Part shown: one piece after another, positions 1 to 64,000 of the stretch
Position numbering within the stretch: the first letter of the stretch is position 1
Layout of the letters: every line of letters begins with the position of its first letter
Assembly (NCBI GenBank): GCA_015709495.1
Contig: CP054189.1
Span: 1,488,001 to 1,552,000, forward strand
Length of the DNA stretch: 64,000 nt
From: Chthonomonadaceae bacterium
GTDB taxonomy: Bacteria > Armatimonadota > Fimbriimonadia > Fimbriimonadales > Fimbriimonadaceae
Direction: 5' to 3'
The notes under the pieces: generated by a model
What the model was told of the DNA's origin: nothing
The model's database searches: none
The model's input: only the letters and a program-made list of their open reading frames with translations
Program-made: the position numbers and the translations under genes

Positions 1-230
1 CAGACATGCGCCTCGTCGTCCCAGATGTCCTCTTGACGCCACCTCACCTTGAGGAGGAACTGCGGGACGATTCCCACCCAATCGCTGACGACGCGGCTGC
101 CTTCGGTTTCGACGATTTCAAGCGATTTCACGTCGCTCATGAACTCGGGGAATGACGCGTTGTCTTTGGCGATCTCGTAGACCCGGGCGAGCGGGGCATC
201 GATCCAAACGCTGGTTTCGACGGTGGGCAT
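1..230 (-). CDS. SRPBCC/START-like protein, partial (C-terminus off the window)
   Basis: The reverse strand from 230 reads MPTVETSVWIDAPLARVYEI and continues in frame to the window edge for 76 codons. A short beta strand followed by 'APLARVYEIAKD', then 'FPEFMSDVKSLEIV', is the usual start of the SRPBCC fold (polyketide cyclase/COQ10/START-like), a small helix-grip domain that binds hydrophobic ligands. The ligand cannot be deduced. There is no clear ribosome site before the ATG, but a TACACT box lies 10 nt upstream. The next gene is divergent. The family assignment is fairly safe from the N-terminal half; the rest is not visible. Confidence 0.7.
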   Translation of the reverse strand, partial: MPTVETSVWIDAPLARVYEIAKDNASFPEFMSDVKSLEIVETEGSRVVSDWVGIVPQFLLKVRWRQEDIWDDEAHV

Positions 231-240
231 GGGCGGGTGG

Positions 241-246
241 AGTGTA
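241..246 (-). promoter_or_regulatory. -10-like box, possible leaderless promoter
   Basis: TACACT on the minus strand ends 10 nt before the ATG of the SRPBCC gene, and no Shine-Dalgarno is visible in that gap. It fits the TANNNT-plus-start pattern seen repeatedly in this window. Confidence 0.35.
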
Positions 247-381
247 CCTTTGAGGCGCGCTTGGCCCTGTGGGTCGAACGGCGCCTGGTGGGAACTGGCG
301 CGGGCGGAGCGCGTCGTAAGAGGGGAATGCGGGACCAACCGCGAATGCGGATAGGCTCTTGGTTCGTCAAACTATAGGAAA

Positions 382-1593
382 ATGTTAGCTTTAGGACTGG
401 CTCTGGCAATGGCTATGGAAGGCGGCTCGCCCGTGTTGCCGTGCGCCGAGTTGAGTCCGAAGGTCCATGCGATTGTCGAGGCCGCATGGCAAGAAGCCGG
501 CCAGCAGGCTCAATCCCAACTCGATCCCAAACACCAAGCCGATCTCAAGGCCGACCGTGAACTGGGGGCAGAATACGCTGCGATGGTCGAGAAAGAGGAG
601 AAGGTCTCGACGAATCAAGCCTACATCGACCGCCTCCAAAGAATCGGAGGCGAGATCGCGCGGATCGCCAATTCGAATCAGGTGTCGGTTTCGTGGGGCG
701 ACCCTCGGCTGAACCCCTTTGCCTATGAATTCAAGGTGCTCGAAGGCAAGGAGGTCAACGCCTTTTCGCTTCCGGGCGGTTACCTGTATTTTTATGAGGG
801 TCTGATGGCGTACGCGGAGTCGGACGACGAGCTTGCGGGCGTCGTCGCGCATGAGATTTCGCACTCGAGCTTCCGGCATCTGGCGACTCTTTCGAAGGAG
901 CAGAGCAAGTTCGATACGATGTCGATCCCGATGATCCTCGCCGCGCTGATCTTGAAGGGCGACGCGGGGATGGGGGTCTTAGTCTTGCGCGACTTGGTGG
1001 GCCTTTCCTCGAAGTCTGGGTGGAGCGTCAAGGCGGAGCTTGCAGCCGATTACGGGGCTTTTCAGTACATGAGAATGAGCCCCTACAACCCTGTGGGGAT
1101 GCTGACCTTCATGGAGCGGCTGGCCAAGGACCAGAGGGCGCTGGAAGCCATCGATTGGGGCATCTACCGCACCCACCCACCGTCGCGCGACCGAGCGGAT
1201 CGGCTCACGAAGTACCTCAAGGAAGCAAAAATCCCGATTCTGCGTAGCGAGGTTTCGAGTTCGTTCCGGGCGCAGGTCCGTCCGGCGGAGCCGGGCTTCG
1301 AAATTGTGTTCGGCGGGCGCCGCATCCACCTGTTCGGCGGAGCGCAGGCCAACGCTCGCGCCGTAGAAGCCCTGAAGCGGCTCAACACGTTCTTCGACGC
1401 GGTCCCCGACCTTTATGAGGTGCAAGCCGGGCCGGACGGAGTGGTTTTGGGTCGTCGCAAGGCGCTGTTCGTCGTCACACAAGAGGACGCCGAAGCGCTC
1501 GGCTTGATGCAAGAAGACGCAACGGAAGAGGCGGTGCGGTCGATCAAGCGCTCTCTTTACATGCTGGCGTACCGCATTTGGGACATCCGGTAG
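382..1593 (+). CDS. M48-family zinc metalloprotease, exported
   Basis: This is a 403-residue protein with a short hydrophobic N-terminus (MLALGLALAMAM) that looks like a signal sequence. The zinc motif HEISH lies at H157-E158-x-x-H161 in 'VVAHEISHSSFRH'. The third ligand is probably E219 in 'AELAAD', the M48 arrangement. The region before it ('NAFSLPGGYLYFYEGLMAYAESDDELAGV') matches BepA/LoiP-like peptidases that work in envelope quality control. The C-terminal ~150 residues have no recognised TPR repeats, unlike BepA. Its last 37 bases overlap the convergent ceramidase-like gene. Protease class is confident; the envelope quality-control role is inferred from family and signal peptide. Confidence 0.88.
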   Translation: MLALGLALAMAMEGGSPVLPCAELSPKVHAIVEAAWQEAGQQAQSQLDPKHQADLKADRELGAEYAAMVEKEEKVSTNQAYIDRLQRIGGEIARIANSNQVSVSWGDPRLNPFAYEFKVLEGKEVNAFSLPGGYLYFYEGLMAYAESDDELAGVVAHEISHSSFRHLATLSKEQSKFDTMSIPMILAALILKGDAGMGVLVLRDLVGLSSKSGWSVKAELAADYGAFQYMRMSPYNPVGMLTFMERLAKDQRALEAIDWGIYRTHPPSRDRADRLTKYLKEAKIPILRSEVSSSFRAQVRPAEPGFEIVFGGRRIHLFGGAQANARAVEALKRLNTFFDAVPDLYEVQAGPDGVVLGRRKALFVVTQEDAEALGLMQEDATEEAVRSIKRSLYMLAYRIWDIR

Positions 1594-2804
1594 CGCTCAG
1601 GGAAGGCGAGTTTTTCGAGGGCAAGTTTGGCGGCCTCGACGACGCGCGGACCGATCTCCCGCCCGTGGAACGCCAACGTGGCTTCGTAGCCTCCCCGGTC
1701 GTAGTCTTCAGGGGCAAGGATGTATCCCATCCACCCGCCGGCGTGGCTGACCACAAGAACGGAGCGGAATCCGATCCTGCGGCCCCAGTTCCTGATCTCG
1801 CTGCCCAGTTCGGAGGTCGGCTCTCCCGGAATCCCCACGATCGCGATCTTGCCCAGGCGGAACCCGATCACTTGGGCGTGAGGGGGAGCGAATCGCTTCA
1901 CGACCATCTGGGACAGCGCATCCGGCACTCCATAGGCCGTTGAGAACTCCGGATGAGGGGTGGGCTCAGGGAGTTCGATGGGCGCCTCCGCCCATCCCAG
2001 CTTCGGTTCCGGTCCCTCGTCAAGCGTTTGAGACGGGTACTTCAGCGCTTCCTGAGTCGCCGCTGTGAAGTTCTGAATCCTCTCTTCGGGCGAGCCGCCG
2101 CTTGCGCTGGGCGATACGTCCCCGATCGCCCCCACGAGAACAGGAGCCTCGAGCGCTTGGGCCAGGGCCCCCGGCCAGTCCCCGCTTGTGCGGTTGTGTT
2201 CGTGCCCGAAGAACACCGGGTGGGCAGTGTAGTGATACACGTAGCCGATGTGTTTTCCGCTGCCGTAGAGTTCAACGAACGTCGCCAGAGTGTCGGGGCT
2301 CGCGCCTGGCCTGCGGCCCCGGTTGAGTGGAAGCCGGACCTCGCGGGTGGCTACCACGGACAGCCACGACTTCGGGCCCTCAAGCGCTTGGCGCACGGCC
2401 TCGGCGATACGGCCTGAGTACTCGTCGAGCCACCTCTGCTTGAACGAAGCGATGCCGGACACCTTGAAGGTCATGCGGTCGTTCAGCATTTGGCTGTCGG
2501 GCGCGCAGTGGGTGTGGGTGGCTGTCAGGAACAAATGAACGTCTTTCGGGATCTTCGCGCGAACTGCCTCTGCAAGGCTTTCGGGAATCGTGAGCATCTC
2601 GGCCGAAACCAGTGCGATGCGGATTCCCTCTTGCTGGAGGACACGCACGCGGGCAAAAAGCGGCTGTCCGCCCGCCTCCATCACCTTATCCGACCTTTGC
2701 GTGTACCCGCCCAGCGGCAGGGGATCGTTCGGCGATAGGTCGATGATACTGGCGCTGAAATAGGTTCCAAATGCCAGGGAAGTCGCAACGAGCGCGCCGG
2801 TCAT
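1557..2804 (-). CDS. Neutral ceramidase-like protein, exported
   Basis: This is a 415-residue protein with a possible signal segment at the N-terminus (MTGALVATSLAFGTYFSASI). 'DLSPNDPLPLGGYTQRSD' near the start and 'LTATHTHCAPDSQM' around residue 95 match the N-terminal alkaline/neutral ceramidase fold, where such His residues bind zinc and 'PxGYxxR' is near the active site. At about 415 residues it lacks the C-terminal Ig domain of classical ceramidases, so it is probably a bacterial 'neutral/alkaline non-lysosomal ceramidase N-terminal domain' protein of unknown substrate. The start has no ribosome site, but TAGAAT lies 6 nt upstream. It is divergent from the gene at 2861 and overlaps the M48 gene tail to tail. 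Confidence 0.7.
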   Translation of the reverse strand: MTGALVATSLAFGTYFSASIIDLSPNDPLPLGGYTQRSDKVMEAGGQPLFARVRVLQQEGIRIALVSAEMLTIPESLAEAVRAKIPKDVHLFLTATHTHCAPDSQMLNDRMTFKVSGIASFKQRWLDEYSGRIAEAVRQALEGPKSWLSVVATREVRLPLNRGRRPGASPDTLATFVELYGSGKHIGYVYHYTAHPVFFGHEHNRTSGDWPGALAQALEAPVLVGAIGDVSPSASGGSPEERIQNFTAATQEALKYPSQTLDEGPEPKLGWAEAPIELPEPTPHPEFSTAYGVPDALSQMVVKRFAPPHAQVIGFRLGKIAIVGIPGEPTSELGSEIRNWGRRIGFRSVLVVSHAGGWMGYILAPEDYDRGGYEATLAFHGREIGPRVVEAAKLALEKLAFPERYRMSQMRYASM

Positions 2805-2810
2805 GGGAGG

Positions 2811-2816
2811 ATTCTA
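2811..2816 (-). promoter_or_regulatory. -10-like box TAGAAT for the ceramidase-like gene
   Basis: TAGAAT on the minus strand is separated from the ATG at 2804 by 6 nt (CCTCCC), leaving no room for a ribosome site. This suggests a leaderless transcript. Confidence 0.45.
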
Positions 2817-2846
2817 GCCGGTCCCATTGCGTCCTCGCCATTCTGC

Positions 2847-2852
2847 TAGAAT
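2847..2852 (+). promoter_or_regulatory. -10-like box TAGAAT for the 2861 gene
   Basis: TAGAAT is followed by 8 nt and then ATG at 2861, with no Shine-Dalgarno. It sits back to back with the minus-strand box at 2811-2816, so the two divergent promoters fit in about 40 bp. Confidence 0.45.
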
Positions 2853-2860
2853 CGTGCCCT

Positions 2861-4414
2861 ATGAGCTTCACCGTCCGCCTGGGAGCGGACCTCATCGCAG
2901 TCGAGGCGGGCGCTACGTTGCCCCTGACCGTCGAGATTGCCAATCGGTCGGACGAACTCGATGAGTTCGAGATTTCGGTGGAAGGTGTCGATCCTGAGTG
3001 GATCGCGGTACCCGTCCCGACGTTCAAGGCAGACGCCCGCGACGTTCACGAGGAGCGCATTTTCGTCAAGCCTCCCCGAGTGAGCGAGAGCTTGGCAGGG
3101 AACTACCCGTTCGTCGTTCGGGTTCGGTCGCTGCTTTCGGGAGAGGACCGTTCGGCGCAGGGCGTGATCTCGATCAAGCCCTACGACCACCTCAGCATGG
3201 AGCTTAACCCCAAGAAAGGCGTGTTGTCCCCTTGGCGGAAGGAGAACCTCTTTCAAGCGACGCTCATGAACCTCGGCAACTCGGAACACACGGTCCAGCT
3301 TTCTGGCGCCGACACCGAGGACACGCTCGCGTTCGAGTTCTCGGCGGACTCGGTTACGATCGGGCCGGGCCACACGCGCGTGGTGGATTTTTCCGTGAAG
3401 CCCACGCAGAACCGCCCGATTTCGAGCGCGAGGCTGCACGGGTTCGCGGTGAGCGCGCGAAGCGTTTCCTCGCCTTCGGTAATGTGTTCGGGGCAGGCTC
3501 AGTTGGAGCAGCGGGCGTTGCTTTCGCCGGGAAGCTTGACGCTGCTGTTGCTGTTCGTGCTCCTGTTCGTCGGCTGGTTCGTGCTGTTGCCCAAGCCCCC
3601 GATCATGGAGTCGGTCGCGCTCGATAAGTACGAACCGCTGGCGGGGGAAACGGTGACCGTGAGTTGGAGGAGTTCCCATGCCCAAGGCGTGAGAGTGCTG
3701 CTGGACGGACGGGTGCTTACGGAGGCCGGCGAAGCCAACGGAAGCTTGACGTTCGTCGCGAAGGAACCCGGAACGGTCGAGGTGATCGCTTTTCGAGAGA
3801 ACAAGCTCAGCATCCCGCTTCAGCGCAGTTTTAGCGTGAACCAGCCTGAGCCTGTCGCGCCTCCGACGATCGAGGCCTTCGACATCGCGCCCAAGGAGTT
3901 GGCTTACGGCCAGTCGTTCATCGCCCAGTACCGGGTGGGCGAGTCGGTGGTGAAGGCGAGCATTTCTCCTCCGGGACTCGATCTCGACTTGAATCTCGAT
4001 CAGGTAAAGCTCACCGCCGACGTGCTGGGCGAAATTCAGTACACGTTGGTGGCTGAAAACAGCGCGGGCGTAGTCACGCGGCGTTCGGTGAAGGTGAGCG
4101 TGCGCGAGGTGAGCGACGCGGCCATCGTGCTGTTCAAAGTCGAGCCCATGACGGTTCCGCAGGGCGGTGGGCAAGTTCTGGTGACGTGGCAAGTCTCCGA
4201 GGGTGCGAGGCAGGAGCTTCAGGTCGGCACCATGACCTTAGAGTTGGAGGGCCCGCAAGGGTCGCGGCCCATGTTCCTCGAATCCAGGACCGACATTACG
4301 CTGATCGCTTACGATCGCAAGGGTCGGACCGTTTCGAAGACTCTTCAGGTGAACGTCGAGCCACCACCGCCAGCAAGCGAGGGCTCGGGCGGGACTGGCG
4401 GAGGGTCAGGGTAA
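2861..4414 (+). CDS. Single-pass membrane protein with Ig-like domains
   Basis: This is a 517-residue protein beginning MSFTVRLGADLIAVEAGATL. Residues 1-220 are beta-rich and resemble the NEW3/COG1470-type Ig-like repeats ('LTVEIANRSDELDEFEISVEG', 'NLGNSEHTV'). One strong transmembrane segment follows at about 226-245 (LTLLLLFVLLFVGWFVLLP). Residues 250-500 are more Ig-like modules, and the tail is Pro/Ser/Gly-rich. No N-terminal signal peptide precedes the first domain, so the N-terminal half may be cytoplasmic, which is an inference. I chose this ATG over the longer frame because of domain homology and the TAGAAT box. purH starts immediately at its stop codon. Function is unknown; a scaffold or adhesion role is only a guess. 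Confidence 0.65.
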   Translation: MSFTVRLGADLIAVEAGATLPLTVEIANRSDELDEFEISVEGVDPEWIAVPVPTFKADARDVHEERIFVKPPRVSESLAGNYPFVVRVRSLLSGEDRSAQGVISIKPYDHLSMELNPKKGVLSPWRKENLFQATLMNLGNSEHTVQLSGADTEDTLAFEFSADSVTIGPGHTRVVDFSVKPTQNRPISSARLHGFAVSARSVSSPSVMCSGQAQLEQRALLSPGSLTLLLLFVLLFVGWFVLLPKPPIMESVALDKYEPLAGETVTVSWRSSHAQGVRVLLDGRVLTEAGEANGSLTFVAKEPGTVEVIAFRENKLSIPLQRSFSVNQPEPVAPPTIEAFDIAPKELAYGQSFIAQYRVGESVVKASISPPGLDLDLNLDQVKLTADVLGEIQYTLVAENSAGVVTRRSVKVSVREVSDAAIVLFKVEPMTVPQGGGQVLVTWQVSEGARQELQVGTMTLELEGPQGSRPMFLESRTDITLIAYDRKGRTVSKTLQVNVEPPPPASEGSGGTGGGSG

Positions 4415-5956
4415 GTGCGTCGCGCACTGATCTCCGTTACCGACAAATCCGGAATCGTCGAGTTCGCTCAGGGGCTTCAAGAACTCGGATTCGAGGTTGT
4501 GGCTACGGGAGGGACTTCAGCCCGACTGCAGGAAGCGGGAGTCAGCGTGACGGACGTGAGCGAGGTCACTGGGTTTCCAGAAATTCTGGACGGCCGGGTC
4601 AAGACGCTCCACCCTCACGTTCATGCGGGGCTGCTCGCCGATCGCTCGAACCCAGAACACGTCCAGGAATTGGCCCGCAAGGGGATCCCGCCCATCGACG
4701 TACTTTGCGTGAACCTCTACGACTTTGAGTCTGCGGCCCAAACGCGGGCGGAGCTTGGGCGCCTGATCGAATCCATCGATATTGGCGGCCCTGCGATGAT
4801 TCGCGCGGCGGCAAAGAACTACGGCAGCGTCTATGTGGTCGTCGAGCCTAAGGACTATGCGGCCGTGCTGGACTCCTTGCGTTCGGGCAGCGACGAGAGC
4901 CTGAGGTTGGAGCTGGCGGCAAAGGCCTTCCGGCACACGGCTTTTTATGATTCGATGGTCTCGCGAACGCTCACGGGCCTCACCGAAGAGGGCCCCTTCC
5001 CCGAGAAACTGACGATTGGATTTCGCAAGGCGCCCGAGCCGATGCGATATGGGGAGAACCCGCATCAGGCGGGCGCGAAGTACCTCGACCCGCTCCAGGT
5101 CGCCGCGTCCCTTGTGCCCTTGGGTCAGCAGTCGAAGGAGATCAGCTACAACAACTGGCTCGACGCCGATTGTGCCTGGAATCTGGTGCTCGACTTGCAG
5201 CCTCGAACCTGCGCCATCCTCAAGCACGGCAACCCTTGCGGAGTGGCGCGGTCGACCAGTCTCGCGGCGAGCTACCGACTCGCCAAGGCCGCCGACCCGG
5301 TTTCCTCTTATGGGGGCATCGTTGCGTTCCGCGGAGCCGTCGATCGGGCCTGCGCCGAGGCGATGACCGAGAAGGGCAACTTCATCGAGGTGGTGGTGTC
5401 GGAGGGTTGGGAGTCGGAGGACGTGCTCAAGCGGTTTCGCGAGGGCGCGGCATGGGCGCCAAATACGAGGGTGCTCGTCGGAGACCCCGCAGCGGCGCGT
5501 CCGCCCACACAGTTGCGTTCGATTCGGGGCGGAGTTCTCGTGCAGGAGTCCGACTTCGACCCTGAAGACCGGGACTGGGTGACGGTGACCGCCCGCAAGC
5601 CGACCGACTTCGAGCTAGCGGCAATGAAGTTTCTCTGGAAGATCGTTCCGCACGTGAAGTCGAACGCGATCGTCGTGGGAACGGCCAACGAGTTGCTCGG
5701 CGTAGGCGCGGGACAAATGAACCGGGTGCAGTCGGTGCGGCTGGCCCTCGAACAAGCGGCGGAGCGATCGGTGGGCGCGGTTTTGGCGAGCGACGCGTTC
5801 TTCCCCTTCAAGGATGGGATCGAGACTGCCGCTGAAGCTGGGATTACGGCGGTCGTTCAGCCAGGGGGCAGCAAGCGGGACGAAGAGGTGATTCTCGCCG
5901 CCAACGAAGCGGGAATGGCGATGGTGTTCACGGGAGTGAGGCACTTTCAGCATTGA
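4415..5956 (+). CDS. purH: Bifunctional AICAR formyltransferase/IMP cyclohydrolase
   Basis: This 513-residue protein catalyses the last two steps of IMP synthesis: formylation of AICAR from 10-formyl-THF, then ring closure. The N-terminal MGS-like IMP cyclohydrolase domain (about 1-195) shows 'ALISVTDKSGIVEFA', 'VVATGGTS', 'VTGFPEILDGRVKTLHP' and 'IDIGGPAMIRAAAKN'. The C-terminal transformylase domain (about 200-513) contains the catalytic-loop signature KHGNPCG near residue 270 and 'DAFFPFKDGIE'. Length is typical. It starts with GTG placed directly after the TAA of the upstream gene, which suggests co-transcription. No other pur genes are adjacent. Confidence 0.97.
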   Translation: MRRALISVTDKSGIVEFAQGLQELGFEVVATGGTSARLQEAGVSVTDVSEVTGFPEILDGRVKTLHPHVHAGLLADRSNPEHVQELARKGIPPIDVLCVNLYDFESAAQTRAELGRLIESIDIGGPAMIRAAAKNYGSVYVVVEPKDYAAVLDSLRSGSDESLRLELAAKAFRHTAFYDSMVSRTLTGLTEEGPFPEKLTIGFRKAPEPMRYGENPHQAGAKYLDPLQVAASLVPLGQQSKEISYNNWLDADCAWNLVLDLQPRTCAILKHGNPCGVARSTSLAASYRLAKAADPVSSYGGIVAFRGAVDRACAEAMTEKGNFIEVVVSEGWESEDVLKRFREGAAWAPNTRVLVGDPAAARPPTQLRSIRGGVLVQESDFDPEDRDWVTVTARKPTDFELAAMKFLWKIVPHVKSNAIVVGTANELLGVGAGQMNRVQSVRLALEQAAERSVGAVLASDAFFPFKDGIETAAEAGITAVVQPGGSKRDEEVILAANEAGMAMVFTGVRHFQH

Positions 5957-6053
5957 GAACCTGTTTTCTTGTTCGGTTGTCACGTAAGAAGTCGCGGCAA
6001 CGTCAAACCTTTCGGGAGTGGGGTATCGTCTCCCATCAAGTGAGGCAACAAAA

Positions 6054-6377
6054 GTGAAGAGCCAAACCGACATGATTTTGATGATCTCGGCCGTGCTTCT
6101 GGCGCTCATCGTGGGCGGAGTGTTCTTGTTCACTCGCCGCGAGCCCCAGGCGCCCGCCGCCCCAGCGCCCGTGACCGTCAGCGCGCCGACGTACCCTGAA
6201 GGTTCCGTGACGTACGCGAACTCCTTGCCTGGAGGCGGTAGTGGGATGAGCGCGGGAGGTCCTGGAGGCGCACCCGGCGGCGCGGCTCCCGCTGGAGCCC
6301 CTCCTGGCTCGGCGGCTCGCGGACGCGGCAACCCGGCCGAAATGGTGGGCGTCCAGTCCGTAGCTGGCGGCGGGTAG
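6054..6377 (+). CDS. Small membrane-anchored Pro/Gly/Ala-rich protein
   Basis: This is 107 residues if it starts at GTG 6054, which has TGAGGC about 7 nt upstream. An in-frame ATG at 6072 is the alternative. One hydrophobic helix (MILMISAVLLALIVGGVFLF) is followed by a charged stop-transfer (TRRE) and an extended tail rich in Pro, Ala and Gly with 'GGPGGAPGGAAPAGAPPG'. I recognise no family. The low-complexity tail suggests an extracytoplasmic anchored peptide. It lies between purH and the DUF370 gene and is followed by a strong hairpin at 6396-6426. Confidence 0.55.
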   Translation: MKSQTDMILMISAVLLALIVGGVFLFTRREPQAPAAPAPVTVSAPTYPEGSVTYANSLPGGGSGMSAGGPGGAPGGAAPAGAPPGSAARGRGNPAEMVGVQSVAGGG

Positions 6378-6395
6378 AACCTTTCGATTTCGATC

Positions 6396-6426
6396 GGGGA
6401 TGCGGCGACAAGCTCGCTGCGTCCCC
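6396..6426 (+). terminator. 13-bp hairpin, probable terminator
   Basis: GGGGATGCGGCGA pairs with TCGCTGCGTCCCC around a 5-nt loop (two G-T pairs). It is followed by a pyrimidine-rich but not U-only tract (CCTTCGTT). It is placed between the small Gly/Pro-rich gene and the DUF370 gene, so it likely separates two transcripts. Confidence 0.5.
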
Positions 6427-6494
6427 CTTCGTTGCGAATCGGGCGCCATTTCGATCAAACTCTAGCGGCTCCTTCGTCGTTCGGAGACCCGAAA

Positions 6495-6761
6495 ATGCCC
6501 GCGCCCACAGTGCTCAACGTCGGATTCTATAACTACGTCATGACCGACAAAGTCGTGGCGGTGGTCAGCAGCGAGTCGGCCCCTATGCGCCGGCTCATTC
6601 AAAGTCTCCGCAAGACGGGCAACCTTATCGACGCCACACAGGGCCGCCGAACGAAGTCGGTGGTGTTCACGACTTGCGATTCGGTCGTGCTGTCGGCGAT
6701 ATCTCAAGAGACCCTTGCCAAGAGACTGATGACAGGTGAACTGATTGGGGATGAAGAGTAA
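6495..6761 (+). CDS. DUF370/RemA-like regulatory protein
   Basis: This is an 88-residue protein. '[22 protein letters not shown]', '[20 protein letters not shown]', '[10 protein letters not shown]' and 'VVLSA' are the full signature of DUF370, the family of Bacillus RemA. RemA is a DNA-binding ring-forming activator of extracellular matrix and osmoprotection genes. The conserved Arg residues used by RemA for DNA contact (R-R-L-I-Q, GRRT) are present. The 3' end overlaps the mreB start by 11 nt, so the two are translationally linked. In many bacteria DUF370 sits near gmk; here it heads the mreBCD operon. The start at 6495 fits the family length. Confidence 0.88.
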
Positions 6762-7815
6762 CGGACGATCCTCGATCCTGAGACAGCTTCTCTCGCGCGT
6801 AACCCGTGACATCGGCATCGATTTGGGTACGGCCAACACGCTGGTACATGTAGCCGACCGGGGAATCGTTCTCCGCGAGCCGAGCGTGGTCGCCATCAAC
6901 AAGGACACCGGCGAAGTGCTGGCCGTCGGCGAGGAAGCCAAGAGGATGCTGGGGCGGACGCCCGCAAGCATCGTCGCCATTCGCCCCTTGAAGGACGGGG
7001 TCATCGCCGATTACGACCAAACCGAAAAGATGCTGCGCTACTTCATCAGCAAAGTGACGCGGCGGTCGCTGGTTTGGCAAACGGTGGTCGTCGGGATTCC
7101 GAGCGGGGTCACCGAAGTCGAGAGGCGGGCGGTCATCGAAGCCACAGAGCGCGCCGGCGCATCGCGCGCCTACGTGATCGAGGAGCCTATGGCGGCGGCG
7201 ATCGGCGCGGGGCTGCCTATCGAGGAGCCTATCGGCTCGATGATCGTCGATATCGGCGGAGGAACGACGGAGGTCGCCGTAATCTCGCTTGCGGGCATCG
7301 TCCATTCGAAGTCCATCCGCATCGCGGGCGACGAAATCGACGAGGCGATCGCCGCCTACATCCGCCGGGCCTACAACCTCTTCATCGGCGATCGAACGGC
7401 GGAAATCGTGAAGATCGAAATTGGGAGCGCATTCCCATTGGAGACCGAGTTTGAAATGACGGTCAAGGGCCGCGACCTGGTCTCGGGCCTCCCCAAGAGC
7501 GCGGTCATCACCAGCGAGGAGGTTCGGATGGCGATCGCAGAGCCGCTCAACGCGATTGTCGAGGCCGTCAAGCTGACGCTCGAATCGACCCCTCCCGAGC
7601 TTGCGTCGGACGCGATGAACCACGGGATCGTGTTGGCCGGGGGCGGAGCGTTGATTCGCGGCATCGACAAGCTGATCTCGCAGGAGACCGGGATGCCTGT
7701 GCTGATCGCCGAGGACCCGCTGGGTTGCGTCGCATTCGGAACAGGCAAGGTCGTCGAGGCAATGCACGAGAACCCGGCGATTCGGAAGATGTTGGAGAAG
7801 TCATCAAAGCGGTAG
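6751..7815 (+). CDS. mreB: Rod shape-determining actin homologue MreB
   Basis: This 354-residue cytoskeletal ATPase polymerises under the membrane and positions the elongasome. Phosphate-binding loops are visible: '[12 protein letters not shown]' near the N-terminus, '[17 protein letters not shown]' mid-protein, and '[14 protein letters not shown]' in the C-terminal third. The ATG at 6751 is preferred over a TTG two codons earlier. It overlaps the DUF370 gene by 11 nt, and mreC begins inside or right after its end. Length is normal. Confidence 0.97.
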
Positions 7816-8618
7816 AGAGCCACCTGGGCCGTGAGGTCGTACTTCTCATCCTCTTGTGCGTCGTTGGGGGAGTTCTGGGGCGGCTTCAAACGAACGCAAG
7901 GACCGACGGCAACTCCGACGGGGTCACGCGATTTGTGCAATCGGCCGTTCACCCGATCTCTCGCCCGGTCAGGAACGCGCTCCTTTCGGCGGGTGGGTTC
8001 TTTTCTGGAATCGCCAACTCAAGCACGCTGGCCGAAGAAAACCGCCGACTCAAGTCCCTTGCCGCCGCCGCAGCGATGTATGAAGACCGGGTCGGGGAGG
8101 CCCACCGCGAGATTCAGAGGCTTCGGGCCCTGTTGGACCTCCCGCCGATGCCTGGAACCGATCGGCTGGCCGCGGCGGTGGTCGCTTACTTTCCCCATGA
8201 GAACCGAATGACGCTCGGAGTCGGGACTCGGCAAGGGGTGAGGCCCGGACAGCCTGTCGTCGTGCCCGAAGGCTTGGCGGGCAAGATTCAAACGGCGGAC
8301 GCAGACTCGTCCCAAGTGCTGCTGGTCTCCTCCCCCCGGCTCGTGGTCGGCGCGATGACCTTGCGGAACCCTCCGGTCGCGGGGCTGCTGCGCGGGGAGT
8401 CGGAGTCCGTGCTGATCCTGGAGTTTGTGAGCGCGGGCGCATCGCTCGATGTCGGCGACCGAGTGATGACCTCGGGGTTTTCGTCTCAAACCCCTCCAGG
8501 AATTCCGATTGGGGAGATCGTTCAGGTGTGGGAAGACCCTGAGTTCGGTTCTCGCCGCTGCCAGGTGTTTCCGAACGTGAACTTTGGCTCGCTTCGTGAG
8601 GTTTACGTGTTGCGATGA
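7725..8618 (+). CDS. mreC: Rod shape-determining protein MreC
   Basis: MreC is a bitopic periplasmic scaffold linking MreB to the wall synthases. After a hydrophobic N-terminal helix ([17 protein letters not shown]) comes a coiled coil ('[26 protein letters not shown]') and then the double beta-barrel MreC domain ('[21 protein letters not shown]', '[18 protein letters not shown]', '[21 protein letters not shown]'). The start is uncertain. The only ordinary in-frame start codon before the helix is TTG 7725, which overlaps mreB by 91 nt; a non-canonical start near 7830 is possible. The 3' end overlaps mreD (ATGA). Confidence 0.9.
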
Positions 8619-9097
8619 GGGCAGTCCGGCCTTGGATCGTGGTTGGGGCCGGACTCTACCTCGCGGCCGTGCTCGATGCGGGGGCAGCCGAGCCTTTGAG
8701 CATCGGCGCAGCCCGGCCTCAATTCCTCTTGGCTTTTCTCACGGCCTTTGCCCTCTGCCTGCCGCCCCGCGGAAGCCTGCTTTGTGGGTTCGGAGCGGGG
8801 GTCCTTCAGGGCGCACTGGCAGGAGCGAATCTCACGCACTACGTGATCAGTCGGACTCTGAGCGCCTTCTTGGTGTCGTGGTCGCGAAGCCTGAAGCTGG
8901 ACCCGAAGTGGTGGGTCGTGGGGCTGTATGGAGCCGCGACCTGCTTCGTCGCCCAGGCGATTCTCATGTTTTTGGCGCCTCCCCCTGAGATCGGCCCCTT
9001 CCTGGGAGCTACAATACTGTCGGCCTTCTCTACGGGCGCGATCACTGTGCCCACGTTTGCAGCGGCAAGGCGCGTTCTCGAATTCACGTATGGGTAG
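8615..9097 (+). CDS. mreD: MreD-like integral membrane protein
   Basis: This 160-residue very hydrophobic protein has about five predicted membrane helices ('WIVVGAGLYLAAVLDAG', 'FLLAFLTAFALCLPPRGS', 'LCGFGAGVLQGALAG'). It starts ATG within the mreC stop (ATGA). Sequence conservation of MreD is low, so the call rests mostly on size, topology and position after mreBC. RodA/PBP2 genes do not follow; the next gene is glutamate dehydrogenase. Confidence 0.82.
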   Translation: MRAVRPWIVVGAGLYLAAVLDAGAAEPLSIGAARPQFLLAFLTAFALCLPPRGSLLCGFGAGVLQGALAGANLTHYVISRTLSAFLVSWSRSLKLDPKWWVVGLYGAATCFVAQAILMFLAPPPEIGPFLGATILSAFSTGAITVPTFAAARRVLEFTYG

Positions 9098-9118
9098 GTC
9101 ACGCATAAGGAACCTGAA

Positions 9119-10372
9119 ATGAGTCACGACACCGATGTCTTAGCAATGGCTCGCAAGCAACTCGCGATCGCCGCCGAACTTCTCGAACTCGACGATGGGC
9201 TCCATGAAGTCCTCGCCCATCCCAAGCGACAGCTCATCGTCCGCTTTCCGGTCGTCATGGATAGCGGCGAAGTGCGCGTTTTCGAGGGGTATCGGGTCCA
9301 GCATAACGTAAGCCGGGGCCCTTCGAAGGGGGGCTTGCGCTACCACCCCGAAGTCGACGTTCATGAGACTACGGCGCTGGCGATGTGGATGACTTGGAAA
9401 TGCGCGGTCGCGAACATCCCCTATGGCGGGGCAAAGGGCGCGGTTAAGGTCGATACCAAGCGGCTTTCCAAGAGGGAATTGGAAAAGCTCACCCGGCGGT
9501 TCGTCTCGGAAATCAACATCGTGATCGGAGAGCGCGCCGACATCCCTGCCCCCGACATCGGCACCAACCCGCAGGTCATGGCTTGGATCATGGACACGTT
9601 TTCAATGCACGCCGGCTATACGACGCCCGGCGTTGTAACCGGGAAGCCCATCGAACTCGGAGGATCGGAAGGACGCGTCGAGGCGACCGGTCGGGGCGTC
9701 GTCGTCTGCGCTGCAGAAGCCGCCAAAATGTTGGGGATCAACTTCAACGGAGCGCGGGTGGCGGTGCAAGGCTTCGGGAACGTCGGCTCGGTCGCCGCGC
9801 GGCTGGCGGAAGAGCAAGGGGCGACGGTCGTTGCTGTGAGCGACGCTCGAGGAGGAATCTACAACCCGAAGGGACTTCCCGCCGGAGAACTCTACCATCG
9901 CTATTCAGGCCGCGATGGAGGCATTTTTGAGTACAAGGACTGCGAGAGGGTCTCGAACGACGAATTGCTCGAGCTCGAGTGCGATATCTTGATGCCCTGC
10001 GCGATCGCCGCGCAAATCGACGGCCACAACGCCGACAAGATCAAGGCTTCGCTCGTGGTTGAGGGCGCGAACGGCCCCACAACTCCCGAAGCGGACGCGA
10101 TCCTTTCGGACAAGGGCGTTTTCGTCGTTCCCGATATCCTTGCCAACTCCGGAGGGGTCATTGTCAGCTACTTCGAGTGGGTCCAAGACCTTCAGAACTT
10201 CTTCTGGGAAGAGGACGAGGTCAACAAGAAGCTCGAACGCATCATGGTTCACTCGTTCGCCCACGTCGAGGGCACGAGAAAGCAGCACAAGGTGGATATG
10301 CGAACCGCCGCCCTTATCATCGGTGTGAAACGGGTCGCCGAGGCGACGATTACGAGGGGCATCTACCCCTAA
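9119..10372 (+). CDS. gdhA: Glutamate dehydrogenase (Glu/Leu/Phe/Val family)
   Basis: This 417-residue enzyme carries out reversible oxidative deamination of glutamate to 2-oxoglutarate and ammonia. 'KGGLRYHPEVDVHETTALA' carries substrate-binding lysines, 'IPYGGAKGAVKVD' carries the catalytic lysine, 'PAPDIGTNPQVMAWIMDTFS' contains the catalytic Asp, and 'VAVQGFGNVGSVAARLAEE' is the dinucleotide-binding GxGxxG. Size (~415) matches the hexameric short type, usually NAD-linked in such organisms; cofactor is inferred. AAGGA lies 7 nt before the ATG. It follows mreD by 21 nt. Confidence 0.96.
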   Translation: MSHDTDVLAMARKQLAIAAELLELDDGLHEVLAHPKRQLIVRFPVVMDSGEVRVFEGYRVQHNVSRGPSKGGLRYHPEVDVHETTALAMWMTWKCAVANIPYGGAKGAVKVDTKRLSKRELEKLTRRFVSEINIVIGERADIPAPDIGTNPQVMAWIMDTFSMHAGYTTPGVVTGKPIELGGSEGRVEATGRGVVVCAAEAAKMLGINFNGARVAVQGFGNVGSVAARLAEEQGATVVAVSDARGGIYNPKGLPAGELYHRYSGRDGGIFEYKDCERVSNDELLELECDILMPCAIAAQIDGHNADKIKASLVVEGANGPTTPEADAILSDKGVFVVPDILANSGGVIVSYFEWVQDLQNFFWEEDEVNKKLERIMVHSFAHVEGTRKQHKVDMRTAALIIGVKRVAEATITRGIYP

Positions 10373-10399
10373 CGAGTCGCTGCCCCTGGACGGGAGGTG

Positions 10400-10405
10400 T
10401 ACACT
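10400..10405 (+). promoter_or_regulatory. -10-like box TACACT for fabZ
   Basis: TACACT followed by 7 nt (GGACGGC) and then the fabZ ATG at 10413. No Shine-Dalgarno is present, suggesting a leaderless transcript. Confidence 0.45.
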
Positions 10406-10412
10406 GGACGGC

Positions 10413-10877
10413 ATGTCAGCGGAGCGTGAGGGCGATCTTGTTTACGATATTCAGCGGATCATGGAGTTTCTTCCGCACCGGTATCCGATGTTGCTCGTCG
10501 ATCGGGTGACGGACGTCGAAGCCGGAAAACGGTGCAAGGGACTCAAGAACGTCACGATCAATGAGTCGTTCTTCCTGGGCCACTATCCCGGCCGCCCGGT
10601 CATGCCGGGGGTCTTGATTCTCGAAGCGATGGCGCAGGCGGGCGCTGTGCTGTTGCTGACGAACCCAGACAACGTGGGGAAGACGCCGCTTATCGGCGCG
10701 ATCAACGGCGCCCGGTTTCGGCGGCCCGTAGTCCCCGGCGACCAACTCGTCATGCACGTCGAACTCGCCTGGACGAAGGCGTCCTATGGATGTCTTCGAG
10801 GAACTGCTACGGTGGACGGAGAGGTCGCCGCCGAGATGGAGATCACATTCAAGTTGGAGTCGAAGGAACGACCGTAG
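10413..10877 (+). CDS. fabZ: 3-hydroxyacyl-ACP dehydratase FabZ
   Basis: This 154-residue hot-dog fold enzyme dehydrates beta-hydroxyacyl-ACP in fatty acid elongation. 'IMEFLPHRYPMLLVDRV' and the catalytic segment 'LGHYPGRPVMPGVLILEAMAQ' (catalytic His and Glu) are intact. It is followed without a gap by lpxA, which starts with TTG directly after the fabZ TAG. fabZ-lpxA-lpxB is the classical arrangement tying acyl chain supply to lipid A synthesis. Confidence 0.97.
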   Translation: MSAEREGDLVYDIQRIMEFLPHRYPMLLVDRVTDVEAGKRCKGLKNVTINESFFLGHYPGRPVMPGVLILEAMAQAGAVLLLTNPDNVGKTPLIGAINGARFRRPVVPGDQLVMHVELAWTKASYGCLRGTATVDGEVAAEMEITFKLESKERP

Positions 10878-11666
10878 TTGGCCCTCATTCACCCGTCCTC
10901 ATACGTTGATGCCAAGGCCGAGATCGCCGACGATGTCGAAATCGGCCCCTTCTGCATCGTCGAAGCCGGGGTCAAGGTTGGAGCAGGGAGCAAGCTCGAT
11001 TCCCATGTGATCCTCAAATCCGGCACGGAGATCGGTCGAGAGAACTACATCGGCCAGTCTGCCGTGTTGGGAGGCGCGCCCCAAGACCGGAAGTACGACG
11101 ACGCGCCGACGTACCTGAAGATCGGCGACCGCAACAAGATTCGCGAGTACGTTACGATGCATCGGGCGACCGGCGAGGGAATGTCCACGGTCGTCGGCAA
11201 CGACTGCTACATCATGGCGTACTGCCACCTCGGCCATAACGCCACCCTGCACGATTCGGTCACGATGGCAAACCTCGTTCAACTTTCCGGCCACGTGACC
11301 GTCGAAGAGAAGGTGACGATCGGCGGCTTTGTGGGAGTCCACCAATACGTTCGGATCGGGAAGATCTCGATGGTGGGCGGATTCGGCAAGATCGTCCGCG
11401 ACGTCCCTCCCTTCATGATTTACAACGCGGTGGAAGAGAAGGTCGCCGACATCAACGCAGTGGGATTGCGGCGCGTCGGAGTCAAGCCTGATGCCCGCCT
11501 TGCGCTGCACAAAGCCTGCAAACTGATCTTCCGCTCGCAGCTAGGGCTCGACAACGCGCTTGCGGCGGTCCGGCGCGAGCTGCCGCACACAGCGGAAATC
11601 GAGTACTTGGTCAAGTTCCTCGAGCGGTTGTATCGAGGCAAGAACGGGCGCGGCGATCAGCCTTGA
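10878..11666 (+). CDS. lpxA: UDP-GlcNAc acyltransferase LpxA
   Basis: This 262-residue left-handed beta-helix protein catalyses the first step of lipid A synthesis, transfer of a 3-hydroxyacyl chain from ACP to UDP-GlcNAc. Hexapeptide repeats run from 'VDAKAEIADDVEIGPFCIVE' onwards. The active-site region 'MAYCHLGHNATLHDSV' has the two histidines at H122/H125-equivalent positions, followed by 'IGGFVGVHQYVRIG'. The C-terminal helical part is present ('ALHKACKLIFRSQLGL'). It starts with TTG abutting fabZ and shares a TTGA overlap with lpxB. Confidence 0.96.
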   Translation: MALIHPSSYVDAKAEIADDVEIGPFCIVEAGVKVGAGSKLDSHVILKSGTEIGRENYIGQSAVLGGAPQDRKYDDAPTYLKIGDRNKIREYVTMHRATGEGMSTVVGNDCYIMAYCHLGHNATLHDSVTMANLVQLSGHVTVEEKVTIGGFVGVHQYVRIGKISMVGGFGKIVRDVPPFMIYNAVEEKVADINAVGLRRVGVKPDARLALHKACKLIFRSQLGLDNALAAVRRELPHTAEIEYLVKFLERLYRGKNGRGDQP

Positions 11667-12796
11667 GGGTGGTGTTCTCGACTGGCGAAGCTTCGGGGGA
11701 TGCTTATGCGGCCCTCCTCAAGCAGCGTATGGAGCACCTCTTACGGGTCCGGGGCCGAGACATCTCGACGTGGACGTGGGAAGGCAACGTAGGCGCAGCC
11801 TCCCGCAACGCCGGAATCCAAATCCTCGCGGACTCGTCCTCGTGGGGCGCGATCGGGCTCGGTGCAGCGCTGAGGTCAGCGCCGAAGGTCTTCGCCGGGC
11901 TCATGAGATTGAAACGAGCCCTCCGAAGGGAGCCGAAGGGACTCTTCATTCCGATCGACTTCGGGTTTGCCAACGTCAGGGCCGCTCGAATCGCCAAGAG
12001 TCTCGGCTGGAAGGTGCTGTATTTCATGCCACCGGGCAGTTGGCGAAGGGATCGGCAAGCGTTCAACTTGGCGTCGCTGGCGGACGCGATCGTTACGCCT
12101 TTTTCGTGGTCGGCCGAGATGTTGAGCGAGGCCGGGGCGAGCGCCTACTGGTTCGGCCATCCGCTCTTGCAGCGATCTCGAATGGCTGGGACTGCCGGTG
12201 AGGGCGGCGTCGAACGGCAAGGGGTTGCAGTCTTGCCGGGAAGCCGCCACGCTGAACTCGATCTGCTCCTGCCAGTGATCGCCAGGGCCCTAAGGGACTT
12301 TCGTGAACCCGTGACGCTCAGCGTTGCGCCGACGTTTGTGACTGAAGAGGTCGAGCGGGGGTGGCGAGCGCTTTCGGGCAGGGAGGGCGACCACTTCGAG
12401 CGCAGGACTCACGAGTTGCTCCGCCAGGCGAAAGCCGGGATCATTTGCAGCGGCACCGCGACGCTCGAAGCTGCGATTTGCGGGTGCCCCCAGGTCGTCG
12501 TGTATCGCTTGGGTTGGGTTTCCGTGCTGCAGGTGACCCTCACCCGATTTCGCCCGCAGTTCGTTTCCCTCCCCAACATCCTTCTGGCGGAGCACCTGGT
12601 GCCGGAGTTGATTCAGGGCAAAGCCACACCCGAGGCGATTCGAGAACGGCTCGAAGGCTTGTTGGCCGAGGGCGCGGAAAGGGATCGGCAACTTGAGGGC
12701 TATCGGAGGATCAGGGAGATGCTAGGACCCGACAACGCTCTTGACCGCACGGCAGAATTGGCGATCGATCTCGCGGAAGGCTCGGCCTCCCGCTAA
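11663..12796 (+). CDS. lpxB: Lipid-A-disaccharide synthase-like glycosyltransferase
   Basis: This 377-residue GT-B protein begins RVVFSTGEASGDAYAALL, the LpxB signature. LpxB condenses UDP-diacyl-GlcN and lipid X. Later LpxB-like parts include 'GLFIPIDFGFANVRAARIAKSLG', 'FWYF-like GHPLLQ', 'VAVLPGSRHAELDLLLPVI' and 'GIICSGTATLEAAICGCPQVVVYR'. The usual 'DxPDFN' loop is replaced by 'IDFGFAN', a noticeable divergence. Start is TTG within the lpxA stop. It ends sharing the tetranucleotide CTAA with the convergent lexA. Function is likely but substrate details may differ. Confidence 0.88.
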   Translation: MRVVFSTGEASGDAYAALLKQRMEHLLRVRGRDISTWTWEGNVGAASRNAGIQILADSSSWGAIGLGAALRSAPKVFAGLMRLKRALRREPKGLFIPIDFGFANVRAARIAKSLGWKVLYFMPPGSWRRDRQAFNLASLADAIVTPFSWSAEMLSEAGASAYWFGHPLLQRSRMAGTAGEGGVERQGVAVLPGSRHAELDLLLPVIARALRDFREPVTLSVAPTFVTEEVERGWRALSGREGDHFERRTHELLRQAKAGIICSGTATLEAAICGCPQVVVYRLGWVSVLQVTLTRFRPQFVSLPNILLAEHLVPELIQGKATPEAIRERLEGLLAEGAERDRQLEGYRRIREMLGPDNALDRTAELAIDLAEGSASR

Positions 12797-13422
12797 AACG
12801 CCATGCCCGTATAGTCTCGAATCAGGCCGATGACCTTGCCGATGATCCGGGCATCCTCGCGCCGGACGGGGATCGGGTCATACGAAGGGTTGCTCGGCAT
12901 CAGTTGGTAGCCGGACTTGTCGTGGTGCAGACGTTTGACGGTGGCTTCGTCGCCCAAGAGAACCGCAACGAGTTCGCCGTGGTTGGCCGTAGATTGGGGT
13001 TTCACGACTACGAGGTCGCGCGGGAGAATCCCCTCCCCCATCATCGAATCGCCCTTCACACGGAGCAGAAACGCGCGCTCGATGTTGCGGACGAGCTGCG
13101 CAGGAACGGGGATCAGGTCTTCGACGTGCTCCTCCGCTGCGATGGGAACTCCGGCCGCGATTGTGCCCACGAGCGGGAGCATCGCGATCTTATCCGACGT
13201 TTGAAGGGTGGGATGTACGAGCTTGATCGACCTCGGCGTATTCGAGCGCTGAATGTAGCCCTTTCGAGCCAGCGCATCGAGGTGTACCGTAACGCCGCGA
13301 AGCGAACCGATGCGGAATTGACTCCCGATTTCTCGGATCGAGGGCGGGTAACCCTCCGCCTGAATGTACTCGACGATGAAGTTCAGGATGTTGCGCTGCT
13401 TTTCGGTCAGGCCCTTTGCCAT
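12793..13422 (-). CDS. lexA: LexA repressor, SOS response regulator
   Basis: This 209-residue protein starts at the ATG preceded by a clear AAGGAG. The N-terminal winged helix is 'LTEKQRNILNFIVEYIQAEG..PPSIREIG'. The C-terminal S24 self-cleavage domain shows the A90-G91 scissile bond (TIAAGVP), nucleophile S126 (KGDSMMGEG) and general-base K163 (ATVKRL). RecA-stimulated autocleavage would therefore be intact. A longer frame reaching 13476 lacks a ribosome site. The upstream region has a perfect TATAAT and an inverted GTAGAC/GTCTAC pair that could be its own operator. Confidence 0.96.
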   Translation of the reverse strand: MAKGLTEKQRNILNFIVEYIQAEGYPPSIREIGSQFRIGSLRGVTVHLDALARKGYIQRSNTPRSIKLVHPTLQTSDKIAMLPLVGTIAAGVPIAAEEHVEDLIPVPAQLVRNIERAFLLRVKGDSMMGEGILPRDLVVVKPQSTANHGELVAVLLGDEATVKRLHHDKSGYQLMPSNPSYDPIPVRREDARIIGKVIGLIRDYTGMAF

Positions 13423-13459
13423 ACAGTTCTCCTTGCGGTCGCCCGCTGCCGTTATTGCT

Positions 13460-13489
13460 GTAGACGAATTATACACACTGTCTGTCTAC
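13460..13489 (-). promoter_or_regulatory. lexA promoter with inverted half-sites
   Basis: On the minus strand TATAAT occupies 13468-13473. GTAGAC (13460-13465) and GTCTAC (13484-13489) form an inverted pair flanking it, and the tract also contains the direct repeat AGACAGACAG. No consensus -35 is evident. A self-regulatory LexA operator is a reasonable inference but its sequence is not one I recognise. Confidence 0.4.
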
Positions 13490-13570
13490 TGAATCATTCT
13501 CAGAGGGCAAACATTCCGCGATTTTCGGCCAAACGTGCCATACTTTCACGCTGTATTTGAGGTCAAAACC

Positions 13571-15517
13571 TTGTCGATCACCAAGACTCGCACTTTCATC
13601 GAAAAATCCGGCTGTGGGTACGTCACAGGCATCGTTCTCATGATCGTTCTGATTGTGGGGATGGTGTATTACGGGTTTGGCAATCGTAACGACTCTCCGA
13701 CGGCATCTCGTCCGCAAACCGTGGTCGCCACGGTCGGCAAGCACGAGGTGTATCTGGAGGACATCCAAGAAGCGACGGCTCGCGCTACTGAAAATCTGGT
13801 GCAATCGAACCCAGCGTTCCAGGCTTCGCTTGGCCCTGAGTTCCAAGCGATGCTCCTTGCCGACCAGGTGGTCATGTCGGTCAACGAGGCGGTCATCGCG
13901 GAAATCGCGGGGAAGGAGAATTACGTCCTGACCGATGAGAAGATTCTGCAACTGGTGATGGAGCAGGTGGATTCGTCGATCCTGCAACTGAGATTTCAGA
14001 TGATGCAGCAGGGCATGCTCAAACCGGACGCGACCGAGCAGGATTTTCAGGCGGCCCTCAAGCTGAACGTCGGCAAGGACGTCGCCGAACTCAAGGCCGA
14101 AGCCGAAGTGACCGCCAAGGAAAACCTCAAGAAGCCGGAGGAGCGCAGAAAGTACGAGTCGCAGTTCCTCGGAATGGGCCTCCTCGAGTCGTATCGAAAC
14201 AAGACCAAGGTCAGCGACGAGGAACTGAAGAAGAGCTTCGACACGTGGATCACTAAGCGCGTCTTCATCGACCCCACCAAGCACACGGACGAGGACCCTC
14301 ACGAGATCGCCGAGCGAGTTCGCGCGGAGATCGAGGGGGGGCTTGCGTTTGAGTCGGCGATGGAGAAGTACTCGGACGATACCGCGCCCGAGGGCAAGAC
14401 CAAGTCGGAATCGAACGTGAACTACACGCTCGCCAACCTGACTTACGACGACTCGATTCGGCCGATCATGGACCTCAAAAAGGGCGAGGTGTCGGAGGTG
14501 CTCTGGACGAGTTCCGGACCCGCCGTCTACAAGCTCATCGACCTTCAACCCAAGGTCCCGGAGAACTTCGAGGAATTGAAGGAGAACTTCAGGTCCACTC
14601 GCGTCAATGAGATCGCCTCGAAAAAGCTCCAGGACGAAATGAAGCAGATCATCGACGGCGGAGGCGTCCAGTGGCAAAGCGAAGCTCTGAAGATCGCCTT
14701 CGAATGGGCGAGGATGCGCAACTCCCTCACGTCACCCAAGGGAAAGAAGGAAATCGCAGCCGCATTGCTCGAGTTGGAGAACCGGGCGCTCGATGTCGTG
14801 CAAGAGAATGCGGACATCGTGGGGGGCCAACCGCCCGCGCTGATCCTCTACGCGATCTTCAACCAGCGATTGCAGTCGCTCCCCGAGGCTGAGCGTTCGA
14901 GCCTCGACGGACGAAAGCTGGAAGTGCTTTCGATCGTGACGGAGTTCGACGCGAGCGCGGATTTGCTGATCGAATTGGCCGAGCTCCGGCTTGCGAAGGG
15001 AGACGGTCCGGGCGCGACCGACGCCCTCAAGCAGGCCGCCCAAGCGAACGCCGACTTCACCACGGTCGGGGAAGGGCGGTACACCCGCATTCAGAACCTG
15101 AGGAACCAATTGGTGGCCAAGAAGCTGGCCTCAGAGGAGGACGCCGCAGCGATCGACTCCGAACTCGCAACATGGAGAATCGACCTCGCCGACTACTTGG
15201 TGTACCTTGCCGAGAGCAACCAGGACTTCGGCGATATGGGCCAGAGCGCCTATAACGAAATCAACTCCCGGCTCGCTGCCCTGATCAGCAAGGGGTGGAT
15301 TTCGGACGAGGCCGCGACTGAAGTCCGGCGCCTTCAGTCGGTTTGGCGAGAAGAGAAGCTCAAGTTCGACAAAGAGGAGGAACAGGCTCGCAAAGAAGCC
15401 GAAGAAGAGGCCAAGGCCGAAGAAGCCGAGAAGGCGAAAGAGCCCGGCCCCACCGGTAGGACGCCTCCGAGTTCGTTCAACCCTCTTCCTGGCCCCGCGC
15501 CTGGTTCGGGCAACTGA
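13571..15517 (+). CDS. SurA/PpiC-like membrane-anchored peptidyl-prolyl isomerase
   Basis: This is a 648-residue protein if TTG 13571 (GAGGT about 7 nt upstream) is used; ATG 13535 would add 12 residues. One N-terminal membrane anchor (YVTGIVLMIVLIVGMVYYGFG) is followed by a SurA_N-type helical region ('VATVGKHEVYLEDIQEATARA', 'LMEQ..SSILQLRFQMMQQG'). A parvulin-like segment follows ('ALEDPHEIAERVRAEIEGGLAFESAMEKYSD' region to 'KKGEVSEVLWTSSGPAVYKLID'). The C-terminal half is helical with TPR-like stretches and a Lys/Glu coiled coil ending in a Pro-rich tail. It probably chaperones exported or outer-membrane proteins. It is divergent from lexA and followed by rsmI after 9 nt. Confidence 0.78.
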   Translation: MSITKTRTFIEKSGCGYVTGIVLMIVLIVGMVYYGFGNRNDSPTASRPQTVVATVGKHEVYLEDIQEATARATENLVQSNPAFQASLGPEFQAMLLADQVVMSVNEAVIAEIAGKENYVLTDEKILQLVMEQVDSSILQLRFQMMQQGMLKPDATEQDFQAALKLNVGKDVAELKAEAEVTAKENLKKPEERRKYESQFLGMGLLESYRNKTKVSDEELKKSFDTWITKRVFIDPTKHTDEDPHEIAERVRAEIEGGLAFESAMEKYSDDTAPEGKTKSESNVNYTLANLTYDDSIRPIMDLKKGEVSEVLWTSSGPAVYKLIDLQPKVPENFEELKENFRSTRVNEIASKKLQDEMKQIIDGGGVQWQSEALKIAFEWARMRNSLTSPKGKKEIAAALLELENRALDVVQENADIVGGQPPALILYAIFNQRLQSLPEAERSSLDGRKLEVLSIVTEFDASADLLIELAELRLAKGDGPGATDALKQAAQANADFTTVGEGRYTRIQNLRNQLVAKKLASEEDAAAIDSELATWRIDLADYLVYLAESNQDFGDMGQSAYNEINSRLAALISKGWISDEAATEVRRLQSVWREEKLKFDKEEEQARKEAEEEAKAEEAEKAKEPGPTGRTPPSSFNPLPGPAPGSGN

Positions 15518-15526
15518 GGAGGCCCG

Positions 15527-16225
15527 GTGCCAAATCCTGGGCGGCTGGTCTTGGTTTGCACGCCGATCGGGAACCTTGGCGACCTCTCGCCCCGCGCTGC
15601 CGAGGCATTGAGTCTGGCCGACTTCTGGCTCGTCGAAGACACGCGGGTGAGCGGCAAACTCCAAGCGCATTTGGGGCTGAAGAAGCCGATGCGGGTGTTG
15701 AACGAACACACGACTCCAGCCGCGCGCGGCAAGTTTTTGGATGAAGTCGAGGCGGGGGCTTGCGCTGCCTTGCTTACCGATGCCGGCGCACCCACGATCA
15801 GCGATCCCGGCGCGCTGCTCGTCGACGAGTCGTGGAGTCGCTCGATCGAGGTCGATGCGATCCCGGGTCCCAGCGCGGTGATCGACGCCTTGATGCTGAG
15901 TGGCTTCTTTGCCCAGCAGTTCAGCTTTCTGGGGTTCCTTCCTCGGAAGCCGGGTCCCGCGTTCAAGGAACTTTCAGCTTTTGCGGATTCGACGCACACT
16001 CTGGTCCTCTTTGAATCGCCGTTTCGAACCGAGAAGATACTGAGCGCCGCCTACGAGGCGCTTGGCGAGCGAAGGTACGCTGTCTGCAGGGAGTTGACGA
16101 AACTGCATCAACAGGTGTACCGTAATACTCTGCCGGCGTTGCCCAAGACAGGGGAAGTCCCCGCGAAGGGGGAATTCGTGATCGTGGTCGAAGGAAAGCG
16201 GCGCAAACGAAATGAGGACAAATGA
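15527..16225 (+). CDS. rsmI: 16S rRNA (cytidine-1402-2'-O)-methyltransferase RsmI
   Basis: This is a 232-residue SAM-dependent tetrapyrrole-methylase fold enzyme. 'LVLVCTPIGNLGDLSPRAAEAL', 'DFWLVEDTRVSGKL', 'AALLTDAGAPTISDPG', 'VDAIPGPSAVIDALMLSG' and 'FLGFLPRKPG' are all RsmI signatures. It is shorter than the usual ~285 residues and lacks the C-terminal extension, ending soon after 'GEFVIVVEG'. The GTG start has GAGG 6-7 nt upstream. It is likely in an operon with the preceding chaperone gene. Confidence 0.94.
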   Translation: MPNPGRLVLVCTPIGNLGDLSPRAAEALSLADFWLVEDTRVSGKLQAHLGLKKPMRVLNEHTTPAARGKFLDEVEAGACAALLTDAGAPTISDPGALLVDESWSRSIEVDAIPGPSAVIDALMLSGFFAQQFSFLGFLPRKPGPAFKELSAFADSTHTLVLFESPFRTEKILSAAYEALGERRYAVCRELTKLHQQVYRNTLPALPKTGEVPAKGEFVIVVEGKRRKRNEDK

Positions 16226-16232
16226 GTTTAGG

Positions 16233-16238
16233 TACAAT
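16233..16238 (+). promoter_or_regulatory. -10-like box upstream of export protein
   Basis: TACAAT lies 42 nt upstream of the ATG at 16281. The gene has an AGGGAACAGGA leader just before its ATG. This would be an ordinary leadered transcript. Confidence 0.35.
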
Positions 16239-16280
16239 ACCGCCGCTACGACCGTCTGATATGAGGTACAGGGAACAGGA

Positions 16281-17228
16281 ATGCGCGGATTAGCAAGGAT
16301 TGCCAAGCGACTGGGTCTCGTAGGTGTGTTGGTTTTGAGCGCGCTCGCGGGCGCCCAGGACGAAACGTACCGGCTCCAGCCTGAGGACATTATTCGAATT
16401 CAGGTTTACAACGAGACGCAAATCAACGCCGAGCTGCCCGTGGGTATCGACGGGAAGGTCAGCGCGCCGTTCGTGGGAATCATCCAGGCGGCGGGCCGAA
16501 CGACGGCCGAGATCGAAGCCGAACTTGCCCGTTTGTACGTCGACAAGCTCCGACTTCGCGAGCCCCGGGTGGCGGTCACGATCATTCGTTTTCGTCAACT
16601 GAAGGCGACCGTGGGTGGAAGCGTATCGCGTCCCGGAACCTACGAGGTTCGGCCCGGCGACACGGTGATCACGTTGCTGAACTACGGCGGCGGCGCCATT
16701 CCGGATCGAGCCGACCTTAGACGAGCGACCTTGCGACGCGCAGGCTCCAACGAGAAGATCCCGCTGGACCTCTATTCGGTCTTGATGCGGGGGGACACGT
16801 CTCAGAACTACGAGGTTCAGGACGGAGACGAGCTCCTCATCCCGGAAGAGAACTCGAGTCGCGTTCTCGTGATCGGGACCGTGTCGCAGCCCGGATCGTA
16901 TCTCTATCGAGAGCCAATGACGCTCGCCGATGCGCTTTCCATGGCGCGCGGTGAGGTTCCCACCCGGTCGAAGCTCAGCGAAATCACGATCATCCGCAAG
17001 GCGCCCGGAATGCCGGGCCAGTACGTGCGGCTCAAAGCCAACTTCGTGAACTTCGTTCGCAAAGGCGACTTCACGCAGAACGTGATGCTCGAACCTGGAG
17101 ATCTCGTGTTCGTTCCTTCGACCAAGACTCCGGACATCGGCCAGGTCACGAACAGCTTGATCGCCGCGAACATCCTTGAGCGGTTCCTTCGGGAGGGCCT
17201 CCTCGGATTCCGGTTGCTCGGGCGATAG
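16281..17228 (+). CDS. Polysaccharide export protein (Wza/SLBB family)
   Basis: This 315-residue exported protein has a signal peptide ending near 'LSALAGAQ' and no lipobox cysteine. The poly-export domain is at about 25-105 ('YRLQPEDIIRIQVYNE', 'VGIDGKVSAPFVGII'). Two SLBB-type domains follow at about 108-190 ('ATVGGSVSRPGTYEVRPGDTVITLL') and 195-285 ('VLVIGTVSQPGSYLYREPMTLADAL'). The C-terminal region may hold an amphipathic helix. Wza-type proteins form the outer-membrane channel for capsule/EPS. No tyrosine autokinase or glycosyltransferases are nearby, so its polysaccharide is unknown. A second SLBB protein lies at 49665. Confidence 0.87.
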   Translation: MRGLARIAKRLGLVGVLVLSALAGAQDETYRLQPEDIIRIQVYNETQINAELPVGIDGKVSAPFVGIIQAAGRTTAEIEAELARLYVDKLRLREPRVAVTIIRFRQLKATVGGSVSRPGTYEVRPGDTVITLLNYGGGAIPDRADLRRATLRRAGSNEKIPLDLYSVLMRGDTSQNYEVQDGDELLIPEENSSRVLVIGTVSQPGSYLYREPMTLADALSMARGEVPTRSKLSEITIIRKAPGMPGQYVRLKANFVNFVRKGDFTQNVMLEPGDLVFVPSTKTPDIGQVTNSLIAANILERFLREGLLGFRLLGR

Positions 17229-17231
17229 GGT

Positions 17232-17642
17232 CTATTCGACCTGCCACGAAGTCTCGATCTCGACACCTTGGCGGAGGGTCGAGGCCACTCGGCAATACTT
17301 CTCGTCGCTGAGTTGAACGGCTCGCGCCACAGCTTCCGGGTCGATCTCCTTGCCAGAAACGTAGTGCCGAACGATGATCTTCGACATCGGCCGAGGCCAC
17401 GCTTCCGGGTCGAAGTACTCGTTCTCGACCTCGACGCGATACGATTCGACGATTTGCCTCTTCTTTTCGAGAATGGAGATTACGTCCATCGCCGTGCAGG
17501 CTCCTACGGCGGCCAGCAGCATCTCGGTGGGACTGGGGCCTTGAGGCTCCGTTCCCCGGGAGGCCGAGTCCAAAACAACGGGCTTGCCGCTCTGAGGCAT
17601 CGCCTCAAATGCGAGGTCGCCCTTCCAATCGATCCGAACCAT
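17232..17642 (-). CDS. OsmC-family peroxidase-like protein
   Basis: This 136-residue protein starts at MVRIDWKGDLAFEA. OsmC/Ohr proteins reduce organic hydroperoxides using a Cys pair. Here 'GPSPTEMLLAAVGACTAMDVISIL' carries the first cysteine and 'SDEKYCRVASTL' the second, so both redox cysteines are present. It is more like the YhfA/OsmC-like group than Ohr. A longer frame extends upstream but would overlap the next minus-strand gene; the chosen start fits the family length. It ends 3 nt from the convergent export gene. Confidence 0.87.
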   Translation of the reverse strand: MVRIDWKGDLAFEAMPQSGKPVVLDSASRGTEPQGPSPTEMLLAAVGACTAMDVISILEKKRQIVESYRVEVENEYFDPEAWPRPMSKIIVRHYVSGKEIDPEAVARAVQLSDEKYCRVASTLRQGVEIETSWQVE

Positions 17643-17698
17643 TTGCGCAAGGTACCGCAGGCGAGAGTCTCGCCGCATACCTTGAGCCTGCGCCTTGC

Positions 17699-19117
17699 TT
17701 AGGGTCTTGGGGCTTGTCGCAGGAGGTCCCGCACGTACAACTCGCAAACCGGGCGCTTCCAATACTCCTTGCCTAGCAGCGCCACAAGCCTTCGGAGGGC
17801 TTCGTCACGAGTTACTCCTGTGTCGAGTTCGTACCGGGCCCAAAACATCTCCCACCAATCGCGCGGCATCACCTTCACGCCGTCGTATTCGGTGATCCGG
17901 CCCGTCGAACCCCCCGTGACCAAGCTGCCGACGCTGTCGCTGGTTCGGTAGACCCGGTCGATGTCCGATTTGATCTGCCGGATGTCGGACTCGGAAACGA
18001 CCCCGTTGGAGGTCGCCTTGTAGAACTGCACGGTGACTCGGATCGGGAATCGTGGGTCGCGTTCGACAGGGAGGTCGTCCATCTCGATGAAGGGCCCTTC
18101 CCATTCGCCGTGGCCGATCACGGCGCGCTCGACGTCGCTCGACCTTGACTTGAATTCCATCGCTCCGGCGGACGCTGCCTCCATCAAAGGCATCGGCGCA
18201 CGGCCGGGGCTCTTCTGCTTGAGAGGAATTTGGATCAGAAGCACCATGTCGGGCGCCCAAGGGCCGGCCGCCCCTCGCTCTGCGCTTGGGCCCACATCGC
18301 TCAAGCGTTGCCCCGTCAGGCTCGCGCGCATTCCCTTATCGTTGAAGAAGAGCCGCTGGCCCCAGTTCCAACCCGTATCGAAGGCGTCGCGGTGGTTGTC
18401 GATCACCGTCGTGCTCGTTCCTTCACGTGTCGCCAATATCGTCAGCACCGCGGGGTCGCCCTTCACGGACTGGTAGTTGAACACCACGGGGTTGAAGGTC
18501 GCGATCCCGCTCCTGGGCACGGGCAAAAAGCACGCCTGCGCGCTGACCAGCACTCGGTAGTCCCTCGGCGCAACCAGCGTGTGCTTGGCCGGCCATGAGT
18601 TGGGCCGAGTGAGATAGCGATCGGGTTGGACCAGGAAGTCGTACAGCGAAATCCGTCGGAGCGGGCGTCCGTGTTCGTTCCCGACGAGCAGCGTAAACGC
18701 CCTGGGATCGAGATCGCACGTGAGGTCGCTGAAGTTGGGATACCGGATCACGGGCATAAGCGAGATGCGGGTTTGCCCCGATCGGGGTTCCTTCACGGCG
18801 ACCTGAATCGTCATGTCGCTGATGTTGGGGCCGACAGAGCTATTTTTGTATCTGCCCGTGTCTTCCCAGGTGAGGTTGAGAACGTTGAGGCCCTGCCGCT
18901 GGGCATAGGCTTGGGCGTTGCGGTCGCTGACCATCCTCGCCGTTAGCTCGATGGCCCGCAAATACTCGCTGTATTGCTGAGGGCTCAAGCGCGTGGCCTG
19001 GGGCGGCGTGTCGCCCTTCGAGGGAGGATATTCGACCCCGGCGATCTGGGCGTTGCCCGTCATCGCCAAGGCGAGCCCAAGCGGGCCCAGTTGCCAAGAA
19101 AACTTTCCGACTTTCAT
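17699..19117 (-). CDS. Exported protein of unknown function
   Basis: This is a 472-residue protein starting MKVGKFSWQLGPLGLALAMTG with a likely signal peptide cut near 'GNAQIAG'. I do not recognise a family. Recurrent features are beta-rich segments with 'VLVSAQACFLPVPRSGIATFNPVVFNYQS' and a C-terminal part with a structured 'RDWWEMFWARYELDTGVTRDEALRRLVALLG'. GGGG lies before the ATG. It is followed by OsmC on the same strand after 56 nt. Its size, signal and lack of membrane segments suggest a periplasmic or cell-surface protein. Confidence 0.65.
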   Translation of the reverse strand: MKVGKFSWQLGPLGLALAMTGNAQIAGVEYPPSKGDTPPQATRLSPQQYSEYLRAIELTARMVSDRNAQAYAQRQGLNVLNLTWEDTGRYKNSSVGPNISDMTIQVAVKEPRSGQTRISLMPVIRYPNFSDLTCDLDPRAFTLLVGNEHGRPLRRISLYDFLVQPDRYLTRPNSWPAKHTLVAPRDYRVLVSAQACFLPVPRSGIATFNPVVFNYQSVKGDPAVLTILATREGTSTTVIDNHRDAFDTGWNWGQRLFFNDKGMRASLTGQRLSDVGPSAERGAAGPWAPDMVLLIQIPLKQKSPGRAPMPLMEAASAGAMEFKSRSSDVERAVIGHGEWEGPFIEMDDLPVERDPRFPIRVTVQFYKATSNGVVSESDIRQIKSDIDRVYRTSDSVGSLVTGGSTGRITEYDGVKVMPRDWWEMFWARYELDTGVTRDEALRRLVALLGKEYWKRPVCELYVRDLLRQAPRP

Positions 19118-19212
19118 GGTTGCACCCCGTTGAGCGATTCCCACGCAGGACCGTTCACAAATGTGAGTGTCGCCCACTGGCTCGGACGTTCAAGGCATCC
19201 TTCGGATTACGA

Positions 19213-19962
19213 TCATAAGCGCACGTACGGCCGAACGTCTTCGAGTTTCTTCGGGCCGATGCCCTTGACCGCGAGAAGCTCGTCAACGGAACTGAACCCT
19301 CCGTGAGCGCGGCGATAATCGAGGATTTTCTGCGCCGTAACAGGGCCGATTCCGGGAAGTCGTTCGAGTTCGGACTGGGAGGCCGTGTTGAGCGAGATCG
19401 AGTGGGGGGCGGGCAGTGACTTCGCAGATCGGGACGATCCCGAGGTCGAGCTTCCGCTCGAAACTTCTGCGGAGACTTCGGGTTCTTCGGGCGTCGTCGC
19501 GGAAGCATATCGAGGAGTCGGAACGGTCTTCGCTTGGTAGCTGCTCGCTCCTCGGCTCGAGGGCCGCTGGGATTGGGGTTCTTGAGGCGCGCCGGGTTTG
19601 GGTTTTTCGGGCACGTAAAGCTGCGTGCCATCCTCGATCTTGGCGGCGAGGTTGAGGGCTTCGAGATCAGCTTCGGGCTTGGTTCCCCCTGCCGCAGCGA
19701 TCGCATCGGCTACCCGGGCGCCGTTCGGCAGCCGCACTACCTTCCCCTCTCGAACCGCGCCGGCGACGTGAACCACCACCTCGGCTGGCGGTGAGGAGGC
19801 CGCCGCTTGAGGTTGTGTTTTGGAGGCAAGCGCCTCTACCTGGATGGGCGACGAACGGCCCGAGCCAAGCTGTCTTGAGCCAACGAAGCCCAATACTCCC
19901 AGCACGACGACAGCGATGCCCAGATAGGCGAATCGTTCATGCGGAGTCAAACTGTTGAGCAT
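19213..19962 (-). CDS. comEA: ComEA-like helix-hairpin-helix DNA-binding protein
   Basis: This 249-residue protein has a transmembrane anchor at about 12-32 ([17 protein letters not shown]) and an SLBB domain at about 60-115 ('[32 protein letters not shown]'). A low-complexity Ser/Pro linker follows, then a C-terminal double HhH ('[29 protein letters not shown]' ... '[22 protein letters not shown]'). This is the standard architecture of ComEA, the periplasmic dsDNA receptor for natural transformation. No comEC is visible. It overlaps the 3' end of the upstream ppx-like gene by 26 nt, so they may be co-transcribed. Confidence 0.88.
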
Positions 19963-20914
19963 TTTTCTGCACCCCGCCGGTCAATTCGCCGGGGCGCCAC
20001 CAGGATTCCTGCTCGATCATTGCATGTCTCCACCCACGAACACTGACGGAGCAGTTTTCGGCTCGGAGGTAGTGCAAGCACCGTTCGAGGATGAGCGCAC
20101 CTCCGGGCAGAGTCTCTTCTCGGCCCGGCTCGATCCCACGGAGTCCGCGGCGTTGTTCGAGGCTCAGGGCGCTCAACTTCTGCACGTACCCGCTGATCGT
20201 CGCGAGCCCGAGTTCGAACCCGTGAATCGCCTCTGGATCCCATTCGGTGAGTCCGAGTTCGATCCGTGCGAGGTTGACAGGAGTCGCCCCAAGGCTTACG
20301 ATGCGTCCGGCGGGCAATTTGGGGAGGCGGGCGTTTAGGCACTCGTCAATCTCCGTCGAGGCGCGAACGAGGGCAGCCGCGTCGGGACTCTCTGCCGCGA
20401 GCGGCCCCTCCAGCAGCCCCAATGCGCCTACCGCGAACGAACTCTCAAACTTCTTGCTCCAACCCGCGCCTTTCCTCTCGCTCGTGACGATCTCCGTGCT
20501 GTGGCCCCCAGGGTCGAGGATGGTGATTCGGCGATCGTCCGTCCACACTGGATCGGCGGCAACCGATTCGAATCCGAGCCTTGCCTCTTCTTCGCCGGAG
20601 ATCACCGTAATGGGAGTGCCCTGGGATCGAGCGGCACCGAGGAACTCGTCGGCGTTCGCGGCGATGCGCAGGGCCATCGTGGCGGCCGCGAGGGTTGCTC
20701 CGGCCCCGTAGTGCGCGGCCTTCTCGAACGCGCCCCCAAGCGCTTCGAGGGTTCGATTCATGGGATCGGCTTGGAGAAGCCCGGACTGCCGCGCCCCTAT
20801 TCCTAGCCCGGTGACCTGCGCCGACTCGAACACCGGCTTCCAGCGACCTTCCCGAAGCTCGGCTACCGCAAGCAGAACCGAATTCGAGCCGACGTCCACG
20901 ACCGCCCTTCGCAC
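19937..20914 (-). CDS. Ppx/GppA-family phosphatase
   Basis: This is a 325-residue protein with the actin-fold ATPase motifs: '[16 protein letters not shown]' at the N-terminus, '[18 protein letters not shown]' and '[15 protein letters not shown]' in the middle. Known members are exopolyphosphatase and pppGpp phosphatase. I chose GTG 20914 over an upstream TTG because TACACT lies 6 nt before it, matching this window's leaderless pattern. The gene starts only 42 bp from the divergent xylB start. Length matches a short single-domain Ppx lacking the C-terminal HD domain, as in many bacteria. Confidence 0.86.
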
Positions 20915-20920
20915 CGACCC

Positions 20921-20926
20921 AGTGTA
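20921..20926 (-). promoter_or_regulatory. -10-like box TACACT for ppx-like gene
   Basis: TACACT followed by 6 nt and GTG on the minus strand, without a ribosome site. It supports the start chosen for the Ppx/GppA-like gene and overlaps the region upstream of divergent xylB. Confidence 0.45.
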
Positions 20927-20956
20927 CTTCGCCAATAGGGCGTGGCAGAATGGGCC

Positions 20957-22399
20957 GTGGCGAAGCTGTTGGGAATCGATCTTGGAACGAGCGGGTGCAA
21001 GGCGGTTTTGATCGACCCGAGCGGCCGGGTGTTGGCGCAAGCGTCCGCGCCGTATCCGTTGCGAACTCCGCAGCCGGGCTGGACCGAACAGGACCCTGAG
21101 GACTGGTGGTCGGCGGTGCAACAGGTCTTGAGTCGCATCGGAGTCCGGAGCCCTGACGCGATCGGGCTTACGGGGCAGATGCACGGGGCGGTATGCCTCG
21201 ACGGAGGAGGGGACGTTATTCGCCCCGCGATCCTTTGGAACGACCAGCGCACCGCCGCGGAGTCGGCCGAGATCGACCGCGCGATCGGCGAATCGCGATT
21301 CCGTTCGATCACCTGCAATCCGCCGCTCACGGGGTTCCAAGCGCCGAAACTCCTCTGGATTCGAAATCACGAACCCGAGAATTTCGCGCGAATTCGAAAG
21401 GTGTTGCTGCCCAAAGACTACGTCCGCTTCCGACTTTCGAGCGAGTTTTTTTCGGAGGTCTCGGATGCGAGCGGAACTGCGCTGTTCGACGTGCCGAATC
21501 GAAGGTGGTCGAGGGAGGTAATTCGGGAACTCGGATTCCGGGAAGACTGGTTCCCTGAGGTCACCGAGTCTGATGCAGCTTCCGCAGAAGCGAAGGGAAG
21601 CGCATATCTTTCGGAGGGGATTCCCATCGTCGGCGGGGGCGGAGACCAAGCCGCAGGCGCCGTCGGCGCGGGGTGCGTGGCTGAGGGCCTGGTGAGCGCG
21701 AGCCTAGGCACGAGCGGCGTGGTGTTCGCTCCGACCTCTGCGCCTGTCTACGACGAAGCTGGAGCGACGCACACGTTTTGCCACGCGAACCGTGCTTGGC
21801 ACCTGATGGGTGTGATGCTCAGTTGCGGGGGCGCGCTCCAGTGGTTTCGCGATGAGTTCCTCGCGGGCGGAACTTTCGATGAACTGGCGGAGATGGCCTC
21901 GGGGGTCTCGGCGGGGGCGAACGGCCTGACCTTCTTGCCCTACCTCGCCGGAGAGCGGACTCCCCACAACGACCCTCACGCTCGCGCGGCGTTCGTGGGT
22001 GCGACCCTCTCTCATGGAAAGGCCGAGTTCGCCAGGGCCGTGTATGAGGGGATCAGCTTTGGTCTTGCCGATGGGCTCGATCTCCTTCGCGGGCTTGGCG
22101 TCGCCCCCGATGAGATCCGAATCGTGGGAGGGGGGGCCAAGAGCGAGTTCTGGGTTCAGATGCTTTCTGATGTGCTCGGAGTCGCTTGCGTCAGGTTGGA
22201 AGCCGACGAAGGCCCAGCTTTTGGCGCGGCTCTGTTGGCGGGCGTGGGGTGTGGAGTCTGGAGCGACGTCGAAACCGCGTGCCGCGACACCGTGCGACTC
22301 AAGGACCGGTTCGTACCTTCCCACGAAGGCGTGTATGACTCCGCGCTCGAACTCTTCCGATCGCGCTACTCGTGCGTCGTCCGGAAGCCCCGCCAGTAA
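20957..22399 (+). CDS. xylB: Xylulokinase
   Basis: This 480-residue FGGY-family kinase phosphorylates D-xylulose. Motifs: 'LLGIDLGTSGCKAVLIDPSG' at the N-terminus, 'GWTEQDPEDWW', 'IGLTGQMHGAVCLDG' (the xylulokinase-typical MHG), 'SASLGTSGVVFA' and 'LPYLAGERTPHNDPHARAAFVG', then 'IRIVGGGAKSEFWVQMLSDV'. I use GTG 20957; a GTG five codons earlier is possible. No xylA is adjacent, so it may act on xylulose from another source. Its product could feed the transketolase at 57001. Confidence 0.93.
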   Translation: MAKLLGIDLGTSGCKAVLIDPSGRVLAQASAPYPLRTPQPGWTEQDPEDWWSAVQQVLSRIGVRSPDAIGLTGQMHGAVCLDGGGDVIRPAILWNDQRTAAESAEIDRAIGESRFRSITCNPPLTGFQAPKLLWIRNHEPENFARIRKVLLPKDYVRFRLSSEFFSEVSDASGTALFDVPNRRWSREVIRELGFREDWFPEVTESDAASAEAKGSAYLSEGIPIVGGGGDQAAGAVGAGCVAEGLVSASLGTSGVVFAPTSAPVYDEAGATHTFCHANRAWHLMGVMLSCGGALQWFRDEFLAGGTFDELAEMASGVSAGANGLTFLPYLAGERTPHNDPHARAAFVGATLSHGKAEFARAVYEGISFGLADGLDLLRGLGVAPDEIRIVGGGAKSEFWVQMLSDVLGVACVRLEADEGPAFGAALLAGVGCGVWSDVETACRDTVRLKDRFVPSHEGVYDSALELFRSRYSCVVRKPRQ

Positions 22400-22440
22400 G
22401 GCTCAAACCCCCTTTCCCTATCCCTCAGCGAGTTTTCAGA

Positions 22441-22446
22441 TATAAT
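22441..22446 (+). promoter_or_regulatory. Perfect -10 box TATAAT for S1 gene
   Basis: TATAAT lies 43 nt before the ATG at 22490, with a weak -35. It implies a leader of about 35-40 nt, unlike the leaderless pattern elsewhere. Confidence 0.5.
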
Positions 22447-22489
22447 AGGCGCACCTTAAGGGATTCTGTCTCGCGAGTGACCATTTAGT

Positions 22490-24214
22490 ATGCCAATTGA
22501 CCAAGACCTGACGCCGCACGGGGAACCAGAGATGACCCCGTCTCCCGAGGCAACGGGAGAGGCGCCCGATACGTCCGCCGACATCGATGTCGATGTCCCC
22601 TCTACCTTGCCAGAAGCCGAGGAAACCACGGCTTCGACTGAACCCGACGCTGCCCCAGAAGCGGAAACGCCTCCTGTGCCGGAAGCTGACGAGCAGGGCG
22701 AGCCTGCCCCTCAGCCGGAGCCGGTAGAAGAGCCGATCGTCGCCTCGGAATCCGAACCGGAACCGACGCCCGAACCGAAGCCGTCGCCCGAGCCGGCGCA
22801 GCAACCCGTGGCGGCTGCTGCCCCAGCCAACGACGAGGACCTTTTTGAGCAGGCGATGATCGCCATGGAATCGGAAGATTCGGTCGGCGACATCGACGCG
22901 GCTTACAAGCGACTTTCGCGCGGCGACCGGATCGAGGCAACGGTCATCCAAGTGGACCGCGACCGTGTGTTCGTCGATCTCGGCACCAAAGCCGAGGGCA
23001 TCGTCCCGCTAGGCGAGCTTTCGGAAGATCCGGTGGAAGACGCGACCCACCACTTCAAGATCGGGGACAAGATCAACGTCGTCGTGATTCGCCCGGAGGG
23101 GAACGAGGGCAACCCGATCGTCTCCAAAAAGCGAGCGGACTTCGAAAAGACTTGGGTTCGCATCGAAGAAGCGCATCGTAACGGCACGATTCTCCACGCC
23201 CCTGTGTTGGAGCGCGTGAAGGGCGGATTGGTCGTAGACATCGGGGTGCGCGGGTTCATCCCGGCAACGCACGTCGGGACGGGCAAGCTTCGCAATATCG
23301 ATCGGTTCGTGGGCGAAGTGATCGACTGCCGAGTCATCGAGATCGATCGAGATCGGAAGAAGGTCGTGCTCTCCAACCGTGAGGCCGCGGAAGAGGTGCG
23401 GAAAGAGGCGAAGGAGAGGCTGTTCCGCGAGGCAAAACCCGGGGACGTTCTCGATGGGACGGTTAGGCGCCTTACGGATTACGGCGCGTTCGTCGACCTG
23501 GGCGGCGTGGACGGTTTGCTGCACATCAGCGAGATGAGCTGGATGCGAATTCAGCATCCGCGAGAGATGTTCAAAGAAGGCCAGGACATCCAGGTGATGA
23601 TCCTCCGGCTCGACCCCGATCATGGGAAGATCAGCCTTGGGCATCGGCAGGTCTTGCCTGACCCTTGGAACCTGATTCGGGAGACGTATCGCCAGGGTCA
23701 AAAGCTGACCGTCGTCGTCAGTCGATTGGTACAAAACGGCGCGTTCGTCAAGCTGCCCGAGGGCGCGGAGGCGTTCCTGCCTCTCAGCGAGATGTCGGTT
23801 CGCAGGCTACGAAAACCGTCCGAAGCCGTCGAGGAAGGCCAGGAGGTCGAGGTTCAGATCATCGACCTGAAGCCCGACGAGCGGCGCATGGTCCTCAGCA
23901 TGAGGGCTTTGGGCTCGAGCACGATGCCGCAGGTGACGTTCGACGAACCGGACCGCGAGATGCGCCGAGTTCCGAGCGGCGGGAAGAAGCGCAAGAAAGG
24001 GCGCAAAGGCCGCGACGAAGAGGATGTGGAGGAGTTCATCGCTGGGCCGACCCGACGGGGCTTCTCAGGGTCGAGCGGCGTCACGATCGGCGAGCGTCTG
24101 GGGATGTTGAAGGGTTTCGCCTCGCGGGACGAAGACATTGAAGACGAGGTCGCCGAGATCGACATTGAAGAGCCTGAGGAGCCGGTCGAAGCTCCCGCAA
24201 GCGACAACGAGTAA
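22490..24214 (+). CDS. rpsA: Ribosomal protein S1 with long acidic N-terminal extension
   Basis: This 574-residue protein has four S1 RNA-binding domains: about 143-210 ('GDRIEATVIQVDRDRVFVDLG'), 225-300 ('VLERVKGGLVVDIGVRGFIP'), 315-385 ('GDVLDGTVRRLTDYGAFVDLGG') and 400-470 ('GQKLTVVVSRLVQNGAFVKLP'). Residues 1-120 are unusually Glu/Pro/Ala-rich (EPEPTPEPKPSPEPAQQP) and probably disordered. A basic stretch (KKRKKGRKGRDEED) and an acidic tail close the protein. S1 binds mRNA and delivers it to the 30S subunit. The extension and tail are not typical of the E. coli protein. Confidence 0.9.
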   Translation: MPIDQDLTPHGEPEMTPSPEATGEAPDTSADIDVDVPSTLPEAEETTASTEPDAAPEAETPPVPEADEQGEPAPQPEPVEEPIVASESEPEPTPEPKPSPEPAQQPVAAAAPANDEDLFEQAMIAMESEDSVGDIDAAYKRLSRGDRIEATVIQVDRDRVFVDLGTKAEGIVPLGELSEDPVEDATHHFKIGDKINVVVIRPEGNEGNPIVSKKRADFEKTWVRIEEAHRNGTILHAPVLERVKGGLVVDIGVRGFIPATHVGTGKLRNIDRFVGEVIDCRVIEIDRDRKKVVLSNREAAEEVRKEAKERLFREAKPGDVLDGTVRRLTDYGAFVDLGGVDGLLHISEMSWMRIQHPREMFKEGQDIQVMILRLDPDHGKISLGHRQVLPDPWNLIRETYRQGQKLTVVVSRLVQNGAFVKLPEGAEAFLPLSEMSVRRLRKPSEAVEEGQEVEVQIIDLKPDERRMVLSMRALGSSTMPQVTFDEPDREMRRVPSGGKKRKKGRKGRDEEDVEEFIAGPTRRGFSGSSGVTIGERLGMLKGFASRDEDIEDEVAEIDIEEPEEPVEAPASDNE

Positions 24215-24301
24215 AGGCCGTCTGAAGGCTGGAATCGTCGCCGGGAAGGCCGAAGTCGATGGCAGCGCGCGAGAATTGCGCTTGGCTACAGGTGGGTCTT
24301 G

Positions 24302-24862
24302 ATGGCGAGCGGAGAACTCCCCAGAATCGCAATCACCGGGGGCATCGCCGAAGGCAAGACCACCGTCCTGGGTTACCTCAGCGAAATGGGAATCCCGACG
24401 GCTTCAGCCGACGACGTCGCGGCAGAAGTTTTCGCCGACAAAGCGACGCAAGCCAGAATCGCAGAAGTTGCGGGACTTTCCATGCCCCTCGACCGGGCAC
24501 GGCTCAGGGCGCGGATCGCTGCGGACCCTTTCGCGCGGCGAAACCTGAACCGCCTGCTGCATCCCCTGATTCTCGATCGTTTGAGGAAAGAATCCGCTCA
24601 TTTTTTTGAAGTGCCGCTCCTCGTCGAAACTTGTTTGCAGCGTGAGTTCGACGAGATTTGGGTTGTGACGTGCGGGCGAGCCGAACAGCGGCGGAGGCTG
24701 GCCGAGCGGCTGGGAAGCGAACTCGAAGTGGACGCGGCGTTGTCGACACAGTTGCCCACCGAGGTAAAACTGTGCTTCGCAGACGTTGTTTTGCGAACCA
24801 ATCAAGCGGAGCCCACCGTCAAGGCAAATATAGCCGAGCACATCCATCGGATTTTTAGGTAG
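24302..24862 (+). CDS. coaE: Dephospho-CoA kinase
   Basis: This 186-residue P-loop kinase performs the last step of CoA synthesis. Walker A 'GGIAEGKTTVLGYL' matches GxxxxGKT and 'FFEVPLLVETCLQREFDEIWVV' is the usual CoaE segment. The conserved 'DADxx' region appears as 'ASADDVAAEVF'. ATG 24302 is preceded by GGTGGG; a TTG codon directly upstream is ignored. It lies 87 nt downstream of the S1 gene and may be co-transcribed with it. Confidence 0.93.
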   Translation: MASGELPRIAITGGIAEGKTTVLGYLSEMGIPTASADDVAAEVFADKATQARIAEVAGLSMPLDRARLRARIAADPFARRNLNRLLHPLILDRLRKESAHFFEVPLLVETCLQREFDEIWVVTCGRAEQRRRLAERLGSELEVDAALSTQLPTEVKLCFADVVLRTNQAEPTVKANIAEHIHRIFR

Positions 24863-24864
24863 CG

Positions 24865-24893
24865 TTGCAGGTAGCTGAGCAACGTGCTATACT
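24865..24893 (+). promoter_or_regulatory. sigma70-like promoter TTGCAG-N17-TATACT
   Basis: TTGCAG (24865-24870) and TATACT (24888-24893) are separated by exactly 17 nt, the best promoter match in the window. It reads into a roughly 230-nt leader ending at the GTG of the CsgG-like gene. Confidence 0.6.
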
Positions 24894-24899
24894 GCTCCC

Positions 24900-25127
24900 G
24901 GCTCAATGGATGGATGCGGCCAAGGGGTACATGTTGCTTGAACGCAAGCGAATAGTGAGGGAACACGGAGGCCGTATCGGTTTTGCGCTCCAAAGCGGGG
25001 TAGCTATCGTCTGTTACATCGGGCGGAGCTTCCCACGCGGACAGAGCGGGGGCCAGACGGCCGCGCAGGTTTGTCGCCGGTGGGGCCAAACAAACATGTA
25101 CAGGACTGACAAGGAGGACTCGTCATA
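24900..25127 (+). other. Long untranslated leader of the envelope operon
   Basis: About 230 nt between the predicted start site and the GTG at 25128 contain no convincing gene. Several G/C-rich inverted stretches are present and AAGGAGGA lies just before the start. I see no match to a riboswitch core that I know. Confidence 0.35.
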
Positions 25128-26972
25128 GTGAGGCGGTTCATCAATTCGTTCTTTGGAAGAACGGTTGGCCAGGTGATGATTTTGAGCTTGGTCATGCCGT
25201 TCGTTACACTCGGCCTGGTCAATCGCGCGGAAGCGCAGATTCAGGGCGCGCCGACGTGGGCGGTTATCGAGTTCGTCGATAAGAGCCCTGAAGGTCGCGC
25301 CGGTATCGGCGCTTTGGCTGCGGAGGCGGTTCAAAGCGAGCTCGCGAAGCTCCAGCGGTACGACATGTTGCCGCAGGAGACCGTGAGTCGCACGATCTCG
25401 TCTTTGGGTCTGCAGAATCCGCCGACCGACCAGGTTAGCTTGCTTCGTCTTGCGGGCGAACTGCGAGCTACGACCCTGGTCACCGGTGAGGTGGTCAACT
25501 GGCGCGTCGAGAGCGTGGGCGGCGGAAAGCGCGCCGACGTGATCCTTCGCGTGGTCGTCATGGACGTGGCGTCTGGCTTGCCGGTCAATGGCGCAGCGCT
25601 ATCGGCCTCTTCGAGCGTACGCACGGGCGACATCGAAGATGCGACCGTCGTTCAGGAAGCGCTCGTCACCGGGGCCGCCAAAGCGGTTTCGATCATCAAC
25701 TCGCAGACACTTCCCGTCGCCACAGTGCTCAACACCCGTGAGAACACGGCCCTGATCAATCAGGGTTCGCGAACCGGGTTCCGAGACGGCATGGAGGTGA
25801 TCGTGATTCGTGGCCGCGATCAGGTTGCGACCGCTAAGGTGAGCGATCTCGAGCCCGACAGCGCCATCGTCACCATCACTCGCCCGATTCGAGGCATTCA
25901 GCCGGGCGACCGGGTGCGCGCGGTATTCGCCGTGCCGGTAGCGTCGCCTAAGTTCGGCGCCGAAGGTGGCATCGAAGTCATGCGGCCGCGAGAGCGGGGG
26001 CGCCCGCCCGGAAGCGGTTTCGGAACCCTTCTGATCGTCCTCGGCTTGGCGGCTCTGCTACTTACGGGAGGGAACTCAACCGGCTTCTCGCCCGCTGAGA
26101 GCGTGAGCGCGGAAGCGCTGATGTACCCGGACAGTTCGGGCCGCTCAGCCGTGAAGATTTCCTGGAAGCGGGACATCTTCGCGCGGGGCAACTCGCAGAC
26201 GATGCAGTGGCAGGTGTTCCGGGATGACGTGCTGGGCACTCCAGTTCAGGTTGCCGACGGGATCGCAGGTAGCACCATCGACGACGACGCAGTGACTCGG
26301 GACATCAGTTGGGGCAACTTCGAGGGCGTGATCGGTGGGAACACCTGTAACGTCACGGAGATGCCGCTCGAAGACGCAACCGTAGCGGGCGTCATTGCCG
26401 GCCGGGCGTATTCCTACGCCGTAGCCCTGGTCTATAAGCTGTCCTCGATCGATCTGCCGGATGGCGGTGGCACGGGCGGAGGGACCGGCGGTGGCAGTGG
26501 TGGCGGTGGAACCGCCTCCGACTGCTATTTCGTGTCGAAGCAGGTCGCCGCGAAAGGCGTCGCAACGCCCCTTCCCAGGCCGAGCCTCGTGAACCCGGGT
26601 TCCAACGCAGTCATCGCTGGAGACACGATCTTCACGTTCGGCTCGGTGGTGAACGCGTCGTTCCCGATGAACATCGAGTACGCGCTGCAAGTGAGCTCCG
26701 ACCCCAACTTCCCGAAGGCAAAGTCGAAGGTGTATGCCCGCGTAACCCGGGGGGACCTCGGAACGCTGAGCAGCGGGACGGTGACCAACCTGTTGAGCCG
26801 GCTGGCTTCCGACTTCGGCGTCGGAGTGACCGAGTTCTATTGGAGAATCGGCGCTCGCAACGTAGCCGACAAGCCGGGGCCCGTGCCGGATCAGAGCGGC
26901 GAAAGGTACGTGTTCAGCCCGTCCAGGCGGTTCACGATCCCTGCGCCGCCTCCTCCTCCTCCCAGTCTGTAG
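25128..26972 (+). CDS. CsgG-like exported protein with internal membrane segment
   Basis: This is a 614-residue protein with a signal peptide (MILSLVMPFVTLGLVNRAEA). Residues 40-200 follow the CsgG/LpoB pattern: 'WAVIEFVDKSPEGRAGIGALAAEAVQSEL', 'YDMLPQETVSRTISSLG', 'RATTLVTGEVVNW'. At about 200-265 is a FlgT-like C-terminal module ('NTALINQGSRTGFRDGMEVIVIRG'). A hydrophobic stretch lies at about 300-316 (LLIVLGLAALLLTGG). The rest holds beta-rich repeats and a Gly/Thr-rich linker. GTG start with AAGGAGGA upstream. It heads a block of four large exported-protein genes. Role in assembly of surface structures is inferred. Confidence 0.62.
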   Translation: MRRFINSFFGRTVGQVMILSLVMPFVTLGLVNRAEAQIQGAPTWAVIEFVDKSPEGRAGIGALAAEAVQSELAKLQRYDMLPQETVSRTISSLGLQNPPTDQVSLLRLAGELRATTLVTGEVVNWRVESVGGGKRADVILRVVVMDVASGLPVNGAALSASSSVRTGDIEDATVVQEALVTGAAKAVSIINSQTLPVATVLNTRENTALINQGSRTGFRDGMEVIVIRGRDQVATAKVSDLEPDSAIVTITRPIRGIQPGDRVRAVFAVPVASPKFGAEGGIEVMRPRERGRPPGSGFGTLLIVLGLAALLLTGGNSTGFSPAESVSAEALMYPDSSGRSAVKISWKRDIFARGNSQTMQWQVFRDDVLGTPVQVADGIAGSTIDDDAVTRDISWGNFEGVIGGNTCNVTEMPLEDATVAGVIAGRAYSYAVALVYKLSSIDLPDGGGTGGGTGGGSGGGGTASDCYFVSKQVAAKGVATPLPRPSLVNPGSNAVIAGDTIFTFGSVVNASFPMNIEYALQVSSDPNFPKAKSKVYARVTRGDLGTLSSGTVTNLLSRLASDFGVGVTEFYWRIGARNVADKPGPVPDQSGERYVFSPSRRFTIPAPPPPPPSL

Positions 26973-27013
26973 AAACAACTCATGCCTTCAGACAGTCAGT
27001 CCTATGAAAAGCG

Positions 27014-27041
27014 GCCCCTGCAATCCCAAATGCAGGGGCCC
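27014..27041 (+). terminator. Perfect 10-bp hairpin between 25128 and 27075 genes
   Basis: GGCCCCTGCA pairs exactly with TGCAGGGGCC around an 8-nt loop (ATCCCAAA), not followed by a U-tract. It could be a partial terminator or an RNA stabiliser within the operon. It lies upstream of the ATG I chose for the next gene, which argues against the longer reading frame. Confidence 0.5.
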
Positions 27042-27074
27042 CCAAACCGAAAACAGAGACTCAAGGTAGCAACG

Positions 27075-29900
27075 ATGAGAGCAGCAATCGCAAGAGTACT
27101 CGGAGTCGCAGCGGTAGGCGCCGTGGCTTCTGCCCTTTCCTTCGCGCAGGGCGACTGGGGCTTCCAGTGCGTGGACCCCGAAAACGAAACGCCCCGCACC
27201 GATGACCACTTGGCCACAGGAGTGGGCAACGATCTTATGATCAGCGCGATGGGCGTCAGCGGATCCGTCACGTACGGCGGCCAGAACGGGCCCTGCTATG
27301 CGCCGACCGCGGTGACCAACAACCTCGCGGGACGCTTCGGGTTCCAGGTCGGCTTCCTGGGTTCGGTGCAAGACCAAAACCCTGCCGACCCGCAGAACTC
27401 CGGTTTCCGTGACGACCTCATGGCGCTGACCGTAGGTATGCCCACCGACCCTTCGGGCTCCTATTGCTACGCCACGACGACCAAGAACGAAACGCGTACG
27501 CTTTGGGGCAGCGCCGGTTTTTCCCTTCTCTTTACGGGCGCCTCGAACCGCTACTACTACGCGGAGTCCACGCTCGACAACGTTTTCGTCCAACTCAAGA
27601 TCGACGTCGTTGCGGATGCCACGCGAATGCAGTGGACGCTCACGAACCTCGATACAGAGACCGCCAGCCTTGGGCTCTGGTTTGGGGCGAGCATGGGAAT
27701 GCTCACGGTCGCGGACTTCATTACCGACCTCAACGGCGCAAACCAGTCCCACAGCAACCTAGGGACGCTGACGCGGAGCTTTACCCGAAAACCCGGCTAC
27801 GTGTATCTCCCAGTTGGAAGGCCGCCGCGGACTGACCAGCGATACACTAGGGCCCTGGACCCGGCCAACTTCCCGACGATGATCGACTTCGTGTTCGGGC
27901 AGACCGCCAACTACGGAATGAGGATCGAAACCGGCGCTTCCCCTTCGACGACCGATCCGATTTCTGGGCAGAGCGACGCCACCGAAGCGTCCGAGTTCGT
28001 TCTCGGGAAGCAGACCTTCCTTATGGGCGGTCCGGGTGGCGATCCCACGTTTAGCGACGTGACGTTGCCCGATACGAACTTCCTCCAGAGCGTCGGCTTT
28101 ATTCAAAAGTACGGCGAGTTGCCAGTGCCGGCCAATGGCTCGCGCACGATCGTTCAGTACGTGCGATCCACCTGGGGTGAGGCGAATTACGCGCTTCCGT
28201 ACGCTGCCGTGGTCGACGCTCCAAGGCTCGTGGCCAACGACCCCAACGATCCCGCTGAGTTGAGGCCGAACCCGATGACGATTCGGGTCTATGTGGACAA
28301 CGTAGGCGGCTATGCCTTGGTCAACCAAGAAATCCCGCTCAACGACGTGAAGATTACGCTGACGCTTCCGCCAGGACTTTCGATGGCCCCTGGCGACACA
28401 GCTCAGAAGACGATCACGGTCGTTCAGCCTTATGCGATCGAGTTCGTTGACTTTTCCGTGGTGTCCGACGGCATCATCAACGGCAGTTTGCCGTACTCGG
28501 TGAAGATCGAACCGATCCCAGGCCCTACGAAGGTCATCAGCGGCAATATCCAGGTGGCGACGGCGCCCCGACTCGACGTCCTTTCCGATGCGAACCTAGT
28601 GACGTTCCCCTGGCAGTTCCAGGACACCTCGCTGGAGAACATCCTGGGCCTGAACAACCCGACCGACTTCCAGGCGTATCGTTGGGACCCGCAACTGAGC
28701 GGCTACATCCCGGCGACCAATGCCGAGCGCGGAAAGAGCCTTTGGCTCGTGAGCAACAGCAATTACGGTTCGGTGGTCCTCAGCGGCTCGCCGCAGATTC
28801 CTGGCGACATCGCCACGGGAGCTCCTCTGATCCAATTGCGCTCGGGTTGGAACCTGATCGGTAACCCGTATCCCTATGCGGTTCCGCTCGGCCAACTCGT
28901 CGGCGTCTCGGCCGCCAATCCGCAGTTCTCCTACACCTTCGCTGAACTTGTTGCGCAGGGCGTTCTGAGCGGCGCGGTCGTGTTCTGGGACAACAACACG
29001 CAGGATTACACGTTCGTGCAAGGCTCTGACGCGGTCCTCCAGGCCAATCGAGGTTACTGGATGTTCGTCAACACCTTGCAGGACGTGACGATCTCGTATC
29101 CCAGCGTCTATGCGCTGGGACTTCCCGGTTCATTCCGAGGCGGAGAGTCTTGGAGCCAGTCGGACAAGCAGTGGCGATTGCAGCTTTCGGTTCGGTCAGA
29201 GAACTCGCTCGACGCTCAGAACTTCGTGGGCGTTGCGCGAACCGAGGCTGAAGCCCGTTTGAACCGGATCTACGAGCCGCCGACGTCGCCCGTTCATGAC
29301 GTGAACCTCGCAGTCGAAGAGATCATCGACGGTTCACCGGCGCGATTGGCGCAGACTCTCACGACCGGCCAAGCTCGAAAGACGTGGAAGCTCATGGCGA
29401 CGGCGCAAACCGCGGGCCAGTTCACTCTCACGTGGCCTAACCTCACGACCGTGCCGAAGAACGTTCGGTTCCGAATCACGGACGTCGCCACGGGCGAGAC
29501 CCGCGACCTTCGCCAGACTTCGGGCTACACGTTTGTGATGAACGACGCCGGCACCCGCGAGTTCCGACTCGAAATGAGCCCCGGCGCAGCATCGCGAGCC
29601 GTGATTGGCAACGTCGTCGTGAATCGGGATGGCCGCGATGCGATCTCGCCCTTCGTCATCAACTACTCGCTTTCGAGCGAAGCTACAACGACGGTTCGCA
29701 TCCTTTCGGGTAGCGGACGCGAGGTGTTCACCGTCTCGCGAGGCCGTGCAGACTCTGCTGGCGAGAACTCCGTGACGTGGATGCTGCGAGACAACGCGAA
29801 TCGGTTGGTCGCTCCGGGGTCTTATCGCGTGGAGATCCTTGCCGAGACCGATGGCGGCGACCGCGTGAGAAAGGTCATTCCTATCAACGTGGTGCGCTAG
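27075..29900 (+). CDS. Large secreted protein with FlgD-like C-terminal Ig domain
   Basis: This is 941 residues starting MRAAIARVLGVAAVGAVASA with signal cleavage near 'SFAQGDWG'. The upstream ATG at 26982 is less likely because it would put the hairpin inside the coding sequence. The middle is beta-rich with repeated 'GWNLIGNPYPYAVPLGQL'-type blocks (as in T9SS-like or adhesin proteins). The C-terminal ~90 residues ('VRILSGSGREVFTVSRG', 'VTWMLRDNANRLVAPGSYRVEILA') match the FlgD-type Ig fold used in surface proteins. It is probably surface-exposed; exact role unknown. Confidence 0.6.
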   Translation: MRAAIARVLGVAAVGAVASALSFAQGDWGFQCVDPENETPRTDDHLATGVGNDLMISAMGVSGSVTYGGQNGPCYAPTAVTNNLAGRFGFQVGFLGSVQDQNPADPQNSGFRDDLMALTVGMPTDPSGSYCYATTTKNETRTLWGSAGFSLLFTGASNRYYYAESTLDNVFVQLKIDVVADATRMQWTLTNLDTETASLGLWFGASMGMLTVADFITDLNGANQSHSNLGTLTRSFTRKPGYVYLPVGRPPRTDQRYTRALDPANFPTMIDFVFGQTANYGMRIETGASPSTTDPISGQSDATEASEFVLGKQTFLMGGPGGDPTFSDVTLPDTNFLQSVGFIQKYGELPVPANGSRTIVQYVRSTWGEANYALPYAAVVDAPRLVANDPNDPAELRPNPMTIRVYVDNVGGYALVNQEIPLNDVKITLTLPPGLSMAPGDTAQKTITVVQPYAIEFVDFSVVSDGIINGSLPYSVKIEPIPGPTKVISGNIQVATAPRLDVLSDANLVTFPWQFQDTSLENILGLNNPTDFQAYRWDPQLSGYIPATNAERGKSLWLVSNSNYGSVVLSGSPQIPGDIATGAPLIQLRSGWNLIGNPYPYAVPLGQLVGVSAANPQFSYTFAELVAQGVLSGAVVFWDNNTQDYTFVQGSDAVLQANRGYWMFVNTLQDVTISYPSVYALGLPGSFRGGESWSQSDKQWRLQLSVRSENSLDAQNFVGVARTEAEARLNRIYEPPTSPVHDVNLAVEEIIDGSPARLAQTLTTGQARKTWKLMATAQTAGQFTLTWPNLTTVPKNVRFRITDVATGETRDLRQTSGYTFVMNDAGTREFRLEMSPGAASRAVIGNVVVNRDGRDAISPFVINYSLSSEATTTVRILSGSGREVFTVSRGRADSAGENSVTWMLRDNANRLVAPGSYRVEILAETDGGDRVRKVIPINVVR

Positions 29901-29926
29901 GCCGAGAGGCCATAAGACAAGAAATG

Positions 29927-29952
29927 GGGTCAGCCTAGCGCTGGCCCTTTTT
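29927..29952 (+). terminator. Intrinsic terminator after the 941-residue protein
   Basis: GGGTCAGC pairs with GCTGGCCC (one G-T) over a 5-nt loop and is followed by TTTTT. Classic Rho-independent layout, 26 nt after the stop codon. Confidence 0.75.
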
Positions 29953-29982
29953 CGTCCTTACCAAGAGAACGATGGTACTTGG

Positions 29983-29988
29983 TAGACT
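29983..29988 (+). promoter_or_regulatory. -10-like box TAGACT before the OstA-like gene
   Basis: TAGACT ends 10 nt before ATG 29999, downstream of the terminator. It fits the leaderless pattern and argues for that start over ATG 29972. Confidence 0.35.
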
Positions 29989-29998
29989 CGTCGAAACA

Positions 29999-31996
29999 AT
30001 GATGGGCTGGAAGCGAGGATTCCTAACGGTCGCTTGCGTTGGGGCGTTGAGTCTGATCGCCTTCGCGCAGAACGCTTCCATTCGGCTCACTAGCTATCCG
30101 GCCATGAGCGTTGCCGACGGACGCAGCAGCCTTACGATTACCGCAGAGGTCAGGGAGCGTGGGGGCAAGCTGGTGCCGGACGGCACGAAAATCGTGTTTT
30201 CCACGACGATAGGGAGCTTCCGGGAGCCGGTCGTGGAGACCAGCGGCGGAATGGCCCGGGGCATCCTCGTTGCAGGATCGATCGCCGGAACGGCCCGAAT
30301 CACGGCTTCAGCGCTCACCTTCAGCGCGGTTTCCACACTCGACATCGAATTCGTCAGCGATCGGTCGCTGCTGAATTCCGCCAAAGAGTACATCGAGGTC
30401 ACCGCAAGCCCCTACCTCATGTACAGCACCGACCTTCGGATTCTGGGCGCCGCGGGTTCGGACCGAGGGGTCTCCCTTCGCTACCGCGAGGTCGAAGTCG
30501 ACGCGGACGACGTTCAACTCAACGTACCCACCTACGAACTTCGGGCCCGGAAGGCACTGCTGAGGATCGGCAAGCATAAATACTTCTTCGACGACCTCTA
30601 CCTGAAGCTCAACGAGAGAAGGGGGTATGGCACGACGACGGCGACCCTTCCGGTGCCCCGATTGGTGCAAGTGGGAACGAAGTTCGTTCCCGTAGTCGAG
30701 GAGCGCGAGAGGTACGGGATCGTTCAGATTTCGGCCTCGTCGCTGCGACTGCCTTCGGAGTTCGTCCCGCCTTCGCTGTTCGAGTTTGAAGACTTGAGCG
30801 AGGCGGCCACCGCGATCTCTGCGAAGAAGGCCGTGGTGTTTCCTCGTAAGGAGGTCCACTTCCATAGCGCTGAGATCTATGTCGGACCTACGCGGGTCCT
30901 CAAGCTGCCGCTCTTCCAGGTCAGCATCTACGGCCAGACGCCCATTTTGACCGAGCAGATATTCAACGTCTACGACAACCAGGTCTCGGTCAATTACCCT
31001 CATTATCTTTCCCTTCGACCCGGAACCACGAGCTTGCTCCGGTTCCGCGCGGGTGACCAGTACGGCAGGAACTATTCCACCAGCGGCGGGATGTTCATGG
31101 ATTACGAGTTGAACTGGAACCAGGGCGACGACATGGACGGGGGCATGATCTTTAGTGGAATCGGGAGGAGCGATTGGGGAGCGGGCATCCGGCAGTATTG
31201 GAAATTCAACGATCGGGCGAGCATGAGCGCGCAGGTCGATTTTCCCGCACACAAGAGCCTCTTTGGCTCCGGAATGGTTCAGCACGCGTTCGATGGGTTT
31301 CAGGCCACGCTCAGCGCGAATAGCTCCCGGTCGATCCGAGGCCCCAAATACCAAAGCGAAAACTACGCATTCGTCGTAGAAAAGGACCCGACGCGCCTGG
31401 GCTCTTACGGCAAGCTCTATCTCGGACTGACGGCGACGCAGAGCCGAACTCAATCGACCTACTTCAATCGAGAACAGGAAGCCTACGGAGCCCGCGCGAG
31501 ATTCCAGATGATCCCGAAAGCGGTTGATCGGGATACGACGCTCAACGCTTCGGCCATGGTGAGCCGCCTTTATGGTTCGAACACGAACGAGGGCTTGACC
31601 TTCCTGGCGGATTTCTCGCTCAGCCGACGATTGGGGAGGAGCGCTTCGATGCTGGTCTCCTACAACTTCGCCGAGGACGCCTACACCAGTTCGCTCACAG
31701 GCAGGCACTCGTTGAGTTTGCAGACCTACTATTCGGCAGGCAATACGTCGATCTCGCTTTTCGGCAGCAAGAGTCTCGACCTCGACCGGCACAACTACTT
31801 CGTGGATGCGAGCTACCGGCTCAGCAGCCTTTGGAGGCTTTCGAGCTCCCACACGATCTCGCGCTATGTGGGCCAGGCCTACGTCGACGGCTACTACATG
31901 ATTTCCTATCGACTCGGGTATCGAGAAGTCGGTTTGCTGTATTCCACCGACACGAAACGCCTCGGAATCCAGATCCTCGGTGCTTACATTGATTAG
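29999..31996 (+). CDS. Outer-membrane barrel with Ig and OstA-like domains (LptD-like)
   Basis: This is 665 residues, starting MMGWKRGFLTVACVGALSLIAFAQ with a signal peptide. Residues 25-115 are a Big_1/invasin-like Ig domain ('LTITAEVRERGGKLVPDGTKIVFST'). Residues 120-230 look like an OstA/LptA segment ('RYREVEVDADDVQLNVPTYELRARKALLRIG'). From about 280 on the sequence alternates like a transmembrane beta-barrel ('DYELNWNQG', 'GAGIRQYWKFND', 'VSYNFAED', ending in 'LGIQILGAYID'). LptD inserts LPS in the outer membrane. The Ig extension is unusual for LptD, so I call it LptD-like. Confidence 0.58.
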   Translation: MMGWKRGFLTVACVGALSLIAFAQNASIRLTSYPAMSVADGRSSLTITAEVRERGGKLVPDGTKIVFSTTIGSFREPVVETSGGMARGILVAGSIAGTARITASALTFSAVSTLDIEFVSDRSLLNSAKEYIEVTASPYLMYSTDLRILGAAGSDRGVSLRYREVEVDADDVQLNVPTYELRARKALLRIGKHKYFFDDLYLKLNERRGYGTTTATLPVPRLVQVGTKFVPVVEERERYGIVQISASSLRLPSEFVPPSLFEFEDLSEAATAISAKKAVVFPRKEVHFHSAEIYVGPTRVLKLPLFQVSIYGQTPILTEQIFNVYDNQVSVNYPHYLSLRPGTTSLLRFRAGDQYGRNYSTSGGMFMDYELNWNQGDDMDGGMIFSGIGRSDWGAGIRQYWKFNDRASMSAQVDFPAHKSLFGSGMVQHAFDGFQATLSANSSRSIRGPKYQSENYAFVVEKDPTRLGSYGKLYLGLTATQSRTQSTYFNREQEAYGARARFQMIPKAVDRDTTLNASAMVSRLYGSNTNEGLTFLADFSLSRRLGRSASMLVSYNFAEDAYTSSLTGRHSLSLQTYYSAGNTSISLFGSKSLDLDRHNYFVDASYRLSSLWRLSSSHTISRYVGQAYVDGYYMISYRLGYREVGLLYSTDTKRLGIQILGAYID

Positions 31997-33800
31997 CGCG
32001 ATCGCGGCGTCCCTGCTGGGGATGTCGGTCGCCTTCGGGCAATCGTTCGGCAGATTCGGCTATACGGGCGCCCTGCCGGTTCCGGGATTCGAGGTCGACA
32101 AGGCTGGCTTCCGGGTTCGTCACGACGCGGCGGACTGGTTTCGATTTCAGAAGCCCTCCGACGTCTGGCGTCCGCTCTTGGTGAACGAACTCGGACAAAC
32201 GGTTATGCTCTCCGGCGTGGCGCTTTCTCCGGGGAAGCTGAAAGTGGACCTTCTTGCGCCTGGGTTCCTCCTGCACTTTCATTACGGTTTCTCTTTCAGC
32301 GTGTCCTCGCTTTCGAGCCCCTATCTGACGTGGTTTGAAGGAAGCGTCGGCCCCGGGTTGCCAACGCCGGAGACAAGTTGGGTGCTTGTGACGTTTCGCG
32401 ACAACCAACCTCCGGTGTTGCTCGCGTTTCCATCCTCGCCCCAAGCGGTGAAGATCACAGGAAAGACGGGAGACTGGAAGATTCAGTCCGCCAAGCCTTT
32501 CGAGGGGTGGGTCCGAATTTGCGCTCCGATCGGGGCGGTTCCGTTTGCGGCGAATTCGGTTTCGCGGTTGGGCGAGTTGGTGCAGAGGATCACTTCGTCG
32601 ACCCCCTACTTCGTTCAGGAGTCGCCGAGGCTCCTGGAGTCGAGCTTGGTGGACGATCCTGGCGGCGTCACCCTCACCTGGAAGTTCGATCGGGCAGGGG
32701 CGCTCTTGCCGACGCCGGCCACCCTAGCCCAACTCGGAGGCTACGACCTCAAGCTGCGAGGGGACACGGTGCGGCTATCGAGTTTCGATGAGAGCGGCCC
32801 GCACGTGGTGGCTAGGGGAACTGAGGTTTCGTTGCGGTTCCCCGTGATTCGGATTCCGACGGGCAGAAGTCTTGCGACGGGCGGTATCGATCTCGCCCCT
32901 CCGGCGACGGTCTCCTGGGCCGACATTCCGAGCGTGGTCGAATTGGGCCTGGCGAACCTCATTTCCGCCCGGCCCCCAGAATCCCGCGCGTTGGCAGAGC
33001 AACTGTACGGGGAGTTCATGGCGCAGACGATCTACGTCGAAGAGCCTCTGACTCAAGCCCGGTTGCCTTTCGACTCGGATGGGCGGGGCGCAGACCTTGC
33101 GGCAGCCCACGCGCTCCTTTCCCAATGCATGATGACCGCCGAAAAGGCGACCTCGGAGCCGAATTCGCTGCTGACCTCGCTCACCTGGCGGAGGGACTGG
33201 AGAACCTGGCGCTTCTGGGGCAAGGACCCCACGGCTTCAAGGAGGGCGACGGCGATCGCGGCGGTTGCGGGCGCGCTTTGCCCCGAGCCGATTCGCAGGC
33301 TTGACGCAGCGATGTTTCAGGCTGGATTGGCAGCCGAAGAGGGGCTGCGAACTTGGCAGGGCAGGCAGGGGCTTCCGATTTCGGGCCCGCCCACCGTCGA
33401 ACCTCTCGATTCTCTTCGGAGGGCCTTGTTCGCGATGAAGCCCACAGACGCGGGGGTAGCTCTCTTGGAGGGGTTTTTGAGCGAAATCCGGGTGTATGGA
33501 CCTCAGGCTTTTAGCGCTTCCTCAGTCGAGGGCGCGGTCATGTTGGAGTGGCGCGAGGCCGCAGGCGCGGAGTTCTCGGTCATCCTCGCTTCGGGTTATC
33601 CGGTCGATATCGCTTCGGGAGAGAACGTGGACCTCAAAGAAGTCGGTGAAGCGCTTGGGTTCACGGTTGTCAAAGGAATATCGAAGGGCGAAGGCGTTTG
33701 CAGCCTGAGAGTGACCCTTCCCACTTGGGCCAAGCCCCTTCCCAAGATGCCCGCTGCGCCGCGGTACTCGGAATCCGTCATTGCGCCCGATCCGCGTTGA
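31980..33800 (+). CDS. Large exported protein of unknown function
   Basis: This 606-residue protein starts at GTG 31980 inside the last 17 nt of the barrel gene, so the two are translationally linked. A signal peptide (LISAIAASLLGMSVAFGQ) opens it. I recognise no family. Noticeable are a beta-rich N-terminal half and an alpha-helical section around 330-490 ('SRALAEQLYGEFMAQTIYVEE', 'DLAAAHALLSQCMMTAEKA'). Its location next to an OstA-like barrel makes a periplasmic or outer-membrane partner plausible. Its 3' end overlaps nadB (convergent) by 23 nt. Confidence 0.6.
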   Translation: MLTLISAIAASLLGMSVAFGQSFGRFGYTGALPVPGFEVDKAGFRVRHDAADWFRFQKPSDVWRPLLVNELGQTVMLSGVALSPGKLKVDLLAPGFLLHFHYGFSFSVSSLSSPYLTWFEGSVGPGLPTPETSWVLVTFRDNQPPVLLAFPSSPQAVKITGKTGDWKIQSAKPFEGWVRICAPIGAVPFAANSVSRLGELVQRITSSTPYFVQESPRLLESSLVDDPGGVTLTWKFDRAGALLPTPATLAQLGGYDLKLRGDTVRLSSFDESGPHVVARGTEVSLRFPVIRIPTGRSLATGGIDLAPPATVSWADIPSVVELGLANLISARPPESRALAEQLYGEFMAQTIYVEEPLTQARLPFDSDGRGADLAAAHALLSQCMMTAEKATSEPNSLLTSLTWRRDWRTWRFWGKDPTASRRATAIAAVAGALCPEPIRRLDAAMFQAGLAAEEGLRTWQGRQGLPISGPPTVEPLDSLRRALFAMKPTDAGVALLEGFLSEIRVYGPQAFSASSVEGAVMLEWREAAGAEFSVILASGYPVDIASGENVDLKEVGEALGFTVVKGISKGEGVCSLRVTLPTWAKPLPKMPAAPRYSESVIAPDPR

Positions 33801-35286
33801 AGTGGAGCCCTACGTTTTCCTCGCGCCGGATCGCCCCCTCCACCACGTAGCTGGCCGCAGTAAGAAGGTTGAGCGTTTCAAGCGGGTACGGCGAGTACGG
33901 CGCTTCGTGAGCCGCGGAGTACTCCTCAAACAGCTTTGATATCTGTCCGCGCGCCCGGAGCAACCCCTCATCCGTCCTCACGACGCCCGCAAAGTCCGAC
34001 ATCGTGTGCTGAAGCGTCCGCCTGATCACGATCGCTTCCGTCTCGGGGATGCACTTCGGGCATTGGAATTCAGCGACTTCGCCCGGCAAAGGAGGTTCGG
34101 CGGTGCAGGCGCTTGCCGCTTCCGATCCGAACACCAGGGCCTCCAAGAGGCTGTTGCTCGCGAGCCGGTTCGCCCCATGAACGCCCGTACACGAAACCTC
34201 TCCCGCCGCATAGAGCCCAGGGATCGAGGTGCGTCCCGAGAGATCGGTCTTGACTCCTCCGCAGGAGTAGTGCTGGGCGGGCGTCACGGGAATCCAGTCC
34301 TTATCGGCTTCGAGCCCGATCGAAAGCAGCCTTTCGTAGATTGTGGGGAACTTCGTGCGGATCTCGCGCGACGACAGGTGCGTCATGTCGAGGTACACGC
34401 ACCACGTCTTGTGCTTCTTCATCTCGGAGTCGATCGCCCTTGCGACGATGTCTCTTGGCGCGAGTTCGAGGCGTTCGTCGTAATCGTACATGAACCTCCG
34501 CCCAAGGTGGTTGCGCAAGGTCCCACCGGCCCCTCGACACGCCTCGGAGATCAGGAATCCCCGGAGTTGAGGATGATAGAGCGCCGTCGGGTGGAACTGC
34601 ATGAACTCCATGTTTTCGAGGGTAGCGCCGAGCGCGTGAGCCAGCCCGACGCCGTCTGCCGTGGCAACGCGCGGGTTGGTCGTGTGAAGGTACATCACGC
34701 CGCAACCCCCAGTGGCAAGGAGGGTCGCCCGGGCCTCCATCACCCGCGGCCCCAGTCCTTCGACCTGGACCGAAGCGCCGACGCAGCGCCCTTCAAACGC
34801 GTGCAGGGCCGTCGCGTACGCGTTTTCAATGACCGTGATGTTGGGATGGGCGCGAATGGAGTCGATCATGGTCCGCTCGATCTCCCATCCAGTGCGGTCC
34901 TTCGAGTGAACGATTCGCCTCTGGCTGTGGCCGCCTTCGAGGCCGAGGTCCAGACCCCCAGGCCCGCGATCGAACGGAACGCCGAGCGACAGCAACCACT
35001 CGATTGCGGCGGGCGCGTTTTGCACAAGGAATCGAACGGCGAGGGGATCGCAAAGCCCCGCGCCCGCGATCAGCGTGTCCTGCTCGTGGAGTTCCCAAGA
35101 GTCGGCCTCACCCACCGCCGCAGCGATTCCGCCCTGAGCGTAGCTGGTGTTGGCTTCGCTGGCCGCGGACTTTGTAACGACGCCGACGGTCCCCTGCTCA
35201 GCCGCGCGAAGGGCGAAGGTCAGCCCTGCCAGACCGCTCCCGATGGCCAAGTAGTCGAACCTCAAACCCACCCTCGCACGAAGCAC
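33778..35286 (-). CDS. nadB: L-aspartate oxidase
   Basis: This 502-residue flavoprotein oxidises L-aspartate to iminoaspartate in NAD synthesis. FAD binding: 'YLAIGSGLAGLTFALRAAE'. Active-site region: 'NTSYAQGGIAAAV', 'GGHSQRRIVHSKDRTGWEI', and 'YSCGGVKTDLSGRTSIPGLYAAGEVSCTGVHGANRLASNSLLEALV'-type succinate dehydrogenase-like motif. GTG 35286 is used; a GTG/TTG a few codons on is possible. nadA and nadC are not in the window. Confidence 0.95.
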   Translation of the reverse strand: MLRARVGLRFDYLAIGSGLAGLTFALRAAEQGTVGVVTKSAASEANTSYAQGGIAAAVGEADSWELHEQDTLIAGAGLCDPLAVRFLVQNAPAAIEWLLSLGVPFDRGPGGLDLGLEGGHSQRRIVHSKDRTGWEIERTMIDSIRAHPNITVIENAYATALHAFEGRCVGASVQVEGLGPRVMEARATLLATGGCGVMYLHTTNPRVATADGVGLAHALGATLENMEFMQFHPTALYHPQLRGFLISEACRGAGGTLRNHLGRRFMYDYDERLELAPRDIVARAIDSEMKKHKTWCVYLDMTHLSSREIRTKFPTIYERLLSIGLEADKDWIPVTPAQHYSCGGVKTDLSGRTSIPGLYAAGEVSCTGVHGANRLASNSLLEALVFGSEAASACTAEPPLPGEVAEFQCPKCIPETEAIVIRRTLQHTMSDFAGVVRTDEGLLRARGQISKLFEEYSAAHEAPYSPYPLETLNLLTAASYVVEGAIRREENVGLHFNADRAQ

Positions 35287-35398
35287 CTCATCGTATGGCG
35301 ATTATGGCGGAGGCGGTCCGATTTCGGACGGAGAGGCTCGACTTCGCCGGATCGCGAAGGAATCGCAAGCGCAAGAAGCGAATCCAAAGTGACCTGAC

Positions 35399-36157
35399 AT
35401 GAGCAAGATTCCAATCGCTTTGCAACTGTATTCTGTGCGCGACGAGTGCCAAGAGGATTTCCTCGACGTGATTCGCAAAGTCGGGGAAATGGGCTATCAG
35501 GGCGTCGAGTTCGCAGGGTTTCATGGCCGGACTGCAGGTGAGGTGAGGTCGGCCCTCGACGCCGCTGGCCTCGCTTGCGCGGGGAGCCACACCGGCATCG
35601 GCGCGCTGGCCGACGAATCCTTCGACGCCACTCTCGACTACCTTGCTGAAGTCGGATGTCCCTACGTGATCGTGCCGGGGATTCCGGAGGAGATGCGAAG
35701 CACGCCCCATGCTTGCGCCGACACCGCCCGCCGGTTCTCCGATCTTTGCGCCCGAATCGAAGAGAGGGGGATCCGGGCGGGGTACCACTGCCATTACGGC
35801 GACATGGTGCAGCTCGCCGACGGTCGGACCGCTTGGTACATCCTCGGCTCGATGACCCCGAGATCGTTCGTCCTGCAATACGACACGGCGAACGGGATGT
35901 CCGCGGGCAGCGACCCCGTTCAGCCGATCCGAGACTGGCCCGGCCGCGGCGAGACGATCCATCTGAAGGAGTGGGCCGGCAGACACGGAGCAGCGCCGAT
36001 CGGTGAAGGGGATGTCCCTTGGACGGAGGTCTTCGCAGCTTGCGAGCAACTGGGCGGGACGGTTTGGTACATCGTCGAGCACGAGGGCGAATCGAACCTG
36101 CCTTCGCTGGAAGCTGCGCGGCGTTGCCTTTCCAACTTGAGGGCGATGGGGAAGTGA
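35399..36157 (+). CDS. Xylose isomerase-like TIM-barrel sugar phosphate isomerase
   Basis: This 252-residue protein matches the AP-endonuclease-2/xylose isomerase-like barrel: 'IALQLYSVRDECQEDF', 'MGYQGVEFAGFHG', 'AGYHCHYGDMVQL', 'LQYDTANGM', 'IHLKEW' and 'WYIVEHEG'. The Glu, Asp and His residues expected to hold the metal are present. The substrate is unknown; many relatives work on inositol or hydroxypyruvate. It is divergent from nadB. It may be terminated by the hairpin at 36230-36268. Confidence 0.86.
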   Translation: MSKIPIALQLYSVRDECQEDFLDVIRKVGEMGYQGVEFAGFHGRTAGEVRSALDAAGLACAGSHTGIGALADESFDATLDYLAEVGCPYVIVPGIPEEMRSTPHACADTARRFSDLCARIEERGIRAGYHCHYGDMVQLADGRTAWYILGSMTPRSFVLQYDTANGMSAGSDPVQPIRDWPGRGETIHLKEWAGRHGAAPIGEGDVPWTEVFAACEQLGGTVWYIVEHEGESNLPSLEAARRCLSNLRAMGK

Positions 36158-36229
36158 GGGGCTCGTCGTTCTCGAGGTTCCGCACCCCCTCGTGGATCGA
36201 GTTTGCTCCGGTCGGCCTCTGGTTGGGGC

Positions 36230-36268
36230 AAAGTCCCTCGCTCGGGGTCCGCTTTGCGAGGGGCCTTT
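36230..36268 (+). terminator. Hairpin downstream of the isomerase gene
   Basis: AAAGTCCCTCGC pairs imperfectly with GCGAGGGGCCTTT over a 13-nt loop. It ends in TTTGAGG, so only a weak U-run is present. Probable terminator before the tRNA. Confidence 0.4.
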
Positions 36269-36349
36269 GAGGGCCTCCAGGGTCGCGCTCCAGAAGAGGT
36301 ATATTTGAGTTCCTTGAGAGGGCCGGTCTAAAGGTCGGCTCTCACGCCC

Positions 36350-36424
36350 GGGCGGTTGGCACAGTGGTAGCGCGCCTCGTTCACACCGAGGAGGTCACTG
36401 GTTCAAATCCAGTACCGCCCACCA
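36350..36424 (+). tRNA. tRNA-Val (anticodon CAC)
   Basis: A complete cloverleaf: acceptor GGGCGGT pairs with ACCGCCC, followed by discriminator A and an encoded CCA. The anticodon stem CCTCG/CGAGG encloses loop TTCACAC, giving anticodon CAC (36382-36384). The T-loop is GGTTCAAATCC. It reads valine codon GUG, common in this GC-rich sequence. It is a single gene. Confidence 0.97.
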
Positions 36425-36489
36425 CCTTCTTCTTGTCCCTACCGGACACATGGGTTACACCCCGACCGCCTCGATGGGGTCTGCCACGC

Positions 36490-37206
36490 TCACCCTTGCC
36501 ACCTGACCGGGTCAGAACCGGGTATCCGGCTCGCCAGTTCAATCGATCTGCGCCGTCGACGAGCGAAGTAGCTGCACGCTGCGCCTGCTCCCAGGACCAG
36601 CATACTACTCGGCTCAGGAACGACCGTAAGCTCGATCACGCCGTGGTAGTCGTTGCCGCCCCCCGGAATGTTGTTGTAGCCCTGCACAAGATCCTGAACC
36701 GGAGGCATCGTGGGGCTCATATAGATGGACTTGGTCAATGTGGCGGTGAGCCCGCCGCTCGAATATGATAGGCTGTTCGGCGTTGGACGCAGGACGGAGT
36801 TCAGATCGTAGACGCTGCCCGACGAAGTCACGGAGAACCCGGTGTCACTTCCCGCCGAGGGATTGTGGGCGGCGATCCTAGGCGCATTGTCCGTGCCATC
36901 AAACATCAAAGAAATGCCGAAGTGGCTGCCGGAACCTGGCTGGCCGTAGATATCGAAAAAATGGACACCCGGCGTGAGAGGAACATCGATTCGCGCTTCC
37001 GCACCGTTACCGGAATTGACCCATGCGGCTCCTTGTCGCAAATACAAGTTGTAGGTTACGTCGCCTCCGAGGGTGTTCCATCGCTGGCCCCCGCTGGGGT
37101 TGCCACTCGTGTCAGCCGAGAACAAGGCGATTCCGGTTAGGTTGAGCGCGAACGCACACGTGCTGGCGCCAATGGCAAGAAAGACGGTCGAAAGTACGCG
37201 CTTCAT
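36490..37206 (-). CDS. PEP-CTERM sorting-domain exported protein
   Basis: This 238-residue protein starts MKRVLSTVFLAIGASTCAFA (signal peptide) with GGGAGG before its ATG. The body is beta-rich ('SADTSGNPSGGQRW', 'HFFDIYGQPGSGSHFGISLMFDG'). The C-terminus shows the PEP-CTERM signal: VPEPSSM, a hydrophobic helix (LVLGAGAACSYFA) and RRRRR, processed by exosortase. A basic tail of ~20 residues continues past the RRRRR, longer than usual. No exosortase is visible in the window. Surface or extracellular location is inferred. Confidence 0.82.
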   Translation of the reverse strand: MKRVLSTVFLAIGASTCAFALNLTGIALFSADTSGNPSGGQRWNTLGGDVTYNLYLRQGAAWVNSGNGAEARIDVPLTPGVHFFDIYGQPGSGSHFGISLMFDGTDNAPRIAAHNPSAGSDTGFSVTSSGSVYDLNSVLRPTPNSLSYSSGGLTATLTKSIYMSPTMPPVQDLVQGYNNIPGGGNDYHGVIELTVVPEPSSMLVLGAGAACSYFARRRRRSIELASRIPGSDPVRWQG

Positions 37207-37381
37207 TGAGGCTTCCCTCCCTAATCTAATGCATTGTACGGCACACTCGGCGCAGCCGGGGTGAGCGGGGCACCCTCCGGCAATTTTGCTGGTGGGAGAC
37301 CTTCGCATCGATAGGGTGTGAATGCGGACCTGCCGTGTGGTCTAGACCCGGCCGTCTTGGGGCATGAAGGTTGCGCCCCTG

Positions 37382-37409
37382 GATATGGTTCATTCCGCAC
37401 CGACGAGCG
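37382..37409 (+). repeat. 28-nt dispersed repeat, copy 1
   Basis: Begins GATATGGTTCATTCCG and ends CGACGAGCG. It matches 39052-39079 at 27 of 28 positions, the difference being T/A at the 13th base. The two copies bracket the tandem repeats and IS. Confidence 0.75.
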
Positions 37410-37454
37410 AACCCCCGCCCCTCCCGGACAAACGGCACGGCCAGCCGCCTGTCC

Positions 37455-37554
37455 GGGTCACCCGGAGAGTTCCCTCACCCCCTGGCCCCCTCTCCCGCGG
37501 ACGGGCGAGGGGGGATCTCCTTGATTCTGCCCGGTCTGCGCTGCGAGTCAGACC
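37455..37554 (+). repeat. 100-bp tandem repeat, unit A
   Basis: Begins GGGTCACCCGGAGAGT, contains a CCCTCTCCCG/CGGGCGAGGG hairpin and ends with a CCCGGTCTG ... CAGACCGGG stem-loop (37530-37557). It is followed directly by a second copy. Confidence 0.8.
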
Positions 37555-37654
37555 GGGTCACCCGGAGAGTTTCCCTCACCCCCTGGCCCCCTCTCCCGCG
37601 GACGGGCGAGGGGGAATGTCCTTCGTTATCCCGGTCTGCTCTACGAGTCAGACC
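37555..37654 (+). repeat. 100-bp tandem repeat, unit B
   Basis: Near-identical to unit A, with identical period of 100 nt. Its closing stem-loop has loop sequence CTCTACGAGT between CCGGTCTG and CAGACCGG. A third copy starts (GGGTCACCCGG) but stops after 11 nt. Confidence 0.8.
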
Positions 37655-37697
37655 GGGTCACCCGGTACTGAGTGGAGCATGTTCCCTTGCCCGCATG

Positions 37698-37706
37698 CTC
37701 TACGAG
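37698..37706. repeat. Target-site duplication, left
   Basis: CTCTACGAG, repeated at 39009-39017, directly outside the IS256-family inverted ends. Confidence 0.8.
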
Positions 37707-37731
37707 GGTCGTGTCCCAGGACGTGGTGTAG
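37707..37731 (+). repeat. IS terminal inverted repeat, left
   Basis: 25 nt sharing GTGTCCC and CGTGGTGTAG with the complemented right end at 38985-39008. Confidence 0.75.
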
Positions 37732-37758
37732 TGGGCGCCATCCGCCTGTTCCATGATA

Positions 37759-38931
37759 TCACCATCCGCTTGCTCTTGCGAGCAGCGCGTCGTTTTTCGT
37801 GCTCGGCAGCCCGAGGCTCTCCTTGGGAGCCTGCCGCCGGGAGACTTGCCATTCGTCGTGCTGCTCCATGAGGATCGCTCCCACCAGCCGCACCACCCCG
37901 GATTCGTTCGGGAATATCTGCACCACGTCCGCGCGGCGCTTCACCTCCCGGTTGAGCCGCTCCAGCCCGTTGGTCGAGGCCAGTTGCGGCCACAAACCCG
38001 GCGGATGCGCCCGGTGCGCCAGCACGTCCTCCATCGCCTCCCGCATGAGCCGAACCGCCTCCGGAAAGGTCTCCTCCAGATGCGCGGCGACCTCCAGCCA
38101 CTTGGCCTTGGTGGTCTCTATATCGGCCTGAGCCAGAGCCGTGCGGATCAGGCAGGCCACCATCTCCTTGCGCCCTTTGGGAACCCGCGCCAGCACATTG
38201 CGCATGAAGTGCACCCGGCAGCGCTGCCACTGGCAGCCCATGCAGCGCTCGATCGCTTTCTTGAGCCCCGAGTGGGAGTCTGAGACCACCAGCCTCGTCC
38301 CCCGAAGGCCCCGGTCGAGGACCGAGCGCAGGAACTCCGTCCAGAACTCCTCCGTCTCGGCGTGCCCGACGCGCATCCCCAAAACCTCGCGGCGCCCCTC
38401 TTCGTTCAGTCCGATCGCCACCACCGCCGCCTTCGACACGATCCGAGAGCCGTCGCGAACCTTCACGTAGGTAGCGTCCAGCCAGAGGTAAGGGAAGCTC
38501 CCCTCGAGCGGACGCTCCAGGAACTCCCGAACCCGCCCCTCGACCTCCAGGCAAAGGCGAGAGACCTCGCTCTTGGAGATCCCGGAGCCTCCCAGAGCCT
38601 GCACCAGATCGTCCACCGCCCGGGTGGAAACCCCTTGCAGGTACGCTTCCTGAATTACGCTCACGAGAGCCTTCTCCACGCCCCGGCGAGGCTCAAGAAA
38701 GCTCGGGAAGTAGCTGCCCGTGCGGAGCTTGGGAATCCGGAGTTCTACGTCTCCCACGCGCGTCTTCCAACTGCGGTCGCGGTACCCGTTTCTCCAGGTC
38801 TTCCGGTCTGAAGCCTCCCTTTGAGCCTCCACCTCGAGTTCCATCAGCTCCGAAAGTGCGTCTTTGACCAACTCTCGAAGCATGTCCCTAACTTCCGCGC
38901 CCTCCAAGAGCGCTATGCTATTGTTTGCCAT
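37759..38931 (-). CDS. IS256-family (Mutator-type) transposase
   Basis: This 390-residue protein starts [20 protein letters not shown] with GGAGGA before its ATG. Motifs of the DDE domain: '[14 protein letters not shown]' (first Asp), '[20 protein letters not shown]' (second Asp) and '[15 protein letters not shown]' (Glu), with '[19 protein letters not shown]' between them. This is the complete IS256 catalytic triad arrangement. A longer frame reaching 39063 runs through the inverted end and is rejected. The gene is uninterrupted. Confidence 0.95.
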
Positions 38932-38984
38932 TCTCGTCCTCCGTTGACTTCTCACAAAGCAACCGGACGGAATGGCGCCTCTTT

Positions 38985-39008
38985 CTACACCACGAGCCGG
39001 GACACAAA
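38985..39008 (-). repeat. IS terminal inverted repeat, right
   Basis: 24 nt complementary in large part to the left end. The sequence outside it starts with the duplicated CTCTACGAG. Confidence 0.75.
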
Positions 39009-39017
39009 CTCTACGAG
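39009..39017. repeat. Target-site duplication, right
   Basis: CTCTACGAG, the second copy of the duplication at 37698-37706; it is followed by TCAGAC as in the tandem repeats. Confidence 0.8.
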
Positions 39018-39051
39018 TCAGACACGGGGCGCTCTGCCTTCTTCGCTCCTC

Positions 39052-39079
39052 GATATGGTTCATACCGCACCGACGAGCG
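39052..39079 (+). repeat. 28-nt dispersed repeat, copy 2
   Basis: One mismatch from copy 1. In this copy CGCTCCTCG just upstream can pair with CGACGAGCG at its end, giving a potential stem-loop. Confidence 0.7.
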
Positions 39080-39170
39080 CAATCTCGGCCGTAGCACGCC
39101 CCTTCAAGGTTTGGGAGGTCGGGGGTCGAACCTGCCGCCCGGAGCGCCTGATTCTCCCATTCTCGGAAAA

Positions 39171-39566
39171 CTACAGCTTTTGGAGAAGCTCACGGACGTG
39201 GGAAGCGATGAGGTCGCGAACCTTGTTGAACTCATCAACGGACAAATCCTTGGGATCAGGGATGGACCAGTCGCATCGAACTCTTGCTTGGACGTGGGGG
39301 CAAGCGTCGCCGCATCCCATCGTCACGACGGCATCGAAATCGCCCTCCGGGACTTGGCCGAGAGACTTCGAGTTGTGCGAGGTGAGGTCGTAGCCGACTT
39401 CGCTCATGGCCGAAATCGCCTTCTTGTTCACCTTTCCCGAAGGGCGTGAGCCCGCGCTAAATGCCTCTACGCAATCGCCGCCATACATCTTCGCGAACGC
39501 CTCCGCCATCTGGCTGCGATTGGAGTTCTCGACGCACACGAACAGCACCCGTTTCTTGGAGTTCAC
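39171..39566 (-). CDS. Arsenate reductase ArsC-like low-MW phosphatase
   Basis: This 131-residue protein has the P-loop '[18 protein letters not shown]' (C-x5-R-S) typical of thioredoxin-linked ArsC and the C-terminal redox cysteines in '[13 protein letters not shown]'. The Asp in '[10 protein letters not shown]' is the catalytic acid. It is GTG-started. It reduces arsenate to arsenite or acts as a protein tyrosine phosphatase; the two Cys residues around 82-87 favour ArsC. No arsR or efflux pump is adjacent. Confidence 0.9.
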
Positions 39567-39610
39567 CGTTCGACCTTACCTGGGACGCCCTCGTTTGCGA
39601 GCTTGGCGCT

Positions 39611-42600
39611 TCACCTCAGTGAGATCTCGCCCATACACTCCAGGCCCCCGCTCCGGGTGATCTTGAAGAGCAACACCTTATTGCCCTTCCGGAAGTAGAA
39701 CCACGTCTCCGAGGTGTTTTGTTTGGGTTGGATCACACCGCAGGGTTTGGGAGGGCGCTGTTCGAGAAGCTCGAGGGCGATGAGTTGTTTGGTGCGCTCG
39801 TCGATCTTCTTCGAGAGTCTGGCGCAAGCCGCCTTGAGCTCGGCCTCGGCCCACCAATAGAAGATCGTAGCGCCAAGGGCGGTGAGTCCGTTGGCGAGCC
39901 CCGTCCCGGAAGCGCCGGTTGAGACGCCTTCGAGGACCTTTCCGATCACGCCCACGAGATCGGGGATCTTGCCTGCATGTTCGTTGAGCCAATTCTCGAA
40001 TTTCTCAAGCGCGTCTTCCGGGAGGATTCCGCGGTCGATGTTGTCTTGAATCCACTTCTTGAACTCTTCGATGCACTTGCGATGCTGCTCGGCTTCGGCT
40101 CGGGCCCGTTCTTCGTCGCGCTTCTTCGCCTCCTCCGCTGCCCTGGCCTCCTGCCGCCGCTTTTCGGCTTCGAGGTCGCTCGCGGCATTTTCTTCCCTGC
40201 GGGCTTCGTCCTCAAGCCCGTCCGCTTCTCCGCGAAGGTCATTTGCCTTGCCCCAATCGCCGTTGCCCTTGGCGTCCTCGGCCTCAGCTTCTTTCCTTAG
40301 GTTCTCCTCCACCTGTTGCTTTCGCTTGAGGAAGTCGTCGATCTCCTTCTTCAGAGCCTCCCATTCGTCGGAGTCGATCGGGAACTTTCCGCGGAGCCTG
40401 TCGAGTTTGTCCTTGAGGTCGGAGGGAAGGTCGGGGTTGCGGTCGAGGTAGGATTCGAGCTCAGCCAGAGCCTTGTCGAGTTCAGCGACCGCCTCGTCGA
40501 TTTTCGCTTCGTTTGCGGCGGCTTCGTCCTTCTGCTCTTGCGCTTTCTTGGCGTCTTCGAGAGCCTTCTTCTTTGCCTCGCACTCCTTTTCACAATCCGC
40601 CAAGGCGTCCTTGGCGTCTTCCAAGTCCTGCTTCGCCTTCTTGAGGTCCTTGGCGAGTTGGTTCTTCTTTCGCCTGAGATCGTTCACGCGCTGCGATTTC
40701 GGGCCCCAGTTGGCGATCTCCGAACCTGAACTGCCGTCTCGAACGAATCCCCACCGGACGATCCCCGTCCCCCGGTCGAAGCGCGCGTTGCCGGTCCACC
40801 CATCGCCGTGGAAGAGGTCGTTGACCTCGTTGGCGAGGTTCTCAAGCTCCTGCTCCAGGTCGGCGATTCGCTTCTCGGCGTCGGCGACGGCCTGTTTTCT
40901 CTTTTCGCACTCCTTTTCACAGTCGTCGACCGCTTGCTGGAGGTCCGCCACAGCCTTGTCGATGGCGGCAGGGTCGCCTTGTCCGGCCAAAGCCCCTTTG
41001 AGTTCCTCGATGCGCTTCACGAGGGCGTCGATTTGGGCGGCGGCGTTGCGCAAGACGTCCTCGATGTTCCGGTCGAGCCGTTCGAGCGCGGCGGCCTGAG
41101 ACCGCTTGCGGGCCGCCCTTTCCCACGCCTCTCGTGCCGCGTCTTCGAGTTCGCGCGCGCGACGCCGTCGCTCCTCTGCGGCGTTGCGGAGACTCGTGGC
41201 CCGATTTCGTTTGCTGCGGATGGTCGAGTCAGATACCGTGACGATCGAGGCCGAAATCTGGGTGAAGTCTCGTTGGAAGTTTCGGTTTTCGAACTGCATG
41301 GAACCGGAGGGCAGGCCGTTCGGGTCTTCCATCGTTACGACGCGCTGGTCCGAGGCCTGCTGGCCATCGCCGCCGCTCGCATCGACTCGAATGGAGTACG
41401 TTCCGCCCGCATAATCGCTCCTGTCCCACTCCACGGAGAACCCGCCTTCGGGGTTGGAGTCCGTTCCGAGGGTCTCCCAGCTACCGTTAGGTTCGAGACG
41501 AACTGAAAAGAGAGCCGCTTCGATCTGTACATCAGGGCGGACCGACTCCGCCACGATTCGTAGCGGGCGGTTGCCTCGAATGGGATTCGGAAGTCCCGAT
41601 AACCGGACCTCAAACGGGACCGGCGGCGGGTCGGAATCCGGCTCCACTGCGGTCGGGACGGGCGGCGAACTGCCCAGCGGAACCTGAGAACGAGTCTCAC
41701 CCCGGAGCGTCAGCGAATAGAGGCCCACCGAGCGCGCTGTGATTCGAAGCTGCTTGCGAAACGACCCGTCCGGCCCGACTTGGCTGGGTTCGATTTGGAT
41801 GGGCACCAGGTCGCCGCCTTCGAGCTCGACGATGCTCGGATTGTGGTTGATCACCACGCACTTCACCGGATCGGAACCCATCTCGTCGAGGCCACCGATG
41901 CGGATCTGCGCGTTGGTCGATTGCCCGACTCGGATGACGGGGTCGGTGACCTGAATGTTGAACGTTACGAGCCTGACATCCCCTGCGGTCGAGTGAGGGC
42001 CGTCCGAGCATCCGAATCGAGTCTTCCCAAGAAGGGTCGGCGGAGCGCAGATCATTTGTCCGGGGCTCTCCGCCAAGGGCTGAACGGGCAATCCGCCGAA
42101 GGTCGTTTTGGTGTTGCCGAGGTCGCCATCGAACGGTCCGGGGACGGGGAACGGCCGACCGAGTACGCCAAGGTCTGGAGGGACCATGTTCGAAGGAGAG
42201 GCAACGCGGGCAGGCTGCACTCTGGCGACTAACTCTCCCACGCCCTTTCCCTCCGGAGAGACCATCTGGAACCTCAGCCCGGTCACTTGGGTGAATTTGG
42301 GCAACTGCCACTTGCGATACCCTCCGGCGTCCGTGGAGGAGGTCTGCGGCGTCGTTATGCTGTATTTCGCAAGGGCGGCGGCGTTTTTCTCTCGCTCTTG
42401 GTCCGTGGCGCCTTTGGGCTCGGCGATCACGGTTCCCGAAATCGTGTCGCCTGCGCTAAGGTCGTCGGGTAGATAGACGCGGATCGTCCCTTCGGGCGCA
42501 GGGAACGAGAGGGTGAGCAAGCCCCCTTGTCGTTCGACGGTGGGGATGTCAGTCGGAGTCTGCAAAGGCGATAGGGCCGCCCCAACTGCCCACATCGCGA

Positions 42601-42616
42601 GCGCGCAATTCAACAT
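39611..42616 (-). CDS. Very long exported coiled-coil protein with Ig-like N-terminus
   Basis: This 1001-residue protein starts MLNCALAMWAVGAALS (signal) with GAGGAG before its ATG. Residues 20-470 are beta-rich Ig-like modules ('FNIQVTDPVIRVGQSTNAQIRIGG', 'FEVRLSGLPNPIRGNRPLRIVAESVRPD'). Residues 480-890 are long charged coiled coils. Two related helical arms carry CEKECEKRK and CEKECEAKK, separated by a ~40-residue glycine-rich insert ('GDGWTGNARFDRGTGIVRWGF'). A C-terminal part has a hydrophobic 'GLANGLTALGATIFYWWAE' segment and a Cys-bearing end. Family is unrecognised. A long rod-like envelope protein is the structural inference. Confidence 0.6.
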   Translation of the reverse strand: MLNCALAMWAVGAALSPLQTPTDIPTVERQGGLLTLSFPAPEGTIRVYLPDDLSAGDTISGTVIAEPKGATDQEREKNAAALAKYSITTPQTSSTDAGGYRKWQLPKFTQVTGLRFQMVSPEGKGVGELVARVQPARVASPSNMVPPDLGVLGRPFPVPGPFDGDLGNTKTTFGGLPVQPLAESPGQMICAPPTLLGKTRFGCSDGPHSTAGDVRLVTFNIQVTDPVIRVGQSTNAQIRIGGLDEMGSDPVKCVVINHNPSIVELEGGDLVPIQIEPSQVGPDGSFRKQLRITARSVGLYSLTLRGETRSQVPLGSSPPVPTAVEPDSDPPPVPFEVRLSGLPNPIRGNRPLRIVAESVRPDVQIEAALFSVRLEPNGSWETLGTDSNPEGGFSVEWDRSDYAGGTYSIRVDASGGDGQQASDQRVVTMEDPNGLPSGSMQFENRNFQRDFTQISASIVTVSDSTIRSKRNRATSLRNAAEERRRRARELEDAAREAWERAARKRSQAAALERLDRNIEDVLRNAAAQIDALVKRIEELKGALAGQGDPAAIDKAVADLQQAVDDCEKECEKRKQAVADAEKRIADLEQELENLANEVNDLFHGDGWTGNARFDRGTGIVRWGFVRDGSSGSEIANWGPKSQRVNDLRRKKNQLAKDLKKAKQDLEDAKDALADCEKECEAKKKALEDAKKAQEQKDEAAANEAKIDEAVAELDKALAELESYLDRNPDLPSDLKDKLDRLRGKFPIDSDEWEALKKEIDDFLKRKQQVEENLRKEAEAEDAKGNGDWGKANDLRGEADGLEDEARREENAASDLEAEKRRQEARAAEEAKKRDEERARAEAEQHRKCIEEFKKWIQDNIDRGILPEDALEKFENWLNEHAGKIPDLVGVIGKVLEGVSTGASGTGLANGLTALGATIFYWWAEAELKAACARLSKKIDERTKQLIALELLEQRPPKPCGVIQPKQNTSETWFYFRKGNKVLLFKITRSGGLECMGEISLR

Positions 42617-42715
42617 AGCTTCTCCTCGATCCTTTCCAACCGGCCAGGTCAGTACATAGATTACGACGGATCGTGAACGAAGGCAAGCCGCAGGCAAATC
42701 GCCAGGCCGCTGAAT

Positions 42716-43666
42716 CTAGGTCGTCGCTGCGGGCTCTTTGAACTGCTCGACGTATCTAAGGCAACAGGCCCGGACCCTGGCTCGGATGCGCGTGATGTAG
42801 TCGGCTCGCGCCGTCGGCGAAATTGCGCCCCTCGCATCGAGAAGGTTGAAGGCGTGAGAGCACTTCAGCGCGAGGTCGTAGGCGGGGTACACCAAGGCGA
42901 GCCCCGCTTTGCGTTTGGCGAGCGGGTCTTCGTCATCCGCAGCCGCCGTCGTCAACACCCTCTTTTCCGATTCCCAATAAACGGGAGTCTCGATGACCCT
43001 CTTCGATTCGGACTCGTACATCTCGAAGAGCCGAAACAGCATTTCGACGTCGGCCACCTCGAAGTTGTATACGTTGTGTTGCATTTCGAGTTGGTAGTCG
43101 GTTTGGAAGTAGGAGAGCGAGTCGTTCCACATCAGCCCCTCCCAAAAGGAGTGCCCCTTCGAGAGCATGAGGCAGAGCCGTTCGGGCCCATAGGTGATCT
43201 CCGCGCACACCGGGTTGCATTCGATGCCACCCATCTGCTGGAAAAACGTGAACTGGGTGATCTCGGTCCCATCGAGCCAGACCTCCCAGCCGACTCCGCT
43301 TGCTCCGACCGAAGGTGACTCCCAGTCGTCCTCGACGAGCCTAACGTCGTTCTTGGTGACGTCGAACCCCAGCGCGTTGAGGGAGCCGAGATAGACGTCC
43401 ACCACGTCCTCAGGGCTGGGTTTGAGCATGACCTGGTACTGGTAGTACCGCTGGCTTCTCATGGGATTGCGCGTGTATCGCCCGTCCGCAGGTCGCCTCG
43501 AGGGCTGCACGTAGGCGACGTTCCAAGGTTCCGGCCCCAAAGCGCGAAGGGAAGTCGCGGGGTGCATGGTTCCTGCGCCCATTTCCACGTCGTAGGGCTG
43601 AAGGATCGCGCAGCCCTGCTCGGCCCAGTACTTGTTGAGTCGAAACACCAACTCTTGGAACGTCAT
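42716..43666 (-). CDS. glyQ: Glycyl-tRNA synthetase alpha subunit
   Basis: This is a 316-residue class II catalytic subunit. '[40 protein letters not shown]' opening, '[27 protein letters not shown]' and '[21 protein letters not shown]' are near-invariant in GlyQ. GlyQ usually precedes glyS in an operon; here glyS is not next to it, as the next minus-strand gene is the coiled-coil protein. TAAACT lies 7 nt before its ATG and no ribosome site is visible. The longer frame to 43798 is not supported. Confidence 0.96.
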
Positions 43667-43673
43667 GCGGGAG

Positions 43674-43679
43674 AGTTTA
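43674..43679 (-). promoter_or_regulatory. -10-like box TAAACT for glyQ
   Basis: TAAACT then 7 nt then ATG on the minus strand, without a Shine-Dalgarno. No T-box leader can fit in this short space. Confidence 0.4.
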
Positions 43680-43796
43680 CTTCGGGCAGCAGCGCCCCTC
43701 CCTGTGGTGTCGGGTCCGCCGACAGATGGTTCGATAGTCCCAAACCGCCTCGTATTCGCAAGTGTGATATCATAATGATTGCAAGGAGTTATCATC

Positions 43797-44678
43797 ATGT
43801 CGCACGAAAAGACAATTCATGTGCCCTCAGGCTGGCCGATGCTGTTCTTCGTCATCGCCCTCTTGGGGCTCGGCATTTACGGCGTTTTCTTCTTGGTCGG
43901 GCTGGGCGAGAGCCACCCGATGCTCGGCTGGGCGATCGGGGGAGAGGTTCTGCTGTGGTTGTTTTGGGCGTTTCTAACGATCGGGTTCTTCATCGTAGAG
44001 CCCAACGGCAGCAAAGTAATGCTGCTGTTCGGAAGGTACGTCGGGACCGTCAAGGACTCGGGTTTCCATTGGGCCAACCCGCTCTACTTGAAGCGCCCGC
44101 TTTCGCTCCGAGTTCGCACTCTGAACGGCGAGAAGCTGAAGGTCAACGACCTTGCGGGCAACCCCGTCGAGATTGCGGCCATCATCGTTTGGCGCGTCAC
44201 GGACACCTTCGACGCAAGCTTTGAGGTCGACGACTACGAAGAGTACGTCGCGCTGCAAAGCGAGACCGCCGTCCGGCACACGACTTCGAGCTACCCGTAC
44301 GACGCCGAAGACGAGCAGCTTTCGCTTAGGCGAAATACGGACGAGGTGAGTCAGGACCTCCGGACGGAACTGCAGGAGCGGCTCGGGCGAGCGGGCGTCG
44401 AGGTCATCGAGGCTCGGCTTTCGCACCTTGCTTACGCGCCGGAGATCGCCGGAGCCATGCTCAGGCGGCAGCAAGCCTCCGCAGTGATCGCGGCCCGGCA
44501 GAGGATCGTCGAAGGCGCGGTGGGAATGGTCGAAATGGCCCTCAAGGAGCTTGAAAAGGGGCAGATTCTCACTCTCGACGACGAGCGGAGGGCCGCCATG
44601 GTCTCGAACCTCCTTGTGGTTCTTTGCGGCGAGCAGGCTGCATCCCCGGTCGTCAACGCAGGGACCCTCTATTCGTAG
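43797..44678 (+). CDS. SPFH/band-7 domain membrane protein
   Basis: This is a 293-residue protein with AAGGAG before ATG 43797. N-terminal helices at about 14-37 and 44-68 are followed by the band 7/SPFH domain ('[46 protein letters not shown]', '[15 protein letters not shown]', '[39 protein letters not shown]'). This closely matches the SPFH protein commonly found with a small Arc-like gene. SPFH proteins organise membrane microdomains or regulate proteases. A small ribbon-helix-helix gene follows after 3 nt. Confidence 0.93.
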
Positions 44679-44681
44679 GTT

Positions 44682-44870
44682 ATGGCAGAACGAAAATCCG
44701 TTCTATTACGGATCAGCCCGCAGCTTTGGGAGGAGTTGCAAAGGCTGGCCTCGCAAGAGTTGCGGAGCGTCAACGCGCAGATCGAGTATCTGTTGGTGGA
44801 GGCGCTCCGCAGGCGCGGCCGCTTGACTCAGGCCGAGAGTTCGGACGATTCGCAACGCCGCGCAGAGTAG
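44682..44870 (+). CDS. Arc/CopG-like ribbon-helix-helix protein
   Basis: This 62-residue protein has the Arc-like segment 'KSVLLRISPQLWEELQRLASQELRSVNAQIEYLLVEALRR': a strand followed by two helices, with a polar linker at the end. Proteins of this type bind DNA as dimers and often serve as antitoxins. Here the neighbour is the SPFH gene 3 nt upstream, not a toxin. This SPFH-Arc pairing recurs across phyla as I recall it, which argues for a linked function. Confidence 0.82.
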   Translation: MAERKSVLLRISPQLWEELQRLASQELRSVNAQIEYLLVEALRRRGRLTQAESSDDSQRRAE

Positions 44871-44960
44871 GTCGTCGGTCACGGTTGTGGGCGTTGGGCG
44901 CAACCCGGTATCCGGCACTACGTAGCGACTTTGGCGCACACGCGCGAGGAGTTGGGCAAG

Positions 44961-45626
44961 GTGAAAGTTTTCGTTCTCGTTCTATCAGCATGGGCCCTGG
45001 GGGGCTGCATGATCATCCAAAAGGGTTTGACGGGGCGTGACACGGTCTTAGGCTCCGGCAAGGCTTCTTCAGTCTCCCGCGAGGGTCTCGGCGAGTTTCG
45101 TTCGATCGAACTGAGTCTTCCGGCAGAGGTTTCGGTCAAGGTCGGCGACGCCTATTCCGTGACCCTACATGGCGACGACAACCTGTTGGCGCGGGTTCGA
45201 ACCGAGGTCGAAGGCAGGGAGCTTGAGATTGGATCCGATGCCAACCTGAGATCCAAGACCGGTCTTCGCATCGAGATCACCGTTCCTCGACTGGAAGGGG
45301 CCTCGATCGCGGGTTCGGGCAGCATCGACGCCGAGATCGGCACGGTCGATGCCTTCCGAGCCTCCGTAGCAGGTTCGGGCGAGCTCCGCGCGGAGGGTAT
45401 CGCGAGGTCGGTTGCGGTTTCGATTGCCGGGTCGGGCGATGTGAATCTCGATAACGTCGCCTCGGAAGACGCCGAGGTCGAGATCGCGGGATCGGGTGAC
45501 GTGACGGTCAAAGCGTCCAAGAACCTGAAGATCGAGATCGCCGGCAGCGGCTCGGTGAAATATGTGGGCGATCCGAAGGTTCAATCGAGCGTAGCGGGCT
45601 CGGGCGACGTGGCCAAGATCGGGTAA
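44961..45626 (+). CDS. DUF2807 (GIN-domain) lipoprotein
   Basis: This is 221 residues with GTG 44961 and GAGGAG about 9 nt upstream; a TTG 30 nt earlier is less likely. N-terminal VKVFVLVLSAWALGGC is a lipobox, so it is a lipoprotein. The rest is the head GIN/DUF2807 repeated fold with 'IAGSGSIDAEIG', 'VAGSGELRAEG', 'IAGSGDVNLDN' and 'IAGSGDVTVKA', each repeat containing the xAGSGxx loop. Proteins of this fold form right-handed beta-helices. Function is unknown. Confidence 0.88.
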   Translation: MKVFVLVLSAWALGGCMIIQKGLTGRDTVLGSGKASSVSREGLGEFRSIELSLPAEVSVKVGDAYSVTLHGDDNLLARVRTEVEGRELEIGSDANLRSKTGLRIEITVPRLEGASIAGSGSIDAEIGTVDAFRASVAGSGELRAEGIARSVAVSIAGSGDVNLDNVASEDAEVEIAGSGDVTVKASKNLKIEIAGSGSVKYVGDPKVQSSVAGSGDVAKIG

Positions 45627-45667
45627 GGCAGGACCCTGCTCGGGTTCGCGCTCGGCTCACCGGGGAG

Positions 45668-45673
45668 TACACT
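45668..45673 (+). promoter_or_regulatory. -10-like box TACACT for PAP2 gene
   Basis: TACACT then 6 nt then GTG 45680 without a ribosome site. Confidence 0.45.
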
Positions 45674-45679
45674 CCGCCC

Positions 45680-46279
45680 GTGCAAGCCTTGCGCGACTGG
45701 GACTATGAAGGCTTTCGGCTGGTGCATCAGGGTCTGCACCATCCCTTTCTCGACCCGGTGTTTTGGGTGATCAGCAGCACGGGGCTCGGCTACGTGCAAG
45801 CGGCCTGCATCCTCGTTGCGGGGGTCTTCGCTCTCCGCAAGTCCGGGACTCCCGTCGGGTTGGGCTCGCTCTTTGGATTCCAGCGCGCAGTGTGGTGGGT
45901 GAGTCCTCTCCTCGTGTCGTTGGCGCTGTCAGGCATTGCTTCCAGCCTCGTCCTCAAGCGGTTGATCGTTCGCGATCGCCCCAGCCAACTTGAGTTCGCC
46001 GTCCCTCAGGAGGGCTTCTTTCACAACAGTTTCCCTTCGGGGCATGCGACGACCTCGTTCGCGATCGCATGGACCCTCCTGTTTCTGACTTGGAAGACTT
46101 CGAATGCCAAGTGGGGCTGGGTCTTGATGGCGTGGGCCTCGCTGGTGGCCTTCAGCCGAGTGTATCGGGGCGTTCATTGGCCGACCGACGTGCTCGGCGG
46201 TGCGGCGTTGGGGGCGGTCGTCGCCTCGCTGGTGTACGTGATCTTCGCGTCCCGAATCCCCGCGGGCGATCGAGGTTAG
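45680..46279 (+). CDS. PAP2-family membrane phosphatase
   Basis: This 199-residue integral membrane protein has the three motifs of type 2 phosphatidic acid phosphatases: 'KRLIVRDRP', 'PSGHATTSF' and 'SRVYRGVHWPTDVLGG' (catalytic His). It has about five hydrophobic helices. Likely substrates are undecaprenyl pyrophosphate or phosphatidate, which I cannot tell apart here. GTG start. Its TAG overlaps accA's stop: the two genes share the four bases TTAG at 46276. Confidence 0.93.
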   Translation: MQALRDWDYEGFRLVHQGLHHPFLDPVFWVISSTGLGYVQAACILVAGVFALRKSGTPVGLGSLFGFQRAVWWVSPLLVSLALSGIASSLVLKRLIVRDRPSQLEFAVPQEGFFHNSFPSGHATTSFAIAWTLLFLTWKTSNAKWGWVLMAWASLVAFSRVYRGVHWPTDVLGGAALGAVVASLVYVIFASRIPAGDRG

Positions 46280-47268
46280 ACGTTCGCTACGGCGTTCGGA
46301 CCCAAGGTTCGACCCATAGCGCGGAACTTCTCATACCTTTGGGCGCGGAGCTGTTCGGGCGCGAGGGGCAGGAGGTTGGCCAGCGACTCGGAAAGCGCCC
46401 CGCGCACGACCTGAGCCGCTTCGGCCGGATCGCGGTGGGCCCCTCCTCGGGGTTCGGGGAGCACCTTATCGACGAGCCCAAGTTCGAGCGCGTTGTCCGC
46501 GGTGAGTTTGAGGGCAGCGGCAGCTTGGGGCGCCTTTTCAGGATCGCGCCAAAGGATCGCTGCGCAACCTTCCGGTGGGATCACGCTGTAAATGGAGTGT
46601 TCGAGCATCAGGACCGTATTCGCGCACGCGATGCCGATCGCTCCGCCCGACCCGCCTTCGCCGATGACGACGCTCACTACCGGAGTTTGGAGTTCGAACA
46701 TCTTGAGCATGGACGCTGCGATGGCCTCCGAGATGCCGCGCGACTCGCTTTCGACTCCGGGGTCGGCGGCAGGTGTGTCCACGAAGGTGACGACGGGCAT
46801 TCGGAATCGGTCCGCCATGTCCATCAGGCGGATCGCTTTGCGGTATCCCTCCGGCTTTGCCATCCCAAAGTTCCTTAGGGCCCTTTCTTGGATGTTTCGG
46901 CCCTTTTGGTGTCCCAAGACCATCACCGGGCGGCCTTCGAATCGAGCGGGGCCGCCCACGATCGCTTTGTCGGCGCCGAACCTCCGGTCGCCTTCGAGTT
47001 CGACGAAATCGGTGAATAGGGCGTTGATGTAGTCGAGCGTATAAGGCCGCTTTTCAGCCCTGGCGACGAGGACCTTCTCCCACGGCCCGAGCCGACTGTA
47101 CATCACGTTGATGTAGTTGTCTCGCCTGCGCTCGAGGTCTTCGATCTTCTCTTCGAGGGCAACTCTTTGCGGACCCGCGAGAGCCTCGACCTGCTGCTTG
47201 AGCTTCGCCAAGCCCGCCTCAAGCTCGATCAGCGGCTTTTCCCATTCCTTCCAGGTCTTAGCGGCCAT
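46276..47268 (-). CDS. accA: Acetyl-CoA carboxylase carboxyltransferase alpha subunit
   Basis: This is a 330-residue protein. 'LDYINALFTDFVELEGDRRFGADKAIVGG', 'MVLGHQKGRNIQERALRNFGMAKPEGYRKA', 'GGSGGAIGIACANTVLMLEHSIYSVIPPEGCAAILWRDP' are hallmark AccA motifs. It makes malonyl-CoA with AccD from carboxybiotin-BCCP. Its 5' end overlaps accD by 11 nt, so accD-accA form an operon. accB and accC are not in the window. Confidence 0.97.
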   Translation of the reverse strand: MAAKTWKEWEKPLIELEAGLAKLKQQVEALAGPQRVALEEKIEDLERRRDNYINVMYSRLGPWEKVLVARAEKRPYTLDYINALFTDFVELEGDRRFGADKAIVGGPARFEGRPVMVLGHQKGRNIQERALRNFGMAKPEGYRKAIRLMDMADRFRMPVVTFVDTPAADPGVESESRGISEAIAASMLKMFELQTPVVSVVIGEGGSGGAIGIACANTVLMLEHSIYSVIPPEGCAAILWRDPEKAPQAAAALKLTADNALELGLVDKVLPEPRGGAHRDPAEAAQVVRGALSESLANLLPLAPEQLRAQRYEKFRAMGRTLGPNAVANV

Positions 47269-48040
47269 GCGCGCCCCCCAAGAGTTGAAGGAGTAGCGAG
47301 AGCGTGTTGCGGAGGTTCTTTCGCGGAACGATCTTGTCGATCATCCCCGAGCGAAGGCAGAACTCGGCGGTTTGAAAGTCGTCCGGCACCTTGGAGACGC
47401 CGGCCTGCTTGCTCACTCTCGCCCCAGCAAACCCAACGAGCGCCCCCGGCTCGGCAAGGATCACGTCGGCCAAACTGGCGTAGCTAGCCAAGACCCCTGC
47501 CATCGTGGGGTCGGTAAAGACCGTTAGGAAGGGGTTGCGCGACCTTCGGAGCCTCTCGACGGCGGCCGTCGTCTTTGCCATTTGCATCAGCGAGAGCAAG
47601 CCTTCTTGCATTCGCGCTCCGCCCGAGGCGCAGAACACGAGCGCAGGTTCGTTGCGTTCGGCGGCCCGCTCGAGGGTGAGGGTGATTTTCTCGCCGGCAG
47701 CCGCCCCCATCGATCCCCCCATGAACGAAAAGTCGGAAAGCGAAACGCAAAGGGCGACGCCGTCGATTTTCGCCCTGCCGTTTAGGACGCTCTCCGTTTG
47801 CCCCGTTTTGCTCCGCGCGGATTCGATCTTCGCCTGGTAATCCGGGAACTCGAGCGCGTTGTCGGACCTCACTCCCTTATCCAGCTCCTCGAACGAGTTC
47901 GGATCGAACGTGGCGAGGATGCGCTGAGAAGCGGACAGCCTGTGGTGGAACCCGCAGTGGGGACAAACCCGAAGAGCCTGCTCGAATTCCTGCGTGAACA
48001 GAATTTTCTTGCAGGAGCCACAAGGCACAAACGCATCCAT
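47258..48040 (-). CDS. accD: Acetyl-CoA carboxylase carboxyltransferase beta subunit
   Basis: This is 260 residues starting MDAFVPCGSCKKILF. The N-terminal Zn ribbon has CxxC...CxxC ('CGSCKKIL' and 'CPHCGFHH'), characteristic of AccD. The carboxyltransferase core 'GGSMGAAAGEKIT', 'VFCASGGARMQEGLLSLMQMAKT' and 'VFTDPTMAGVLASYASLADVILAEPGALVGFAG' follows. The frame continues upstream to 48265, but the real family start lies at this ATG. It is shorter than E. coli AccD (304). It is divergent from pafA. Confidence 0.96.
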   Translation of the reverse strand: MDAFVPCGSCKKILFTQEFEQALRVCPHCGFHHRLSASQRILATFDPNSFEELDKGVRSDNALEFPDYQAKIESARSKTGQTESVLNGRAKIDGVALCVSLSDFSFMGGSMGAAAGEKITLTLERAAERNEPALVFCASGGARMQEGLLSLMQMAKTTAAVERLRRSRNPFLTVFTDPTMAGVLASYASLADVILAEPGALVGFAGARVSKQAGVSKVPDDFQTAEFCLRSGMIDKIVPRKNLRNTLSLLLQLLGGAHGR

Positions 48041-48146
48041 AGACACTATCAGAACCCGCCGACCCCCCAAGCTCGGCGTGGAACGAGGATACCCGCGCGA
48101 GGGACGCCCTGCCACGTTGGGCGCACCGGCAGGCGGGTCGTCTCCG

Positions 48147-48152
48147 TAGAAT
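48147..48152 (+). promoter_or_regulatory. -10-like box TAGAAT for pafA
   Basis: TAGAAT then 6 nt then ATG 48159. No ribosome site, pointing to a leaderless transcript and to 48159 over the internal ATG 48186. Confidence 0.45.
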
Positions 48153-48158
48153 GGTCTT

Positions 48159-49622
48159 ATGAGCGGACGCCGCGGGGAGAGGATCATGGGAGTCGAAACC
48201 GAATTCGGCTGCCTAGTCGCTGACAAGGCGATGGGAACCCCCGAGTCTGCCGTGGAGCTTCTCAAGGACTACGTCTTTTACGATCTGAAGCTGGGGGCGA
48301 TCGACCTCCACTCTCGCGACGACGTGTTTGAACCTGTGGGGTGCGGGGGCTTTCTCCTCAATGGCGGACGCCTCTACATCGACGCCGTGGGCTCGCACCT
48401 CGAGTACGCGACCGCCGAATCGCGATCTCTTCGCGACCTCGTTGCCAACGACCGGGCGGGGCAGAGAATCCTCGTCCGGGCGATCCGGGAGATGGGCTTA
48501 TCGGCCGACGTGGACATTTACAACAACAGCGTCGATCATTTCGGCGGGCACACGTTCGGCTGTCACGAGAACTACTCGATCTCCGCAGAAGGCGACGTTC
48601 TGGGCGAGAGCGTAGATCGGTTGCTGCCCTTTCTCGTCACTCGGCAGATCTATGCGGGCGTCGGCAGGGTCGGCGGCCACGTGCTGACCGGGGGAGTTCG
48701 ACCCGACTACCAGGACGTGATGGAGCATCCGATCGACTACATTTGGGTCAGCCAAATCTACGGCGTCGTGCCGGACGATTCGGTTCGGTTCCAACTCAGT
48801 CAGCGCGCGGACCATATCCTCAAGGCGATCGCCAGCAGAGTCAGGTTCAACCGCGCCCTCATCAACCCCAAATGGGAGCACTTCTACTCGCATGAAGGAA
48901 CCACGCGCCTCCACTTGCTCTTTGGCGAGTCGAATCAGATGGAGTACGCCTACGCGCTGAAGGTGGGAACGACGCGGCTCGTCCTTCAGCTTATCGAAGA
49001 AGGACGGATTCCGGAGCGGTGGGTCTTGAAGAACCCGCTTCGCGACCTTCGCGACGTCAGCCGAGACCCGGACTTTCGTTGGATCGTCACTCTCGCCGAC
49101 GGAACGAGCCTGCCTGCTGTCGACCTCCACCGGGAGTACCTCGCGCTGGCGCAAAGATATGCGGGCGAATCCGAGGACGCCGACTGGACTCTCCGCGAGT
49201 GGGAAGCGACCCTCGACCAACTCGAATCGGACCCGCTGCAGCTATCCCGAAAGCTCGACTGGGTCGCCAAGCGGAAGGTGATCGAAAGCTATCTTCAGGA
49301 AACGGGCCTCGATTGGGGCGACGAGTCGCTCCACTCTGTGGACCTCGAATACCACAACATCGACCCCTCCAAGGGCCTGTATCACGCGCTCGCCGAAATG
49401 GGTGAGGCCGAGAGATTCGTGTCCGAAGCGGATATCGTGGCGGCGATGACGGAGCCTCCTCCCGACACGCGGGCCAAAGGGAGGGGGGCGTTGGTCCGAA
49501 AGGTGCTGAGCCGACGAACTCCCAAGTACTATCTGTTCGACTGGAACGGAGCGGCGATCGATCAGGGACGGTACGTGGAAATGCCGGACCCCTTCGAGAC
49601 GTACGAGGATGCCGCCCAGTAA
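48159..49622 (+). CDS. pafA: Pup ligase PafA/Dop family protein
   Basis: This 487-residue protein resembles PafA more than Dop. 'ERIMGVETEFGCLV' (ATP/Mg site, E13 and E15), 'GGRLYIDAVGSHLEYATAE' with the presumed catalytic base D75, 'FGCHENYSI' and 'LLPFLVTRQI', 'FQLSQRADHI', 'DWVAKRKVIESYL', 'DLEYHNIDPSKGLYH' and 'PPPDTRAKGRG' parallel mycobacterial PafA. PafA joins Pup to lysines of target proteins with ATP. One conserved region is altered: where PafA and Dop have the TRDEPHAD segment this protein has NPKWEHFYS (around 236-244). No pup, mpa, proteasome or dop gene lies in this window. Confidence 0.87.
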   Translation: MSGRRGERIMGVETEFGCLVADKAMGTPESAVELLKDYVFYDLKLGAIDLHSRDDVFEPVGCGGFLLNGGRLYIDAVGSHLEYATAESRSLRDLVANDRAGQRILVRAIREMGLSADVDIYNNSVDHFGGHTFGCHENYSISAEGDVLGESVDRLLPFLVTRQIYAGVGRVGGHVLTGGVRPDYQDVMEHPIDYIWVSQIYGVVPDDSVRFQLSQRADHILKAIASRVRFNRALINPKWEHFYSHEGTTRLHLLFGESNQMEYAYALKVGTTRLVLQLIEEGRIPERWVLKNPLRDLRDVSRDPDFRWIVTLADGTSLPAVDLHREYLALAQRYAGESEDADWTLREWEATLDQLESDPLQLSRKLDWVAKRKVIESYLQETGLDWGDESLHSVDLEYHNIDPSKGLYHALAEMGEAERFVSEADIVAAMTEPPPDTRAKGRGALVRKVLSRRTPKYYLFDWNGAAIDQGRYVEMPDPFETYEDAAQ

Positions 49623-49664
49623 TCGCTTGTAGGTTCGTTTGGCCGGTCGGACCCGTCCCGAAAG

Positions 49665-51053
49665 ATGGACATGTGGAATCTGCGTTTGTTTGGGGTCCTC
49701 GTCTGCGTTTTGCTGCTTGCGTGGGTGGCTTCGGGTCAGCAGGATGTCGGCCCTCGCCTGAAGCCGGGCGACACGATCGCCGTCGTCGTCCACGGTTACG
49801 ATGGGTACAGCGGAGACTTCACGCTCTTTGCGGACGGCTCGATCAACGGCCGCGGCATCGGCAGACTTATCGTCGCCGGCATGACGGTCGAAGAAGTGCG
49901 GAAGGCCGTGCTCAAGAAACTGGAAGAAACGCTTCGCGAACCTATCGTAACGGCGTTCTTGCGGCGTCAACGAGCCGACGTTGTGTATCTCATCGGCCCT
50001 GGCCAGGGTTCGGGGGTGATCGACCTCACGCCGCAGATGGACGTTCGCCAGTTGGTCGCGCGCATCTCCGTGCCTTCCGAACCGGATATGGTGGACGTGA
50101 TTATCTACCGCCAGGGAGAGACTCCGATCAAGGTGGACCTGTGGGCGGTGTTGCAGGATAAGCCCGGCGCATGGAACGGGTTGCTTCAACCCGAAGACAT
50201 CATCGCCTTCCTCCCCAAACCCTTCATCAGGGTCTGGTTCATCGGTCCCTTTGGTTCGACCGGCGAAGTCAAGGTGCGGCAAGGCTGGGATGTTTATGAG
50301 ACTTTGGCTTCGATCGGGGGCGTGGACCCTGCGCCAATGACCCTCGATGAAGCTCAACTCCTGGTGAGGCGGGGGCCGGAGATGCTGCGGGTTCCCGCCA
50401 AAAAGCACCCTGAGCAACGCGGCCTCGTATTGGAGCCGGGAGACGTGGTCATGCTCGACCAACCGAAGATGATACGGGTGATCGTTACGGGGTTCGCGGG
50501 CGCTTCTGGTGAGTTCATCGTGCGCGAGGACCTGCCGCTCTCCCAACTCATGCTCAAGGCGCAGGGCGCGGGACCTCAGGGCACCTTGCAGGGGGTCTTG
50601 CTCTTTCGGGGAGGGGAAATCCTGCGCGTGGACGCGACTGGGCCCCTGACAGGCCAACCTCCCAGTCAGTTTCGTTTGCAGGATGGGGACTTCTTCTATG
50701 TTCCAAAGAACGAACGGTTCCTCTATGCCTTCGGCGAAGTGAACACACCCGGGAAGTACGTGTTCCAAGACGGCGAGCGAATCTTCGCCGCGGACCTTCT
50801 GGCTCAGGCAGGCGGAACGTCCGACCGTGGGAGTCTGCGGCGGGTCCTTCTTCTCAGGCCGGACGAAACGGGCCGATACCAGCCGACGCGCTTCAATTTG
50901 GACGAGTTCATCAAGGACGGCAACGTGAAGGCGAACCCCGAACTCAGGCCGGGCGACTTGGTCTTCTTCGGCGAGCCGAGGGGCCTCACGCTTCAGACGA
51001 TCGCGCAGTTGATCGGAGGAATGTTCCTGTTCGACTCGATCGTTCGCAGGTAG
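49665..51053 (+). CDS. SLBB-domain polysaccharide export-like protein
   Basis: This 462-residue protein has a signal peptide (FGVLVCVLLLAWVASGQQ). A poly-export segment at about 28-110 ('PRLKPGDTIAVVVHGYDGYSGDFTL', 'SINGRGIGRLIVAGMTVEEVRKAVLKKL') is followed by at least two SLBB modules ('VWFIGPFGSTGEVKVRQGWDVYETLASIGG', 'LYAFGEVNTPGKYVFQDGERIFAADLLAQAGG'). It is longer than the 16281 protein. No cysteine near the signal cleavage, so not an obvious lipoprotein. Function as outer-membrane exporter is inferred. Confidence 0.78.
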   Translation: MDMWNLRLFGVLVCVLLLAWVASGQQDVGPRLKPGDTIAVVVHGYDGYSGDFTLFADGSINGRGIGRLIVAGMTVEEVRKAVLKKLEETLREPIVTAFLRRQRADVVYLIGPGQGSGVIDLTPQMDVRQLVARISVPSEPDMVDVIIYRQGETPIKVDLWAVLQDKPGAWNGLLQPEDIIAFLPKPFIRVWFIGPFGSTGEVKVRQGWDVYETLASIGGVDPAPMTLDEAQLLVRRGPEMLRVPAKKHPEQRGLVLEPGDVVMLDQPKMIRVIVTGFAGASGEFIVREDLPLSQLMLKAQGAGPQGTLQGVLLFRGGEILRVDATGPLTGQPPSQFRLQDGDFFYVPKNERFLYAFGEVNTPGKYVFQDGERIFAADLLAQAGGTSDRGSLRRVLLLRPDETGRYQPTRFNLDEFIKDGNVKANPELRPGDLVFFGEPRGLTLQTIAQLIGGMFLFDSIVRR

Positions 51054-51057
51054 GCCG

Positions 51058-53424
51058 TCACTCGCCCGAAGGCGCCCACACGTTCTTGACCTGAACCGAA
51101 CGGCGAACGATCTCGCGGCAAAGCGCGCCGTTGGGGTCGGTCCAGTCGTAATCGCAATCCGGAACGGCCCAGGTTTGCTTCAGGTTGCCAGCGGAGAGTT
51201 CCAGACACCGCACAACCGACTCGGACGAACCGAAGTGCCATAGGGCGTCGATATCGTCGTGCGCGGCCAGGACCTCGGCCAATTCGCCTTCGAGCCCCGT
51301 GACCACGTTCCAGACTCCCGGCATCACGTCGGAAGCCTCGAGGACCTGAACGAACTCGGCGGCAGGGATCGGACCCCGCTCCGAGGGAACGAGGATGACG
51401 GCGTTGCCCAGAGCTACCGCCACAGCCCCCAGCGAAACGAAAGGCAAAAAGCTGGGAGAGGGCGGGCAGACCACAGCGATGACCCCCACCGGTTCGTTGA
51501 GCGTATACGTGAGGCCCCGGAAGGGGGTGCTGTGGACCGCCCCGTCGTTCTTATCGGCCCACGCCGCAGCATCGAAAAGCCTCTTGAGTGTTTCGTCCAC
51601 CTGCTCCCCAGCGGCCCGAATCCCGTACCCCTCGGTCGCGGCGATGAGCTTCTCGATCGAATCGCGGCGCGAGGAGAGGTTCTCAGCGAGGTAGTAGAGA
51701 ACCTGGGCGCGCAAGTGGGACGACTGGTTCTTCCCTCCTTCGTGCGCCTTGCGGGCCGATTCGACGGCGTTGCGAACATCCTTGCGGTTGCCTCGCGCCA
51801 CCTCGCCGAGCCGCTCGCCCTGACTGGCCTTGACTTCGAGGGAGTACCCCTGGTCGGGCCGCGCCTGTTTGCCGCCGATGTAGTGCTTGTAGGTTCGGTC
51901 GAGCTGGGCCGTGAAGCCCATCGGGCTGACCGGGTGGGGTTTGGGGGGCTTAGCCTTCGCAAGGGGCGGGATCACGTATTCGAGCAGCCCTTCGAATCCT
52001 CCCTCACGCCCGAAGCCGCTCTCCTTATACCCGCCGAAGCCCGAGGCGGCGTCGAAGAGGTTGGTCGAGTTGATCCATACGGTCCCCGCCTTCACCTGGG
52101 CCGCAACGTCGAGCGCGAGGCTGAGGTTCTCGGTCCAAACGCTCGCCGCTAACCCGTACACGGTGTTGTTGGCGAGTTCGACCGCCTCCTTGGGCGTTCG
52201 GAAGGGCATCGCCACCAGAACGGGGCCGAAAATCTCGATCTGCGCGACCGTCGAAGCGGGCGCAACGTTCGTCATGAGCGTCGGCGGGTAGAACCAGCCC
52301 TCTTTCGGGCACGCTCCAGGGGGTTGGTACATCACCGCGCCCTCTTCGACTCCCGCCTTGACGAGGCTCTCGATCCGCTCCAACTGCACGGGCGCGACGA
52401 TTGCGCCGATGTCGATCGATTTGTCGAGGGGGTTGCCGACGCGCAAAGCGTCCATCCTTCGCCGGAGCTTCTCGCAAAACCGTCCTTCGATGCTTTCTTG
52501 AACCAGCAAACGCGAGCCCGCGCAGCAAACCTGCCCCTGATTGAACCAGATCGCGTCCACGATGCCTTCGATGGCGCTGTCCCAGTCCGCGTCCTCGAAG
52601 ACGATGAACGGCGACTTGCCCCCCAATTCCAAGCTCAACCGCTTTCTCGTGCCGGCGGTGGCTTTGCGGAGGATTCGTCCCACTTCGGTCGATCCAGTGA
52701 AAGCGATCTTGTCGACGTCCGGGTGTTCGACGAGCAGTCTGCCGGTGTCGCCGTCTCCGGTGACCACGTTGACGACACCCTGCGGAACCTCGGCTACTTG
52801 GCAGATTTCAGCGAATAGGAGCGCGGTGAGCGGGGTGAACTCTGCGGGCTTGAGGACCACGGTATTTCCCATCGCGATCGCTGGCGCGATCTTCCACGCG
52901 AGCATCAGCAACGGGAAGTTCCAAGGGATGATCTGCCCGCAAACGCCGACCGGCCAGCAACCGGGCAGCCTCGCAGGCATGAGCTGAGCCCAGCCAGCAT
53001 GGTGGTAGAAGTGGCGCGCTACGAGCGGTACATCGAGGTCGCGCGTCTCGCGGATGGGCTTGCCGTTGTCGAGCGTTTCGAGCACGGCAAAGAGCCTCGC
53101 GTGCTTCTGAACTTGGCGGGCCAGCGCGTAAAGAACTTTCGCTCGTTCATGCGGAGACGACTCTTGCCAATCGGGCTGCGCCTTTCTTGCCGCAGCCACC
53201 GCCCGCGCCACATCCTCCTCCGTGCCTTGCGACACCTGGGCGAGAACTTGCTTGTCCGCAGGGTTGATGCAGTCGAAGACCGGGCTGCCTCCCGGTTGGG
53301 TGAACTTGCCGTCGATAAAGTGCCCAAACGTCCCACCGTGCGATTCGATCCATTGCCGAGCCAACTGCGCGTCCTCAGGCGCGGGTCCGTAGGGCAATGG
53401 GTCATAAAGCGTGGCAAGGTCCAT
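51058..53424 (-). CDS. Aldehyde dehydrogenase 16-type, two ALDH domains
   Basis: This 788-residue protein has two tandem ALDH domains. Domain 1 (about 45-490) is complete: 'PWNFPLLMLAWKIAPAIAMGNTVVLKPAE', 'FTGSTEVGRIL', 'LELGGKSPFIV' (catalytic Glu) and 'NQGQVCCAGSR' (catalytic Cys). Domain 2 (about 510-788) keeps the NAD-binding-like region ('PVGVIAVVCPPSPSFLPFVSLGAVAVALGNAVILVPSE') but lacks a catalytic Cys/Glu pair, as in human ALDH16A1. Total length matches ALDH16. Substrate unknown. Confidence 0.9.
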   Translation of the reverse strand: MDLATLYDPLPYGPAPEDAQLARQWIESHGGTFGHFIDGKFTQPGGSPVFDCINPADKQVLAQVSQGTEEDVARAVAAARKAQPDWQESSPHERAKVLYALARQVQKHARLFAVLETLDNGKPIRETRDLDVPLVARHFYHHAGWAQLMPARLPGCWPVGVCGQIIPWNFPLLMLAWKIAPAIAMGNTVVLKPAEFTPLTALLFAEICQVAEVPQGVVNVVTGDGDTGRLLVEHPDVDKIAFTGSTEVGRILRKATAGTRKRLSLELGGKSPFIVFEDADWDSAIEGIVDAIWFNQGQVCCAGSRLLVQESIEGRFCEKLRRRMDALRVGNPLDKSIDIGAIVAPVQLERIESLVKAGVEEGAVMYQPPGACPKEGWFYPPTLMTNVAPASTVAQIEIFGPVLVAMPFRTPKEAVELANNTVYGLAASVWTENLSLALDVAAQVKAGTVWINSTNLFDAASGFGGYKESGFGREGGFEGLLEYVIPPLAKAKPPKPHPVSPMGFTAQLDRTYKHYIGGKQARPDQGYSLEVKASQGERLGEVARGNRKDVRNAVESARKAHEGGKNQSSHLRAQVLYYLAENLSSRRDSIEKLIAATEGYGIRAAGEQVDETLKRLFDAAAWADKNDGAVHSTPFRGLTYTLNEPVGVIAVVCPPSPSFLPFVSLGAVAVALGNAVILVPSERGPIPAAEFVQVLEASDVMPGVWNVVTGLEGELAEVLAAHDDIDALWHFGSSESVVRCLELSAGNLKQTWAVPDCDYDWTDPNGALCREIVRRSVQVKNVWAPSGE

Positions 53425-53445
53425 GAGCAGAATCCCGTTCAGCGG

Positions 53446-53451
53446 TATTTT
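53446..53451 (+). promoter_or_regulatory. -10-like box TATTTT for GNAT gene
   Basis: TATTTT then 6 nt then ATG 53458 with no ribosome site. Confidence 0.4.
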
Positions 53452-53457
53452 ACGCTC

Positions 53458-54057
53458 ATGTCTCCCGAACTGCGCCTAGAACCGATCGTTCTTGCCGGAA
53501 CGTACGTGCGCCTGGAGCCCCTCCGAGCCGATCATGCGCCCGCCCTCTTGGAGAGTTGCCGCGACCAGGAGATTTGGCGATGGATGCTCATCGAGCAGCC
53601 CACCACGCTCGAAGCGATGCAGGATTGGCTGAGTCGTGCCCTGCGCGATCAAGACCAGGGACACGGTTTACCCTTTATACAAATCGATCCCCCGACAGGA
53701 GGGGTCATCGGCACGACCCGGTACATGGACGTCCGGCCGTACGATCGATCTCTGGAGATCGGCTGGACTTGGCTCGCGCCTACCTTTCGAAGGACCGCCG
53801 CCAACACCGAAAGCAAGTACCTCTTGCTCGAACACGCGTTCGAGAGGCTGGGAGCGAAGAGAGTGCAACTCAAAACGGATGTCCGAAACGAGATGTCTCG
53901 AACGGCGATTGAGCGAATCGGCGCGAAGTTTGAAGGCGTCTTGAGGAACTACCAGCGACGCTTTGATGGAACGGTTCGGGATACGGCGATGTACAGCATC
54001 ATCGACGCTGACTGGCCCCAAGCGCGTGAGGCCCTTCGATCGAGGCTCAGTTCCTAG
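53458..54057 (+). CDS. RimJ/RimL-like GNAT acetyltransferase
   Basis: This is a 199-residue protein. 'IVLAGTYVRLEPLRADHAPALLES', 'GVIGTTRYMDVRPYDRSLEIGWTWLAPTFRRTAANTESKYLLLEHAFE' and 'KTDVRNEMSRTAIERIGAKFEGVLRNY' are the GNAT motifs A/B of the N-terminal amino-acid/ribosomal protein acetylase-like group. The frame extends upstream over the ALDH gene, but the ATG 53458 fits. Its last four bases CTAG are shared with the convergent deoC. Confidence 0.87.
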   Translation: MSPELRLEPIVLAGTYVRLEPLRADHAPALLESCRDQEIWRWMLIEQPTTLEAMQDWLSRALRDQDQGHGLPFIQIDPPTGGVIGTTRYMDVRPYDRSLEIGWTWLAPTFRRTAANTESKYLLLEHAFERLGAKRVQLKTDVRNEMSRTAIERIGAKFEGVLRNYQRRFDGTVRDTAMYSIIDADWPQAREALRSRLSS

Positions 54058-55028
54058 GGCATCGGGTGCCGGTGGTAAGCTGAGTAGCGCCCGGTCCAGG
54101 CCATTTCGAGTTGTCGTTCGATGTCGCTCAGGAGGCTGCTGGCGCCGATTCGGAAAAGATCGGGCCGCAGCCATGCGTCGCCCAACTCCTCTTTCATCAG
54201 GATCATCCATTCGAGCGCGGACTTCGCGGCACGGATTCCCCCTGCAGGCTTGAAACCGACCTGATACCCGGTGCGCTCCTGGTAGTCTCGGAGCGCTCGA
54301 ACCATCGTCAGTCCCACGGGCAACGTGGCATTGACAGTTTCTTTGCCGGTTGACGTTTTGATGAAGTCCGCGCCAGCCATCATGCATACAAGGCTTGCCT
54401 TGCCGACGTTTCGCAGCGTCCCCAAGTCGCCCGTTCCCAGAATCGTTTTGAGGTGGGCTTGCCCGCAAGCCTCTCGAAACGCCGCTACCTCGTCGAAGAG
54501 CCTCTCCCACTCGCCGCGAAGCACCAGGCTGCGATCGATTACGATGTCGATTTCCTCCGCTCCGAAGTCGATGGCCGCGCGAATCTCGTCGACGCGAGCC
54601 GAAAATGAACTCAAGCCATGGGGAAAACCCGCGGCGACCGCAGCCACCGGAATCTTTGAGCCCTCAAGCGCATCGACGGCGTCTCGAACCCTTGCGGGGT
54701 AGACACAAACGGCGGCCACCTTGAGCTCGAGGTCGAATCCGAGACCCCGCAGGATGTCCCCCCGAACGGGGCTTCGCGCCTTCCAGCAGAGTCGGCGCAC
54801 GTTCGAAGCGGAGTCGTCACCGCTCAGCGTCGTCAGGTCGATCAGCCCGATCGCTCGGAGCAACCACGCCGTTTGCCAAGACTTTTTGACCGTGCGCCTG
54901 CCCGGAAGCGTCGCCACCCTGCGTTCGATCGCGCTGGTGTTCGCGCGGACCTGCGCCACCCAGTCGAGATCGAGGCTGCACCCCAGGTTGCGCCCCAGAT
55001 TGGGCGTTTGCGTGAAAGGACTCGACAT
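54054..55028 (-). CDS. deoC: Deoxyribose-phosphate aldolase
   Basis: This 324-residue class I aldolase cleaves 2-deoxyribose 5-phosphate to glyceraldehyde 3-phosphate and acetaldehyde. The Schiff-base lysine is in 'ADFIKTSTGK', and 'EIDIVIDRSLVLRGEWERLFDEVAAFREAC', 'LKTILGTGDLGTLRNVGKASLVCMMAG', 'VGFKPAGGIRAAKSAL' are conserved. The size (324) is like the longer DERA type with a N-terminal extension of about 70 residues. TACAAT is 8 nt before the ATG. Acetaldehyde produced could be oxidised by an aldehyde dehydrogenase such as the nearby ALDH16, an inference. Confidence 0.94.
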   Translation of the reverse strand: MSSPFTQTPNLGRNLGCSLDLDWVAQVRANTSAIERRVATLPGRRTVKKSWQTAWLLRAIGLIDLTTLSGDDSASNVRRLCWKARSPVRGDILRGLGFDLELKVAAVCVYPARVRDAVDALEGSKIPVAAVAAGFPHGLSSFSARVDEIRAAIDFGAEEIDIVIDRSLVLRGEWERLFDEVAAFREACGQAHLKTILGTGDLGTLRNVGKASLVCMMAGADFIKTSTGKETVNATLPVGLTMVRALRDYQERTGYQVGFKPAGGIRAAKSALEWMILMKEELGDAWLRPDLFRIGASSLLSDIERQLEMAWTGRYSAYHRHPMP

Positions 55029-55036
55029 TCTCCAGC

Positions 55037-55042
55037 ATTGTA
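55037..55042 (-). promoter_or_regulatory. -10-like box TACAAT for deoC
   Basis: TACAAT then 8 nt then ATG 55028 on the minus strand. It faces the plus-strand box at 55080. Confidence 0.45.
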
Positions 55043-55079
55043 GCGGATCGGTGGGCGGTCCGCAGCGCTTCGACCGAAG

Positions 55080-55085
55080 CATAAT
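55080..55085 (+). promoter_or_regulatory. -10-like box CATAAT for ATP-grasp gene A
   Basis: CATAAT then 6 nt then GTG 55092. It deviates from TANNNT at the first base. Confidence 0.3.
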
Positions 55086-55091
55086 CGTCTC

Positions 55092-56081
55092 GTGATCTAT
55101 TACCTGGCGACCGAGAAGGGCCGAGGCGCGATTCACCGGCATTACGAGAGATACGCGCACTCCTTTTCGCGGGTCGTTCAGGAACTCACCTACGATGAGA
55201 TTCTGAGAAGAGGGAAGGCGCCTGCGGGAACTTACATCTTTGCCGATTACGGCGCGATGAATCCCGTTCAGTGGAAGCTGGCGGGGCAGCTCTGGGAGGT
55301 TATCCGGCAGGGTTCGCCGGAGTCGCTGTTGATCAACCACCCGGCGCGGGTCCTGACACGCAAGCATCTCCTAAAGGGCCTTTTCGAGCAAGGGCTCAAC
55401 AGGTTCAACGCGTACGCCCTCGACGAGCCCCTCGCCGGGGTTCGGTTTCCAGTCTTCTTGCGGACGGGCGCAGGGCACTCTGGAGCGCTTTCGGGACTTC
55501 TGAACAGCCTCGAAGAGGTTCGAACTCACGCGGACCGGCTGATCTTGGCGGGGATGGATCCCAAGAATCTGCTCATTGTCGAGTTCGAAGACACGTCGGA
55601 CGGACAGGGGCGGTTTCGCAAGTACGGAGCGTTTCGAATCGGAGGATCGATCTTGCCGAGGCACCTTTTCGTTTCGCGCCATTGGGAGGTGCGCTTGGGC
55701 GTTGCTGAGGACTCCGAGTCCGTTCAAGATGAGGAGCGCCGGTACCTCGATTCGGAGGAGCACCTTGGGAAGATCATGTCGCTTTTCGAGTTCGCGGGGA
55801 TCGAATACGGGAGGCTCGACTACTCGCTCGTTGGAGATTCGATTCAGACTTGGGAGATCAACGACAACCCCAACCTGTTGCCAGAACGTAACTCGGTCTC
55901 GCCAGAAGCTTGGCGGAACTGCATCGAGTTCGGCGAACGTTATGAGCGGGCTATGCGCGGATTGGATCGGCCTGCGAGCGGCCCTGCAACGGCGCTCGCG
56001 GCCGAGGGGTTCGGCGAGGTCGCGTGGGCGGCGCTGCACGAGTACTTTTCGATCCCTCCGAGAGGGGAGGCGAGAGGGTGA
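55092..56081 (+). CDS. ATP-grasp-like protein A of a tandem paralogous pair
   Basis: This 329-residue protein starts GTG (VIYYLATEKGRGAIHR). Residues 1-90 resemble a Rossmann-like pre-ATP-grasp lobe ('TYIFADYGAMNP', 'LLINHPARVLTRKHLLKGLFEQGLNRFNAY'). The body shows 'RFPVFLR', 'LLIVEFEDTSDG..RFRKYGAFRIGG' (strand pairs typical of ATP-grasp) and the Mg-binding 'IQTWEINDNPNLL' (E255, N257, N259). It ends with a 40-residue tail not shared with B. The ligase substrate is unknown, and I do not recognise a named family. Gene B starts inside its stop (GTGA). Confidence 0.72.
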   Translation: MIYYLATEKGRGAIHRHYERYAHSFSRVVQELTYDEILRRGKAPAGTYIFADYGAMNPVQWKLAGQLWEVIRQGSPESLLINHPARVLTRKHLLKGLFEQGLNRFNAYALDEPLAGVRFPVFLRTGAGHSGALSGLLNSLEEVRTHADRLILAGMDPKNLLIVEFEDTSDGQGRFRKYGAFRIGGSILPRHLFVSRHWEVRLGVAEDSESVQDEERRYLDSEEHLGKIMSLFEFAGIEYGRLDYSLVGDSIQTWEINDNPNLLPERNSVSPEAWRNCIEFGERYERAMRGLDRPASGPATALAAEGFGEVAWAALHEYFSIPPRGEARG

Positions 56082-56962
56082 TTCTGTATATTGCCACGCC
56101 GAACAACCTGAACACTATCGGTCATTTGATCGAAGAGTGGGTTCCCGACTTGGCGGGGCTGATTCGAACGTTGCGATACGATCAATTAGTTGAGGTGGAG
56201 AGCCTTCCGGATGCAACATATCTGTTCGCCGATCTTGCCCGCCTGATAGACCCCGCGCGAGAGGTCGTCAAGCGCTTTGCGGATCGGGTCGCCCTTGCGG
56301 GACACAGGATCGTCAACGATCCGAGGGTCGCAAAGGGCCGCTACGAACTTCTCAGGGGCCTTTTTGAGTCGGGGCGAAACCCGTTCAACGCGTATCGGCT
56401 GAGCGAGTTTCCAAGGGAAGTGCGCTTCCCAGTGTTCGTTCGTCTCGAACGGGATCACAGCACGTCGGAGAGCCCGCTCCTCGAGAACCGAGCGGACTTG
56501 GACGAGTATTTGGTCCTTGCGCTCCTTCATGGCCTCGACCCCAATGATCTCCTCGTGATCGAGTTCGAGGACGTTGCGGATGAGCGCCGCGAGGTTTCGA
56601 AGTTCGGCGCGTTTCGCGTGGGGGGCCAAGTGCTTCCGCGCCACTTGCTTCGAGGCTCGCACTGGGCGCAACGGGTGGCTCTTCGGAGCCCAACTTTTCG
56701 GCTGATCGAGGATGAACGCGCATATTGCGAATCCAACCCTCATCAACAGGTGATTCTCGACATATTCAACTTTGCAGGGTTGGAATATGGACGAATCGAC
56801 TACTCGATGAAGGGTGGGAAGGTCGTCACATGGGAGATCAACGACAACCCGATGCCCATGTCGGCGCGGTCGGTTTACACCGCCGAGCACCTCCCCCACC
56901 AAGAGCGGTTTGCAGAGGCATTGGCCGCCGCGCTCCGCGCGTTGGATGAGAAATCGGGATAG
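56078..56962 (+). CDS. ATP-grasp-like protein B of a tandem paralogous pair
   Basis: This 294-residue protein starts GTG 56078 in the tail of gene A. It is clearly related to A: 'TYLFADLARLIDP', 'GRYELLRGLFESGRNPFNAYRLSEFPREVRFPVFVRLE', 'LLVIEFEDVADERREVSKFGAFRVGGQVLPRHLLRGSHW' and 'FNFAGLEYGRIDYSMKGGKVVTWEINDNPMPMS' (E253, N255, N257) align with the same segments of A. The shared C-terminal Mg-binding motif suggests both keep catalytic function. The pair ends 38 nt before the convergent transketolase gene. Confidence 0.72.
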   Translation: MILYIATPNNLNTIGHLIEEWVPDLAGLIRTLRYDQLVEVESLPDATYLFADLARLIDPAREVVKRFADRVALAGHRIVNDPRVAKGRYELLRGLFESGRNPFNAYRLSEFPREVRFPVFVRLERDHSTSESPLLENRADLDEYLVLALLHGLDPNDLLVIEFEDVADERREVSKFGAFRVGGQVLPRHLLRGSHWAQRVALRSPTFRLIEDERAYCESNPHQQVILDIFNFAGLEYGRIDYSMKGGKVVTWEINDNPMPMSARSVYTAEHLPHQERFAEALAAALRALDEKSG

Positions 56963-57000
56963 CTTTAGGGCAACAAACTACATTCATAATCAACGAATCG

Positions 57001-59004
57001 TCAGCGGATTGCCCCCTCAGGCGTCAGGAGCGATTCCGCCTTGCGGGCGATGGACTCGGGTTCGATACCGAGTTCCCTCATGACGACGTCGCCTGGCGCG
57101 GACGCCCCAAACCGATCGATCCCCACGTGCGCCTGCGCATACTTCGACCAGCCCCAGGTGGCTCCGGCTTCGACAGAAAGAGTCGGAATCTCAGGCGGCA
57201 GCACGCTCTCCCTGTACTCCCGGTCTTGCTCCTCGAAAAGCTCGCAGCAAGGCATGCTGACGACCCTTGCTCCACGTCCGCGATCCGCGAGGATGCGGGC
57301 GGCCTCAAGGCAAGGGGCCACTTCGCTTCCGGTCGCGAGCAGCGTGACCATAGCAGGCAGTTCCGGCTCGTGCAGGACGTACGCGCCGCTTCGAGCGGGG
57401 TGGCGCTCGATGTCTTCGCTCGAAATCGCAGGAACGCCTTGCCGAGTTAGGACCAAGCAGGAAGGCCCCGCGCTTCGCCGCAACGCTTCCAGCCAGCACG
57501 CTGCGGTCTCGTTGCCATCGGCGGGCCTAAAGACAAACAGGTTGGGCATTGCACGCAGACTCGAAAGTTGCTCGATGGGCTGGTGGGTCGGCCCGTCCTC
57601 GCCAAGACCGACAGAATCGTGCGTGAAGACGAACAGGCTGGGGCAATGCATAAGTGCCGCAAGCCGGATCGCCGGGCGGCAGTAGTCGCTGAAGATGAGG
57701 AAGGTGGCCCCGTACGCGCGCAGGCCTCCGTGCAAGTTCATGCCGTTGACCGCGCATGCCATCGCGTGTTCACGAACGCCGAAGCAAAGGTTGCGGCCTT
57801 CGGGCGACGTCGGCTGAAACGCCGGGCTCTGCGCAATCCAAGTGTTGTTGCTCTCGGCGAGGTCCGCGCTTCCGCCGAGGAGTGCGGGAATCGGGCCAGC
57901 AAGAGCCTGAATGACCTTGCCGCTGGCAGCGCGAGTGGCAATTTTGGAGTCAAACTTGAGCAAATCGACTGCAAGTCCGACAGGAAGCTCCCTTCGGAGG
58001 GTTCGAGTTAGCTCCTGGGCTTCCCTCGGGAACGCTTGCCTGTAGGCGTCGAGAGCTTCGGTCCATTCGCGCTCCCACGTTTCTCCCCGGCCGAGGCTCG
58101 CGCGGAAGTGCTCGAGGACGGGTTGTGGGACCCAAAAGGCGGTGTCTTCCGGGAGGCCGAGCGCGCGCTTAGTGAGTCGAACTTCTTCTTCCCCAAGCGG
58201 GGCGCCGTGCGACGCTGACTTGCCCGCCTTGTTGGGGCTCCCGAACCCGATCTGGGTCGGGCAGACGATTAAGGAGGGCCGGGCGGTCTCGGCGATGGCC
58301 TCATCGAGGGCCCGGCTCACCCGGTCGACGTTCATGCCGTCTTCGAGGCGGATCACCTGCCAATTCAGCGCCTCGAACCTCCCTCCGACCTCTTCGGTAA
58401 AGGTGATATCGGTCGAGCCGTCGATCGAGATTTCGTTGTCGTCATAAAGACAAATCAGCTTGCCGAGCCGCAAGTGCCCAGCAAGCGAAGCGGCTTCGTT
58501 GGTGACGCCCTCCATGAGATCGCCATCTGAGCAGATCACATAGGTTCGGTGGTCGACGATCTCATGGCCCGGACGGTTCCACACCGCGGCGAGATGCTTC
58601 TCCGCGATGGCCATCCCTACCGCCGTCGAAAAGCCCTGGCCGAGCGGCCCTGTAGCCATCTCCACTCCCGGCGTGAGCGTGTTTTCTGGGTGCCCGGGCG
58701 TCCTGCTCCCCCATTGCCGAAAGGCCCGCAGGTCGTCGAGGCTAAGGTCGTAGCCGGTCAGGTGCAATAGAGCGTAGAGGAGCATCGAGCCGTGCCCTGC
58801 GGACAGGACGAACCGGTCCCGATTGAACCAAGACGGGTTGCGGGGGTTGTGCCGCAGGTGCTGGGTCCAGAGAGCGTAGGCCATCGGCGCGGCTCCGAGA
58901 GGCATTCCCGGATGGCCGCTGGCGGCTTCCTGCACGGCGTCGATCGCGAGCCCTCGGATCGTATTGACGGCGAGCGCGGCGAGTTCGGTCGAGGGGTCAT
59001 GCAC
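57001..59004 (-). CDS. tkt: Transketolase
   Basis: This 667-residue thiamine diphosphate enzyme is part of the pentose phosphate pathway. '[56 protein letters not shown]', '[12 protein letters not shown]', '[24 protein letters not shown]' (ThDP/Mg site) and '[20 protein letters not shown]' are all intact. GTG start at 59004, with TAGATT 7 nt upstream. It would use xylulose 5-phosphate from XylB. No transaldolase nearby. Confidence 0.97.
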
Positions 59005-59011
59005 GTCGTTG

Positions 59012-59017
59012 AATCTA
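59012..59017 (-). promoter_or_regulatory. -10-like box TAGATT for tkt
   Basis: TAGATT then 7 nt then GTG on the minus strand. A second box on the plus strand at 59058 serves the divergent gene. Confidence 0.4.
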
Positions 59018-59057
59018 CCTGAGCGGCGGGTTGTTCGTTACGCGGGCGGAGGTGAGG

Positions 59058-59063
59058 TAGTCT
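59058..59063 (+). promoter_or_regulatory. -10-like box TAGTCT for 59071 gene
   Basis: TAGTCT then 7 nt then GTG 59071, without a ribosome site. The two divergent promoters fit in a 66-bp gap. Confidence 0.4.
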
Positions 59064-59070
59064 GAAGTTC

Positions 59071-61452
59071 GTGCTTGGCCTCCCGTTGTTGCTGGCTTCG
59101 GTTCTTTGCCTCCCGGACCCTTCGCAAGGGAGAAGCGGCGTTTACGTCGCCCCCGGAGCGGAGGCTCAGTCTTGGGCGATCAATTCTAATCGAACTGTGA
59201 TCTGGCAGGGCCAGCAGTACGTGCCTTTAGGTGCGGTCCTACCGGGTTCACCGGTCGAAATCGCTCAGGCCGCTGCGTCGGGGATCAAGGACGTCGCGGT
59301 CGAGCTTCCGGCGGGCGGGATGGGTTGGGAAGCGGCGTTTCAGTCTTTGGAAGCTGGAGGGCTGCGCTATATGCTGACCCTCTCCTCGCTCGCGCCCGGC
59401 CCTTATGGCGTCGCTGTCGAACCTCAGGGCTACCGATTCACCGGAATCACGAACGACCGCCACATCGAATTCACGGTCCCCGGCGCTGATCGCGCGCTGG
59501 CCTTCTTGGTGACGCAACGGGATGGCGCGGTGCAGGAGCGATACAGTGTCGCGACCCCCGAAGGGAGGTTCTCGCTCGACGTAAAGCCCCGAACGGAATT
59601 GGAACACGTCCTCATCGTTTACCCAGTGCTTCAGAGCCACAAACTGATCGATTGTTGGGATCGCTTCGACGAACATCGCGACGAACTGCTCCAATCGCTT
59701 CGCAGCCACCCTCCCGGCCCTGGGCTGAGGGGAATTGTGAACCCATTGGGCCGTGTGATTCGGATGCGGGCGCAGCGGACGTTCGTCCCGACGAGCGGCT
59801 TCTTCCGAATGGAGCTTCGGGCTTATTTGGAGTTGCGATACCGGACGGTTGAGACCGTTCAACGGGCATGGTCGATGAGCGCCTCGGGCCTTTCTTCGTT
59901 CGAGGACCTCGCGAAGCTGGTTCCTCTTTGGTCCGGCTCGCGGGGCCTGTCGCTGCTTCTCGATCCGGATTCGGGGAAGACCTACCCCTGCGAGTCCCGG
60001 CGCAGCGCGATCTGGGACGATCTCGAAACGGTGATCAACGACGCGATGGTCAAGCGGTTTTCTCGGTTGACGCAAGCGATCAAGAAGGTGTGCAACGTCC
60101 CGGTGATTCAGGATTGGGAAGGATGGGCTTCGCCCTATGAGTCGGGCAGGGTCGCCATGGACGGGCTGGGCGCGCGGGTCGATGGCCTCTCGCCTTCCCT
60201 GATTGCGGCGAGCGCGGGACCTGTGGCGAGTTCGACTTCGAGGTGGTCGGAATCGGGTCTGATGATCGCGACTGAAGTGGGCGGATTGGGAAGCGCTCCC
60301 GATACGAACTCGCTGCTTGGCGCGGTGGAAGACCTGCTTTCACTGGGGTTCAGGGGTTTCTACTTCCGGGCTAGCGGGCGGAGCGTCCTCGAAGCGATCG
60401 TTCAGATCGCCGAGCGCGTTCAAAGCGACAAGAGCCTATCGCTCCGGACGTTTCAGGCGCTGTATTATCCCGAAAGCGCCGCTTATCCGGCAGTAACGAT
60501 GAAGCTTCCTGGAGGTTACTGGTGGCTCCCCTCGCCCGCACCTGGAGACCGCATCGACCTGGGGCGCAGCTTCTTCGCCTACAGGTTCGCTGAACCGGGC
60601 AATGAGTTTGTGGCGCTATGGACGCGGGGACCCGCCGGAAGGATCAAGTTGCGGTTCCTCGATTCGAAGAACCTCACGTTTCAGGCCGTCGACGGCACGG
60701 ACCCCAACCCGAAAAACGTTCGCGGCGGGGTCGAAGTCAACGTCGGGCCGCTGCCGCTCGTGATCCGGGGGACGCAAGAGTTCCCGATCCCTGAGCCGGC
60801 GTACCAAGAGGCCGTTGCGCGGTTCGATGCGCTGCTGCTCGCCGCCGAAGAACGAAGGATCGACGACACGGAATTCCGCTTCCTCTTTCGCGACGCCTTG
60901 AATGGGTTTGAGCGCAATCCGGGCGGGAGCTTTGGGATCATGCGGCAACAGGTGATCGCTCTCGGTTCGAGGCTGGGCGGGTGGAATTGGATCGAGGCTG
61001 AAAACGTGCGAGATACCTCGTTCAGCGAGATCGTCGAAGCTCCCGGAACCAGCGGCCGAGGCGCCCTCTCGCTCTCAACTCCGTTCGACAACCGAGGCGA
61101 GCGCTACTTCGCCGAGTACTCGTTCTTGCCGAGGAGCAACGCCGACCTCGAAGTCTGGATCGCTGCAAGGATCGAGCCCATCTATCGCAAGGCGGTGACC
61201 TTGGAGATCGGAGGACAGATTCTTCGAATCCAAGGCGATCCGATTAGCTACTACGGGCGGCAGTTTGGGTGGTACCGATTGGGGCTCACGCGCCTCGAAC
61301 CCGGACAGACCAAGCTCACGCTTTGGGTCGATGGCCTCGAAGGGATCGACGTGCAGATCGACGCGATCGTGCTGTATCCGGGGCAGTTCTCGCCCATCGG
61401 ACCGATGCCCCCTGATTTCGCGGTGGGCCCGAGCCTACTTTCGGTTCGGTGA
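59071..61452 (+). CDS. Large exported protein, possible glycoside hydrolase-like
   Basis: This 793-residue protein has a short signal peptide (LGLPLLLASVLCLPDPSQG). The middle (about 190-450) looks like a TIM-barrel enzyme of the beta-galactosidase type: 'FFRMELRAYLELRYRTVETVQRAWSMSASGLSSFEDL', 'VCNVPVIQDWEGWASPYESGRVAMDGLG', 'GFYFRASGRSVLEAI'. The C-terminal ~200 residues are beta-rich with 'WNWIEAENVRDTS' and 'TLEIGGQIL', like carbohydrate-binding modules. Family is tentative. It overlaps the convergent lipoprotein by 18 nt. Confidence 0.55.
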   Translation: MLGLPLLLASVLCLPDPSQGRSGVYVAPGAEAQSWAINSNRTVIWQGQQYVPLGAVLPGSPVEIAQAAASGIKDVAVELPAGGMGWEAAFQSLEAGGLRYMLTLSSLAPGPYGVAVEPQGYRFTGITNDRHIEFTVPGADRALAFLVTQRDGAVQERYSVATPEGRFSLDVKPRTELEHVLIVYPVLQSHKLIDCWDRFDEHRDELLQSLRSHPPGPGLRGIVNPLGRVIRMRAQRTFVPTSGFFRMELRAYLELRYRTVETVQRAWSMSASGLSSFEDLAKLVPLWSGSRGLSLLLDPDSGKTYPCESRRSAIWDDLETVINDAMVKRFSRLTQAIKKVCNVPVIQDWEGWASPYESGRVAMDGLGARVDGLSPSLIAASAGPVASSTSRWSESGLMIATEVGGLGSAPDTNSLLGAVEDLLSLGFRGFYFRASGRSVLEAIVQIAERVQSDKSLSLRTFQALYYPESAAYPAVTMKLPGGYWWLPSPAPGDRIDLGRSFFAYRFAEPGNEFVALWTRGPAGRIKLRFLDSKNLTFQAVDGTDPNPKNVRGGVEVNVGPLPLVIRGTQEFPIPEPAYQEAVARFDALLLAAEERRIDDTEFRFLFRDALNGFERNPGGSFGIMRQQVIALGSRLGGWNWIEAENVRDTSFSEIVEAPGTSGRGALSLSTPFDNRGERYFAEYSFLPRSNADLEVWIAARIEPIYRKAVTLEIGGQILRIQGDPISYYGRQFGWYRLGLTRLEPGQTKLTLWVDGLEGIDVQIDAIVLYPGQFSPIGPMPPDFAVGPSLLSVR

Positions 61453-62349
61453 AATCTCTACCTTCGAGACGGCGCAGGGCACGCCCTCGCTGGCCGTGAT
61501 CAGCCACTTGCCGCCGAGCGAGTAGGCGATGGCCTCGCCCTGAGCTTCGATGGCGATCGCGATGCGCTGGGGGCTGCCCGCGGTCCAATCACGCGATTCA
61601 GGGACGGGAAACTCATGAGCCGAGAAGTAGCCTCGAAGGGAGACCCATTCGCCGTCAGGGGAGAAGTCGCCGCCGGTCAGGAGCAGAGGCTGGCCCAACG
61701 CGGTGAGGCTCTTGAGTTCGGCGACGAACTCCATCTTGATCGTCGTCCCCGGCGTTTGGTTGGCGCTCCGAACTCGATAAGCGCGGGACGGACTCTTTGA
61801 GGACTTGCTGACGATCCACCAGTCTCCAGACTTCGGGTCGACGAGAAAAGCCTCTGCGTCTCTCGCGCCGTCGGGATACTCGAGAACGAAACTCTCGAAA
61901 CTCGTAATCTTGTCGGGGAGGTCTTTCGATTCCTCGACGCGATGGACCGTGACGGACTTCCTCACTGCGAGGTTGTCGCCGATGTCCGCAAAGAAGAGGT
62001 ATGGCTTGCCCCCGACTTCGGCGCTCGAGCAGTCCTCCCAATCGAAGGCTTGGGCGCCCTCAAGCTCGAAAGGACCTGCTACGTTACCTCCGAGGTCGAT
62101 CCGCCAGAATCTGGGAGGGTCGCCGGAGTCATTGTGGACGTAGTAGCTCCCTTCTCGGAGGAGGCTGCGCGCAAGGCCCGAGCACTCGTCGACCTCCTTG
62201 ACGGCGGTGAGCTTAACTGCCAAGGCCGGTTGTCCGAACGACCGCTGAGACTGAGAATCGGTGTCTCCGTGGGAGAACTCGGAGCACGCAGCGCCCAGCA
62301 GCAGACTCAAAGCTGGGACGAGAAAGCCAATGGAGCGCATCAGGTTCAT
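61435..62349 (-). CDS. Beta-propeller-like lipoprotein with NDSG motif
   Basis: This 304-residue protein starts MNLMRSIGFLVPALSLLLGAAC, a lipobox. 'VDECSGLARSLL', 'YYVHNDSGDPPRFWRID', 'AFDWEDCSSAEVGG', 'PYLFFADIGDNLAVRKSVTVHRVEES' match a broad family of secreted six-bladed-propeller or esterase-like proteins with NDSG/DWED/DIGDN motifs. Function is unknown. The glycosylase gene ends TAATG at its start, giving translational coupling with the upstream DNA repair gene. Its 3' end overlaps the 59071 gene. Confidence 0.66.
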   Translation of the reverse strand: MNLMRSIGFLVPALSLLLGAACSEFSHGDTDSQSQRSFGQPALAVKLTAVKEVDECSGLARSLLREGSYYVHNDSGDPPRFWRIDLGGNVAGPFELEGAQAFDWEDCSSAEVGGKPYLFFADIGDNLAVRKSVTVHRVEESKDLPDKITSFESFVLEYPDGARDAEAFLVDPKSGDWWIVSKSSKSPSRAYRVRSANQTPGTTIKMEFVAELKSLTALGQPLLLTGGDFSPDGEWVSLRGYFSAHEFPVPESRDWTAGSPQRIAIAIEAQGEAIAYSLGGKWLITASEGVPCAVSKVEISPNRK

Positions 62350-63239
62350 TATGGTGCGTGCTCGATTCCAAGTAGGTGCGCGTAATAGAGATACTGGTGC
62401 GCCCACCCGGCCCGTTTTCCAAACCGATCGCGGAACCATCCGCCCAGTTTGAGATACCGCGAGTCGGTCAGCGATCTGCCCCGCCATTCGGGGAAGTACA
62501 GGTTCACGCTCGCTTGCCACAAGTGGGTGTCGATGGGGACGGCCTCCGAGTGGTGCAAGGCGAAGAGCGCGATACAGTCGGCGAGCTTGCGGCCGACGCC
62601 TTTCAGGGTCAGCAATTCGTTGACGGCTTGCTCGTAGGGACGCCGCTTCAGGTCATCGAGCCAGCCGTCTCCCCGCTCTCCTACTTGGGCGGCGATCGAG
62701 GGAATCGTGCGCGCGCGGTATCCGAACCCCAACTGCCTGAGTTCCTCCTCAGGAATCTGCGCGATGCGTTCGAGGAGCGGAAATCGGCGCGCCCAGCGTT
62801 CCGCTGCACCGGCGATCGGATCCCCGTACTCCGCAAGGCAGTTCGCCATTTTCGTGATGCGAGCTAGGTTGTTGTTGACCGTGCAAAGGAAGCACGCGAG
62901 CGCCTCTTGGGGGTCAGAGGGCCTCATCAACCGCAGTCCATGAAGGCCCCTCACGCTGGGCGCGAGTTCGGGGGCTTCGGCGAGAATCTCGCTTTCGACC
63001 TCTTCGAGGTCCGTATCCAGCCGGAAGAGGGAACTGAACTGCTCCTCGGTCGCGTTCGTTTCCACGGCTACAGTGGCCCCGGCGGGCGAACTTCGGACGC
63101 TCAGGTTGTAATGATGCTCTCCGTCGACCCCTCGCCAAACGCCCTGCGTTTCCGGCTTCCAACGAAACACCTGCCCGCTGGAGAGGCAGAGCTTGAGGTC
63201 GAAGCGGCCGTCGGGAACCCCCCTTTCGAACCGGTTCAA
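62349..63239 (-). CDS. OGG1-like 8-oxoguanine DNA glycosylase/lyase
   Basis: This 296-residue protein has the HhH-GPD signature: 'NELLTLKGVGRKLADCIALFALHHSEAVPIDTHLWQ' contains the hairpin, the catalytic lysine (GRKLAD) and the catalytic Asp (IDTHLW). The N-terminal OGG-like lobe is 'LSSGQVFRWKPETQGVWRGV'. OGG1-type enzymes excise 8-oxoG opposite C and nick the strand. It starts TTG within the ligA stop (TTGA), so ligA, ogg and the lipoprotein are one operon. Confidence 0.92.
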   Translation of the reverse strand: MNRFERGVPDGRFDLKLCLSSGQVFRWKPETQGVWRGVDGEHHYNLSVRSSPAGATVAVETNATEEQFSSLFRLDTDLEEVESEILAEAPELAPSVRGLHGLRLMRPSDPQEALACFLCTVNNNLARITKMANCLAEYGDPIAGAAERWARRFPLLERIAQIPEEELRQLGFGYRARTIPSIAAQVGERGDGWLDDLKRRPYEQAVNELLTLKGVGRKLADCIALFALHHSEAVPIDTHLWQASVNLYFPEWRGRSLTDSRYLKLGGWFRDRFGKRAGWAHQYLYYAHLLGIEHAP

Positions 63240-64000
63240 CCGGCGACCTCATGGCGGACGTCGTCCGGCAGCATCGCAAGAAACTCCGCCTCGTCGAGGA
63301 CGCGGACGCCCAGTTTTTGGGCTTGATCGAGCTTACTGCCCGCGCCCGGACCCGCTACGACAGCAAAAGTGTTCTTGCTGACGCTCGATGCCGTCTTGCC
63401 CCCCAAGCGCTCGACGCACTTTTCGGCTTTGTCCCGCGGGAAGCTCTCGAGCTTTCCTGTAAAGACCCAAGTCTGCCCCGCGAAGAGGTCGCCGACCGGC
63501 GCATCAGGTTCGACGGGCGCGACTCCAAGGTTCAGCAGGTCCTCGATCATCGTTCGAGTTTCGGGGTCTTCGAAGAAGAGTTGGATTTCAGAGGCCGTGC
63601 GCGGGCCGACGTCCGGGACCGCAATGAGCTGCTCATAGTCCGCCGTCAGAATCGCGCCAAGACTCCGAAAGTGCCGGGCGAGGTCGCGAGCGGCTTTCTC
63701 GCCTACAAATGGGATTCCGAGCGCATGGAGGAACCGATCTAGGGGTCTCGTCTTGGCGGTCTCGATGGCCTGAAGGAGGTTGCCAACGCTTTGCTCGCCC
63801 ATCCGGTCCAGTTCTACCAACTCCACCTTCCGTTCGTTCAGACGAAACACGCTGGGCAGGTCGGAGAGCCAGCCGAGTTCGAGCAACCGGTCGATAATCT
63901 TTTCGCCCAGCCCCTCGATATCGAGAGCGGACCGCGAGGCGAGGTGGCGGAGCTTGGCGGCCGTTTGGGCGGGGCATTTACGGTTTTGGCATCGCAAGAT
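63236..64000 (-). CDS. ligA: NAD-dependent DNA ligase LigA, C-terminal part (N-terminus off the window)
   Basis: About 255 codons of the C-terminal end. Visible are part of the Zn-finger ('MRCQNRKCPAQTAAKLRHL'), 'RSALDIEGLGEKIIDRLLELGWL', two helix-hairpin-helix stretches ('LGIPFVGEKAARDLARHFRS', 'VPDVGPRTASEIQLFFED') and a BRCT domain ('WVFTGKLESFPRDKAEKCVERLGGKTASSVSKNT'). The adenylation and OB domains lie beyond the right edge. It seals nicks in replication and repair using NAD. It is transcribed together with the OGG1-like gene. Confidence 0.95.
   Translation of the reverse strand: MLRCQNRKCPAQTAAKLRHLASRSALDIEGLGEKIIDRLLELGWLSDLPSVFRLNERKVELVELDRMGEQSVGNLLQAIETAKTRPLDRFLHALGIPFVGEKAARDLARHFRSLGAILTADYEQLIAVPDVGPRTASEIQLFFEDPETRTMIEDLLNLGVAPVEPDAPVGDLFAGQTWVFTGKLESFPRDKAEKCVERLGGKTASSVSKNTFAVVAGPGAGSKLDQAQKLGVRVLDEAEFLAMLPDDVRHEVAG

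Follow-up and report, generated by a model that had tools for sequence, protein, structure and literature searches.

Two adjacent genes, here called A and B, stand alone on the plus strand between a deoC-like gene and a transketolase gene (tkt) in the window (the whole 64,000-nucleotide stretch of DNA that was analysed). The host genome consists of one contig of 2.9 Mb and is 99.6% complete. The sequence features of the gene pair are:

55029..55091, no strand: 63-bp gap between gene A and the divergent deoC-like gene
55092..56081 (stop included), plus strand: gene A, ATP-grasp protein of 329 aa, GTG start
56060..56077, plus strand: purine-rich, Shine-Dalgarno-like stretch upstream of gene B, GAGAGGGGAGGCGAGAGG before the GTG
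56078..56081, plus strand: GTGA stop/start overlap of A and B
56078..56962 (stop included), plus strand: gene B, ATP-grasp protein of 294 aa, GTG start

The longest mechanical open reading frame (ORF) of gene B has 312 aa; we took the 294-aa GTG start instead, because it gives the overlap with gene A and aligns with the relatives. Translation of A and B is likely coupled through this overlap, and the putative ribosome-binding stretch of B appears purine-rich and strong. The deoC-like gene, as read from its ORF, starts at 55028 on the minus strand and diverges from gene A, while the convergent tkt ends at 57001, 38 bp from gene B; any promoter of the pair must sit in the 63-bp gap or within deoC. 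The two proteins share 37% identity over 277 aa (BLASTP, E 4e-61). An earlier sequence-only reading of this DNA had described two adjacent, related genes of 329 and 294 residues overlapping by GTGA, and these ORFs are present as it stated. The motifs it listed as shared lie in register in the BLASTP alignment, and the paralogous pair it proposed is real.

Beyond deoC lies a 199-aa GNAT-like acetyltransferase ORF (window 53458-54057, plus strand), which is convergent with that gene and about 1 kb away from gene A. The neighbour beside tkt is a 793-aa glycosidase-like gene (window 59071-61452), which is kept in relatives (L077, L079 and L080), unlike the ATP-grasp pair. On the minus strand, window 51058-53424 encodes a 788-aa protein whose single chain reads as two aldehyde dehydrogenase domains.

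Predicted fold and active site

Enzymes of the ATP-grasp type couple an acid and an amine at the expense of ATP, and they are the source of many amide-bonded metabolites, cofactors and protein tags. In ligases of the group of LysX, RimK and Ddl (D-alanine-D-alanine ligase), a carboxylate is converted into an acyl phosphate and then into an amide bond. We modelled both proteins with AlphaFold2 (pLDDT 87.4 and pTM 0.87 for A, 91.0 and 0.89 for B) and compared folds with Foldseek and VIA-align; one input alignment for modelling was made up of window and retrieved-locus sequences only. Residues ~296–329 of A form a poorly modelled tail. The best structural match of both proteins is LysX (3vpd; Z 17.2 for B and 16.6 for A). 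LysX, RimK, ArgX, glutathione synthetase and Ddl match both models over nearly the full chain (Z 13–17), with RimK at about 16–17 and glutathione synthetase, the inositol-phosphate kinases and Ddl at 13–15. Foldseek places model B at E 4e-10, but at a TM of only ~0.55 (range against solved structures ~0.5–0.6). An ATP-grasp fold extends over the full chain of A and of B by all three tools, and on these models both proteins almost certainly adopt it. The ATP-grasp-like character read from the letters is thus borne out by the structure prediction that had been proposed as its check, both models matching LysX/RimK at Z about 17.

Assignment to a family is another matter. Against Pfam and NCBIfam, neither A nor B has a match at E 10; this covers the RimK/LysX family (TIGR00768, PF08443), whose curated cut-off neither protein reaches, as well as the Ddl family and graspetide models. 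PHROG and PADLOC models do not match A or B either (the PADLOC comparison covered six family members at E 1, all without a match), in agreement with the earlier view that the proteins belong to no recognised family. A phmmer search of the PDB with B returned no match. A known anti-phage defence gene was rejected for want of a PADLOC match, and a literature search for ATP-grasp with Fimbriimonas found nothing. A broad family profile detects Thermus thermophilus LysX (E 3.7e-6) and Ddl (E 5e-4), and a close-family profile reaches Ddl only at E 0.2. Weak to moderate RimK-model matches occur in the divergent members L036, L025 and L062 and in the longer L050 and L057. The values among divergent members are 1.2e-6 for Pfam RimK (above cut-off) and 1.2e-8 for TIGR00768 (below cut-off), and L036 is the only one of the relatives scanned to pass Pfam RimK.

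Two stretches of gene B carry the residues of the putative active site:

56423..56443, plus strand: RFPVFVR, whose last residue, Arg122, aligns with the ATP-binding lysine in the RAGNYA strand of LysX
56786..56851, plus strand: YGRIDY...TWEINDNP, with a Ddl-like Arg239 and the metal ligands Asp241, Glu253 and Asn255

No active-looking member in the residue table departs from Arg122, and in the alignment to 3vpd the linker lysine of LysX falls on Arg88 of B. The arginine of the LysX motif DIRVF aligns with Gly177; A, B and the close family have Gly, Ala or Ser at this position together with Arg239, and profile alignment puts Arg239 of YGRIDY in the place of the Ddl GRxD arginine. In four divergent members (L025, L036, L048 and L062) the arginine is instead at position 177, and position 239 is Gly or Ala; this arginine switch is a single split in the tree rather than many events. 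Asp241, Glu253 and Asn255 (B numbering) are all kept in 28 of the 30 tabulated members, the exceptions being two degenerate partners. The acidic residue and E-x-N expected in the last strands of an ATP-grasp metal site are found in B and, as equivalents, in A, as the claim that both proteins retain their metal-binding residues implies. We infer that Mg-ATP binding persists in both proteins. Their chemistry could nevertheless differ from that of LysX or be lost, because both LysX ATP lysines are replaced by Arg, the LysX catalytic arginine is Gly177 and Arg239 lies elsewhere. Phosphotransfer instead of ligation is possible, since the inositol-phosphate kinases share the fold.

Spread and genomic settings of the family

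Family members were matched in 14 of the 291 genomes of the phylum (9 of 156 genera). Outside the phylum they occur on plasmids of Deinococcus sp. QL22 and Paracoccus sp. MC1862, on contigs with phage structural genes (L068–L072) and on two large contigs of a viral collection (L093, 138 kb, and L094, 65 kb). PHROG 3287, a virion structural protein, is matched by a neighbouring gene in L072 (E 4e-64) and in L068 (8e-63). The GenBank phage set gave no family match, the viral collection gave none when scanned with the divergent subfamily, and a single-protein genome scan found one relative only, a Fimbriimonadaceae MAG (L023). The spread outside the phylum is a lower bound, covering plasmids, phage records, viral contigs and one single-protein genome scan. 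The family is patchily spread, and is also found in phage contigs and on plasmids. In L068–L072 the ATP-grasp gene, mostly accompanied by a glycosyltransferase family 2 (GT2)-like gene, lies on the opposite strand to the structural genes and appears to be a moron. As read from translations, the L093 member stands beside an oxygenase-like ORF (L093:5761-7324), and that of L094 near a glycosyltransferase-like ORF (L094:5998-9580).

The position between deoC and tkt, which had been thought informative, tells little about function: only this species has the pair, and the relatives read lack it next to tkt. We therefore rejected deoC–tkt as a functional neighbourhood. On the corresponding side of their tkt, these relatives have other genes, which makes the pair look like a species-specific insertion. 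One genome (G122) has a single family member ~3.3 kb away from tkt on the opposite side of that gene, and we take this as coincidence. Such confinement, together with the occurrence of the family in phage contigs and on plasmids, would suit recently acquired, functionless genes in transit with mobile elements. However, a second genome of the species (G135) also carries both frames intact, with dN/dS values of 0.17 in A and 0.27 in B, so that purifying selection maintains both genes in two genomes of the species. Their G+C (60% and 58%) is also close to that of the surroundings (62%), and we regard functionless acquisition as improbable.

Conservation across Armatimonadota was the other check proposed with the sequence-only reading. 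The family is sparse in this phylum. Tandem pairs recur at five loci overall (the window, L024 in the same genome, L029, L033 and the phage contig L070). The second gene of L024 also begins on a GTGA overlap, and within-pair identity is 38% in the window, 40% in L029 and 78% in L070. Pairs seem to have arisen more than once, since the L029 copies fall into different groups of the tree, whereas the two copies of the window fall together, though not with strong support. Pairing is not obligatory, because members often occur singly and in settings unrelated to one another. The equivalents of Glu253 and Asn255 have been lost from the second copy in L024 and L033. In the tree the degenerate partner of L024 groups next to A, but its branch is very long and we do not rely on this placement. 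Some form of cooperation between A and B is plausible, because pairs recur, some of them with a dead partner.

These dead partners in sister loci make a heterodimer of one active enzyme and an allosteric or scaffolding partner a serious, if unlikely, alternative. The dead copies of L024 and L033 resemble each other (E 4e-9) and have been retained, that of L024 at a dN/dS of 0.11, but this value comes from only 8 changes, and in the window pair the metal ligands are complete in A as well as in B, so that neither looks dead.

No symporter, glycosyltransferase or peptide gene stands beside the window pair, so the hints to a substrate come only from its relatives. A linked small peptide or transporter had been suggested as something to look for, and none exists at the window locus, where the flanks measure 63 and 38 bp. 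This bears on RiPP-type maturation, by which paired graspetide-like ligases such as those of microviridin would cross-link a ribosomal peptide. Some microviridin-like loci do have two ATP-grasp genes, and in a graspetide survey the precursors were first or second neighbours of ≤150 aa (PMC8939145). The graspetide ligase PsnB is also among the fold matches. Beside the window pair, where deoC and tkt follow the short flanks, no precursor gene of that size is a first or second neighbour, and A and B differ from the microviridin-type ligases in family as well, no graspetide model matching at E 10. A graspetide system was rejected on the missing precursor, and maturases of this type are highly improbable.

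Among the relatives, an SDF-family symporter gene lies directly upstream in L024, L031 and L033 (Pfam SDF, 1.6e-60 or better), whose ATP-grasp genes form one clade (support 100/99). In the NCBIfam comparison, made for L024 and L033, the nearest model is the glutamate/aspartate symporter GltP (3e-30 and 2e-33, below cut-off). These three loci, which represent two genera, have an operon of symporter, ATP-grasp and dead ATP-grasp genes (L024:5319-8554, in the window's own genome at C1:1763318-1766553; L033:5381-8364; L031:6000-8167, where the dead copy is absent). In Paracoccus, the family member is part of an exopolysaccharide cluster and is flanked by a flippase and an O-antigen ligase. Members in phage contigs adjoin GT2-like genes, of which the one in L072 matches Pfam Glycos_transf_2 (4.6e-19) and the others are read as its homologues. 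Among the divergent members, a trio of a Methyltransf_24 gene, a gene without a Pfam match and an ATP-grasp gene is conserved in L025:4462-7075 and L036:1489-4077.

RimK- or tubulin-ligase-like modifiers would add amino acids such as glutamate to a host protein and make no dedicated small molecule. The closest folds, RimK and LysX/ArgX, act on a protein tail or carrier, and the L029 pair, directly followed by a GNAT acetyltransferase gene, resembles the ligase–GNAT operons read as peptide ligation and capping (PMC4431377). Such a role is nonetheless unlikely here: the genome has no LysW-type carrier, and the glycosyltransferase neighbours of the phage and plasmid members suit a glycan acceptor better.

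Proposed function

On balance, we favour the reading that A and B are two active Mg2+/ATP carboxylate-amine ligases of one uncharacterised ATP-grasp family, working in one pathway. That both are active ligases is probable, and the carboxylate-amine chemistry would follow from the families matched. Their action in a joint pathway, for which recurrent pairing and synthesis from one overlapping gene pair argue, is somewhat less assured. Each protein would use ATP to phosphorylate a carboxylate, and attack of an amine on the acyl phosphate would yield an amide. Successive or mutually dependent ligations would be the simplest reading, because linked ATP-grasp ligases often carry out successive ligations (PMC4431377). 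Of the interpretation first drawn from the letters, the fold, the metal site, the lack of a family and the paralogous pair have thus held, whereas the deoC–tkt setting and the linked peptide or transporter have not.

The substrate is perhaps an acidic amino acid put on a peptide or a surface glycan. The Glu/Asp-type symporter of the sister operons tentatively suggests an acidic amino-acid donor, and a surface-glycan acceptor, to which the glycosyltransferase and exopolysaccharide neighbours of remote members point, is more tentative still. It is speculative, though conceivable, that this is an undescribed, horizontally moving family with Lys-to-Arg changes at both ATP sites, a Ddl-type arginine and operonic pairs ranging from two active-looking copies to one active-looking and one dead, which would give bacteria and phages a new amide-bonded surface or peptide product.

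ATP-grasp families without an assigned model can conceal new chemistry, and this one is a good target for a new amide-forming reaction because it is unstudied, patchy, phage- and plasmid-borne and repeatedly paired. Handles for testing are the small protein pair, the sister operon with its symporter, the series from active-looking to dead partners and the phage-borne copies beside glycosyltransferases. The family would also reveal whether an ATP-grasp site functions with Arg replacing both usual lysines.

Comparison with known ligases

The R2K (CDC123) clade resembles the A/B family in being a divergent ATP-grasp group with altered ATP-binding residues and glycine loop, in a patchy spread attributed to transfer, and in having some operon-linked ligases and some with GNAT genes (PMC4431377). 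In R2K proteins the lysine of RAGNYA strand 2 is absolutely conserved and a second Lys/Arg follows just downstream in the loop (PMC4431377), whereas A and B have Arg both in that strand and at the linker position, which is not lost and in some divergent members is Lys. We rejected R2K/CDC123 membership, since all active-looking members have Arg122 instead of the conserved lysine.

LysX/ArgX (TIGR00768) share with A and B the fold over nearly the whole chain, the subdomain order, the N-rP motif before the linker, the metal ligands and a similarity detectable by profile (E 3.7e-6 to T. thermophilus LysX, 3vpd). They differ in the two ATP lysines and the D-x-R arginine of LysX, in whose places B has Arg88, Arg122 and Gly177, and no RimK-family model matches A or B. 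The LysW carrier (TIGR01206), found in control genomes, is absent from the window's own genome, and a LysW-dependent LysX role was rejected on that ground.

RimK, the poly-alpha-L-glutamate or S6 modification ligase (5zct, 7qys), is like A and B in fold (Z about 16–17) and possibly in an acidic amino-acid donor, at which the symporter of the sister loci hints; A and B match no RimK model and have a Ddl-like GRxDY arginine, not one of the RimK/LysX type. Ddl is likewise similar in fold (Z about 13–14), and its C-terminal GRxD ... E-x-N-x-x-P is aligned by profile, although its family model does not match and its strand lysine is arginine in A and B. No model covers the A/B family; fold matches, profile matches to LysX and Ddl and the RimK matches of divergent members together place it beside the RimK/LysX/Ddl part of the superfamily.
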